DNA from: Methanolobus vulcani
GTDB taxonomy: Archaea; Halobacteriota; Methanosarcinia; Methanosarcinales; Methanosarcinaceae
Length of the DNA stretch: 39,020 nucleotides
Assembly (NCBI RefSeq): GCF_900100715.1
Contig: NZ_FNCA01000013.1
Location: 19,384 to 58,403 of the forward strand
Reading direction: 5' to 3'
This document shows, one piece after another, positions 1-39,020 of the stretch. The notes under the pieces were generated by a model. The model made no database searches. It had not been told where the DNA came from and saw only the letters and a program-made list of their open reading frames with translations. How positions within the stretch are numbered: position 1 is the stretch's first letter; each line of letters starts with the position of its first letter. The position numbers and the translations under genes were made by a program.

Positions 1-489
1 ATTTTTGTCACATTCAAAATCAAGATCCACTAAAACAAGGATTGAAACCTGCTTGTGTTCCGGTCAGTGACATTGCATATGCATATTCAAAATCAAGATC
101 CACTAAAACAAGGATTGAAACAAAATGACTACAACAACAGACGTAAAGACAACAGGTATTCAAAATCAAGATCCACTAAAACAAGGATTGAAACATGGCA
201 GCTACTACTATGAAAATTGAAGGCTATGGATTCAAAATCAAGATCCACTAAAACAAGGATTGAAACTAATGGTAGCGGTATCCCTTACGGTACTATTCGT
301 TTATGATTCAAAATCAAGATCCACTAAAACAAGGATTGAAACGGCTCTTCCCTGGCTGCGTCTATGATGTGTTCCATCTATTCAAAATCAAGATCCACTA
401 AAACAAGGATTGAAACTGTCGTCAAACACAATAGTCACATTCTTAGCAGTTATTCAAAATCAAGATCCATTATAACAAGGATTGAAAAC
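1..489 (+). CRISPR. CRISPR array, leader-distal end, cut by the window edge
   Basis: Six identical 37-nt repeats start at 12, 85, 158, 230, 306 and 380. Each begins ATTCAAAATCAAG and ends AAGGATTGAAAC. A seventh at 452-488 is degenerate: CACTAAAAC becomes CATTATAAC, and the last base changes. The six complete spacers are 36, 36, 35, 39, 37 and 35 nt; bases 1-11 are part of another. The ATTGAAAC 3' end is the usual 8-nt crRNA 5' handle of type I-A/I-B and III systems, so transcription should run left to right. Decay of the last repeat is typical of the end far from the leader, so the leader, newer spacers and cas genes should lie left of base 1. No cas gene is in this window, so the subtype cannot be assigned. 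Confidence 0.98.
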
Positions 490-575
490 TGAAAACGTCG
501 TCAATAGAAAGAAGCAAATATAGAGCTTATAGACAATTGTAATATACCAACGCAAGAAGAGGTGAGAAAATATGT

Positions 576-812
576 TTGCTAATATGCAAAGGAGATTTTC
601 AGTTCGACCTTGAAATCTCCCTTGCAGAAATCGTGGCAGCCATTTTGGCTGTCCTTTTTCTAATCTGTAGATTGTTTTTCAGCCATAAAAGCCTTTTGAG
701 TTGCACTTTTCCAGGTGATATTATGACAAGACCAACATGTCCAAGATGTAAACAAAAAATGGTATCTGCATATATTCAGCAACGTAAATCAGGGAATTTG
801 AAAGAGAAATGA
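576..812 (+). pseudogene. Truncated small membrane/zinc-finger ORF ending at the tRNA-Leu boundary
   Basis: This 78-codon open frame has a hydrophobic stretch at about residues 17-36 and then, from an internal ATG at 723, a short Cys-rich piece containing CPRCKQKM. Only one CxxC pair is present; zinc ribbons of this kind need a second, so the domain looks cut off. Its TGA is 810-812 and the tRNA 3' discriminator is base 813, so the frame ends exactly at the tRNA. The outer start is a TTG with no ribosome site. A good site (GAGGTGA at about 560-566) serves an ATG at 572 in another frame that stops after 13 codons, which suggests a frameshift near the 5' end. Function unknown. Confidence 0.4.
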
Positions 813-897
813 TGCGGGAGGTGCGATTCGAACGCACGAACTCCTACGAGAATGGGTCCTAAGCCCATCGCCTTTGGCCAAGCTGGGCAACCCCCGC
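813..897 (-). tRNA. tRNA-Leu(UAG)
   Basis: Read on the minus strand, the acceptor arms GCGGGGG and CUCCCGC pair over seven positions with one G-U, and A is the discriminator. The anticodon stem AUGGG/CCCAU encloses CUUAGGA, giving anticodon UAG. A long variable arm makes it 85 nt, a class II tRNA, as expected for leucine. The T-arm contains GUUCGAAUC. CCA is not encoded. The right flank starts the MATE gene region; the left flank is the truncated ORF and CRISPR array. Confidence 0.95.
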
Positions 898-932
898 AAA
901 AAGAAGTAATTGGTAAATATGCCCTTCACATA

Positions 933-2330
933 TTAATATTGCGGAGTGATATTTTTGCACTTTTCCCTGGACATTAGACATTCCAGTTTCTTCTCTTCCA
1001 GCCGTTTGATCTCACCGGATACCATGAACATTACTACCACAAACATCATTACATCGGCAACAGGTGTCGCAAGCCATATACCAGTAAGCCCGAACAGAGC
1101 AGGAAGCATGAATAACAATGGCAGGACAAACACAAACACTCTGCCAAGATGGATGAGCATTGAAGACCTAATCTTATTTACAGACTGATAATAGGTTGCA
1201 TTCACAACAATAACTCCCTGCACAAGCAACGAAACCATGAATATCCTCATGGCATTCACAGTGACATCCAGCAGGTGGGCATCATCAGGATTGAAAATCC
1301 CTGCAACAACCCCAGGGAAAATGGTAAACAACATAAAACCTGCAACTCCAACTACAAAACTTGCAAGCATTGCAAGTTTTAAAGTACGGCTTACTCTTCC
1401 GTATAGCCCTGCACCATAATTGAAACCTATTATAGGCTGCATACCCATGGCAATGCCCTCAAAAAGCATATAGAACATCGAGAAGGAATAATCTATAATA
1501 CCAAATGCCGAAACCTCGACTTCCGAACCATAGCGCAAAAGCATGAAATTGTGGACAAGCAAAAGCAGGGAAATAGAGAATTGCATCACAAATGAAGGCA
1601 TTCCGCTTCGGATGATCTGTCCAAGTAAAATAGGATCGATAGCAAAGTCTCTTATCCCAACCCTAAGTTTTGCCCTGCTGCTAAAGAAATGTGATGCATT
1701 AAGCACAGATATCATTGCAAAAGCGATCATGGTAGCAAATGCAGCACCTCCCATACCAAGACCCATCCTGATCACAAATACGTAATCCAGCAGGACATTT
1801 ATCATGACTGACACTACCATTATCTTCATTGCAAACACAGGCCTCCCATCATTTCTTACAAGAGGTTCCATTGCAAGGGAGAATAATACAAAAACCGCAC
1901 CTGCAAGAATTATTCCCAGATAATCTTCGACCATCGCACCTGAACTACTGCTGGCACCAAGCAAAGCAATAAGATGATGAAGAAAAAGAAGACCTGTTGC
2001 AGAGATAGCTGCACCTAGCAATATAAGAATGGAAAATACATTTGCCACTATCCTCCGAGCTCTTTTACGATTCCCGCATCCAAGTTCCAGAGCCACCAGA
2101 CTTGAGGAACCAATACCGAACATAATGCCAATAGCTACAATGAACATCAGCACCGGAAAAGCCAGCGTTATTGCTGCAAGCCCCTGGCTGCCAACACCAT
2201 TACCAATGAAGAAACCATCAACGATGGTCTGGATACCTGCAACTACAATACCGGCAACTGCGGGAAGTGTGAACCGGCAAAACAGGGAACAGATACTATC
2301 ATGGCACAGTTGGTGATCATTTACCATCAT
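933..2330 (-). CDS. MATE-family multidrug efflux transporter
   Basis: The protein of about 465 residues is almost entirely hydrophobic, with about twelve membrane helices in two similar halves, as in Na+- or H+-coupled MATE exporters. The first half has FTLPAVAGIVVAGIQTIVDG followed by FFIGNGVGSQGLAAITLAFP, the usual MATE opening. An FNYGAG-type motif starts the second half. It should export cationic drugs or metabolites across the cytoplasmic membrane. Start choice: the frame opens with GTG-GTG-ATG-ATG at 2336-2325; the ATGs at 2330 or 2327 behind GGGTGGTG are favoured. The start overlaps the end of the MarR gene, so the two are translationally coupled and probably cotranscribed. Substrate cannot be read from sequence. 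Confidence 0.93.
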   Translation of the reverse strand: MMVNDHQLCHDSICSLFCRFTLPAVAGIVVAGIQTIVDGFFIGNGVGSQGLAAITLAFPVLMFIVAIGIMFGIGSSSLVALELGCGNRKRARRIVANVFSILILLGAAISATGLLFLHHLIALLGASSSSGAMVEDYLGIILAGAVFVLFSLAMEPLVRNDGRPVFAMKIMVVSVMINVLLDYVFVIRMGLGMGGAAFATMIAFAMISVLNASHFFSSRAKLRVGIRDFAIDPILLGQIIRSGMPSFVMQFSISLLLLVHNFMLLRYGSEVEVSAFGIIDYSFSMFYMLFEGIAMGMQPIIGFNYGAGLYGRVSRTLKLAMLASFVVGVAGFMLFTIFPGVVAGIFNPDDAHLLDVTVNAMRIFMVSLLVQGVIVVNATYYQSVNKIRSSMLIHLGRVFVFVLPLLFMLPALFGLTGIWLATPVADVMMFVVVMFMVSGEIKRLEEKKLECLMSREKCKNITPQY

Positions 2331-2814
2331 CACCACCCTTTTTCAGTTTAGCAGCACAGTTCGCATTAAAAGATGTATTGATGTCTACATCAAGATTTGA
2401 ATCGATCTTACGCCACAGCTCAGTGAAAGCTAAAAACTCATTGTCATCCAGTATTTCCCGGATACGCATATAAATTCGCTTATCAGCAGAATCCTGGATT
2501 TCAATGAACTTTACTCCCTTTTCTGTCAGACCTAGCAGAGTGACCCTTTTGTCACTGGCAGAAGGACTCATTGTCAGCAGCTTTTTGTCCGAGAGCTTGT
2601 GTACCATGGCACTTGCAGATGGTTTTGTCACCTCCATACTCCTCGCAAGTTCCGAAAGAGAAGGAGTACCAAGAATATGTATCTTCTTGAGGTACATATA
2701 AGCGTTAAAACTAAGATCTTCGAATTCTCCTGAAAGTTCATATTCCTTCAAAAGCCGATTATAATATTCATCGAGCTTCTCAAAAGAGAATTCCATTTCC
2801 GTTTTTTCTGACAT
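2317..2814 (-). CDS. MarR-family transcriptional regulator
   Basis: This 165-residue protein has the MarR winged helix-turn-helix: LSELARSMEVTKPSASAMVH is the recognition region (about residues 57-76), followed by a wing (SASDKRVTLLGLTEKG) and a C-terminal dimerisation helix. It is transcribed first in a two-gene unit with the MATE exporter it presumably represses; ligand binding would relieve repression. No ribosome site precedes the ATG and a TATA-like element lies about 26 nt upstream, so the mRNA is probably leaderless. A GTTAGT/ACTAAC inverted repeat sits between TATA and ATG, suggesting autoregulation. Confidence 0.93.
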   Translation of the reverse strand: MSEKTEMEFSFEKLDEYYNRLLKEYELSGEFEDLSFNAYMYLKKIHILGTPSLSELARSMEVTKPSASAMVHKLSDKKLLTMSPSASDKRVTLLGLTEKGVKFIEIQDSADKRIYMRIREILDDNEFLAFTELWRKIDSNLDVDINTSFNANCAAKLKKGGDDGK

Positions 2815-2818
2815 AAAA

Positions 2819-2845
2819 GTTAGTAAGGCAAACTAACTATATAAT
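2819..2845 (-). promoter_or_regulatory. Probable MarR operator and promoter
   Basis: Positions 2819-2824 (GTTAGT) and 2832-2837 (ACTAAC) form a perfect 6-bp inverted repeat with a 7-nt spacer. Next to it on the minus-strand upstream side is TTATATAG (about 2837-2844), a good archaeal TATA box. A bound dimer would cover the transcription start and block the polymerase. This arrangement is common for MarR repressors; binding here is inferred. Confidence 0.55.
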
Positions 2846-3026
2846 ACTATTCAGAACAATATATAATAATACATAAAGATTCACATCGGAATTTGAATCC
2901 ACCTTAAACATTCTAAGATAATTAGTGCTCCAGAGATTTACTACCAATAACTAACTAGACAAATGCCATCATGAACGAATAATCCCCTGAGCAAAAAGAA
3001 AAAACATGACAAAAACAATATCAAGT

Positions 3027-4406
3027 TTATTCTATTGATTTAAATGCCGCAAGTGCCGCATTCCTCTCTCTGGAATGTTCCACAATTGGTTGTGGATAAG
3101 CCACACCAAGAAGCTGCTGTCCCTTATCCATTGAATGGATAGTTTTTGGAGAAAGACCCTCCAGTTCAGGAATCCACTTTTTAATATACAGACATTCAGG
3201 ATCGAACTTCTTCTGTTGCAGCCACGGATTGAATATCCGGAAATACGGCTGAGAATCCGCACCTGTTGATGCAGCCCACTGCCAGTTTCCATTGTTCACA
3301 CAAGGATCATAGTCCACAAGTTTGCTGGCAAAATATCGCTCGCCCCATTTCCAGTCAACGTGCAGGTCCTTTACAAGAAAAGATGCAACTATCATCCTCA
3401 CACGATTATGCATATATCCGGTAGTGTTCAGTTCTCGCATTCCGGCATCAACAATCGGGAAACCGGTCTGCCCTTTACACCATGATTCAAACAACTTATT
3501 ATCATTTGACCATGGAAGCGAATTGAATTTCTTCTTGAAAGCATGAGTAAAAACATATGGATGTGCAATAGCAATATGAGTAAAAAAATCACGCCAATGA
3601 AGTTCATTAATAAGTGTATGGTCTGAACCTAATTCCTTTTCCACATAATAATAGAATTCACGTATTGATATAGTACCAAGTTTATTGTGAGCTGAAAGTC
3701 CTGTAGTGCCTTTTATTGACGGATAGTCACGTTCTTTGTCATAATTCCTGAAATCACTTATTCCATGAAGGATCGAAAGAGCATGACTTCTGCCCCCTTT
3801 TGTGAAAAGAGAAGAATTCATATCAATTGTAAGATCAGATAGAGAAAACTGAGCTACATCCAGATTCCCAGAATAGAATTTTCCCTCTTCATACACCTCA
3901 GGAAATAGAATCTCCCTTTTTGAAGCCTTTTTGAAGAACTGGGAAAATACAGAATAAGTATTTCCTTCGTTTGTGAGCACAGAACCAGGCTCATGTAGTA
4001 AAACATCATGGAAATTTACAACATCAATACCTGAATCCTTGCAGGTTTTCAGAATAAAATCATCACGCCTTCTGCTGAAAGGAGTGTAATCCCTGTTGTA
4101 AAAAACAGCATCAATTCCATGTTTATCATTTAGTCCAGATATGATTTCCTCAGGCAGACCTGAGAATAAGAAAAGTTTACCATTTCTAGACCCTAATTGA
4201 TGACTCAGATCTTCAAGACATTCTAACAGGAACTGGAAAGTATTATGGTTGAAATTCTTTCTTTTTTCATCAGCAAGTCTTGGATCAAAAATAAAACAAG
4301 GAATAACCTCATCTGACCTTTTCATTGCAACTTTCAAAGCAGTATTATCATCCACCCGAAGATCGCGTCTGAATATGAATAAAGATAAAACGTATTCTTT
4401 TTCCAA
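3027..4406 (-). CDS. phr: Deoxyribodipyrimidine photolyase (class I, cryptochrome/photolyase family)
   Basis: 459 residues, the usual length of class I CPD photolyases. The N-terminal Rossmann domain starts LFIFRRDLRVDDNTAL. The C-terminal FAD domain has the family signatures: ELHWRDFF, GFPIVDAGMREL, YMHNRVRM, and a final block with YDPCVNNGNWQWAAS and RIFNPWLQ. It repairs cyclobutane pyrimidine dimers in DNA using near-UV/blue light and reduced FAD. The start is a TTG at 4406, preceded by GAGGTGG in the last codons of the upstream SOUL gene, whose stop is adjacent (4407). Translation is therefore probably coupled. The antenna cofactor cannot be told from sequence alone. Confidence 0.95.
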   Translation of the reverse strand: MEKEYVLSLFIFRRDLRVDDNTALKVAMKRSDEVIPCFIFDPRLADEKRKNFNHNTFQFLLECLEDLSHQLGSRNGKLFLFSGLPEEIISGLNDKHGIDAVFYNRDYTPFSRRRDDFILKTCKDSGIDVVNFHDVLLHEPGSVLTNEGNTYSVFSQFFKKASKREILFPEVYEEGKFYSGNLDVAQFSLSDLTIDMNSSLFTKGGRSHALSILHGISDFRNYDKERDYPSIKGTTGLSAHNKLGTISIREFYYYVEKELGSDHTLINELHWRDFFTHIAIAHPYVFTHAFKKKFNSLPWSNDNKLFESWCKGQTGFPIVDAGMRELNTTGYMHNRVRMIVASFLVKDLHVDWKWGERYFASKLVDYDPCVNNGNWQWAASTGADSQPYFRIFNPWLQQKKFDPECLYIKKWIPELEGLSPKTIHSMDKGQQLLGVAYPQPIVEHSRERNAALAAFKSIE

Positions 4407-4991
4407 TTATTCCACCTCAATAGCCACTTCGTTACGCATCAGAGCAGGAGGAACCCACGGTGGATCATACCGCATCAGGAAAAAATCACCCATCGTAACA
4501 ATACCATTATCAGAAAGCTGCAGGTTGAGAGCTGAACGCTTAGTTTCAACAATTTCCCCTTTTGCATATCCTGAAAATCTGATAACTGCTACTTTTCGTG
4601 AAGGAACAACCTGAACCGAGATCTTGGAATCTACCGGAGCAGGCACATCGTCTGTATCGTACATTTGCGGAAGTATAAATGACATATTTACAACATTCTT
4701 ATCCTCAAATATAATTACAGGAGAGATCATTTCAATCTTCTTTTTCTCTGCATTATTTCCAGAGATATAAGATCTAAGCACAGAAAAAGAATCATCAATA
4801 TTATTTGATGATGTGGAAACCAGAGTCAGTTCCCCGTATTCCCTCACCTCAATATTTTTTCCCAATTCAGACAGTACCCTGTACCCAACCTCTTCTCTTG
4901 TCATTGAAACGTGCACCCCTGCAAAAAACCATGAACCAAGCATGACAGCAAATACTGTCAGTAAAGCAAAAATTGCCCCGCCCTTATCCAT
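4407..4991 (-). CDS. SOUL-family heme-binding protein, membrane-anchored
   Basis: The 194-residue protein has an N-terminal hydrophobic segment (about residues 8-26) acting as signal or anchor. A SOUL/HEBP domain follows: IEVREYGE near the start, MISPVIIF, MSFILPQMY in the middle, and RYDPPWVPPALMRNEVAIEV at the end. SOUL proteins bind heme or other tetrapyrroles. The anchor suggests the domain sits outside the membrane. It is the first gene of a two-gene unit with photolyase, with zero spacing and a shared ribosome site. A role linked to light or oxidative stress is inference from that pairing. Confidence 0.88.
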   Translation of the reverse strand: MDKGGAIFALLTVFAVMLGSWFFAGVHVSMTREEVGYRVLSELGKNIEVREYGELTLVSTSSNNIDDSFSVLRSYISGNNAEKKKIEMISPVIIFEDKNVVNMSFILPQMYDTDDVPAPVDSKISVQVVPSRKVAVIRFSGYAKGEIVETKRSALNLQLSDNGIVTMGDFFLMRYDPPWVPPALMRNEVAIEVE

Positions 4992-5114
4992 ACGGATAGA
5001 TTGCTCTGGAAGTTAGAAGAGTATTGTGGTTCCTTTTATGGAAAATATATAGATATTATACTCTATGATCGAAACTTAGGTTAACTAGATATATGTACAT
5101 GCTGATTTTCAATT

Positions 5115-5777
5115 GTGATAGAAGCTCTGATTTTTGATATGGATGGTGTGCTCATAGACTCAATGCACCTGCATGCAATGGCATGGAAAACCGCATTTAT
5201 GGAGGAAGGTATCTCCATAGATGAAAGAGATATATTCGCCCTTGAAGGTGAAAACGATACAGGAATAGTGAAAAGAGTCCTTGTGATAAATGGAAATAAT
5301 TCCATAGACATGGAAACAATACTTACATCAGTACCTGCAAAGAAACATCAGCTTTTTGACAGGAACAGTGTTACCCTTTTTGATGGTGTCGACGATATTC
5401 TCCGGCAGATCAAAGGCAAATTCAAACTTGCGGTTGTTTCAGGCTCTGACAGGAAGATCGTGGAAATGATGATGGAAAAATATTTCCCGGGAATCTTTGA
5501 TGTTGTCGTCAGTGGCGATGATACAGAATATGGAAAACCTGCTCCCGATCCATACAATAAAGCTGTAGAGATGCTTGGCATCAGTAAAGACAATTGCATT
5601 GTAGTTGAAAATGCTACCCTTGGTGTTGAATCTGCCAATAACGCAGGAATATTCACAGTAGGTCTACCAACGTACCTTACAAGAAAAGAACTAGAACATG
5701 CTGACATAGTCCTGCACGACCACGAAGAATTATTCAGGTTAATAGAGTTGCTGATGAGAATGTTTCCCGGGACTTGA
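5115..5777 (+). CDS. HAD-superfamily hydrolase, beta-phosphoglucomutase-like
   Basis: 220 residues with all HAD motifs: DMDGVLIDS (motif I, nucleophile and acid/base Asp), VVSGSD (motif II Ser), YGKPAPDP (motif III Lys) and VVENATLGVESA (motif IV). The cap domain lies between motifs I and II, as in beta-phosphoglucomutase and small sugar-phosphate phosphatases. The GTG at 5115 gives the standard IEALIFDMDG opening; there is no ribosome site, and AGATATATG 20-27 nt upstream suggests a leaderless mRNA. The 3' end overlaps the convergent glycosyltransferase remnant by 39 bp. The substrate is unknown. Confidence 0.9.
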   Translation: MIEALIFDMDGVLIDSMHLHAMAWKTAFMEEGISIDERDIFALEGENDTGIVKRVLVINGNNSIDMETILTSVPAKKHQLFDRNSVTLFDGVDDILRQIKGKFKLAVVSGSDRKIVEMMMEKYFPGIFDVVVSGDDTEYGKPAPDPYNKAVEMLGISKDNCIVVENATLGVESANNAGIFTVGLPTYLTRKELEHADIVLHDHEELFRLIELLMRMFPGT

Positions 5778-6906
5778 GGAAAGATATTCCTCCAGTTGTT
5801 CCCTTATGAAAGTTGGTCCATGACCCATTAATGCCTGTTCTTTCAAGACAGACACATTTGACCTGTATTTTTCATCATTGATAAGAGAGTGAATAGCCTG
5901 TAACAATTCTTCAGGTGTGACAGAATAGGAGAATCTTCTGCCATACCCGTTATCTTCAATGAACTTTGCATTATTCTCCTGTTCATTATGCGACCTGTCA
6001 GGGAATGAGATAACCGGAAGTCCATAACTAAGGGATTCGGTAATAGTTCCATGACCACCTGTGCAAATAACCATGTCCACCGACCTGTAATAAGGAAATG
6101 GATCAGGAATCAGATGGCGAATATCAACATTTTCAGGAACATCTTCAAGGAGGGCATAGTCCAGATCCGGTCCGCCTATTAGAGTGTAATTGATACTTTT
6201 ATCCATTTTTGCTGCTTCTAACAGCGTTTTAAATATATGGAGCCGATAGCCGAAACCGCCTATACTGCAAAGCACATGAGGACCTTTCAATTCTTTTATC
6301 GGAATGACCTTCTCGTATTTTTTTCTAAGTACAGGACCACTGAATCTTATCTTATCCTTTACACCATCAGGGAATGAAAGATTAAAACCACATATAGTAA
6401 AAGGTGGGGCAAAATCAAGAACGAATATCATATTTACATTCCTGTAGGCCCACGTGTAGAATTTCTTTACAGTAAATCCTACTGCCCCTATTACAAACCC
6501 CTTGTTCCTGAAAAAATCCTGCATACTCGATTGGTTCACTACCATACATACAGGAACTTTTTTTTCGTCTGGCAGCTATTATTCTGGAGTAGTAACCATC
6601 TGATATCACAAAATCCGGCTTTGTTCTTTCTATCAGCCTGGTAACTGAATTGATATTGCCTAAAGAAATACCCCTTGCAGTTGAAACTATGGAGCTTTTA
6701 AGATCAAGTGAACCTTTTTTGCCACTGAGCCTGAGCTCCCGGGGAATCTCCTCAACAATGTATCCTGATTCTTCGATTAATTTTTGCGAATATCCATAGG
6801 CTCCTATGAAGACAGTGTGCCCGGAATTCAACAGTTCAGATGCAAGAGAAATGCATCTTCCGGTATGTCCAAGTCCTTCACCACACACAAAAATCAGAAA
6901 AATCAT
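5739..6906 (-). pseudogene. MurG/MJ1255-like glycosyltransferase, frameshifted in an A8 run
   Basis: Two frames together match the intact paralogue at 8228-9358 end to end. The first (from ATG 6906) has MIFLIFVCGEGLGHTGRCIS and runs to about 6560. The second continues from VNQSSMQDFFRNKG to the end, with the GT-B UDP-sugar signature CTGGHGTITESLSYGLPVIS. The break lies in eight A residues (positions 6558-6565, T8 on the plus strand). With seven, the reading would be RRKKVPVCMVVNQS, the same length as RSLPCHMIVNQS plus flank in the paralogue. No stop occurs elsewhere, so the break is recent, a sequencing error, or slippage. The start at 6906 is chosen by alignment; an in-frame ATG at 6945 also exists. 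Confidence 0.85.
6558..6565 (-). repeat. A8 homopolymer at the glycosyltransferase frameshift
   Basis: Eight T on the plus strand, read as eight A in the coding sense. Losing one A restores a frame that aligns without gaps to the paralogous protein. Homopolymers of this length are prone both to sequencing error and to polymerase slippage. Confidence 0.85.
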
Positions 6907-7098
6907 ACGTTTATCAGAATTAGTCTGGTACTCTGGCATATCCATATATGTTACTTATATACATATACAGACATGCCACATAGAAAATAGAGATAACTAT
7001 AGAACATGTAGATTAACTATTTATCTACAATTAGAAACATATGTACACATAGAAGAAAATCTGCAAAACGGGATTCTAGATTCAATAGGAGTGATAAA

Positions 7099-8091
7099 GT
7101 GTTCCGGAAACAGAATAGCACAATGCAAAAAATAATTGCATCTGACAGAGCAGCAGAACTTCTTGAGAACGGCTGGCGCAAGGCAGACCTGCATGTGCAT
7201 ACGTCCTGCTCCTATGACGTACCTGCATGCTATTTTACAAAACCACCTAATCTTTTTCAAAAAGGACTGACGGATGGCCTTGATTTTGTGACCTTTACAG
7301 ATCATGATACTGTAAAGGCATATGACAGGATGGGATGGAATCGGGATAAACTGACCACGGGGGTTGAATTATCAATTACTGACATGGAAAATGTCGGACA
7401 CACAATACATATCAATGCTTTTGAGTTTGATAAAGGACAATATTGCGAGATAGAGACAATCATACGTAAAAGGCAGGATGTCTACATGCTTCTTGATTAT
7501 TTCAGGGATAATGACATACTACACATATACAATCATCCATTCTGGTTCAAACCGGGAGAAAAGCCAAATATAATGGCCGTTCCTGAGATTGCAAAGCAGT
7601 TTCCGGTAATTGAGTATAACATGCAGGATCTAAAGCAGAAGAACTTCTTCTCAATGGTACTGGCACAGCGTTTTAAAAAAGGAATGGCTGTGACAACTGA
7701 CAGTCACACAGGCAGGATCGGAAGGGTCCATACTCTTGCAAAAGGAGATACTTTCAGGGAGTATTTCAAAAACATCGAGAAAGGCAGGTCATACATGATG
7801 ATCGATGAGCCTATCTGGAAACACATCAGCCATGAGATGAATGCATGGGTAGAGCTTGTTTTCAATATGGAAAAACGTATGCTACACGAGGGTGACTACT
7901 CTACTGGAGTGGAGGCATTCGATAGAGTTGTCAGTCTTGTGTGCGGTGACAATCGGGACAAACAGCCACACATGTACAATATGACAATGCACCTTGCACA
8001 GCAATTCTTTGGTTCCGGTTTACCCTTCCTGTTATACAGAATATCAAAACAGCCACAGGTTACTAGGATCGGACGCGTTGTTAATAGTTAG
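7099..8091 (+). CDS. PHP-domain metal-dependent phosphoesterase
   Basis: 330 residues. The PHP metal ligands are visible in order: DLHVHTSCSYD (about residue 30), TDHD (about 68), GVE (about 87), NHP (about 147) and DSH (about 202). PHP enzymes hydrolyse phosphoesters of nucleotides or sugars using two or three metal ions. After about residue 230 there is an uncharacterised C-terminal region. The GTG at 7099 is preceded by AGGAGTGAT at good spacing. It lies between two related glycosyltransferase genes, divergent from the left one and 136 bp ahead of the right one, suggesting a shared pathway. The substrate is unknown. Confidence 0.88.
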   Translation: MFRKQNSTMQKIIASDRAAELLENGWRKADLHVHTSCSYDVPACYFTKPPNLFQKGLTDGLDFVTFTDHDTVKAYDRMGWNRDKLTTGVELSITDMENVGHTIHINAFEFDKGQYCEIETIIRKRQDVYMLLDYFRDNDILHIYNHPFWFKPGEKPNIMAVPEIAKQFPVIEYNMQDLKQKNFFSMVLAQRFKKGMAVTTDSHTGRIGRVHTLAKGDTFREYFKNIEKGRSYMMIDEPIWKHISHEMNAWVELVFNMEKRMLHEGDYSTGVEAFDRVVSLVCGDNRDKQPHMYNMTMHLAQQFFGSGLPFLLYRISKQPQVTRIGRVVNS

Positions 8092-8227
8092 ATGTGCCTT
8101 TAAGCACATTCTTTTTTTTGAAAAAACAAGAGATGCGGGCATGCGCATTTCTGATGAAAGTCTTTTAAAAGATTAGAGCATATGGACACCGGTCAGTTTT
8201 TGGGCTGGCTATTTTTTTGGTGTTAAG

Positions 8228-9358
8228 ATGAGAATAATGATATTTGTCTGCGGCGAAGGTCTTGGACACACCAGCAGATGTATTTCCATTGGCAGAGAGC
8301 TTGTTTGTGCAGGACACGACGTCCATTTCGGAGCTTACGGATATTCAAAGGAACTAATTGAACGCAAAGGATTCAAGGCACACAAGGTTCCCTCAGAGAT
8401 AACCCTTGTTGGAAAGGCAGGTTCCCTGAATCTTAAAAAGTCTATTCTTGCAACTTTCAAAAGAGGACAGTTCCTGGGTCTGATAAAGATACGTAAACTT
8501 CTAAAAAGAACCAGACCGGATGTTGTTATCTCGGACAGTTATTTCATGGGAATGATAGGTGCTAAATCCCGCAGTCTGCCATGTCACATGATAGTCAACC
8601 AGTCAAATATGGAAGAGTTCTTCAAAGGCAAGGGTGTTTCCAACATGATACTTGCCGAGCTTGTAAAAAAATTCTATACAGGCATGTTCAACCTGGCTGA
8701 CAAAGTGATCATTCCTGATTATCCACTGCCACATGCAGTATGTCGAAAGAACCTGGAATTTAAGAAGAAAACATGGAAAAAGGTATTTTTCAGTGGCCCT
8801 CTCATTGGAAAGACATTTGAAGAAACAACTGCAAAAGAGCTTAAACGTCCTCATGTGCTCTGCACTGTGGGAGGGTTTGGCTACCGTGAACCTATATTTA
8901 GAAAGGTCATTGAAGCTGCAGGAATGGATAACTCCATCAATTATACTTTGCTTTCAGGCCCCAGCGTTGATCCGGAGAGTCTTGGAACATTGCCGGAGAA
9001 CGTTATTATACTCAAATTCATCAATGACCAGTTCCCATACATGAAGGCCTCAGATCTTGTAATAGCACCCGGTGGCCACAGTACTATGATGGAAGCACTT
9101 AGCTTTGGAGTTCCAATGATAACTGTTCCTGACAAGAAACATAATGAACAGCAAAACAATGCTCTTGTTATTGAAGATGACGGTCTTGGAAAGAAAATGG
9201 ATTATTCCGCATCTCCAGAAGAGATACTTGAGAATATTAAATTACTCATCAATGATGAGAAATACAGGAACAAGCTGAGTGAGATGAAGGAACTGGCAGT
9301 AGAACTGAATGGACCAAGAGCCGTGCGGCTGCTGGTCGAAGAGACCGCGAATAGATAA
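8228..9358 (+). CDS. MurG/MJ1255-like glycosyltransferase (GT-B fold)
   Basis: 376 residues, intact. The N-terminal domain opens FVCGEGLGHTSRC, the acceptor-side glycine loop. The C-terminal donor domain has VGGFGYREP and the UDP-sugar signature APGGHSTMMEALSFGVPMIT followed by DKKHNEQQNNA. This is the organisation of MurG and of the archaeal MJ1255 family (TIGR00661). It probably moves a sugar from a UDP-sugar to a lipid or other acceptor at the inner face of the membrane. ATG 8228 follows GGTGTTAAG, a weak ribosome site. It is collinear along its whole length with the frameshifted copy at 5739-6906; the two were probably one duplicated gene. Confidence 0.88.
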   Translation: MRIMIFVCGEGLGHTSRCISIGRELVCAGHDVHFGAYGYSKELIERKGFKAHKVPSEITLVGKAGSLNLKKSILATFKRGQFLGLIKIRKLLKRTRPDVVISDSYFMGMIGAKSRSLPCHMIVNQSNMEEFFKGKGVSNMILAELVKKFYTGMFNLADKVIIPDYPLPHAVCRKNLEFKKKTWKKVFFSGPLIGKTFEETTAKELKRPHVLCTVGGFGYREPIFRKVIEAAGMDNSINYTLLSGPSVDPESLGTLPENVIILKFINDQFPYMKASDLVIAPGGHSTMMEALSFGVPMITVPDKKHNEQQNNALVIEDDGLGKKMDYSASPEEILENIKLLINDEKYRNKLSEMKELAVELNGPRAVRLLVEETANR

Positions 9359-9405
9359 ATTTTGAAAAAGATCAATTGATTCTCTTTATAATGTAACAGC
9401 AGTTT

Positions 9406-9999
9406 TTAGTTTGAGAAGGTCTTCTTGTAGAAGACACTCAGAACTATTGCAAACAATCCTACTACAGCAAAAAAGATCACATGACTAAGGATACTAACAT
9501 CGTTTATCAGGTTCTGAAGATTACTGTGGAAAAGGTATCCCGTTATAATTAGAAAAGGATAGAAGGCTGATAAGGCCAACAGGTCATAAAAAATAAATTT
9601 ACTCCATGATACATTTGCAGACCCTGCAACAACAGGACCGAAAAAACGCAGGCCTACTATCAGTCGGAATGTAAAGATGGTTTTACCACCATGATCATTC
9701 ATCAAACGCTCATATCGGGCAATCTTTTTCTTATCCTTATTATGATCGAACCGTGACAGTAATTTGTTTCCATTCTTACTAAGCCAGTATAGCAATACGT
9801 CTCCGGAAGCACCTGCTATCAGACTAATAACAATTACCATCCAGAGATTTCCAAATCCAAGGCTGACAATATAGCCCACGATGAGAAGAAGAACTTCTTC
9901 CGGTAATGGAATGAAATGTCCCAGAAAAGCAAGAGTTATAAAAATACCGACATATGAAAGATGTTCAAGATAAGGTACTAAGAACTCCCAATTATTCAT
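9406..9999 (-). CDS. DedA/SNARE-associated family membrane protein
   Basis: 197 residues with about five hydrophobic segments. The DedA landmarks are present: FLGHFIPLPEEVLLLIVGYI near the N-terminus, ASGDVLLYWLSKNG in the middle, and RLIVGLRFFGPVVAGSANVSW in the conserved amphipathic region. DedA/VTT proteins are membrane scramblases or flippases for lipids or lipid carriers. A gene of this type beside a glycosyltransferase locus could handle a lipid-linked product, but it is convergent with that locus, so the link is only positional. Confidence 0.9.
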   Translation of the reverse strand: MNNWEFLVPYLEHLSYVGIFITLAFLGHFIPLPEEVLLLIVGYIVSLGFGNLWMVIVISLIAGASGDVLLYWLSKNGNKLLSRFDHNKDKKKIARYERLMNDHGGKTIFTFRLIVGLRFFGPVVAGSANVSWSKFIFYDLLALSAFYPFLIITGYLFHSNLQNLINDVSILSHVIFFAVVGLFAIVLSVFYKKTFSN

Positions 10000-10047
10000 T
10001 TTGGTTAATCAGTAATTGAATATATAAAAACTCTTTCTGAATTGATA

Positions 10048-10097
10048 AAAAGAAAGGAGAAGGAGTTGCAAATAATTCTTCTATTTTATGCAACTCC
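10048..10097 (-). terminator. Inverted repeat with U-rich tail after the SIMPL gene
   Basis: GGAGTTGCA at 10062-10070 pairs perfectly with TGCAACTCC at 10089-10097 across 18 nt of A/T. On the minus strand the stem is followed by TTCTCCTTTCTTTTT. It lies about 57 nt past the SIMPL stop and just upstream of the DedA gene, so it could also be an operator for that gene. Confidence 0.5.
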
Positions 10098-10153
10098 GGG
10101 TGTTGTTGGTTGGTTTGTCTTTTTTGTCAACAATCTTGAGCGGCTAATTCCCA

Positions 10154-10906
10154 TCATCCAATGTAATAGGTTACCTGTACTGACATGGAAACTGTGGACT
10201 CTCCAGGCTCAACTGGTGTGGAAACTCCTCCTGCATCCATTGCTGCTGTTTCTACGACAGACTTTGTATAGTAGATCGGTGTGTTACCATTATCGTACAT
10301 TGATGCTGTTTGTACGCCTGTGATCTTAAGATCCAGACTGCCAGCAAGTTCATTTGCCTTTGACCTTGCATTGTCTACAGCTGCACTTACAAGTTGTTCA
10401 CGGAGCTGCTCCTGCATGTCATCAGAGACTGAGAAGGAAATGCTTCCTATCTGATTGGCTCCTGCCGCTGTTGACCTGTCAATGATATCACTCAGGTAAT
10501 CGAGCTTTGTTGTGGTGACCTGCACGCTGTTGGATGCGGAATAACCCGTGATGGTTCTTTCCCCGTCATAATTGTAGACCGGATACACAGAAACATAGGA
10601 TGTCTGTATTTCTTTATCTTCAAGACCGAGGTCTTTGAGGTCTGATATGACAGCACTCATTATGGCAGCATTCTCGTCAGATGCTTCCTTTGCTGTTTCG
10701 GCCTGGGTGACAACGCCTATGCTCAAAGAGGCAGTGTCAGGTACAACCTTCTGTTCAGCGTATCCGCCCATTGTAATTGTGTCTGCTGTGTTCTGTTCAG
10801 TACCACCTTGTGAGATGGCATATATTGTTAATGACATCACCACCAGCACAACTGATAGTGCAATGATGGCGAGATATGATCTATCGTTTTTAGTGTCAGA
10901 TGACAT
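10154..10906 (-). CDS. SIMPL-domain (DUF541, BP26/OMP28-like) secreted or anchored protein
   Basis: 250 residues. One N-terminal membrane segment (about residues 11-30) is followed by a SIMPL domain: TITMGGYAEQKVVPDTASLS at the start, SDLKDLGLEDKEIQTSYVSV in the middle, then NARSKANELAGSLDLKITGV. SIMPL proteins are exported and form ring-like oligomers in bacteria; they have been tied to stress tolerance and their biochemical role is not known. The ATG is preceded by GAGGAGGATATA, a strong ribosome site. Two AACCGGT elements lie 27-47 nt upstream. Confidence 0.9.
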   Translation of the reverse strand: MSSDTKNDRSYLAIIALSVVLVVMSLTIYAISQGGTEQNTADTITMGGYAEQKVVPDTASLSIGVVTQAETAKEASDENAAIMSAVISDLKDLGLEDKEIQTSYVSVYPVYNYDGERTITGYSASNSVQVTTTKLDYLSDIIDRSTAAGANQIGSISFSVSDDMQEQLREQLVSAAVDNARSKANELAGSLDLKITGVQTASMYDNGNTPIYYTKSVVETAAMDAGGVSTPVEPGESTVSMSVQVTYYIG

Positions 10907-10932
10907 ATTATATCCTCCTCTAATTGCCTTCC

Positions 10933-10953
10933 AACCGGTGATAATAACCGGTT
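10933..10953 (-). promoter_or_regulatory. AACCGGT/ACCGGTT inverted repeat upstream of the SIMPL gene
   Basis: AACCGGT (10933-10939) and ACCGGTT (10947-10953) form an inverted repeat with a 7-nt AT spacer. Each half is itself nearly palindromic, so it is also a direct repeat. It falls in the expected promoter or 5' UTR of the SIMPL gene. An operator is plausible; a hairpin in the leader is the alternative. Confidence 0.35.
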
Positions 10954-11244
10954 ATTGCGATTAATAGAAAGACTTGCACATATTAAACAATTGTCTAAAC
11001 TTCAAACTCAGTTGTAGCTATAACTGGTGCTCGATGACGATATATAGAGATGTGTATTGATGAACATGTTTGCTCTTTGGCTGCAACTACTAAAAACAAT
11101 ATACCAATGTACTGATTTTATTTTTCAGTATATGAGAAGATATTTATACTAGTCAATAATATAATATTAAAGCTGGAATTTAAGTTTGTTTAATATGGTG
11201 TGGGAACCATGAAAAGATCTTTTTTACAATTAGAGAGGGATTGA

Positions 11245-12504
11245 GTGATATATGGTGAAATCGAGTTCATAGGAATTGTAGATATTCCACGTATCAATAC
11301 CATATTCAGTATAGATAATACCCAATGGGCACCCTGGAAGGTTATTCTCAGCGATAAAGAGATGCAAATCCAAACCTCTGACAGGATAATTCATGTTAAT
11401 CTGGAAAATATCCTTATTGTTGACAGGCCTCTACCGCATGCAATTCTCTGTAAGCTCCAGAATTCCAGCAGACATGGCGCGGTTATTGTTATTGATTACA
11501 AGAAAAATGCGACCATCGGCATAGGTGAAGTGGTTTCTTCAATGATAGTCGCAGGAAAGAAATCCGATGTCTCCAACCTGAAATATATGCTGATGAGCCT
11601 TTTAGGTGTGAAGGCCGATCCTATCATTGGAACTATGAAACCGGAAGATATTCGATTGTTATGTCTTCTGGCATCCGGAATTAATAGCCTGGATATGCTA
11701 ATACCTATTTTTGAGGGTGACGATGAAATGGTCAACAGGACCTTTGCGTCCCTGAAAACCAAGGGACTGGTTGATAAGTATGCTACTCTTACACCCCTTG
11801 GACTTGATCTTGTGGATAGGGTCAAGGGCGTTGAAAAGAAGAAGCTTGGTTCCGATATCCAGGAAGATTTTGACAACCTGTCTACGGTGTGGAATTGCCT
11901 TGATTATAACATGGGACCATGTGTGGATGAGACAAACAGAATAATATGGAAGTTTGGCAATTCAAAATTGTGCGGAAATGTAGCTACATCCGATATTAAT
12001 AAGTTCATCTGTCCGACGTCAATTGAAACAATAGAGGTTGAGATACCTGAGAATACCTGTTTTATGGATCTGATGATCCACACTATAAATGATGCTTTTG
12101 TTGTCCTGAAGTCACGTGACTATTCGGTGATATTGGCTATTTACGGATGCCTGAACCTTAAAGAGGATGTACAGATACGCATTTTGTTCTGTTTTTATCT
12201 TGGCTTTGTTACCGAGGCAGAGATCCTCAATTTCCTGCAGATATCTTTTTCATGCCTTGCACAGCATTGTAAGATATTGGTGGAAAATAAGTTGCTTGAC
12301 TGGGATGCTAAGGAACTGACAAATGCCGGATTGAATCTTGTCCACAGGAAGATCATAGGTGATGTGGCTGTTCTGTTCAACTGGTCCTGCTTTGAATATA
12401 AGTCCGAGAATTTCAAAAAAATAGAAACCAGAAAGAAAGAGTGTGCTAAAAAGAAGATCATGGATATACTCCATAGCAAGCATGGAAAGACATTGAATGT
12501 TTAA
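11245..12504 (+). CDS. CheF-like archaeal taxis protein with duplicated C-terminal winged helix
   Basis: 419 residues. The N-terminal part (about 25-125) looks like the CheF/DUF439 PH-like domain: WAPWKVILSDKEMQIQTSDR, VNLENILIVDR and a SSMIVAGKKSDVSNL segment. A winged helix follows (about 131-190: EDIRLLCLLASGINSLDMLI to LTPLGLDLVDR). A second, similar module occupies about 310-375 (VQIRILFCFYLGFVTEAEIL to LTNAGLNLVHR). CheF links CheY to the archaellum motor through ArlC/D/E. The GTG at 11245 follows GAGAGGGA. A 12-codon in-frame ORF (ATG 11209) ends in TGA immediately before the start. The family call rests on pattern, not alignment; a general winged-helix sensor is the alternative. Confidence 0.6.
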   Translation: MIYGEIEFIGIVDIPRINTIFSIDNTQWAPWKVILSDKEMQIQTSDRIIHVNLENILIVDRPLPHAILCKLQNSSRHGAVIVIDYKKNATIGIGEVVSSMIVAGKKSDVSNLKYMLMSLLGVKADPIIGTMKPEDIRLLCLLASGINSLDMLIPIFEGDDEMVNRTFASLKTKGLVDKYATLTPLGLDLVDRVKGVEKKKLGSDIQEDFDNLSTVWNCLDYNMGPCVDETNRIIWKFGNSKLCGNVATSDINKFICPTSIETIEVEIPENTCFMDLMIHTINDAFVVLKSRDYSVILAIYGCLNLKEDVQIRILFCFYLGFVTEAEILNFLQISFSCLAQHCKILVENKLLDWDAKELTNAGLNLVHRKIIGDVAVLFNWSCFEYKSENFKKIETRKKECAKKKIMDILHSKHGKTLNV

Positions 12505-12716
12505 TTCGTAGAATGATTGTTTTTATAACAATTCTTTTTATAATCATTTGTTTAGATTTAAGGACATGATGTTTTAGTAAAAAACAAAGTGAAAATAAGG
12601 ATTTAACACTAGCAATATACTCATTCTCCAAATCAAAATAGTTCTACATAGATTCCGCTAAGCACACTTAAATAGTATATTTATATTTCATTAATACAAT
12701 TGTAACTCACTAATAT

Positions 12717-13349
12717 ATGAGTACTGTAAAAATGGAAACTACAATACATTTGATAGTGGCATTCTTGGTTTTTGTGACAGCCGGAATTGTTAAACGATTA
12801 GTTTTGATATCCATTGTACGCCGGAAATTAGATTTTCTTAACAGGTACTCATCAATATATAACGAGTTTGCGGAAACTTATTCTACAAACTTTGATTGCC
12901 TGTTGTACTTGTGGCTGACAAACAAAGCATCGGAAGCACAACAAACCCTGAGTTATTTTGCAGTAGATAACAAGATCCCTCTTATTGAACCAGTTATAAG
13001 AAATCCGCAATTGATCGTCAGAATTCTTCCTGCTATGAAAAACGGAACTGCAAATAACAGGAATGTCAGTTCATCATATAATGCACTGCTATGCTGTAAA
13101 AAAAGCATGGAAGAGTTAATGCTGAGTCTGCACAGCGACCTGCGAAAACCATTCAAATTATCCCTGTCTGGAATCCTGTATTTTGTTTCCCTGCCGGTTC
13201 TGATAATGTACTGGCTCAACCTGATAAGTGAATCCATGTTCTATAGGATCATTAGCTCGTATGAGCTCAGGCTGGCAAATCTCCTGACCTGCCTTATATG
13301 TTTGGTTACGTCATCTATTGTTGTGGGGAACTGGTGCTCTGTTCCATGA
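12717..13349 (+). CDS. Unknown membrane protein, three predicted helices
   Basis: 210 residues, no family recognised. One membrane helix lies near the N-terminus (about 9-32), then a polar domain of about 110 residues, then two C-terminal helices (about 150-172 and 188-206), so the polar part is probably cytoplasmic or sits between membrane anchors. The ATG at 12717 has no ribosome site; a TTTATATTT box about 35 nt upstream suggests a short leader. It follows the CheF-like gene by 212 bp and may be transcribed separately. Function cannot be inferred. Confidence 0.7.
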   Translation: MSTVKMETTIHLIVAFLVFVTAGIVKRLVLISIVRRKLDFLNRYSSIYNEFAETYSTNFDCLLYLWLTNKASEAQQTLSYFAVDNKIPLIEPVIRNPQLIVRILPAMKNGTANNRNVSSSYNALLCCKKSMEELMLSLHSDLRKPFKLSLSGILYFVSLPVLIMYWLNLISESMFYRIISSYELRLANLLTCLICLVTSSIVVGNWCSVP

Positions 13350-13481
13350 GTAAAATGAGAAGTACATAGCCCCATGCTTGTTTGAAGCTGCTGCCCTTAT
13401 GTAGTTGAGATAATAAAAAATGCAGTTTATAGATTATCATTCATATTATTGAACATAAATATTTGAAAATGGAGAGGAATA

Positions 13482-14087
13482 CTATGCGTATTCATGCCCT
13501 CCATCAATTACACCGCTCTTATATATCCCATTCCGGTCATAATCAGTAACTATTATAGATATCTGAACTACTGGAAAAACACCACTTTTTACAGACATGA
13601 GAGCGACTTCTATTGTTGAAGCATCTTCAAAATTAAATGCGTAATGCTCACCTTCATTTATGATGAAAGAATCGACTTTTGTACCGTTATTATACACTTC
13701 AAATGAAGCAGTTCCTGTATCAGGGATAGCATTTGTGATGTCAAGGACATAATCATTTATCTGATAACCGTCACCATCACTAACAGAGCCATTGTACAAT
13801 TCAAAACGATCTATTTTGGTGTCATTAGATTCATTTTCAATTTCCACTTCACCCATTGATTCAGTGAGATTAGACCCATTCAATGATTCAGTAGTATTGG
13901 ACTCATTCACTAATCCAGTGAGATTAGACTGATTCTGTGGTTCAGTAGTATTGGTCCCATTCATTGAATTTTGATCCTGAGTTACCTGATCAACACCGCT
14001 TGTTGCCTCATCGTTCCCTGCACATCCGGAAACGAGAACTGCAACAAGTAATATCATAATAAAAAAAGTGTGTAGATATTTCATCAT
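13482..14087 (-). CDS. Putative lipoprotein with Asn-sequon repeats and a beta-rich envelope domain
   Basis: 201 residues. A signal peptide ends in the lipobox LVSGC (Cys at about 22), so the protein is probably lipid-anchored outside the cell. Residues about 43-80 are a low-complexity linker of imperfect 15-16-residue units with many N-x-S/T sites (for example QSNLTGLVNESNTTE), likely N-glycosylated. A beta-rich domain follows, from about 95 to the end: YQINDYVLDITNA, FEVYNNGTKVDSF, YDRNGIYKSG. That domain resembles parts of methanosarcinal S-layer proteins, which I treat as a weak match. Start could be either of two adjacent ATGs. Confidence 0.8.
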   Translation of the reverse strand: MMKYLHTFFIMILLVAVLVSGCAGNDEATSGVDQVTQDQNSMNGTNTTEPQNQSNLTGLVNESNTTESLNGSNLTESMGEVEIENESNDTKIDRFELYNGSVSDGDGYQINDYVLDITNAIPDTGTASFEVYNNGTKVDSFIINEGEHYAFNFEDASTIEVALMSVKSGVFPVVQISIIVTDYDRNGIYKSGVIDGGHEYA

Positions 14088-14610
14088 ATTCCCTCATTAA
14101 TAATATTTAGATACAAATGTACTTGCAAATCTAATATCTAATAATAAATGTGTAATCCTTATTATATTACTGTTGTCACTTGCTAAGAAGGCTTCCCCAA
14201 CCACGCCTAATATGTTAAAGCAATTCTCTTTATGTTCCTGGTAGGTTTTACCCTGGGATGTGGCCTTACTTCCATATTCCTGATCTATTCAGATGAGATA
14301 AAAGAAAGAGAAGTCATGTTAGATGAAGTATGTTAATGTGTAATTGTCCATATTGAACAGTTGTACTATTTTATTCACAAAAGCAACTTAATTTGAACTG
14401 TTTTTCTTGTAGGTGTTTTCAATTGTTCCGGATGAGCTGATCAGAGCAGCTACAGAAAGATCCAGGATAAACAAAATTAACCTAATTGGATAATTTGAAA
14501 GCTTCAGGTTTAAGGGTGAATAACTCCCCCTATGCTCCTTATACCGAAGGATTGTTCGACGTATGAAATCAGGATGGATTCTAATTTTAAAGATGTATGA
14601 GTAAAATTGG
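14088..14610 (+). other. Gene-free degraded stretch with short coding remnants
   Basis: No convincing full gene. On the plus strand, 14232-14336 is a 34-codon ATG ORF starting MFLVGFTLGCGLTSIFLI with one hydrophobic helix and no ribosome site. 14413-14493 is an open piece reading PDELIRAATERSRINKI, and the next 80 bases contain NNSPYAPYTEGLFDV before a stop. These look like decayed fragments of neighbouring or mobile genes. The left part (14088-14170) is AT-rich and should hold the promoter of the lipoprotein gene. Confidence 0.4.
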
Positions 14611-15468
14611 TTATTTGAATTTAGAATCGTAATTTTTCAAGAATTTATCAAAATCATATATTGGCTTTATATTAATCTCATACTTTCCTTTTATCATACT
14701 TGCTTTGTAAAAATTGATTTTTAAACCATTGTCATGATAGTTTTTATCTATAATATTGTACACTTTTACCATGTCTTCATATGCTGTTTTAATACCGAAT
14801 ATAATACCATTCAATGCTTCTTTTTCAAAAATCTCAAATTTATTATTGTTGGATTTACTTGGCCATATCAATGTACGGTATTCTTTTTCATAACCCCATG
14901 ATGTATGTTTTGTAAACAGAAAAGCAGCCGTATTATGTGGATCTTTATTTGTTAATAAATTCACTTTTTGCGGCATTTCATCTTTATATTTAACTGGTAT
15001 TAAATGTGCATCTTCAGATTTCAATCTTAAGTAGAAAGCATCCATATTCAATTTTGTCTTAAAACATAAACATATGCCTTTATGCTGGTTTGCATAATGA
15101 CTCCACATTAATATGTTATTATTTTCCTTAGTAAAGCAGCATATTTTAGGATAGATATTGTTTATGTTATTTGTTAATACGTTTTTTCCAGGTAACAGTA
15201 GTAGCTCTTTACCTTTTTTCTTTAATTTGCCTTCTTTTATCCATGTTTTAATGGTGGAGTCATTTATCAACATATTTTTTGAATGGTATTTGTATAGAAA
15301 TTCATGCCATTCTTCTTTAGTACCTCTCCAATATACATCATATCTACAATCAAAAGGATCGTTGAATTCAGTTGGATAACTAAAATACAACTCTTGTTTT
15401 TCCAGAGAATCTAATGTGTGATTTGTTATTGGTCTATATTTGTAAAAGAGAAAATCGTCTTCCTTCAT
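14611..15468 (-). CDS. DUF2971-family protein
   Basis: 285 residues. DUF2971 landmarks are clear: FYKYRPITNHTLDSLEKQEL at the start, LYFSYPTEFNDPFDCRYDVY, then CCFTKENNNILMWSHYANQH with KGICLCF, and SWGYEKEYRTLIW near residue 205. The biochemical role of the family is unknown; members often occur in accessory or phage-derived DNA. The gene is markedly more AT- and Lys/Asn-rich than its neighbours and sits among coding remnants close to tRNA-Gly, suggesting recent transfer. No strong ribosome site precedes the ATG. Confidence 0.85.
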   Translation of the reverse strand: MKEDDFLFYKYRPITNHTLDSLEKQELYFSYPTEFNDPFDCRYDVYWRGTKEEWHEFLYKYHSKNMLINDSTIKTWIKEGKLKKKGKELLLLPGKNVLTNNINNIYPKICCFTKENNNILMWSHYANQHKGICLCFKTKLNMDAFYLRLKSEDAHLIPVKYKDEMPQKVNLLTNKDPHNTAAFLFTKHTSWGYEKEYRTLIWPSKSNNNKFEIFEKEALNGIIFGIKTAYEDMVKVYNIIDKNYHDNGLKINFYKASMIKGKYEINIKPIYDFDKFLKNYDSKFK

Positions 15469-15549
15469 TATATGTTATTTTATTTTGTTAAGCTATATTT
15501 TTTTCTAAAAGAATAATTCCGGAACACAGGAAAGATACTCTTTCCTCAT

Positions 15550-15639
15550 TCATTCCGGATCAAATTCCAGGTAATTATTAGCCCAGGTCTTTTTCTTTAA
15601 TGAATCTCCCCTAAGCCATTTGATGTAAACTTCCCGCCC
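15550..15639 (-). pseudogene. C-terminal coding remnant beside tRNA-Gly
   Basis: An open stretch of 29 codons on the minus strand reads GREVYIKWLRGDSLKKK and ends YLEFDPE before TGA at 15552-15550. It has no start codon and is preceded by an in-frame stop. The composition looks like real protein, so this is probably the surviving end of a lost gene. Parent family not recognised. Confidence 0.3.
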
Positions 15640-15696
15640 TTAAAACAAAAAACAAAGTATTGTAAGCAAACTTAATTTCAAGAAAAAAAAGTTGAG

Positions 15697-15768
15697 TGCG
15701 CCGACCGGGATTCGAACCCGGGTTTAAGGCTTGGAAGGCCTCAGTCATAGCCGCTAAACCACCAGCGC
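15697..15768 (-). tRNA. tRNA-Gly(UCC)
   Basis: On the minus strand the acceptor arms GCGCUGG and UCGGCGC pair over seven positions with two G-U pairs; discriminator A. The anticodon stem GAGGC/GCCUU encloses CUUCCAA, giving anticodon UCC for glycine. The T-arm CCCGGGUUCGAAUCCCGG is perfect. It is 72 nt and CCA is not encoded. Confidence 0.95.
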
Positions 15769-15831
15769 AGTTTGAACATCCAATACACTGTTTGTTAAGA
15801 TATAATCTTTTCGCCTGATAATGAATAATAA

Positions 15832-15851
15832 TCTGGAATTGTATTTAAAGG
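15832..15851 (+). promoter_or_regulatory. Promoter element (TATTTAAAG) ahead of the ABC ATPase
   Basis: ATCTGGAATTGTATTTAAAG lies 24-43 nt before the ATG at 15875, with TATTTAAA as the TATA box, placing the start of transcription close to the ATG (probably a leaderless mRNA). A 20-nt copy with one mismatch is at 28778-28797, ahead of a small ORF. Confidence 0.45.
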
Positions 15852-15874
15852 CAGAAGTCATTCACTAATATCGG

Positions 15875-16906
15875 ATGGAACAGGAACACTCAGACGAAGC
15901 GATCCGCACCGAAGGAATAAGCAAACACTACGAGCAGGTAAAAGCAGTAAGAGGCATCAACATTACAGTCAATAAAGGAGAGCTATTCGGCTTGCTTGGG
16001 CCCAATGGGGCAGGGAAATCGACACTCATAGGGATACTCGCCACAATGCTCAGGCCAACTGAAGGAACAGCTCGAGTCTGGGGACACGACATCAGGAATG
16101 AGCCAACAGAAGTTCGCATGTCCATAGGAGTAGTGTTCCAGGGCACCACCCTTGACCAGAAACTCACCGGGCGCGAGAACCTTGACATTCATGGAAGGCT
16201 CTACGGACTCGGGAAGAAAGAACGCCATAAGCGCATCCATGAAGTACTCAAACTCGTAGAGCTCAACGACTGGGCTGACGAGGTGGTGCAGAAGTATTCC
16301 GGCGGAATGATGCGCAGGCTTGAGATTGCAAGAGGACTCATGCATCATCCAAACGTACTCTTCCTTGACGAACCAACCCTTGGACTTGATCCCCAGACAA
16401 GGAACCACATCTGGGAATACATCAAAAAGCTCAACCAGGAAAAGAACATCACCATGATCCTCACCACCCACTACATGGAAGAAGCTGACATGCTCTGCAA
16501 CCGTATCGCCATCATCGACCACGGTGAGATAATCGCCGAAGGAACTCCCCAGGAACTAAAAGCAGAACTCGGTGGAGATATCATAACCCTCAACTTCAGC
16601 AACGAGGATGAAGCCACAAAAATGGTGGAACACTACAAGAATCACAACAATCACAACCCCGACACAAATGAAATAAGCACCACCGGAACATCAATCCGAA
16701 TAACCGCCACTGACGGTGAAAGAACAATACCGGAACTCATGAAGATAAGCACCGACCTGAATCTTCACATCGAATCCGTCAGCCTGAGAAAACCAACCCT
16801 TGACGACGTTTTCCTTCACCACACCGGCAAGAACATCAGATACTCAGGTCCTGATGACCGTAAAAGAAGGCGCGGCATAAGGCGTATGAGCCGCAATGCC
16901 AGATAA
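15875..16906 (+). CDS. ABC transporter ATP-binding protein, DrrA-type, without adjacent permease
   Basis: 343 residues. It has Walker A GPNGAGKST, signature YSGGMMRRLEIARGL, Walker B VLFLDEPTLGLDP and the H-loop in TTHYMEEAD. The C-terminal DUF4162-like region ends LRKPTLDDVFLHHTG, typical of DrrA/ABC-2 drug or lipid exporters, followed by a basic tail (RKRRRGIRRMSR). ABC-2 systems normally have the permease next door, but the downstream gene is uvrB on the other strand and the upstream one is a tRNA, so the partner must be elsewhere or lost. The ATG has no ribosome site. The gene is more GC-rich than its left neighbour. Confidence 0.92.
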   Translation: MEQEHSDEAIRTEGISKHYEQVKAVRGINITVNKGELFGLLGPNGAGKSTLIGILATMLRPTEGTARVWGHDIRNEPTEVRMSIGVVFQGTTLDQKLTGRENLDIHGRLYGLGKKERHKRIHEVLKLVELNDWADEVVQKYSGGMMRRLEIARGLMHHPNVLFLDEPTLGLDPQTRNHIWEYIKKLNQEKNITMILTTHYMEEADMLCNRIAIIDHGEIIAEGTPQELKAELGGDIITLNFSNEDEATKMVEHYKNHNNHNPDTNEISTTGTSIRITATDGERTIPELMKISTDLNLHIESVSLRKPTLDDVFLHHTGKNIRYSGPDDRKRRRGIRRMSRNAR

Positions 16907-16928
16907 CCGATTCAGATCATAGAAGTCA

Positions 16929-18914
16929 TCACAAAGAATACTCTTCCCGAAGTTCCTTTATCCTGTCGCGAAGTTCCGCCGCCCTCTCAAATTCAAGATT
17001 CTTGGCAGCAAGGTGCATATCAGCCTCAAGGTCAATGATAATATCTTTGATCTCACGCGCCGATGCATCTTCAGCAATTGCCAGAACACCGGAAGTAGGT
17101 TTGTATTTCTCACCCTCAACAAGCTCTTTTTGCAGAGCTTTGCGAATTGTGGTAGGAGTAATACCATGCTCCTCATTGAACTCCATCTGGAGCTTGCGAC
17201 GCCTCTCTGTTTCATTGATAGCACGCTCCATGGAACCTGTCATATTATCAGCATAAAGAATGACACGTCCTTCTGAGTTCCTTGAAGCACGGCCAATGGT
17301 CTGGATAAGTGAACGCTCTGAACGAAGAAAACCCTCCTTATCAGCATCCAGTATCGCAACAAAAGCAACCTCCGGGATATCAAGTCCCTCACGCAGCAGG
17401 TTGATACCAATAAGCACATCGAACTCACCTTTTCTCAGATCCCTGACAATCTCCGCACGCTCAAGAGTATCAATGTCCGAGTGCATATAACGCACCCTGA
17501 TACCAAGTTCCAGAAGATATTCCGTCAGATCCTCGGACATTCTCTTGGTCAGCGTTGTTACAAGAGTCCTGAATCCTTTTGCAGTAACCTTACGGATCTC
17601 ACCGATAAGGTCATCCACCTGATTCTCAACCGGCCTTACAGTAATTTCAGGATCAACAAGACCGGTTGGACGAATGATCTGCTCCACCACGGCCTTGCTT
17701 TTCTCAATCTCATACTCCGCAGGTGTTGCAGAAACATAAATAACATTGTCAAGTCTTCTTTCAAACTCATCATAACGAAGTGGCCTGTTATCAAGAGCTG
17801 AAGGCAATCTGAAACCATACTCTACCAGAGATTGTTTTCTTGCTCTGTCACCGTTGTGCATTCCACGAATCTGCGGGATGGTCACATGTGATTCATCAAT
17901 GACCAGAAGATAATCATCAGGGAAGAAATTAAGCAGGGAAGATGGAGGCTCGCCGGGACGGCGGCCGTCAAAGTGCCGGGAGTAATTCTCAATACCGCTG
18001 CAATAACCAAGCTCACGGATCATTTCCATGTCAAACTTGGTTCTCTGTTCCAGCCTCTGAGCCTCAAGCAAACGATTCTCAGACCTCAGCACAGCCAGCC
18101 TGTCATGAAGTTCAGCTTCAATCGTACCCAGAGCCTTGTCAATGTACTCTTCCGGCATGACGAAGTGTTTTGCTGGATAAATACCAATTGTCTCCCCCTG
18201 AAGCACTTCCTCCAGCACTTTTCCGGTAACAGTGTCAAAATAAGCGATCCGGTCTATCTCATCACCAAAAAGCTCTATCCTGATTCCATCTTTCTCCTGT
18301 GCCGGAAAGATCTCAATGGTATCCCCTCGCAAGCGAAAAGTACCCTGGGTGAAATCAACGTCATTTCTCTCGTATTGAATATTGATCAGCGACTCAAGGA
18401 AAGCCGGCCTGTCAATCTCCATTCCGGGAGTCAGCATGACCGACATAGCCCTCCATTCGTCAGGTGAACCAAGGTTGTAGATACAGGACACACTGGAAAC
18501 TACAATTACATCTTTACGTTCCAGTAAAGACTTGGTTGCTGAAAGTCTCAGCCTGTCTATCTCTTCATTGATCGATGCATCCTTTTCGATATAAGTATCA
18601 GTTGTAGGCAGATAAGCCTCAGGCTGGTAATAATCATAATAACTGACAAAATACTCAACGGCATTATCAGGGAAGAACTCCCTGAACTCAGAAAAGAGCT
18701 GTGCAGCAAGGGTTTTATTGTGAGCTATAACAAGGGTTGGTTTCTGCACGTTCTGTATGACATTGGCTACTGTGAAGGTCTTTCCCGAACCTGTCACACC
18801 AAGTAGTGTCTGGTGTTTCTTTCCTGCCAGCATACCTTCGGTTAGCTGGGAAATTGCCTTGGGCTGATCACCCTTCGGACTGTATTCAGAAACTAGTTTG
18901 AAAGGACGCATCAC
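16929..18914 (-). CDS. uvrB: Excinuclease ABC subunit B
   Basis: 661 residues, full length. Walker A GVTGSGKT is at 39-46, the damage-probing beta-hairpin region [12 protein letters not shown] near 95, DESH near 340, helicase motifs [23 protein letters not shown] and QTIGRASRN, and the UvrC-binding UVR motif at the C-terminus ([20 protein letters not shown]). UvrB loads at DNA damage with UvrA and recruits UvrC in nucleotide excision repair. In methanogens the bacterial UvrABC set is an acquired addition; uvrA and uvrC are not in the window. Two adjacent ATGs (18914, 18911) could start it. Confidence 0.98.
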
Positions 18915-19059
18915 TATCTGTATTGAACCGAAAGCCTATAAACGTATTCACAGTTGAAGTGCATGCGTATTTCACCTAAAAAAACAGCATTTCACCAGTT
19001 AACAATATCACTACCTCACCACACAATTCACAGGAATTCCGCGGGATAATTCCATGAAA

Positions 19060-19386
19060 TCACCGGGAGAATATCAGGAAATATAACAGCATCAGCATAA
19101 TTGCCAGTATCATCAGCGTCTGAGCACTTTTATTGTCTGAACCAATTATAATTGGAATTGGCCCTAACATAATAATACCTCCACCTCTTACTTCTGTTTT
19201 ATCAGAAACTGACCCATTGCTACCACTATTATTTGAAGACCCATAATGCATTGAATTTGGATTTAAAGTGTGTTCATCCCTTTTTATAGGATTTTGGGAT
19301 TTAGATACACCTGAAACAAAGATCAATACAAAACCTGCAACTATCATCAGCATTCCCAGTATAATCAAACTGGCACCAGGCATCAC
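19060..19386 (-). CDS. TIGR00304-family (DUF131) small membrane protein
   Basis: 108 residues with two membrane helices (about 5-27 and 85-105) and the family block GGGIIMLGPIPIIIGSDNKSA before the second helix. A Ser/Asn/Gly-rich insertion at about 45-65 (YGSSNNSGSNGSVSD) makes it longer than the usual 75-80 residues. Function unknown; the family is archaeal. Its ATG overlaps the stop of the upstream paralogue by four bases (ATGA), so the two are coupled. Confidence 0.85.
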   Translation of the reverse strand: MMPGASLIILGMLMIVAGFVLIFVSGVSKSQNPIKRDEHTLNPNSMHYGSSNNSGSNGSVSDKTEVRGGGIIMLGPIPIIIGSDNKSAQTLMILAIMLMLLYFLIFSR

Positions 19387-19619
19387 AATTTCCTCCTTGC
19401 AAGCAGATAGATCACAGCTATCAGGACACCTGCCCAGAGCATGGATGAGGTAATCTCAGGAGATGAGCCGAATGCGATGGGGATCGGACCTATCATTATG
19501 AGACCACCGAAACTGCCACTGCTATTGAAAGAAGAAACTATTGCACCTGCAAGAACAAGAAAAAATCCAATGAATACAAGTAGTGAACCCAATTGTGAGA
19601 GATCCTGTGGTGAACGCAT
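19383..19619 (-). CDS. TIGR00304-family (DUF131) small membrane protein
   Basis: 78 residues, the normal family length. Helices lie at about 10-30 and 58-73, with the conserved block FGGLIMIGPIPIAFGSSPE between them. It is the upstream partner in a tandem pair, sharing ATGA with the downstream copy. The pair may be expressed together as a heteromer; this is inferred from the overlap. Function unknown. Confidence 0.85.
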   Translation of the reverse strand: MRSPQDLSQLGSLLVFIGFFLVLAGAIVSSFNSSGSFGGLIMIGPIPIAFGSSPEITSSMLWAGVLIAVIYLLARRKL

Positions 19620-19709
19620 GAGAATCTGTATGTAAAAAGTCTGTTAAATAAGTAACAGTGATTTTCAGAGAAACTATAAGGTAATCGAGAATCCCATATC
19701 AAAAAAAAG

Positions 19710-20660
19710 TTAGTACTGGAACCTGTAATCCTGAGGCATTGATGCCATCTGGTCAATGCGAAGATCAGATTCCGGTTCAAGCTCGTCTGCAACATAGCGA
19801 TATTCGCGCTGTGTCCTGTTTCCTCTACGTGCAAGAATATTCTTGCGGAACATACGTGATAGATATGTAGACACTGTACTCTGTTTTATCTCGCCGTATA
19901 TGCGCTCGTACTGCTTCTGTATGTCCTGTGATGAGAACCATATCCTTGGATATTCATACTTAAGGAAGAGTTCCAGACGCTCATTGATCGTCAATGAACT
20001 GTCATTCATCCTGGCATGAAGTGAAGGAACCTTGCGCTGCGAAGGTGCCTGACGCTGAACCTGTGCAGGTGCTTCAATAGGAGGTACAGCCGACATCATC
20101 TGTTGGTTAGGATTCATTGTTTGGCGGACCGTAGATGACATTGGTGGTGTCGGCTGCCCATACCCATATTGCTGGACCCCCACAGGAGGTAGGTTGGGTT
20201 GTATATATTGCGGCGGCAATTGATAATCAGTTATTGTGTTTGGAACAGAACTCAGTCCTGGCTGTGGCACATAGGCCTGCCTGAACTGTTGTGTCTGTGG
20301 CAACACAGGCTGTGCATGCATCTGCGTTTGCTGAACCGGCAACTGAGAATACTGTTGCGAGTACTGCTGTGACTGATCTGCATGCTGTGCTGGCTGCTGA
20401 GAGATCATAGGTGGTTGCTGCTGCACAAATTGTGATTGGTATGCATTCGGTCCAGCAACATTGACCTGAGAATTAGTAGTAGTAGTAGGAAGTGATGCAT
20501 TCTGCATCATATTAGATGAATTGGATGAAGGTTCGGGAATAGTTCTAGTCTCGTCATATAGGTCCAAGTATGCAAGCAGGCGGCGCCTGTCAGCAATCTC
20601 GAACTCGGCGTTTGATATTTTAGTTCCATCGTCGTTGATGATCTCAAGCCGAACCTTCAT
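19710..20660 (-). CDS. Gln/Pro-rich protein with C-terminal winged helix
   Basis: 316 residues in three parts. Residues 1-42 are a small folded domain (MKVRLEIINDDGTKISNAEF, then RRRLLAYLDLYDE). Residues about 43-215 are disordered and very rich in Gln, Pro, Ser and Tyr, for example SQQYSQQYSQLPVQQTQMHA. Residues about 220-300 look like a winged helix: INERLELFLKYEYPRIWFSS, then IKQSTVSTYLSRMFRKNILA and a wing with REYRY. A DNA-binding regulator is likely; the Gln-rich part resembles prion-like or phase-separating regions. The ATG follows AAAGAGGCAAAAAGG and overlaps the TGA of a 41-codon upstream ORF. Confidence 0.8.
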   Translation of the reverse strand: MKVRLEIINDDGTKISNAEFEIADRRRLLAYLDLYDETRTIPEPSSNSSNMMQNASLPTTTTNSQVNVAGPNAYQSQFVQQQPPMISQQPAQHADQSQQYSQQYSQLPVQQTQMHAQPVLPQTQQFRQAYVPQPGLSSVPNTITDYQLPPQYIQPNLPPVGVQQYGYGQPTPPMSSTVRQTMNPNQQMMSAVPPIEAPAQVQRQAPSQRKVPSLHARMNDSSLTINERLELFLKYEYPRIWFSSQDIQKQYERIYGEIKQSTVSTYLSRMFRKNILARRGNRTQREYRYVADELEPESDLRIDQMASMPQDYRFQY

Positions 20661-20782
20661 CCTTTTTGCCTCTTTGCGGATCCATTCATCCCCTCAGATA
20701 TTGATGGATTCACAAAACCATTTATCCCCTCAGACTCATGGTGTTGCTCATTTAATCTTGATCCGTTATCGTGTGAATACAT
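20657..20782 (-). CDS. Candidate 41-residue leader ORF coupled to the Gln-rich regulator
   Basis: ATG at 20782 opens a frame beginning MYSHDNGSRLNEQHHESEG and ending SAKRQKG, whose TGA (20659-20657) overlaps the ATG of the downstream gene (ATGA). It contains two copies of SEGxNG twelve residues apart, matching a 17-nt DNA repeat. No clear ribosome site precedes the ATG. The probable TATA lies near 20835, so this ORF falls in a leader of about 150 nt. It may be a small protein, a regulatory upstream ORF or, less likely, part of the main gene after a frameshift. Confidence 0.4.
   Translation of the reverse strand: MYSHDNGSRLNEQHHESEGINGFVNPSISEGMNGSAKRQKG
20682..20734 (-). repeat. Two copies of a 17-nt ribosome-site-like repeat
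   Basis: On the minus strand TCTGAGGGGATAAATGG (20734-20718) and TCTGAGGGGATGAATGG (20698-20682) differ at one base and start 36 nt apart. Each carries GAGGGG followed five or six bases later by ATG. They therefore act both as in-frame SEGxNG codons of the leader ORF and as two potential ribosome sites opening very short frames in another register. Confidence 0.6.
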
Positions 20783-20857
20783 CAGGAACACATTGTTTCT
20801 CTGTGCTTCACAATACTTACATGGTTTTAATATTATATAAATATTTGCTCTAATAAT

Positions 20858-21019
20858 ATGTCTGGATTTGTTTTAAAGCAAATCAAAGCCTTAATAGAGC
20901 TTTGTTTGAAAATTAAAACGATTAACACAGACAAAAGACGAGTCACACAATTCGCCTACAATACAACAACTGCAATAATGATAGATAAATATTTCGTTTT
21001 TTGTCAAATTAAACAGTAA
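20858..21019 (+). CDS. Candidate 53-residue small ORF between the regulator and PAN genes
   Basis: ATG at 20858 opens a Lys/Ile/Thr-rich frame (MSGFVLKQIKALIELCLKIK at the start). TTATATAA at 20833-20840 lies just upstream, so a leaderless transcript is possible but the spacing is short. There is no ribosome site and no recognised family. The rest of the gap (21020-21227) is AT-rich and holds nothing else I can name. Confidence 0.25.
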   Translation: MSGFVLKQIKALIELCLKIKTINTDKRRVTQFAYNTTTAIMIDKYFVFCQIKQ

Positions 21020-21227
21020 TAATGTGTAGGAAGAAATTAAATACAGATTTTAAGCTGATTTTACCACAATAAAAGCAATATTAATGCTTTTTTCAGAGAA
21101 TAAAAATAGATAATAACACAAAAGCTGTTTTTTGTGAAATACTGAAAAGAGCATTTTTACCATATAGCCCACCTAAACAAAAATAAAGATGCTGCGAACA
21201 AAAGCGCAATGCACTAGTGCAGTCGCA

Positions 21228-21234
21228 TTTATAT
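21228..21234 (+). promoter_or_regulatory. TATA box of the PAN gene
   Basis: TTTATAT centred 29 nt before the ATG at 21260 puts the transcription start at or next to the start codon. No ribosome site is present (ACTTAGCCCCT precedes the ATG), so the mRNA is probably leaderless. Confidence 0.55.
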
Positions 21235-21259
21235 CCAATGATACCCATACTTAGCCCCT

Positions 21260-22495
21260 ATGTCAAATAGTAGTGCTGAATCACCAATTGACAATATTAG
21301 TTCAAAGATTAAGACTCAGATAGAGTCCAATACTCTTGACGAAAAAGATGTGGAGTCCCTACTCCACGAAATAGAATTACTTAAAGTCAATAACGAAAAC
21401 ATGCGAGCAAAGTTGCTTGAAGCAAGTATGCTGGCAAACAATTATCTTGAAGAAACAAGCAAGCTCAAAAGACAGATCGAGCAGCTCACCACTCCTCCAC
21501 TTTTCATAGCCACGGTCATGGAAGTTGACAACGGCCAGGCACTTATCAGACAACATGGGAACAATCAGGAAGTTGTGACTAGGGTACCAGCCAACCTTAA
21601 TGTCGAGGCAGGTATGAGAGTCTGTGTGAATGCCGCATTCTCTATAATATCGATTATCTCCAGAGCTGCGGACGTACGCGCCCAGGTTATGGAGCTTATT
21701 AACTCCCCGGGAATCGACTATGATATGATAGGCGGACTGGATGATGTTCTGAAAGAGGTCATCGAATCTGTAGAACTTCCACTTGTGGAGCCTGAACTCT
21801 TCGAGAAGATAGGAATTGAGCCTCCAACTGGTGTGCTGATGTACGGTGCACCCGGAACAGGTAAGACACTTATTGCGAAAGCTGTTGCTTCAAGGGCAAA
21901 CGCCACATTCATCAGGATGTCAGGCTCTGACCTTGTGCAGAAGTTCGTAGGAGAAGGTGCACGCCTTGTGAAGGACGTGTTCCAGATGGCTCGCGACAAG
22001 TCCCCATCAATCCTTTTTATTGATGAGATAGATGCAGTGGGCGGTATGCGTACACATGACGGTACCACAGGTTCCGCAGAAGTGAACCGTACTATGCTTC
22101 AGCTCCTTGCCGAGATGGACGGTTTTGACGCAACCAAGAACGTCAAGGTCATTGCTGCAACTAACAGAATTGATCTGCTTGACCCTGCACTGCTTCGTCC
22201 GGGAAGGTTCGACCGTGTTATCGAGGTTCCACTTCCTGATGAGAAGGGACGTCTGGAGATATTCAAGATCCACACCCGCAAGATGAATATGGCAGAGAAT
22301 GTGGACTTTGAGAAACTCGCAAAGATGACAAATGGTCTCAGCGGCGCAGATATTAAGATCATCACAAAGGAAGCCGGAATGTTCGTCCTCAGAAGACGTG
22401 GAGAAAGCATTACCATGCAGGACCTCCTTGATGCATATGAGAAAGTCGTTTCCGAGGAAGAAGAACAGACCTCCCCATACAGTATGTTTGCATAA
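21260..22495 (+). CDS. pan: Proteasome-activating nucleotidase (PAN)
   Basis: 411 residues. An N-terminal coiled coil (about 30-75) is followed by an OB domain (about 80-135) and an AAA+ ATPase: Walker A GAPGTGKT at 196-203, pore-loop KFVGEG at 228-233, Walker B ILFIDEID at 251-258, and the second region of homology with LLRPGRFDR near 311-319. PAN unfolds substrates and opens the gate of the 20S proteasome. The C-terminus is SMFA: the usual HbYX gate-opening motif (hydrophobic-Tyr-X) here has Phe instead of Tyr. The gene is monocistronic, followed 85 bp later by tRNA-Glu. Confidence 0.97.
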   Translation: MSNSSAESPIDNISSKIKTQIESNTLDEKDVESLLHEIELLKVNNENMRAKLLEASMLANNYLEETSKLKRQIEQLTTPPLFIATVMEVDNGQALIRQHGNNQEVVTRVPANLNVEAGMRVCVNAAFSIISIISRAADVRAQVMELINSPGIDYDMIGGLDDVLKEVIESVELPLVEPELFEKIGIEPPTGVLMYGAPGTGKTLIAKAVASRANATFIRMSGSDLVQKFVGEGARLVKDVFQMARDKSPSILFIDEIDAVGGMRTHDGTTGSAEVNRTMLQLLAEMDGFDATKNVKVIAATNRIDLLDPALLRPGRFDRVIEVPLPDEKGRLEIFKIHTRKMNMAENVDFEKLAKMTNGLSGADIKIITKEAGMFVLRRRGESITMQDLLDAYEKVVSEEEEQTSPYSMFA

Positions 22496-22580
22496 ATCGC
22501 AAACATACACCCTTTTTCACCAAACGAAAGGTTAATATGCTTTGAGTGACTTTCAAGGGTGCTGACAAGCAAAGCAGATT

Positions 22581-22658
22581 GCTCCGATAGTGTAGCACGG
22601 CCAATCATGCAGGACTCTCACTCCTGCGACTGGGGTTCGAATCCCCATCGGAGCACCA
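22581..22658 (+). tRNA. tRNA-Glu(CUC)
   Basis: Acceptor arms GCUCCGA and UCGGAGC pair perfectly. The anticodon stem CAGGA/UCCUG encloses CUCUCAC, giving anticodon CUC for glutamate. The T-arm UGGGGUUCGAAUCCCCA is perfect. A is the discriminator at 22655, followed by an encoded CCA (22656-22658), unlike the other two tRNA genes here. Confidence 0.95.
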
Positions 22659-23004
22659 CTCTAATTTTTTGATAAATATTAAGTTCTGAGAGTTTACTCT
22701 TTTTATAATTTTGATTAGTTTGATACTATACCCATATTTGCATGTATTCTAGAAGTAAAATTATTAGTTACTAAGTATGAGAAAGCACTGTTTGTTGGCT
22801 ATCCTTTGCCCTCAGTCTTTCTATGGTTGCGAGATTGCAGGCTGATGGGTTACTACTTTTTGACTTCGATATATGCCGGATGCAGAACTAGGGCATTTTG
22901 TAAATGCCCGAATTAAGAATTATAGTTAAATATATAGAAATTTATAGAAGAAAATACAAACTCGCAATAATTCATGCATCCAACAATCTAAGAGAGATGA
23001 ATAA
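22659..23004 (+). other. Intergenic stretch after tRNA-Glu with an 8-bp hairpin
   Basis: No gene seen. GGGCATTT (22891-22898) and AAATGCCC (22902-22909) form a perfect hairpin with a 3-nt loop, about 95 nt before the next ORF; it could be an operator or RNA hairpin. No copy of the tRNA 3' end was noticed, so an attachment site is not shown. Confidence 0.4.
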
Positions 23005-23517
23005 ATGTGCAATTCTGATGATCACCTCAACAAAATCAAGGTAGAATTAGAAACTAAAGATGAAAATTTAAGAGAAAGAACTTATAAACTTGCAGAATAT
23101 GCAATTATTCTATCAGGATTTTACATATCAATTGTACAATATTACAATCTCAAAATTGAAGCAACATGGACTATAAGAATATTCATGATTTGCATTCTTT
23201 TAATTTATGCACTATTATTCATTTCAGTACTTCCATTCCAATCGTTCTCATTTACGATAAAAAATAGGAATTATTATAGTTTGACTGGAAGTGAGTTGAA
23301 AACAAACGTAGATGAATTATACAAAACAGTCCAAAGGAATATAATAAACCATGCTGTAATCGTTCTATTTATGTTCACATCACTAATCTTATTTTCAGGT
23401 ATTGCTACTGGAATTCTATTTTGGGGATGGGATTTACTTCTTATAATAAGTACATTATTAGTAATCGCCGGAGTAGTTATTATGATAATATGCTACAAGA
23501 ATCTTTACAGTTCATAA
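23005..23517 (+). CDS. Unknown four-helix membrane protein, AT-rich
   Basis: 170 residues: an N-terminal polar helix (about 1-28), two membrane helices (about 29-47 and 56-75), a polar segment with LTGSELKTNVDELYKTVQRN, and two more helices (about 115-137 and 141-163). ATG 23005 follows GAGAGATGA, a usable ribosome site. Codon use is rich in Asn, Ile and Lys, unlike PAN next to it, which suggests acquired DNA. No family is recognised; small helical-bundle membrane proteins of this shape include some defence effectors, but nothing here proves that role. Confidence 0.65.
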   Translation: MCNSDDHLNKIKVELETKDENLRERTYKLAEYAIILSGFYISIVQYYNLKIEATWTIRIFMICILLIYALLFISVLPFQSFSFTIKNRNYYSLTGSELKTNVDELYKTVQRNIINHAVIVLFMFTSLILFSGIATGILFWGWDLLLIISTLLVIAGVVIMIICYKNLYSS

Positions 23518-23547
23518 ACCACGTTACTACAATCATGCAAAAGTAAT

Positions 23548-23733
23548 TTATGAATTTCTTTTTTGTAAGAATAATTTCGTACTCCAAAACACCCTTGTCC
23601 GGAAGCTATCAAGTGGGTCTCTCAAATTCTCCAAAAATAAACGCCGCTTCTTTTGCAGTATTCTGCCATCGTTCAAAATTAGAGAGTATTCACTAAGCAG
23701 ATACTCAACAAAAACAGCAGTATCAAGATTTAA
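23548..23733 (-). pseudogene. Unidentified C-terminal coding remnant
   Basis: An uninterrupted minus-strand frame of about 60 codons without a start reads LDTAVFVEYLLSEY, then DGRILQKKRRLFLENL and ends FLQKRNS before TAA at 23550-23548. The residue pattern looks like protein rather than chance. It lies just left of the histidine-kinase remnant on the same strand. Its family was not recognised. Confidence 0.35.
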
Positions 23734-23759
23734 TTACAAAAACAAATCCGCATTCACCC

Positions 23760-23971
23760 TCAACACCCCGCCGACTCCTCATCCACTTCTCCCATATATT
23801 GCTTCATCTGTCCGCAGACACCTTGGTCTTCTATTGTGAATGTAAAGGTGCTTCCTGCTCCTTCCTTACTCTCAACATGGATACTTCCGTTATGCATTTC
23901 AACAAACCACTTTACAAGCGTGAGTCCCAGACCGGTGCTTCCGTACTTTCTTGTATTCGACGTATTTGCCA
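23760..23971 (-). pseudogene. Histidine-kinase C-terminal remnant (HATPase G2 box)
   Basis: The minus-strand frame reads [20 protein letters not shown] followed by [14 protein letters not shown] and [12 protein letters not shown], the standard end of a sensor histidine kinase ATPase domain. It runs to TGA at 23762-23760 with a short Glu-rich tail. The similarity stops abruptly at about 23971, where the terminator of the chemoreceptor gene begins; H-box, N-box and G1 box are missing. A deletion or the arrival of neighbouring DNA removed the rest. Confidence 0.8.
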
Positions 23972-23976
23972 GAAGA

Positions 23977-24020
23977 AAAAATCCATAAAAAATAAGATGC
24001 AGCCCTTGTTACAGGGCTGC
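23977..24020 (-). terminator. Intrinsic-like terminator of the chemoreceptor gene
   Basis: GCAGCCCT and AGGGCTGC (24013-24020 and 23999-24006) pair perfectly over 8 bp with a 6-nt loop, and the minus strand continues ATCTTATTTTTTATGG. It begins 33 nt after the receptor's stop codon. Confidence 0.7.
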
Positions 24021-24052
24021 GATTCTCCAACCAGTTCTCAAATTCCACCGAA

Positions 24053-27000
24053 TTAAATCAGTGCATCATTAGAAATATCAGGATGCAATTTTCCGGATGA
24101 GGAAGAAGAGAAGGAATCTTTCAAATCATCTACAGGTTCATCATTGACAATTGAAACGCTGCCATCCAGTTTGAATTTGGACACAACAAGTTGCATTCTT
24201 GAAGCAACCTCCGCAAGCTCCTGAGCCGAGTGTGAGAGTTCCTGCATGGAAGCAGTCTGTTCCTGAACTGAAGCAGAGGCCTCTTGAGCACCTGCTGCAG
24301 ACTGCTCGGAAATTGTAGAAACCTCATTTACAGAGGAATTTACCTCCTCAATAGAAGCGGATTGTTCCTCAGTAGCTTCGGCAATCTCCTGAACCATCTT
24401 TACAATAGTGTTTCCAGCTTCAACAACATCACTTATTGCTTTCACAGAATTACCAAGGGACTCTGCACCCTTATGCACCTCTTCAGAACCTCTCTGCATA
24501 GAATTCACAGCATTCTTAGTACCACTCTGCATCTGGACAATAAGTTCTGAGATCTGCTTTGCAGCATTACCTGAATCCTCGGCAAGCTTACGCACCTCAT
24601 CAGCAACAACCGCAAATCCACGACCATGGTCTCCTGCCCTTGCAGCTTCAATAGCAGCATTAAGAGCAAGCAGGTTGGTCTGATCCGCAATGCTTGTAAT
24701 AAGATTCACGATCTCACCTATCCTGTTTGACTTGACATCAAGATCAGTAATCACACTTGAAGAATCACCCACAGCAGACTTGATACTTTCCATCATATGC
24801 ATCAGGTCCTCTGACATGTCACCAAGACTCTGTATAAGAGCATTCGAATCAACCGCATTCTTGGAAGCCATCTCCGAATTAATAGCGACTTCCTGAACCA
24901 TACGACTCATATCGACCATTGCACTGGAAACATCCTGAGCCTTACTAGCTTGGAGCTGCGTACCCATTGAGATCTCATTCACAGTATTGGTGATCTGGTC
25001 AGCACTGGATGAGAGCTGCTCAGTAACAGCAGACATTTCCTGAGAAGTGTAAGCTATAGATTCTGCATTCTCAGTTACAAGAGCAACAATATCATTCAAA
25101 GAATGCCTGCATTTCTCAACGCCCCCGGTAAGCTCCATGAAATCACCAACGCCATGCACCCTTACTTCTCTTGTCAGGTCATTGGAAGCAATAGACTCCA
25201 GAACCTCGCATGAATCTTCAATAATTCCCTGCAGTGTGTCACCAAAACCATCCAGAGTATCACTCAGAACCCTGAAATCACCTTTAGTAGAAATTCTAAT
25301 CCTAGTATCAAGATCTCCCTGCGAATAAGCAGTAATCACACGGGAAGCCTCATTCACAGGATCAACAACGGTATCCAGACAGTTGTTGAAGCCATCCACG
25401 ATCTTCAGATAATCACCCTGGTGCCTTGAAGTATCGGCACGGACATCAAGCTGTCCGTTCACTCCTGCCCGGGCCAGCATATCAGCATCCTCAACAAGAT
25501 TATTGATAGCTTCGATACAGGTATTCAGATTGTTCTTGATGGTATTAAAATCACCACAATAAACATCAGTAATGATCGGAGGTATATCGCCCTTTGAGAT
25601 CCTGTCAAAGTATTCAGCTGTGACATTCAGAGGACAGATCACAGCTTCAAGAGTATTGTTCACACCTTCCACAATTGTCCCGTAATCACCCTGGTGTCTG
25701 GAAACATCGGCACGGACATCAAGCCTGCCTTCAATGGTGGCTGCTGACAGCATATTGACATCACTGATCAGAGCATTGATAGCAGCTATGCACATGTTAA
25801 GATTATTTTTGATCTTATTGAAATCGCCACTATAATCATCAGTGATCTCTTGAGGAATGTCACCATGAGCGATACGATCAACATACTCCGCTGCCACATT
25901 AAGTGGATCAATGACAGCATCAAGAGTATTGTTCACACCCTCAATGATTACACGATAATCACCGTCGTGCTTTGAAGCATCAGCACGGACATCCAGTTGA
26001 CCATCGACAGCAGCGGCTGAAAGCATGTTAGAATCAGAAATGAGTGCATTGATAGCATCAATACAGCCATTGAGGTTACTTTTGATCTCATTGAAATCAC
26101 CGCTATAATCATCAGTAATGTGTGGAGGAATATCACCGTGAGCAATACGGTCAACATACTCAGCAGCGACATTCAAAGGATCTATCACAGCATCAAGGGT
26201 ATCATTAACACCAGTGATGATAGTGCAATAGTCGCCGTAATGATTTGAAGCATCGGCACGGACATCAAGTTTACCGGCAACTGCGGCCTCAGAGAGCATA
26301 TTGGCATCAGAAACAAGGGCATTGATAGCATCAATACAGCCATTGAGGTTACTTTTGATCTCATTGAAATCACCACTGTAATCATCAGTAATGTGTGGAG
26401 GAATATCACCGTGAGCAATACGGTCAACATACTCTGCCGCCACATTAAGTGGGCTGATCACAGAATCAAGAGTGTCGTTCACACCATCAATAATAGCACG
26501 ATAATCACCGTTATGTTTTGAAGCGTCGGCACGAACATCAAGTTTACCATCTACAGCCGCTTCTGAAAGCAGATTAGCATCAGAAACAAGCTCATTTATC
26601 GCGTCAATACAGCCATTAAGATTATCCTTGATCTCATTGAAATCACCGTTGTAATCATCACTGATATGAGGAGGAATATCTCCATGAGCAATACGATCAA
26701 TGTATTCTGCTGCCACATTAAGAGGACTGATCACAGCATCAAGGGTATCATTAACACCATTAATGATCGAACGGTAATCACCATCGTGTCTTGAAGCATT
26801 GGCACGAACATCAAGTTTACCATCGACAGCAGCGGCTGAAAGCAGGTTGGCATCAGAGACAAGTGCGTTGATAGCATCAATACAGCCATTAAGGTTATTC
26901 TTGATCTCGCTGAAATCACCACTATAATCATCAGTGATATGCGAAGGAATGTCACCATGAGAAATACGATCTATATATTCTGCTGCCACATTAAGAGGAT

Positions 27001-28666
27001 TAATTACAGCATCAAGGGTATCATTAACACCATTAATGATCGAACGATAATCACCATTATGCTTTGAAGCGTCGGCACGAACATCAAGTTTTCCTTCAAC
27101 AGCTGCTGCAGAAAGCAGATTAGCATCCTTGATCAGTGCGTTGATAGCATCAATACAACCATTGAGGTTGTTCTTGATCTCATTGAAGTCACCATAATAA
27201 GTTTCAGTTATTCTTGGAGGAACATCACCATGAGCAATACGATCGACATACTCCGCTGCCACATTAAGCGGACCTATAACGGCATCAAGAGTATCATTAA
27301 CACCAGTGATGATAGCACGATAATCACCATTATGTTTTGAAGCGTCGGCACGAACATCAAGCTTGCCTTCGACTGCAGCTGCAGAAAGCAGATTAGCATC
27401 AGAAACAAGGGCAGTTATCGAATCAATACACTGATTCATGTTGTTCTTGATCTCATTAAAATCACCATGATATTCATCAGTAATATGAGGAGGAATATCA
27501 CCTTTGGAAATACGATCAACATATTCAGCGGCAACGTTCAATGGCATAATAACCGCATCAAGAACCTGGTTAAAACCCCGAGGAATAGCCTCGAAATCAA
27601 TACCCACATCAGTGTTTGCTCTTCTGTCAAGTTGACCCATCATTGTGGCATTGGCCATATCCTCAAAGTCAGTAACTATCTTCCCGATCCCGCCTGATAT
27701 CGACCTGCTTAAAAAGAAAGCAGCCAGTGCACCCAGGATGATGAATATAAGAACCGCAACTATCAAACTGTTTTTGATAGCCATGAGCGGACCTTCAAAT
27801 TCTTCAACATAACTGCTTGAAACTATATACCAGTCATTTGGCTCGTAATAAGTGAAACTGGCTATCTTCTCCCGACCTTCCCAATCATATTCAATAGTTC
27901 CTTCTTTGGTGGAAATTATCTCCTTTGCAAAAGCCTGGTCGAAAAGATTTTGCCCTTCCATATTCGGATGCAATATCAGATTCCCTTGAGAGTCCATTAC
28001 GTATACGTAACCAGTCTCACCTACAACGATCTGAGCCATATGTTCTCTTATAGTATTGATGAAAGGATCTTCCAGCACACCAACATACAGAATTCCTATA
28101 ATTTTCCCGGAACTGTCCATAATAGGCTCATATGCTGTGAGATACCAGGCATTGACAACCCATGCTTTTCCATAGAAAGTCTCAGCATTGTTGACAACTG
28201 TATCGTAGACCGGTTGTGAGACTGTAGTACCTACTGCCCTTTCACCAGCATCATTAATAACATTCGTAGAGATCCTTACTGCTTCTCCATTCTCAACCTG
28301 GAACACAGTAGCTGTTCCACCTACCATACTCTTGATGTTATCAACGATCTCATAATTGCCGTTGACAACATAATCTCCTCCTAATACCAATTGCCCGTCT
28401 ACGATTGACGGATCACCTTTTGCATAGAAAAGAGACCTTGCGACTCCCAGGTCACTATTCACTTTATCCTGGGCAAGCGAGAAAGTAGAGTCCACATAAT
28501 CTTTTTCAATAAGCATTTGGCCTTCTAAACTGTCTTCCAGTTGAGCCAGCGTTCCTGCTGCTGTTTGCTCATAAGCATAAAAACCAACTATCGTTACCGG
28601 CAATATTGTTAAAAGCAACGCTACTGCCATTATTTTCTGACTGATACGTATTTTATGTAAATCCAT
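24053..28666 (-). CDS. Methyl-accepting chemotaxis protein with a poly-HAMP array
   Basis: 1537 residues. TM1 (about 11-31) and TM2 (about 299-320) flank an extracellular Cache_3-Cache_2-type sensor (about 36-295; VVGETGYVYVMDSQGNLILH marks its distal lobe). A first HAMP (about 321-373) is followed by eight 91-residue units (374-1101), each of two HAMP-like halves, then a divergent ninth unit (about 1102-1195), and the methyl-accepting signalling hairpin with tip ITSIADQTNLLALNAAIEAA near 1330. No C-terminal CheR-tether pentapeptide is seen (ends SNDALI). It should signal to CheA through CheW. GGGTGG precedes the ATG. No che gene is adjacent. Confidence 0.95.
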   Translation of the reverse strand: MDLHKIRISQKIMAVALLLTILPVTIVGFYAYEQTAAGTLAQLEDSLEGQMLIEKDYVDSTFSLAQDKVNSDLGVARSLFYAKGDPSIVDGQLVLGGDYVVNGNYEIVDNIKSMVGGTATVFQVENGEAVRISTNVINDAGERAVGTTVSQPVYDTVVNNAETFYGKAWVVNAWYLTAYEPIMDSSGKIIGILYVGVLEDPFINTIREHMAQIVVGETGYVYVMDSQGNLILHPNMEGQNLFDQAFAKEIISTKEGTIEYDWEGREKIASFTYYEPNDWYIVSSSYVEEFEGPLMAIKNSLIVAVLIFIILGALAAFFLSRSISGGIGKIVTDFEDMANATMMGQLDRRANTDVGIDFEAIPRGFNQVLDAVIMPLNVAAEYVDRISKGDIPPHITDEYHGDFNEIKNNMNQCIDSITALVSDANLLSAAAVEGKLDVRADASKHNGDYRAIITGVNDTLDAVIGPLNVAAEYVDRIAHGDVPPRITETYYGDFNEIKNNLNGCIDAINALIKDANLLSAAAVEGKLDVRADASKHNGDYRSIINGVNDTLDAVINPLNVAAEYIDRISHGDIPSHITDDYSGDFSEIKNNLNGCIDAINALVSDANLLSAAAVDGKLDVRANASRHDGDYRSIINGVNDTLDAVISPLNVAAEYIDRIAHGDIPPHISDDYNGDFNEIKDNLNGCIDAINELVSDANLLSEAAVDGKLDVRADASKHNGDYRAIIDGVNDTLDSVISPLNVAAEYVDRIAHGDIPPHITDDYSGDFNEIKSNLNGCIDAINALVSDANMLSEAAVAGKLDVRADASNHYGDYCTIITGVNDTLDAVIDPLNVAAEYVDRIAHGDIPPHITDDYSGDFNEIKSNLNGCIDAINALISDSNMLSAAAVDGQLDVRADASKHDGDYRVIIEGVNNTLDAVIDPLNVAAEYVDRIAHGDIPQEITDDYSGDFNKIKNNLNMCIAAINALISDVNMLSAATIEGRLDVRADVSRHQGDYGTIVEGVNNTLEAVICPLNVTAEYFDRISKGDIPPIITDVYCGDFNTIKNNLNTCIEAINNLVEDADMLARAGVNGQLDVRADTSRHQGDYLKIVDGFNNCLDTVVDPVNEASRVITAYSQGDLDTRIRISTKGDFRVLSDTLDGFGDTLQGIIEDSCEVLESIASNDLTREVRVHGVGDFMELTGGVEKCRHSLNDIVALVTENAESIAYTSQEMSAVTEQLSSSADQITNTVNEISMGTQLQASKAQDVSSAMVDMSRMVQEVAINSEMASKNAVDSNALIQSLGDMSEDLMHMMESIKSAVGDSSSVITDLDVKSNRIGEIVNLITSIADQTNLLALNAAIEAARAGDHGRGFAVVADEVRKLAEDSGNAAKQISELIVQMQSGTKNAVNSMQRGSEEVHKGAESLGNSVKAISDVVEAGNTIVKMVQEIAEATEEQSASIEEVNSSVNEVSTISEQSAAGAQEASASVQEQTASMQELSHSAQELAEVASRMQLVVSKFKLDGSVSIVNDEPVDDLKDSFSSSSSGKLHPDISNDALI
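25364..27547 (-). repeat. Eight tandem 273-bp units encoding double HAMP domains
   Basis: Unit starts on the minus strand are 27547, 27274, 27001, 26728, 26455, 26182, 25909 and 25636. Each encodes 91 residues patterned x-PLNVAAEYVDRIAHGDIPPH ... GDFNEIKNNLNGCIDAINAL and SDANLLSAAAVDGKLDVRAD ... GDYRAIITGVNDTLDAVI. Units 2-6 are nearly identical and unit 8 is the most divergent, as expected for recent internal expansion by unequal recombination. There is no frameshift within the array. Confidence 0.92.
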
Positions 28667-28777
28667 CTAACCACCCTTTGAGAAAAATATATTTGAAAGT
28701 GTTTTACCCAAAGATTGATATTTCATCTGTTGTTTCAATGTAAAACATAGCATGAACCCGATTCTCCTGATTATGGA

Positions 28778-28797
28778 TCTAGAATTGTATTTAAAGA
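28778..28797 (+). promoter_or_regulatory. Promoter element matching that of the ABC ATPase gene
   Basis: ATCTAGAATTGTATTTAAAG differs at one base from 15832-15851. It lies just upstream of the 34-codon ORF at 28813. TATTTAAA would be the TATA box; the predicted transcription start is then at or slightly past the GTG, so the exact use is uncertain. Confidence 0.4.
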
Positions 28798-28812
28798 TAT
28801 GAGGAGCTATAG

Positions 28813-28917
28813 GTGAAAAATGCTAAAGAATGCATTATAACTTATTGCAAATATTCTATTGACAATATCCAACTTGCAGAGATGCAACTCCTGCTGCAAA
28901 CAGGAATTAAAGCTTAA
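28813..28917 (+). CDS. Candidate 34-residue small protein
   Basis: GTG at 28813 is preceded by GAGGAGCTATAG, a strong ribosome site at normal spacing, and a TATA-like element stands further upstream. The peptide begins MKNAKECIITYCKYSIDNIQ and ends with an amphipathic helix-like segment (LAEMQLLLQTGIKA). It is divergent from the chemoreceptor gene. The two Cys residues (7 and 12) could bind a metal, but nothing proves that. The remaining gap on either side (28667-28777 and 28918-29254) shows no other gene. Confidence 0.4.
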   Translation: MKNAKECIITYCKYSIDNIQLAEMQLLLQTGIKA

Positions 28918-29254
28918 ACTCCTAAACACCATCCAGCACCTTACCTATTTCGCCTATAAATCATGTAACTGTGAGTATACACACTCTTCTAAAAAAAGGA
29001 GAGAATAATATATAAATCCATCTAATAAAATATAAATAATACTATACTTAGAAAATAATTATGCAATGACCAAAATAGATTATAGAGTATCTGGAACTGC
29101 CTGCTGCCAGCGTCAATGACAATTAAAAAAGACATATCTAAAACCAAACAACCTATATGCTTTTCATCCTGTACTCTTTCATCATACAGGCAAATTTGAG
29201 AGCAGGTGAAATAACCTGCCCCATACGAAAAAAGAAATGTAAGAAAATGTTTAC

Positions 29255-29452
29255 TTATTCTACTTTTACAGCAACGAGGGAAAGCCCAAGTTCCTTCTCC
29301 AGTTTCTGGATCTCATCAAGATCCTCCTTTGTCAGCTCAGCGTTACTAATGTTGATGCCTGAAAATGCAAGAAGGGTTACACCTGTTTTTTCTTCAAGTT
29401 CTGAAATGGCTTTCATCTGCTCGTCCTTAAGTACGGAAAATCCCCATAACAT
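29255..29452 (-). CDS. Small conserved-looking acidic protein, function unknown
   Basis: 65 residues starting MLWGFSVLKDEQMKAISELE and ending LSLVAVKVE. The alternation of helices and strands (EEKTGVTLLAF, LTKEDLDEIQKLEKELGLSL) suggests a compact alpha/beta fold without membrane segments. AAGGAGATT precedes the ATG at good spacing, which supports a real gene. It is followed by the S-layer-family gene region upstream on the same strand, 214 bp away, and may be its own unit. No family recognised. Confidence 0.75.
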   Translation of the reverse strand: MLWGFSVLKDEQMKAISELEEKTGVTLLAFSGINISNAELTKEDLDEIQKLEKELGLSLVAVKVE

Positions 29453-29666
29453 ATTTTCTAATCTCCTTTATTATTTCTTGGCCATTTAGGCTTTGCTAGT
29501 ATGAGAGATAATTGTATTTAGTGTTTCTGATAATGTTTGTAATTATTACTTGAAAGCATACGCATTCAAACAGCAGATAATTATCGCACATAAAATCCAA
29601 ACATAAAGTTAGTGAAAAAAGCGAAAAGAATAGGATATTTTTAAAATATCCTGCTACCTTTAAACC

Positions 29667-30983
29667 TTACCTTGGCTTATTCCATATTATAAGAACTGCA
29701 CAGAACAGTCCGATAACTCCTGATAACAGCTCAAATCCAGGTGCATTGACTGAACTTTCAACATTCGGAACCTCTTCTTCCAAATCTGCATCAACTGTTT
29801 CTTCATCTACAGTACTTGCTGTTGGCTCCGTTTTGTCCGGCTGTTCGTCTACCGCTTCTGCTTCACCCATATCAACTACAACAACGTCATCTTCAGTAGT
29901 TTCTGTTTGTGTAGTTGTACTTTTGCTTTTTATAGTGCAAGTTTTCCAGAGTGTCATTTTCAAACATGGTGCAGTAGTATCTTCGGTCTTAAGATAAAGC
30001 CCACCATGGAGATCTATTTGTTCATCCCCATTCAAAGTTATGTCTTTGTTACTGGCAAGAACAACAGCATCATCGCCGGTATAAAGAACTGTGCCTGTTC
30101 CACTGCCTGCATAGTCAACGCAATTCATAAGAGCAGGTACTTCAAATCCTTCAACATCGAAAATACCATAGGTGTCACCACTTTCAATAGTTGTAAGATC
30201 ACCGCGGAGGAATGCATATTTGAAAATTGCAAAGTCTGTGTCAGTACCCCTGAATATGGATTCAACAGTACAATAGAATACGGGATAATCATCGTTGTCT
30301 TTGTAGAGATATGTCCTTTCCATGTTAGTCATATTGGCAGATGAACTGACGACTCCACTGTCGATTTCCACTCCATCTTTCTTAAGATGTACCCAGACTT
30401 TTTCCCCATCGACATCTATCTGATCAACACCCAATGTCCATCCATCTGCAAGTTCCCATTCTTCTCCTGACAACATCTGTTTCTTGTCATCGCTTCCAAA
30501 TTGCACCAGGATCTTAGCGATCTTATCGGGCTTACATCCCTGTGTTGGGTCGGAAGGATCATCAGGCATTACAAAATACTGAGGTCCGAAAAATCCCATT
30601 AGATAATAGAACTCAAGGTCAACGTTATCGACTATAAAAGTGCCACCATCATCTGAACCAGCTATTTTTGTCTTCTTCTTCTGTGGTTTGCTTATGTAGT
30701 AAAAGTCACCTTCTTTAATAGTATCTCCAAGCTGAATTGTCTCGGAAGAGTTCACACTGTTGTGCAAATAAAGAAGTTCACTTGAAAGACCAGGTTTTAT
30801 TGGATACCATAATCCGGAAAAACTATTTGCATCCCAGTAGAAATCACCTGCTGCTATTGAAGAATCTGTGTTGTCATATACACTGCTTCGAATAGTGTAA
30901 GTTGCATCCTCTGCACTGACCGGCACCATGGATAAGATCATCAGAACCAATAATGCAAGCATAATTTGTACTATTTTTTTCAT
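29667..30983 (-). CDS. S-layer-family surface protein, single domain, PGF-type C-terminal tail
   Basis: 438 residues from the ATG at 30983, chosen because GGAGATATTGAT precedes it; an upstream ATG (31007) lacks a ribosome site. A signal peptide ends near PVSAEDA. One S-layer duplication domain (about 30-310) follows: YWDANSFSGLWYPIKPGLSS near the start, EEWELADGWTLGVDQIDVDG in the middle, LNGDEQIDLHGGLYLKTEDT at the end. Then come a Thr/Glu-rich linker and the tail APGFELLSGVIGLFCAVLII plus WNKPR, a PGF-CTERM-like signal for archaeosortase. Methanosarcinal S-layer subunits usually carry two such domains, so this is probably a minor or accessory surface protein. Confidence 0.88.
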   Translation of the reverse strand: MKKIVQIMLALLVLMILSMVPVSAEDATYTIRSSVYDNTDSSIAAGDFYWDANSFSGLWYPIKPGLSSELLYLHNSVNSSETIQLGDTIKEGDFYYISKPQKKKTKIAGSDDGGTFIVDNVDLEFYYLMGFFGPQYFVMPDDPSDPTQGCKPDKIAKILVQFGSDDKKQMLSGEEWELADGWTLGVDQIDVDGEKVWVHLKKDGVEIDSGVVSSSANMTNMERTYLYKDNDDYPVFYCTVESIFRGTDTDFAIFKYAFLRGDLTTIESGDTYGIFDVEGFEVPALMNCVDYAGSGTGTVLYTGDDAVVLASNKDITLNGDEQIDLHGGLYLKTEDTTAPCLKMTLWKTCTIKSKSTTTQTETTEDDVVVVDMGEAEAVDEQPDKTEPTASTVDEETVDADLEEEVPNVESSVNAPGFELLSGVIGLFCAVLIIWNKPR

Positions 30984-31106
30984 ATCAATATCTCCTGAAA
31001 ATCGCATAATGCAAACATCATTTTAATTCCAGACCGGGATTATGAAGCATAAACTTCAATAAACTACGGTGTTGTTTATTTTCACGAAGTTGCATTAATT
31101 ATGATT

Positions 31107-31114
31107 TTTATAAA
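31107..31114 (-). promoter_or_regulatory. TATA box of the S-layer-family gene
   Basis: On the minus strand AAAG-TTTATAAA forms a BRE-like and TATA element, predicting transcription from about 31083 and a 5' UTR near 100 nt, long for this window. Long leaders are common for abundant surface proteins. Confidence 0.55.
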
Positions 31115-31279
31115 CTTTTGTAATACTATGATAGGATGACAAACAATGTTATGAGATAAAAACATAACTATTTGATTTAGTATTACTAAATAAACAAATA
31201 TTAATACTAAACTAGCATTAGATGATTAAAAATTAGAAAAAAGATAATCAAAACATAACTGAAATAAAAGAACGATAAT

Positions 31280-31420
31280 TCAACCAATTATAACACTTAA
31301 AATCCCGGCATTCATAACGGAATGCACTGAAAGTTCAGAGTAAGGAGCATTAACCTGACAGGAACAAATCGCAATATTAACAGCACCTACAACGATAATA
31401 GATACAACAAGCAGAGAGTT
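31280..31420 (-). pseudogene. Hydrophobic coding remnant in the gap before the methyltransferase
   Basis: The gap 31008-31488 has no full gene. On the minus strand a frame of 46 codons without a start reads NSLLVVSIIVVGAVNIAICS, then QVNAPYSELSVHSVMNAGIL and ends before TGA. It looks like part of a membrane protein. The parent family is not recognised, and a chance open frame is possible. Confidence 0.25.
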
Positions 31421-31488
31421 TCAGTCGTTATACCTGTTTAAATAATATAAAGTATCAGAACCGAAAAAACAAATGAAGATGATAAAAA

Positions 31489-32331
31489 ATGACAGATGAC
31501 ATAGATTGGAGTGATGTCTGGATAGAACAAATGAAAAGACATCTGGAAAGCGGGAACAAGAAAGAGTGTGCTTCAATATGGGAAGAAAAAGAAAGTGCTA
31601 AAAGGTTTTGGGAGATCTCACTAAGAAACAACCAGCAAAGAGCGCGAGATGTTATCAGTGGCCTGAACCTTACTCCAGAATCCAGGCTTCTTGACATTGG
31701 TGCAGGACCAGGAACACTTGCAATTCCAATTTCTGAAAAGGTGAAAGATGTTACTGCCGTGGAACCTTCAAGCGGCATGATAGAAGTCCTGGAAGAAAAT
31801 ATGGCCGCTTATGGCAGAAACAATATCAGCATTATCAAAAAAAGATGGGAAGACATTGATGTTGAAAAAGACCTTGACGGACCATATGACGTAATAATTG
31901 CATCATTCTCTTTGGGAATGCCGGATATCCGCAAAGCTATCGAGGATATGCTTGCAGTGGCTTCAGGATACATCTATCTCTATTGGTTTGCAGGAAACAC
32001 ATCATGGGATGAACACTCTATTGAAATATGGCCAAAACTGCACGGTACTGAATATTGCATAACACCGAAATGTGATGTACTCTTCAATGTGCTGTACCAG
32101 ATGGGAATTCATCCGAATATGGAAACTTTCACAATTGGGAGGACTGAAAACTATGCGACACTTGACGAAGCAGTTGACAACCTATCAGGTCATTTCTCAT
32201 TGGAAAGTGATGAACAAAAAAAGATACTGGAACAATATCTGGAAAAGACTCTTCAAAAAGAAAATGGGAACTATATTTACGATGCCTGCTCAAAGCGTGT
32301 AAAAATATGGTGGAACACTCAGGATAACTGA
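31489..32331 (+). CDS. Class I SAM-dependent methyltransferase
   Basis: 280 residues. The SAM-binding motif I is LLDIGAGPGTLAIPISEKV (about residue 63), with acidic VEPSSGMIEVLEEN as motif II and DGPYDVIIASFSLGMPDI as motif IV. The N-terminal about 60 residues are helical and acidic or basic, the C-terminal region may bind substrate. TTTAAATAAT at about 31438-31447 is a plausible promoter. It converges on the shikimate-kinase-like gene with only 9 bp between stops. Substrate unknown; small-molecule methylation is most likely. Confidence 0.88.
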   Translation: MTDDIDWSDVWIEQMKRHLESGNKKECASIWEEKESAKRFWEISLRNNQQRARDVISGLNLTPESRLLDIGAGPGTLAIPISEKVKDVTAVEPSSGMIEVLEENMAAYGRNNISIIKKRWEDIDVEKDLDGPYDVIIASFSLGMPDIRKAIEDMLAVASGYIYLYWFAGNTSWDEHSIEIWPKLHGTEYCITPKCDVLFNVLYQMGIHPNMETFTIGRTENYATLDEAVDNLSGHFSLESDEQKKILEQYLEKTLQKENGNYIYDACSKRVKIWWNTQDN

Positions 32332-32340
32332 GCTTATTTA

Positions 32341-32853
32341 TCAGGAGTCAGACTCAGGCATAACTTCACTCATTATCTTTTTTACAACACCTATCACTTT
32401 ATCGTTTCGAAAAACTTTTATAGTGTAGTCAGCAAAAGATATGTAAAGCCCGGTCCTCTCTTCATAAAGCCCTCGAAGACCTTTTTCCTTAAGGCCTACC
32501 ACGCCGCGAGTTGCAACATTTGACAGACGGTAAACAATAGTTCCAAAAGGGACATCAAGATAAACAATAACTGAGTGTTCTTTCAGGAACTTCATTGCTT
32601 TTTCCGAGTAGACCACACTTCCACCCGTGGCAATGATACAATTATCCCTGAGCTTCATGTTGATGATACTCTGTTCCTCGGCTTTTAGCAAAGCTATGTC
32701 CCCTAGGTCATTAACTATATCCTGCAAACCTTTTCCGGAGTCATCGATAACCAATTTATCAGTATCTATAAACTCATAGCCAAGTAAGGAAGCAAGTTTT
32801 ATTCCCGCAGAACTTTTGCCTGCACCTGGCATGCCGATGAGAGTTATAATCAT
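32341..32853 (-). CDS. Shikimate-kinase-like P-loop kinase with altered substrate site
   Basis: 170 residues with the shikimate kinase fold: Walker A GMPGAGKSS (7-15), DTD (30-32), ATGGSVV (75-81) and lid Arg in EERTGLY (131-137). Two substrate-site features differ from classical AroK: the F-R-x-x-E segment is ALLKAEE, lacking the shikimate-binding Arg, and GGG is GGS. Archaea normally use a GHMP-type shikimate kinase, so this copy may phosphorylate another small alcohol. It is the last gene of a minus-strand unit with UPF0210 and UPF0237 proteins, 48 bp after UPF0210. Confidence 0.8.
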   Translation of the reverse strand: MIITLIGMPGAGKSSAGIKLASLLGYEFIDTDKLVIDDSGKGLQDIVNDLGDIALLKAEEQSIINMKLRDNCIIATGGSVVYSEKAMKFLKEHSVIVYLDVPFGTIVYRLSNVATRGVVGLKEKGLRGLYEERTGLYISFADYTIKVFRNDKVIGVVKKIMSEVMPESDS

Positions 32854-32901
32854 TTGATCATTCCATTTCCTTTTTTAATAAGAATAAACTAGCAGCTAGC
32901 A

Positions 32902-34263
32902 TCAGTTAGTCAGTGATTGTATGGGCGCAGGAATGCGTCCACCTCTGGAAATGAACTGTTCGGAACTGAAATTATGAACCGGCATTACAGGTGCGCTTCC
33001 AAGCAGACCGCCGAATTCGATCATGTCACCGACCTTTGTGTCTGGAGCTGGGATTACCCTGACAGCAGTTGTCTTTTTGTTTATCATACCAATGGCCATT
33101 TCATCAGCAATGATAGCGGAGATAGTTGAAGACGAAGTATCTCCCGGAACTGCTATCATATCAAGACCTACAGAACACACACTTGTCATAGCTTCCAGTT
33201 TATCCAATGACAGGGAACCTCTCTGAACCGCTCTTATCATCCCTTCGTCCTCACTGACCGGAATGAAAGCACCACTCAGGCCACCAACTGATGAAGATGC
33301 CATAGCTCCTCCTTTCTTGACAGCATCATTTAAGAGTGCCAGTGCGGCAGTTGTACCGTGAGTCCCGCAACTTTCCAGACCCATAGCTTCAAGAATTGCG
33401 GCAACACTATCACCTATGGCAGGAGTTGGAGCAAGAGAAAGATCAAGCACTCCAAACTGGACATTAAGCCGCCGGGCTGCCTCACGTCCCACCATCTCAC
33501 CCATTCTGGTGATCTTAAAAGCAGTCTTTTTGATGCACTCAGAAATGTCGCCTAATGTAGGGTCTTTAAGGGAACGCACTGCGGAGTTTACGACTCCCGG
33601 ACCACTTACACCGACATTTATAACGCAATCCGGCTCACCGACTCCATGGAAGGCGCCTGCCATGAATGGATTGTCTTCCGGTGCATTGGCAAATACAACA
33701 AGTTTGGCGCAACCAATTCCGGCATTATCCTTTGTCATTTCAGCAGTTTCTTTGATGACCTTGCCCATCAGGGCAACAGCATCCATGTTAATACCTGCTT
33801 TAGTGGTTGCCACATTAACAGAAGAACATACTTTATTAGTAGTAGCAAGTGCGCGTGGGATAGAGTTGATAAGATTAAGATCACCGGGAGTCATGCCTTT
33901 CTGAACAAGTGCACTGAAACCTCCGATGAAATCAACACCTGCATCCTCAGCTGCCCTGTCAAGGGTCTGGGCTACAGATGTAAGATCAGTAGCATCACAA
34001 CTCTCTGCAACGATAGCTATTGGTGTTACAGAAATACGTTTATTGATAATAGGAATACCGTAAAGGTTCTGGATTTCATTGGTAGTTTTTACGAGGTCCT
34101 TTGCGTAATACATTATCCGGTTATAGACGTTCTCATTGAAAGTATCGATATCAGGATGACTGCAGCCGCGAAGACTGATACCCATGGTGACTGTCCTTAT
34201 GTCAAGGTTCTCGCTACTCACCATTTTTATTGTTTCAAGGATCTCTTCAGGATGAATAAGCAT
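32902..34263 (-). CDS. UPF0210 (DUF711) family protein
   Basis: 453 residues, full length for the PFL-like UPF0210 family. Family blocks are visible: [56 protein letters not shown] with VGVSGPGVV, and [20 protein letters not shown]. The fold is related to glycyl-radical enzymes, but there is no recognised glycyl-radical loop, and the function is unknown. GAGGTGG precedes the ATG. It lies 9 bp after the UPF0237 ACT gene, the usual partner across bacteria and archaea, implying a regulated complex. Confidence 0.95.
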
Positions 34264-34272
34264 GGAGCCACC

Positions 34273-34551
34273 TCAGATCCTGTGCATGAAACGGAAAGCA
34301 TCTTCGTTCTGTACCTTTACTTCCACACCAAGTGCAGTACCTTTTTCAGACATAGCCTGCTGGAAAGCTGACAGGTCGAAGTTTTCTTCTGTAATCTGTG
34401 CCAGCATTATCATGGTGAACAGGTCATCCATGATTGTCTGGCTTATGTCTACTATATTGACGTTGTACTGCGCCATAGTCTGCGTGATGCCCGCAACGAT
34501 ACCAACTTTATCGATACCAATAACAGTAATTATAAAACGACTGGATGACAT
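34273..34551 (-). CDS. UPF0237 ACT-domain protein
   Basis: 92 residues: one ACT domain starting FIITVIGIDKVGIVAGITQT, with a second beta-alpha-beta half (IVDISQTIMDDLFTMIMLAQ). ACT domains bind amino acids or other small ligands; UPF0237 is nearly always next to UPF0210, so it is probably its regulatory subunit. It is the first gene of the minus-strand unit. Confidence 0.95.
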   Translation of the reverse strand: MSSSRFIITVIGIDKVGIVAGITQTMAQYNVNIVDISQTIMDDLFTMIMLAQITEENFDLSAFQQAMSEKGTALGVEVKVQNEDAFRFMHRI

Positions 34552-34623
34552 AGATTTTCCTTCTATAAATGGTTTTTTGAATGTGGTTAAAAATGATTGA
34601 CTAACTATAAAGTAGCATAATAT

Positions 34624-34755
34624 ATGAAATGCTATTTTGACTTTGCCGATGGAAGAACGTTGCCGAATAAAAAATTGAATGTTATTTCAATGAAAAACTA
34701 TATTTGCCAGTGGCTAAATCTTCTTAAAGGAATATATAAAACAAAATCATTCTGA
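34624..34755 (+). CDS. Candidate 43-residue small ORF
   Basis: In the 459-bp gap between the UPF0237 gene and the DUF5371-like gene, ATG 34624 opens a frame starting MKCYFDFADGRTLPNKKLNV and ending YKTKSF. A CTATAAAG element is close upstream but spaced too near for a standard promoter, and there is no ribosome site. Low confidence. The rest of the gap (34756-34925) is AT-rich with no other gene. Confidence 0.25.
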   Translation: MKCYFDFADGRTLPNKKLNVISMKNYICQWLNLLKGIYKTKSF

Positions 34756-34925
34756 GCTCTTTGCCGGCTTTGTACAATCAAAAAGCAATCAAACATACAT
34801 TTGATGGAAAATTTTGAGTTATACAGGCACATTATATTCATTAAAAGAATATATTGTAATAAATATATAATATGATCTGTAAAAGTCAGATAATCCCTAA
34901 AAACGCTTTTGAGTAGGTAACAAAG

Positions 34926-34933
34926 TTTATATA
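34926..34933 (+). promoter_or_regulatory. TATA box for the DUF5371-like/pilin unit
   Basis: AAAG-TTTATATA matches the BRE and TATA pattern seen before the S-layer gene; it predicts transcription from about 34957 and a 5' UTR near 55 nt. Confidence 0.6.
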
Positions 34934-35010
34934 CAATTTTCATTATGATTATAATGATGATGGTTTGAACGGCTAAGTTCATCAGATGATTCAAACAATC
35001 AGGAGATACA

Positions 35011-35217
35011 ATGGTTAAAATTGTACATGCACAAACGGTACTCACGGAAGATGAACTGGCGGCTTTAAAGAAGAAATGCAATGAGTCGTCAACAAAAGAA
35101 GCCTTGAGTATGGCAGTGCAACATTATCTCGAGTGCGAATATACCGACCTCGACGATAAAATGTGGACCAAGAAACTTGAAAAAGTGGTCCAGAAAAAAA
35201 AGCAGAAAAAAGTATAG
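35011..35217 (+). CDS. DUF5371-like small basic protein
   Basis: 68 residues starting MVKIVHAQTVLTEDELAALK, with a helix-rich middle (ESSTKEALSMAVQHYLECEY) and a Lys-rich tail ending KKKQKKV. The pattern resembles the methanosarcinal DUF5371 family and, loosely, ribbon-helix-helix proteins, so DNA or RNA binding is possible. AGGAGATACA precedes the ATG. The pilin gene follows by 26 bp on the same strand, so the two are probably cotranscribed. Confidence 0.8.
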   Translation: MVKIVHAQTVLTEDELAALKKKCNESSTKEALSMAVQHYLECEYTDLDDKMWTKKLEKVVQKKKQKKV

Positions 35218-35243
35218 ATTTCTGAACAAGAGAGGAACAAATT

Positions 35244-35747
35244 ATGAGCAAAGCAAACCAATTCCTTAAGGGAGAGGATGCAGTATCTCCGGTCATCGGC
35301 GTAATCCTGATGGTCGCAATCACTGTCATCCTTGCTGCAGTTATCGCAGCGTTTGTATTCGGCATGGGACCACCAGAACAGGCACCACAGGCAAGTTTAA
35401 GAGCAAGTGCGGCAACTCTTAGCGGTGAAAATGTAATAAAACTTGAACACCAGGGCGGAGACGCAGTTACATTAACATCTGCTAAAACTAAGGTTACAGT
35501 ATCAGGAAATAGTACTACAGAGGGTACAATTACTCTTAACACATCAATGAGTACTGCTGACCAACAGTTTGAAGCAGGCGAAACATTATATGTGTTCTAT
35601 GACGGTGCTGACTCGCAACTTGACACAACTGCAGTAGCAACAGCGGATGCAGCAGACCCAATTGCAGCATCTGGTGAAAGGCTGAACCTTAAATTAATTG
35701 ATGTTAACAGCCAGCAGATGATTGCAGATATGGACATTAACTTCTAA
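35244..35747 (+). CDS. Archaeal type IV pilin
   Basis: 167 residues. A short charged leader (MSKANQFLKGEDA) is followed by the archaeal pilin N-terminal motif VSPVIGVILMVAITVILAAV and its hydrophobic helix to about residue 39; cleavage by a prepilin peptidase probably occurs just before VSPVIG. The C-terminal domain (about 48-167) is Thr/Ser/Ala-rich and beta-like, as in surface-exposed pilins. GAGAGGAACAAATT precedes the ATG. It forms adhesion or surface pili; no pilus ATPase or membrane platform gene is in the window. Confidence 0.92.
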   Translation: MSKANQFLKGEDAVSPVIGVILMVAITVILAAVIAAFVFGMGPPEQAPQASLRASAATLSGENVIKLEHQGGDAVTLTSAKTKVTVSGNSTTEGTITLNTSMSTADQQFEAGETLYVFYDGADSQLDTTAVATADAADPIAASGERLNLKLIDVNSQQMIADMDINF

Positions 35748-35868
35748 GCACAATTTCAATGACGCATTTGCGTCAATTTTCTTTTTTTGTATTGCAAACA
35801 TTTATAGATAACTATATATACTTTCCAAATCCACTCGTCATTGTAAATTATTATATACAGGACGTGGT

Positions 35869-36408
35869 ATGTTGGACTATGAATTATCATTAAAGAATTC
35901 CTGGAATGTTGTAAAAGAAAATATTGTAACTTTTATTGTTGGACTTTTGATAACTGTAATTGGATCGGTTTTGATCGTCACTATAGCACCTCTATTTTAT
36001 GGATTCACCTCAATGGCCGTAAAGGGTGCAAGAGGAGAAGCAATAGAAATTGGCGATGTATTTGAAGGATTCAAAAAAGACAATATAATCCGAAGCTGGA
36101 CATTTATGATCATATATCTGATCATTGCAGGAATATTGGGAGAGATTGCATCAATACTCAGCACCATAATAGGCATTTTGTTCATGTTTTCAATGCCATT
36201 GCTCGTGATAAAAGGGTCCAGTGGAATTGAAGCAATTGCAGAAAGTATAGAAATTGTGAAAACTGCCCCGGTAGAGAGTATCATTGTTTATGTTATAACA
36301 GTGGTTCTCAACGTGATCGGCATAATCCTCCTTGGAATAGGAGTACTTATAACTGCACCTATTAGCACAGTATTTCTGGCCTATGCAACCTTTGAACTGG
36401 CAGAGTAA
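35869..36408 (+). CDS. DUF4013-like membrane protein
   Basis: 179 residues with about five membrane helices: about 20-45, a GF-rich loop with VKGARGEAIEIGDVFEGFKK, then about 75-93, 100-115, 133-155 and 160-175. The layout matches the DUF4013 and glycerophosphodiesterase-membrane-region group; function unknown. No strong ribosome site precedes the ATG. A hairpin with a T tract follows it. Confidence 0.8.
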   Translation: MLDYELSLKNSWNVVKENIVTFIVGLLITVIGSVLIVTIAPLFYGFTSMAVKGARGEAIEIGDVFEGFKKDNIIRSWTFMIIYLIIAGILGEIASILSTIIGILFMFSMPLLVIKGSSGIEAIAESIEIVKTAPVESIIVYVITVVLNVIGIILLGIGVLITAPISTVFLAYATFELAE

Positions 36409-36443
36409 TACATACAAAAAATAAGAAGTGGTCTGAATAATTA

Positions 36444-36482
36444 TGCTGTGGAGAAATATTCTACAGCATTAATTCCTTTTTT
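36444..36482 (+). terminator. Hairpin with T tract after the DUF4013-like gene
   Basis: TGCTGTGGA (36444-36452) pairs with TTCTACAGCA (36459-36468, one G-U pair inside) around a short AAATA loop, followed by TTAATTCCTTTTTTGG. It starts 36 nt after the stop codon. Confidence 0.6.
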
Positions 36483-36657
36483 GGTTAAAATCAAAATAAC
36501 CCATATATCACATATCTCTAAGCTATTCTTATCAACTTATTTTTATGGATTTATTGTAACGAATAAAATAGATAAATTTATATCAGTTCCAAATTTTATG
36601 GATTTTATTAATATTAAGATCATTAAAAGAAAGTAGATATTTATACGGAGAATTACC

Positions 36658-37008
36658 ATGAGCGAAACTAACTTAGGAGTAAGCGAAAATATTGCCGGAG
36701 TATTGGCATATCTTTTTGGCTTGGTCTCTGGAATACTTATATTGGTTATTGAAAAAGAAAATACATTTGCACGCTTCCATGCAGCCCAGTCTTCAGTTTT
36801 ATGTATTGCGACTATTGTTCTATCCATATTTATTATGATAGTTGGATGGATACCAATTATCGGTTGGCTGATCGCATTATTGTCAATATTTGTGTATTTA
36901 GCAATATTCGTACTATGGCTTTTCCTTATGTTCAAAGCCTTTTCAGGTGAAATGTACAGATTACCAGTATTAGCAGACTACGCTGATCAGCTGGAAGGAA
37001 TGTTCTAA
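36658..37008 (+). CDS. DUF4870 (Tic20-like) small membrane protein
   Basis: 116 residues: NIAGVLAYLFGLVSGILILV at the start, then EKENTFARFHAAQSSVLCIA, the DUF4870 signature, and two further helices, ending with a GEMYRLPVLADYAD tail. Four membrane helices in all. CGGAGAATTACC precedes the ATG. The family is widespread; no role is established. Confidence 0.88.
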   Translation: MSETNLGVSENIAGVLAYLFGLVSGILILVIEKENTFARFHAAQSSVLCIATIVLSIFIMIVGWIPIIGWLIALLSIFVYLAIFVLWLFLMFKAFSGEMYRLPVLADYADQLEGMF

Positions 37009-37084
37009 AATCGCAATATGCTTTTAATAGAGATATTATCGTTTGAGGCTCAATTAATGACCTCAAACATCTATTTTTTAAAAT

Positions 37085-39020
37085 TTATATCCCATATATC
37101 TCTGAGCCTTTCTTAACTTTCTCGATGTCCCTTTCTATTACAGAAAGTCTGTTCTTGTCAACCTTCATACCTGCAAGGCTTTCGATGAACCAGATGGATT
37201 TTACATGGTCATCAGGAGTGAGTTTCCAGTCTGGTTTTTCCATATAGAAATCAATACCTTCGGCATAATGAAGAAGCTCCATCCTGACTTTTTCAGTGAT
37301 CCAGCCAAGTTCTTCATAATAAGACAATATATCAGGAAGGTTGTTGCGACCGACCAGCTCCATCAGAAACTCAAGCCATTCCATACAGAGTTTCATATTG
37401 CTGGAATTTTTCACGATGTTTGAAAGATGGACATTCTGCCCAAATCCCTTATAGCTTCTTGCACCAAGCTTTTTCAATTCGCTTTCCATATATTCTGTGA
37501 GTGAATCGAGCTTTTCCAGCACAGCAGTGTTCTTCTCCTCTGTTTCCTGCCTGAACTCCTGGAACTCAGAAGATACCTTTCCAAGATTATCAACCATGGA
37601 TGACATTGAGCGTGAGAATTCTTTTGATGTTGACCTTGATTCTTCCTGCATCTTTTCAATAAGCTCAACTCTTGGTCCAAATGAATCGATCTTAGATGAT
37701 AGTTCAGCCAGGACCGCAAATTTTGATTCATTTTCCTGTAGTGATTCATGCAACTGAGCAAGAAGAGCTGTATAAGAACCAACAAGTTCAGATATGCTTT
37801 CATCTATCTGCGAAAGATCAGTCTTCATTGAAACATTATCAGACTGCAACATTGAAATAGAAGAATCAAACTCAGATATCTTGTTTTCTACCTGTGCGAC
37901 CTTACCGTCAACAGCATCAAAACGAGAATTACTCTGGGAAAGGATATTTTCACTTGAACTGACAGCAGAAGCTACAGACCCAGTGATCTCTGATATCTTG
38001 TTTGAAAAACCTTCAATTTCAGCATGAATAGAAGAGATGTGAAGGTTCATATCACTCAGACTCTCTTTCAGTCCTCCAAGGTCACCTTCCACATCTTCAA
38101 ACTTTTTATTGGTAGTTGTCCTTATGTCGTTTAACTCTTTAGTGAACACCTTTCTGGAGAGTTCCATACCTGATGTGGAAGAAGTCTTTTCCTGAATACT
38201 AACCTCGTCAGGAACAGCTGAGACCTCAAGTGCATTTTCACCTTCAGCTTCAAGTTCTGTTTGTTTCAGAAATGAGTCTTGACCATAATCCTGAATAAAT
38301 AGCTCATTCGACCCTGGCATATTATCAGAAGAATTAGCTTTTGTAACTGCATCTGTTATCATATCATTAACTGCAAGGCTAGAATTTTCTGCATCTATAG
38401 AAGAAATAGATGCATCTGCAGTTAACTCGCCATTTCCAGACAATGCATCAATTGAAGCATTATTACCAAAATCATCCTTATCAAGTAGATATTCCTCTCT
38501 CATTTCCAGAATTGGATTTTCAATAGGAGTTACCTGACGTATAGCACTAACTGTCCCATCATCTTCATTTTCCATGAAAGGATTCACATGCACATTGGTA
38601 TTTTCCGATAATTCAAAGGGATTAGCATCAAATGGTGAAGCATTCGAAGTAATTGCCGGTTTTGATTCTGCATTGTGTCTTACAGATTCGGCAACATCCA
38701 CTTCCTCCCGCATGTCTTCCATCCTCTCAATAAGACTTTTTCCTTTTGTTAGATTTTTAAGGAAACCTTTTGTGATGCCAGAAATACCTTCCAGATTTTT
38801 CTTAAATGAACCCATATCAATTGGTAATTTAACAGGAAGCTTTTGTGAGTGTCTATTATTTTCAAATGAACCTGTATCAGAAGCAACTTGAACACCAAAT
38901 GGATTTTGAGACTGGAAAGCCTCATGAGTAGATTCAAAGGGATTGGGTTCTACAGGACCACCGGCTGAAGCAAAAGGATTGCCAGAAGGAATTGTATCAG
39001 GTGTAGGCTCAAAGGGATTG
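37085..39020 (-). CDS. ArlC/D/E-type coiled-coil protein with NPF repeats, 5' end outside the window
   Basis: The frame stays open to the right edge, so the true start lies beyond 39020; the ATG at 38815 is internal. N-terminal visible part: a disordered acidic region with recurring NPF tripeptides (39018, 38980, 38943, 38905, plus two more near 38600). Then a long coiled coil (about 38150-37480) with KELNDIRTTTNKKFEDVEGD and heptad-like helices. The last about 110 residues match the archaellum ArlD/ArlE (FlaD/E) domain: CMEWLEFLMELVGRNNLPDI and YYEELGWITEKVR. ArlC/D/E couple CheF/CheY to the motor ATPase. Other arl genes, if present, are to the right. Confidence 0.75.
   Translation of the reverse strand, partial: NPFEPTPDTIPSGNPFASAGGPVEPNPFESTHEAFQSQNPFGVQVASDTGSFENNRHSQKLPVKLPIDMGSFKKNLEGISGITKGFLKNLTKGKSLIERMEDMREEVDVAESVRHNAESKPAITSNASPFDANPFELSENTNVHVNPFMENEDDGTVSAIRQVTPIENPILEMREEYLLDKDDFGNNASIDALSGNGELTADASISSIDAENSSLAVNDMITDAVTKANSSDNMPGSNELFIQDYGQDSFLKQTELEAEGENALEVSAVPDEVSIQEKTSSTSGMELSRKVFTKELNDIRTTTNKKFEDVEGDLGGLKESLSDMNLHISSIHAEIEGFSNKISEITGSVASAVSSSENILSQSNSRFDAVDGKVAQVENKISEFDSSISMLQSDNVSMKTDLSQIDESISELVGSYTALLAQLHESLQENESKFAVLAELSSKIDSFGPRVELIEKMQEESRSTSKEFSRSMSSMVDNLGKVSSEFQEFRQETEEKNTAVLEKLDSLTEYMESELKKLGARSYKGFGQNVHLSNIVKNSSNMKLCMEWLEFLMELVGRNNLPDILSYYEELGWITEKVRMELLHYAEGIDFYMEKPDWKLTPDDHVKSIWFIESLAGMKVDKNRLSVIERDIEKVKKGSEIYGI

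Follow-up and report, generated by a model that had tools for sequence, protein, structure and literature searches.

A long second ArlC/D/E-type gene of Methanolobus vulcani and the repeated NPF motifs of its N-terminal arm

The 39,020-nucleotide stretch of Methanolobus vulcani DNA analysed here (the window) breaks off inside a gene whose product joins an archaellum-type C-terminal domain to a long N-terminal region in which the tripeptide NPF recurs, raising the question of what such a protein does and whether the repeated motif has a partner. NPF is the ligand of EH domains in eukaryotes. The first-pass annotation had proposed that the motif might recruit partners to the motor or to the polar organiser, a role that the sequence comparisons described below leave plausible. 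We give an even chance to the gene supplying the archaellum switch complex with a second subunit of ArlC/D/E type, whose arm would dock partners through [NDS]PF motifs.

The gene and the anatomy of its product

The gene, here called LONG (window 37085-39019(-)), is open for 644 residues in window:37088-39019(-) and leaves the window at a contig end (G000:C11:58403; Table 1). Within the same genome, a DNA search showed that contig C13 ends in near-identical repeats, and the 5' end sought in adjoining sequence was located there: L006:12196-12981 begins with ATG (MSELPWENKK...) and encodes 262 residues that run off into the NPF repeat, with five NPF spaced by 13/12/13/12. The two contig ends have 20 bases in common, inside the repeat. 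If they simply abut, LONG counts 900 residues and 10 NPF, and additional repeat units between them may be missing from the assembly.

Table 1. Features of LONG and of the genes adjoining it, in window coordinates; residues are those of the 644-residue part
Feature	Position	Strand	Basis or remark
LONG, 3' part, 644 aa + stop	37085-39019	(-)	5' part on another contig, L006:12196-12981
Arch_fla_DE domain, residues 528-617	37169-37438	(-)	Pfam PF04659, E 8e-28
Long coiled coil, residues 287-518, two model helices	37466-38161	(-)	AlphaFold2 helices 287-354, 363-518
FlaC-like coiled-coil part, residues 373-416	37772-37903	(-)	FlaC_arch positions 1-44 of 55
Second low-confidence stretch, residues 118-286, with two NPF and VTPIE motif (38513-38542)	38162-38668	(-)	pLDDT mostly <50
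Predicted head helices, residues 69-117, with FLKNLTKGKSLIERMEDM (38711-38764)	38669-38815	(-)	AlphaFold2 model
End of N-terminal arm, four in-register NPF	38816-39019	(-)	AlphaFold2 model and motif positions
Array NPF	38897-38905 (residue 39), 38936-38944, 38972-38980, 39011-39019	(-)	Motif positions
Later NPF pair	38615-38623 (residue 133), 38576-38584	(-)	Motif positions
DUF4870 membrane protein, convergent	36658-37008	(+)	Present in 10/20 Methanolobus loci
GPDPase_memb-like membrane protein	35869-36408	(+)	Present in 14/20 Methanolobus loci
Archaeal type IV pilin (Pilin_N)	35244-35747	(+)	Pfam and locus comparison

The protein begins with an arm bearing short motifs, followed by the NPF array and a predicted pair of head helices that includes KGKSLIERME; after another stretch of predicted disorder come the coiled coil and the DE domain. 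The C-terminus matches Pfam Arch_fla_DE with 96.6 bits (cut-off 21), in agreement with its earlier assignment as ArlD/E. In the AlphaFold2 model of the 644-residue part (mean pLDDT 60.7), values stay below 50 at residues 1-69 and at most of 115-288, a coiled coil of ~230 residues follows, and five further helices lie within 540-636. The NPF repeats are thus placed, as had been claimed, in a stretch ahead of the coiled coil whose low confidence indicates that the arm is probably disordered. FlaC_arch (PF05377) aligned to LONG reaches 25.3 bits, below its cut-off of 27.8; searched against the genome it scores 30.2 bits, above the cut-off, yet still covers just positions 1-44 of 55, the other LONG matches listed being below cut-off. 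LONG therefore lacks the FlaC_arch tail that bears the NPF of ArlC. Searches for solved relatives, by sequence and by fold, returned only coiled-coil or insignificant matches, an NCBIfam scan just coiled-coil families far below cut-off, and a search of a plasmid collection no match.

Among 27 Methanolobus genomes surveyed, 19 full-length orthologues of 873-1011 residues were retained, leaving out the truncated L075 and L019 as well as genomes from which no full-length LONG was retrieved. All 19 carry the start motif PWE and PDILANAF, and 10 of them PPPLFEP by simple pattern. A long N-terminal arm with these recurring motifs is found in most genera of the family. Under a loose pattern, KxLIxRME occurs in 19/19 Methanolobus copies and in 35 of 41 LONG copies overall, a strict head-helix pattern being matched by 13/41; homology of this head helix to the ArlCDE N-terminus was judged by eye only.

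Paralogy with ArlCDE and genomic surroundings

Two genes of the genome contain a DE domain, LONG and an ArlCDE fusion within the arl cluster (L007:6254-7609) that is followed by genes which, from their order, we take to be arlF, G, H, I and J. The arl cluster having its own ArlCDE, the window gene is ruled out as the arl-cluster gene. The ArlI ATPase gene (L007:9345-12863) encodes 1172 residues with, by eye, an apparent intein, and a CheF match is also present in the genome. LONG shares with the ArlCDE fusion (FlaC_arch plus Arch_fla_DE) the DE domain, the coiled coil and a disordered head with [NSD]PF, whereas the fusion measures 452 residues, shows a complete FlaC_arch match including the NPF and sits in the arl cluster. 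The LONG-type patterns PWE, PDILANAF, PPPLFEP, KxLIxRME and VxPIE were absent from the 20 ArlCDE fusions scanned (0/20), and PDL occurred in 4/20.

In a tree of 94 DE domains (99 columns), LONG copies form one clade (support 100/99), with the arl-type copies beside it (98/78) and both together at 98/89. Upon addition of sister families (98 columns), second copies of family f34 enter the LONG clade (99/97) and the arl-type copies no longer make up one clade. Both trees have fewer than 100 columns and gave long-branch warnings, repeated loci and domain scores below 50 bits having been dropped; in the first, L010, L122 and L123, entered as arl-type, fell in the LONG clade, and L085, whose length had led to its entry as a haloarchaeal ArlD, belongs to family f6 and is a truncated frame. 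As judged from these alignments, LONG and the arl-cluster ArlCDE are distinct paralogues, and since the f34 second copies join the LONG clade, the duplication is probably older than the family, with the long arm a probable later acquisition. The f34 copies (L244, L245, L246, L247) resemble LONG in this placement and, for three of them and by eye, in starting with a KxLIxRME-like head, but they measure 367-426 residues and have no long arm; the three examined contain 0 NPF, and a scan of two at E 0.01 gave no FlaC_arch match.

Families f10 and f15 are presumably haloarchaea. Haloarchaeal ArlD and ArlCE resemble LONG and ArlCDE in that a second DE-domain gene stands beside a fused ArlC/E, but the stand-alone ArlD frames comprise 157-193 residues without a long arm, and the haloarchaeal pair groups apart (100/99), so that the two duplications look independent in a tree of only 98 columns. 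Orthology of LONG with haloarchaeal ArlD is unsupported by either tree (99 and 98 columns). In Haloferax, ArlCE and ArlD interact, according to the passages available of PMC8978795.

Genera are labelled g1 (Methanolobus), g7 (Methanococcoides), g12 (Methanosalsum) and g11 (mostly Methanomethylovorans), and g10 is, we assume, probably Methanohalophilus. Sixty genomes of the family gave a DE match below E 1e-20, and a count by hand found at least two matches in 54 of them (G048 and G070 being counted with a fragment). The second copy itself is not new, since Methanococcoides burtonii was reported in 2007 to have a further flaD that lies outside its fla cluster (Desmond 2007, PMC1914349, in the portion available). 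This extra flaD is probably the same paralogue, as 10 genomes of the Methanococcoides group (g7) have LONG either a long way from the arl-type copy or on a separate contig. The same portion of that paper covers copy number and tree, and mentions neither a disordered arm nor a PF repeat (PMC1914349). In two g14 genomes, a divergent DE domain was observed at the N-terminus of frames of 829 (L126:1-2487) and 572 residues (L127:4409-6124), the reverse of the usual order.

The surroundings of LONG differ among genera. In g2, g7, g9, g10, g12 and g14, the gene next after it encodes a pilin-like protein with DUF7287, which follows closely in 16 genomes and is convergent with LONG in G035 and in the G036 remnant. 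Within the one cluster analysed with Pfam (L046), LONG and DUF7287 are followed by DUF7288, 7261, 7266, 7289 and two DUF7289-7308 proteins, an arrangement that other loci seem by eye to share. Methanolobus and g11 have no DUF7287 cluster beside LONG; there, ThiI lies on one side and, where the contig reaches, GPDPase_memb-like, DUF4870 or pilin genes on the other. Both neighbourhoods are combined in g9, with ThrRS and acylphosphatase on one side of LONG and the pilin-like cluster, GPDPase_memb and a pilin on the other, which suggests that the pilin-like cluster was lost from LONG's place in Methanolobus. Loci L145 and L146 show tandem pilin-like clusters on contig C7 of the same M. vulcani genome, with the gene of a 1964-residue protein between them and nuclease-like genes after (names by eye). 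Elsewhere in the window, positions 9-488 contain seven repeat copies with ATTCAAAATCAAGATCCACTAAAACAAGGATTGAAAC at a spacing of 72-76 bases, resembling the end of a CRISPR array, and positions 24053-28666 encode 1537 residues resembling a chemoreceptor, in which a 273-bp unit, possibly HAMP-like, is repeated in tandem about seven times (domain names by eye); related genes occur near LONG in some Methanolobus.

These neighbours introduce the main rival to a place in the switch ring, namely that LONG is a cytosolic scaffold of a type IV pilus-like machine that has borrowed an ArlD/E domain and is no part of the archaellum, a proposal that we regard as unlikely though deserving attention. It is favoured by the DUF7287 gene next to LONG in six genera and by the pilin gene near LONG in Methanolobus; together with the position of Methanolobus LONG outside the arl cluster, LONG's place ahead of pilin-like genes in those six other genera counts against an archaellum subunit. 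So do four genomes with archaellin and an arl-type copy as their only DE copy (G003, G052, G053, G110; three placed in the tree), even though drafts broken at repeats may explain some of these single-copy genomes. The scaffold proposal, on the contrary, fits poorly with the LONG genes of Methanolobus and g11, which have no adjoining DUF7287 cluster, and with one Methanosalsum LONG (G073) located ~2.3 kb from an ArlCDE copy in a locus with archaellin matches.

Co-occurrence with archaellin, searched in 16 chosen genomes, bears on the same choice. All three g10 genomes with archaellin (G032, G033, G035) have LONG, whereas of the five without it, three have no DE domain (G031, G034, G038), one retains a broken remnant (G036) and one a LONG that is intact (G037); in G022 (g7), both archaellin and DE domains are absent. 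The remnant in G036 (L249:9328-10025) is flanked by A-ATPase genes on one side and by a pilin-like cluster of intact appearance on the other. In two genomes, G034 and G036, such a cluster thus persists with no intact LONG, and G034 has neither LONG nor archaellin, a pattern difficult to reconcile with a pilus scaffold. G037, retaining LONG and a variant pilin-like cluster with no archaellin match, speaks for such a scaffold and against an archaellum subunit, but its DE domain is nearly identical to that of G035 (branch 0.01), so its loss of the archaellum may be recent. In general, the pattern favours the archaellum over the pilus, with G037 as counter-example.

The repeated PF motif

Six NPF precede the coiled coil in the window part of LONG, at residues 1, 14, 26, 39, 133 and 146 (spacing 13, 12, 13, 94 and 13), just as first counted, and across 10,000 shufflings of residues 1-288 the motif averaged 0.08 occurrences and never exceeded 2. 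Among orthologues, conservation of the motif holds for the close ones and fails beyond them: 3-16 NPF are present in 19/19 full-length Methanolobus genes and 0-2 in 20 full-length or near-full loci of other genera, so in this comparison arrays are seen only in Methanolobus, and conservation over the whole LONG clade is rejected. In the Methanolobus arm alone there are 2-16 NPF (shuffle p <=0.0275 in 19/19 and <0.005 in 16, the arm being taken as the first half of the protein wherever the head pattern was missing). Beyond Methanolobus, enrichment of xPF was seen in g11 and to a lesser degree in g2 and g14, but not in g7, g9, g10 and g12 except for single low p values. Spacing is not conserved either. 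Most Methanolobus genes have NPF in steps of 11-13 residues, but neither spacing (range 9-81) nor number is constant across the genus, and a fixed ruler is rejected, with steps of 11/22 in some species, 12/13/25 in others and irregular ones in a few.

The array is underlain by a tandem DNA repeat with a 75-bp unit and 88% matches, which makes enrichment by itself weak proof and gives weight to a codon comparison between repeat units. This was carried out on 7 of the 19 Methanolobus genes, picked for clean repeat register. Where P precedes F, 25 changes are synonymous and 16 non-synonymous, against 15/54 for other P (p = 7e-5), F compared with other residues gives p = 0.03, and the N of NPF, with 6 synonymous and 24 non-synonymous changes, shows no constraint. 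A looser test on genes with at least four NPF pointed in the same direction. Constraint thus appears to act on P and, more weakly, on F, and not on N. The residue before PF in Methanolobus arms (n = 260) is N in 106 cases, D in 57 and S in 28; the core of the array is PF, usually with N, D or S ahead. By eye, differing spacers flank this same core in different Methanolobus species. When 57 array residues were used to search the genome for a second array, only the two parts of LONG and a weak match with an internal stop were retrieved. The array is not needed for core function, since it is absent outside Methanolobus and LONG copies of g10 have only 448-480 residues.

Such a repeat could also be a young tandem expansion in a proline-rich linker, the arm being a mere spacer and its motif partnerless. 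The tandem unit with its high identity, the variable copy number (3-16) and spacing, the unconstrained N and the genera that manage without an array all fit this explanation. It accounts less well for the better preservation of P before F than of other P, the corresponding signal for F being only p = 0.03, for the same core between differing spacers, and for the recurrence of [NSD]PF in the disordered head of 21/22 ordinary arl-type ArlCDE fusions of the family. We consider it, like the pilus scaffold, rather improbable, and continue to prefer a docking arm.

The view that ArlC/D/E proteins are not known for NPF needs correction, as those 21/22 ArlCDE heads with [NSD]PF are accompanied by an NPF closing the ArlC (FlaC) coiled coil in 30/30 best-scoring FlaC loci. 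Its context there is [LIV]YE[IMV]V[ST]xx[VI]NPF[VIA] (30/30 loci, L182-L211), and its three residues are among the invariant columns (163-165) when 31 ArlCDE and ArlCE proteins, taken from the family of LONG and presumed haloarchaea, are aligned. In the model of ArlCDE, a helix at 103-162 leads directly into NPF 163-165, so the motif may merely end the helix. No NPF was found in the 290 residues ahead of the DE domain in LONG copies (0/41). Literature searches found no paper on NPF in ArlC/FlaC and, for the NPF motif in archaea, nothing related by title. Preservation in ArlC, loss at that place in LONG and gain of arrays in Methanolobus might suggest that the array imitates the ArlC motif, LONG competing for or gathering its ligand, but this is very improbable given the helix-end position of the ArlC motif, the different contexts (by eye, ArlC [VI]NPF[VIA] versus often [SE]NPF[EDG] in LONG), and its loss also in genera without arrays.

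A possible place in the archaellum motor

According to the parts available of two papers (PMC8978795, PMC9126983), ArlCDE resides in a cytosolic ring, binds ArlH and CheF and perhaps contacts the polar cap; the polar foci of FlaD in Haloferax do not depend on chemosensory arrays, and cells from which FlaD has been deleted are generally without archaella (PMC6509185, in the passages available). In line with these reports, as far as they are available, we interpret LONG as an additional subunit of the ring that carries an arm for docking. The DE domain and coiled coil of LONG would lie in or on the cytosolic ring beside ArlCDE, as haloarchaeal ArlD beside ArlCE, and the arm would act as a multivalent, low-affinity tether whose PF motifs dock a partner at the polar cap, on the chemosensory side or at the motor. 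The same partner may also recognise [NSD]PF in the head of ArlCDE. Homology and co-loss point to the place in the ring, and the constraint on the motif to the docking.

A more specific version, which we consider doubtful, would make LONG a strap from the switch ring to the polar cap, an arm with at least ten [NDS]PF stickers in some Methanolobus binding a polar sheet that also reads the PF of ArlCDE heads and possibly the NPF of ArlC, so that motors would be gathered at the pole by multivalent, condensate-like docking. Literature searches found no paper on disorder in ArlD/ArlCE, nor on intrinsic disorder of the archaellum together with the polar cap.

The available part of a review describes the connection between motor and polar cap as not resolved (PMC8978795). 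As a conserved, arm-bearing paralogue of a switch-ring protein, LONG would bear on the polar anchoring of the archaellum motor; its repeated motif offers a defined peptide with which the partner may be fished out, and the NPF of ArlC a second concrete handle on the family.
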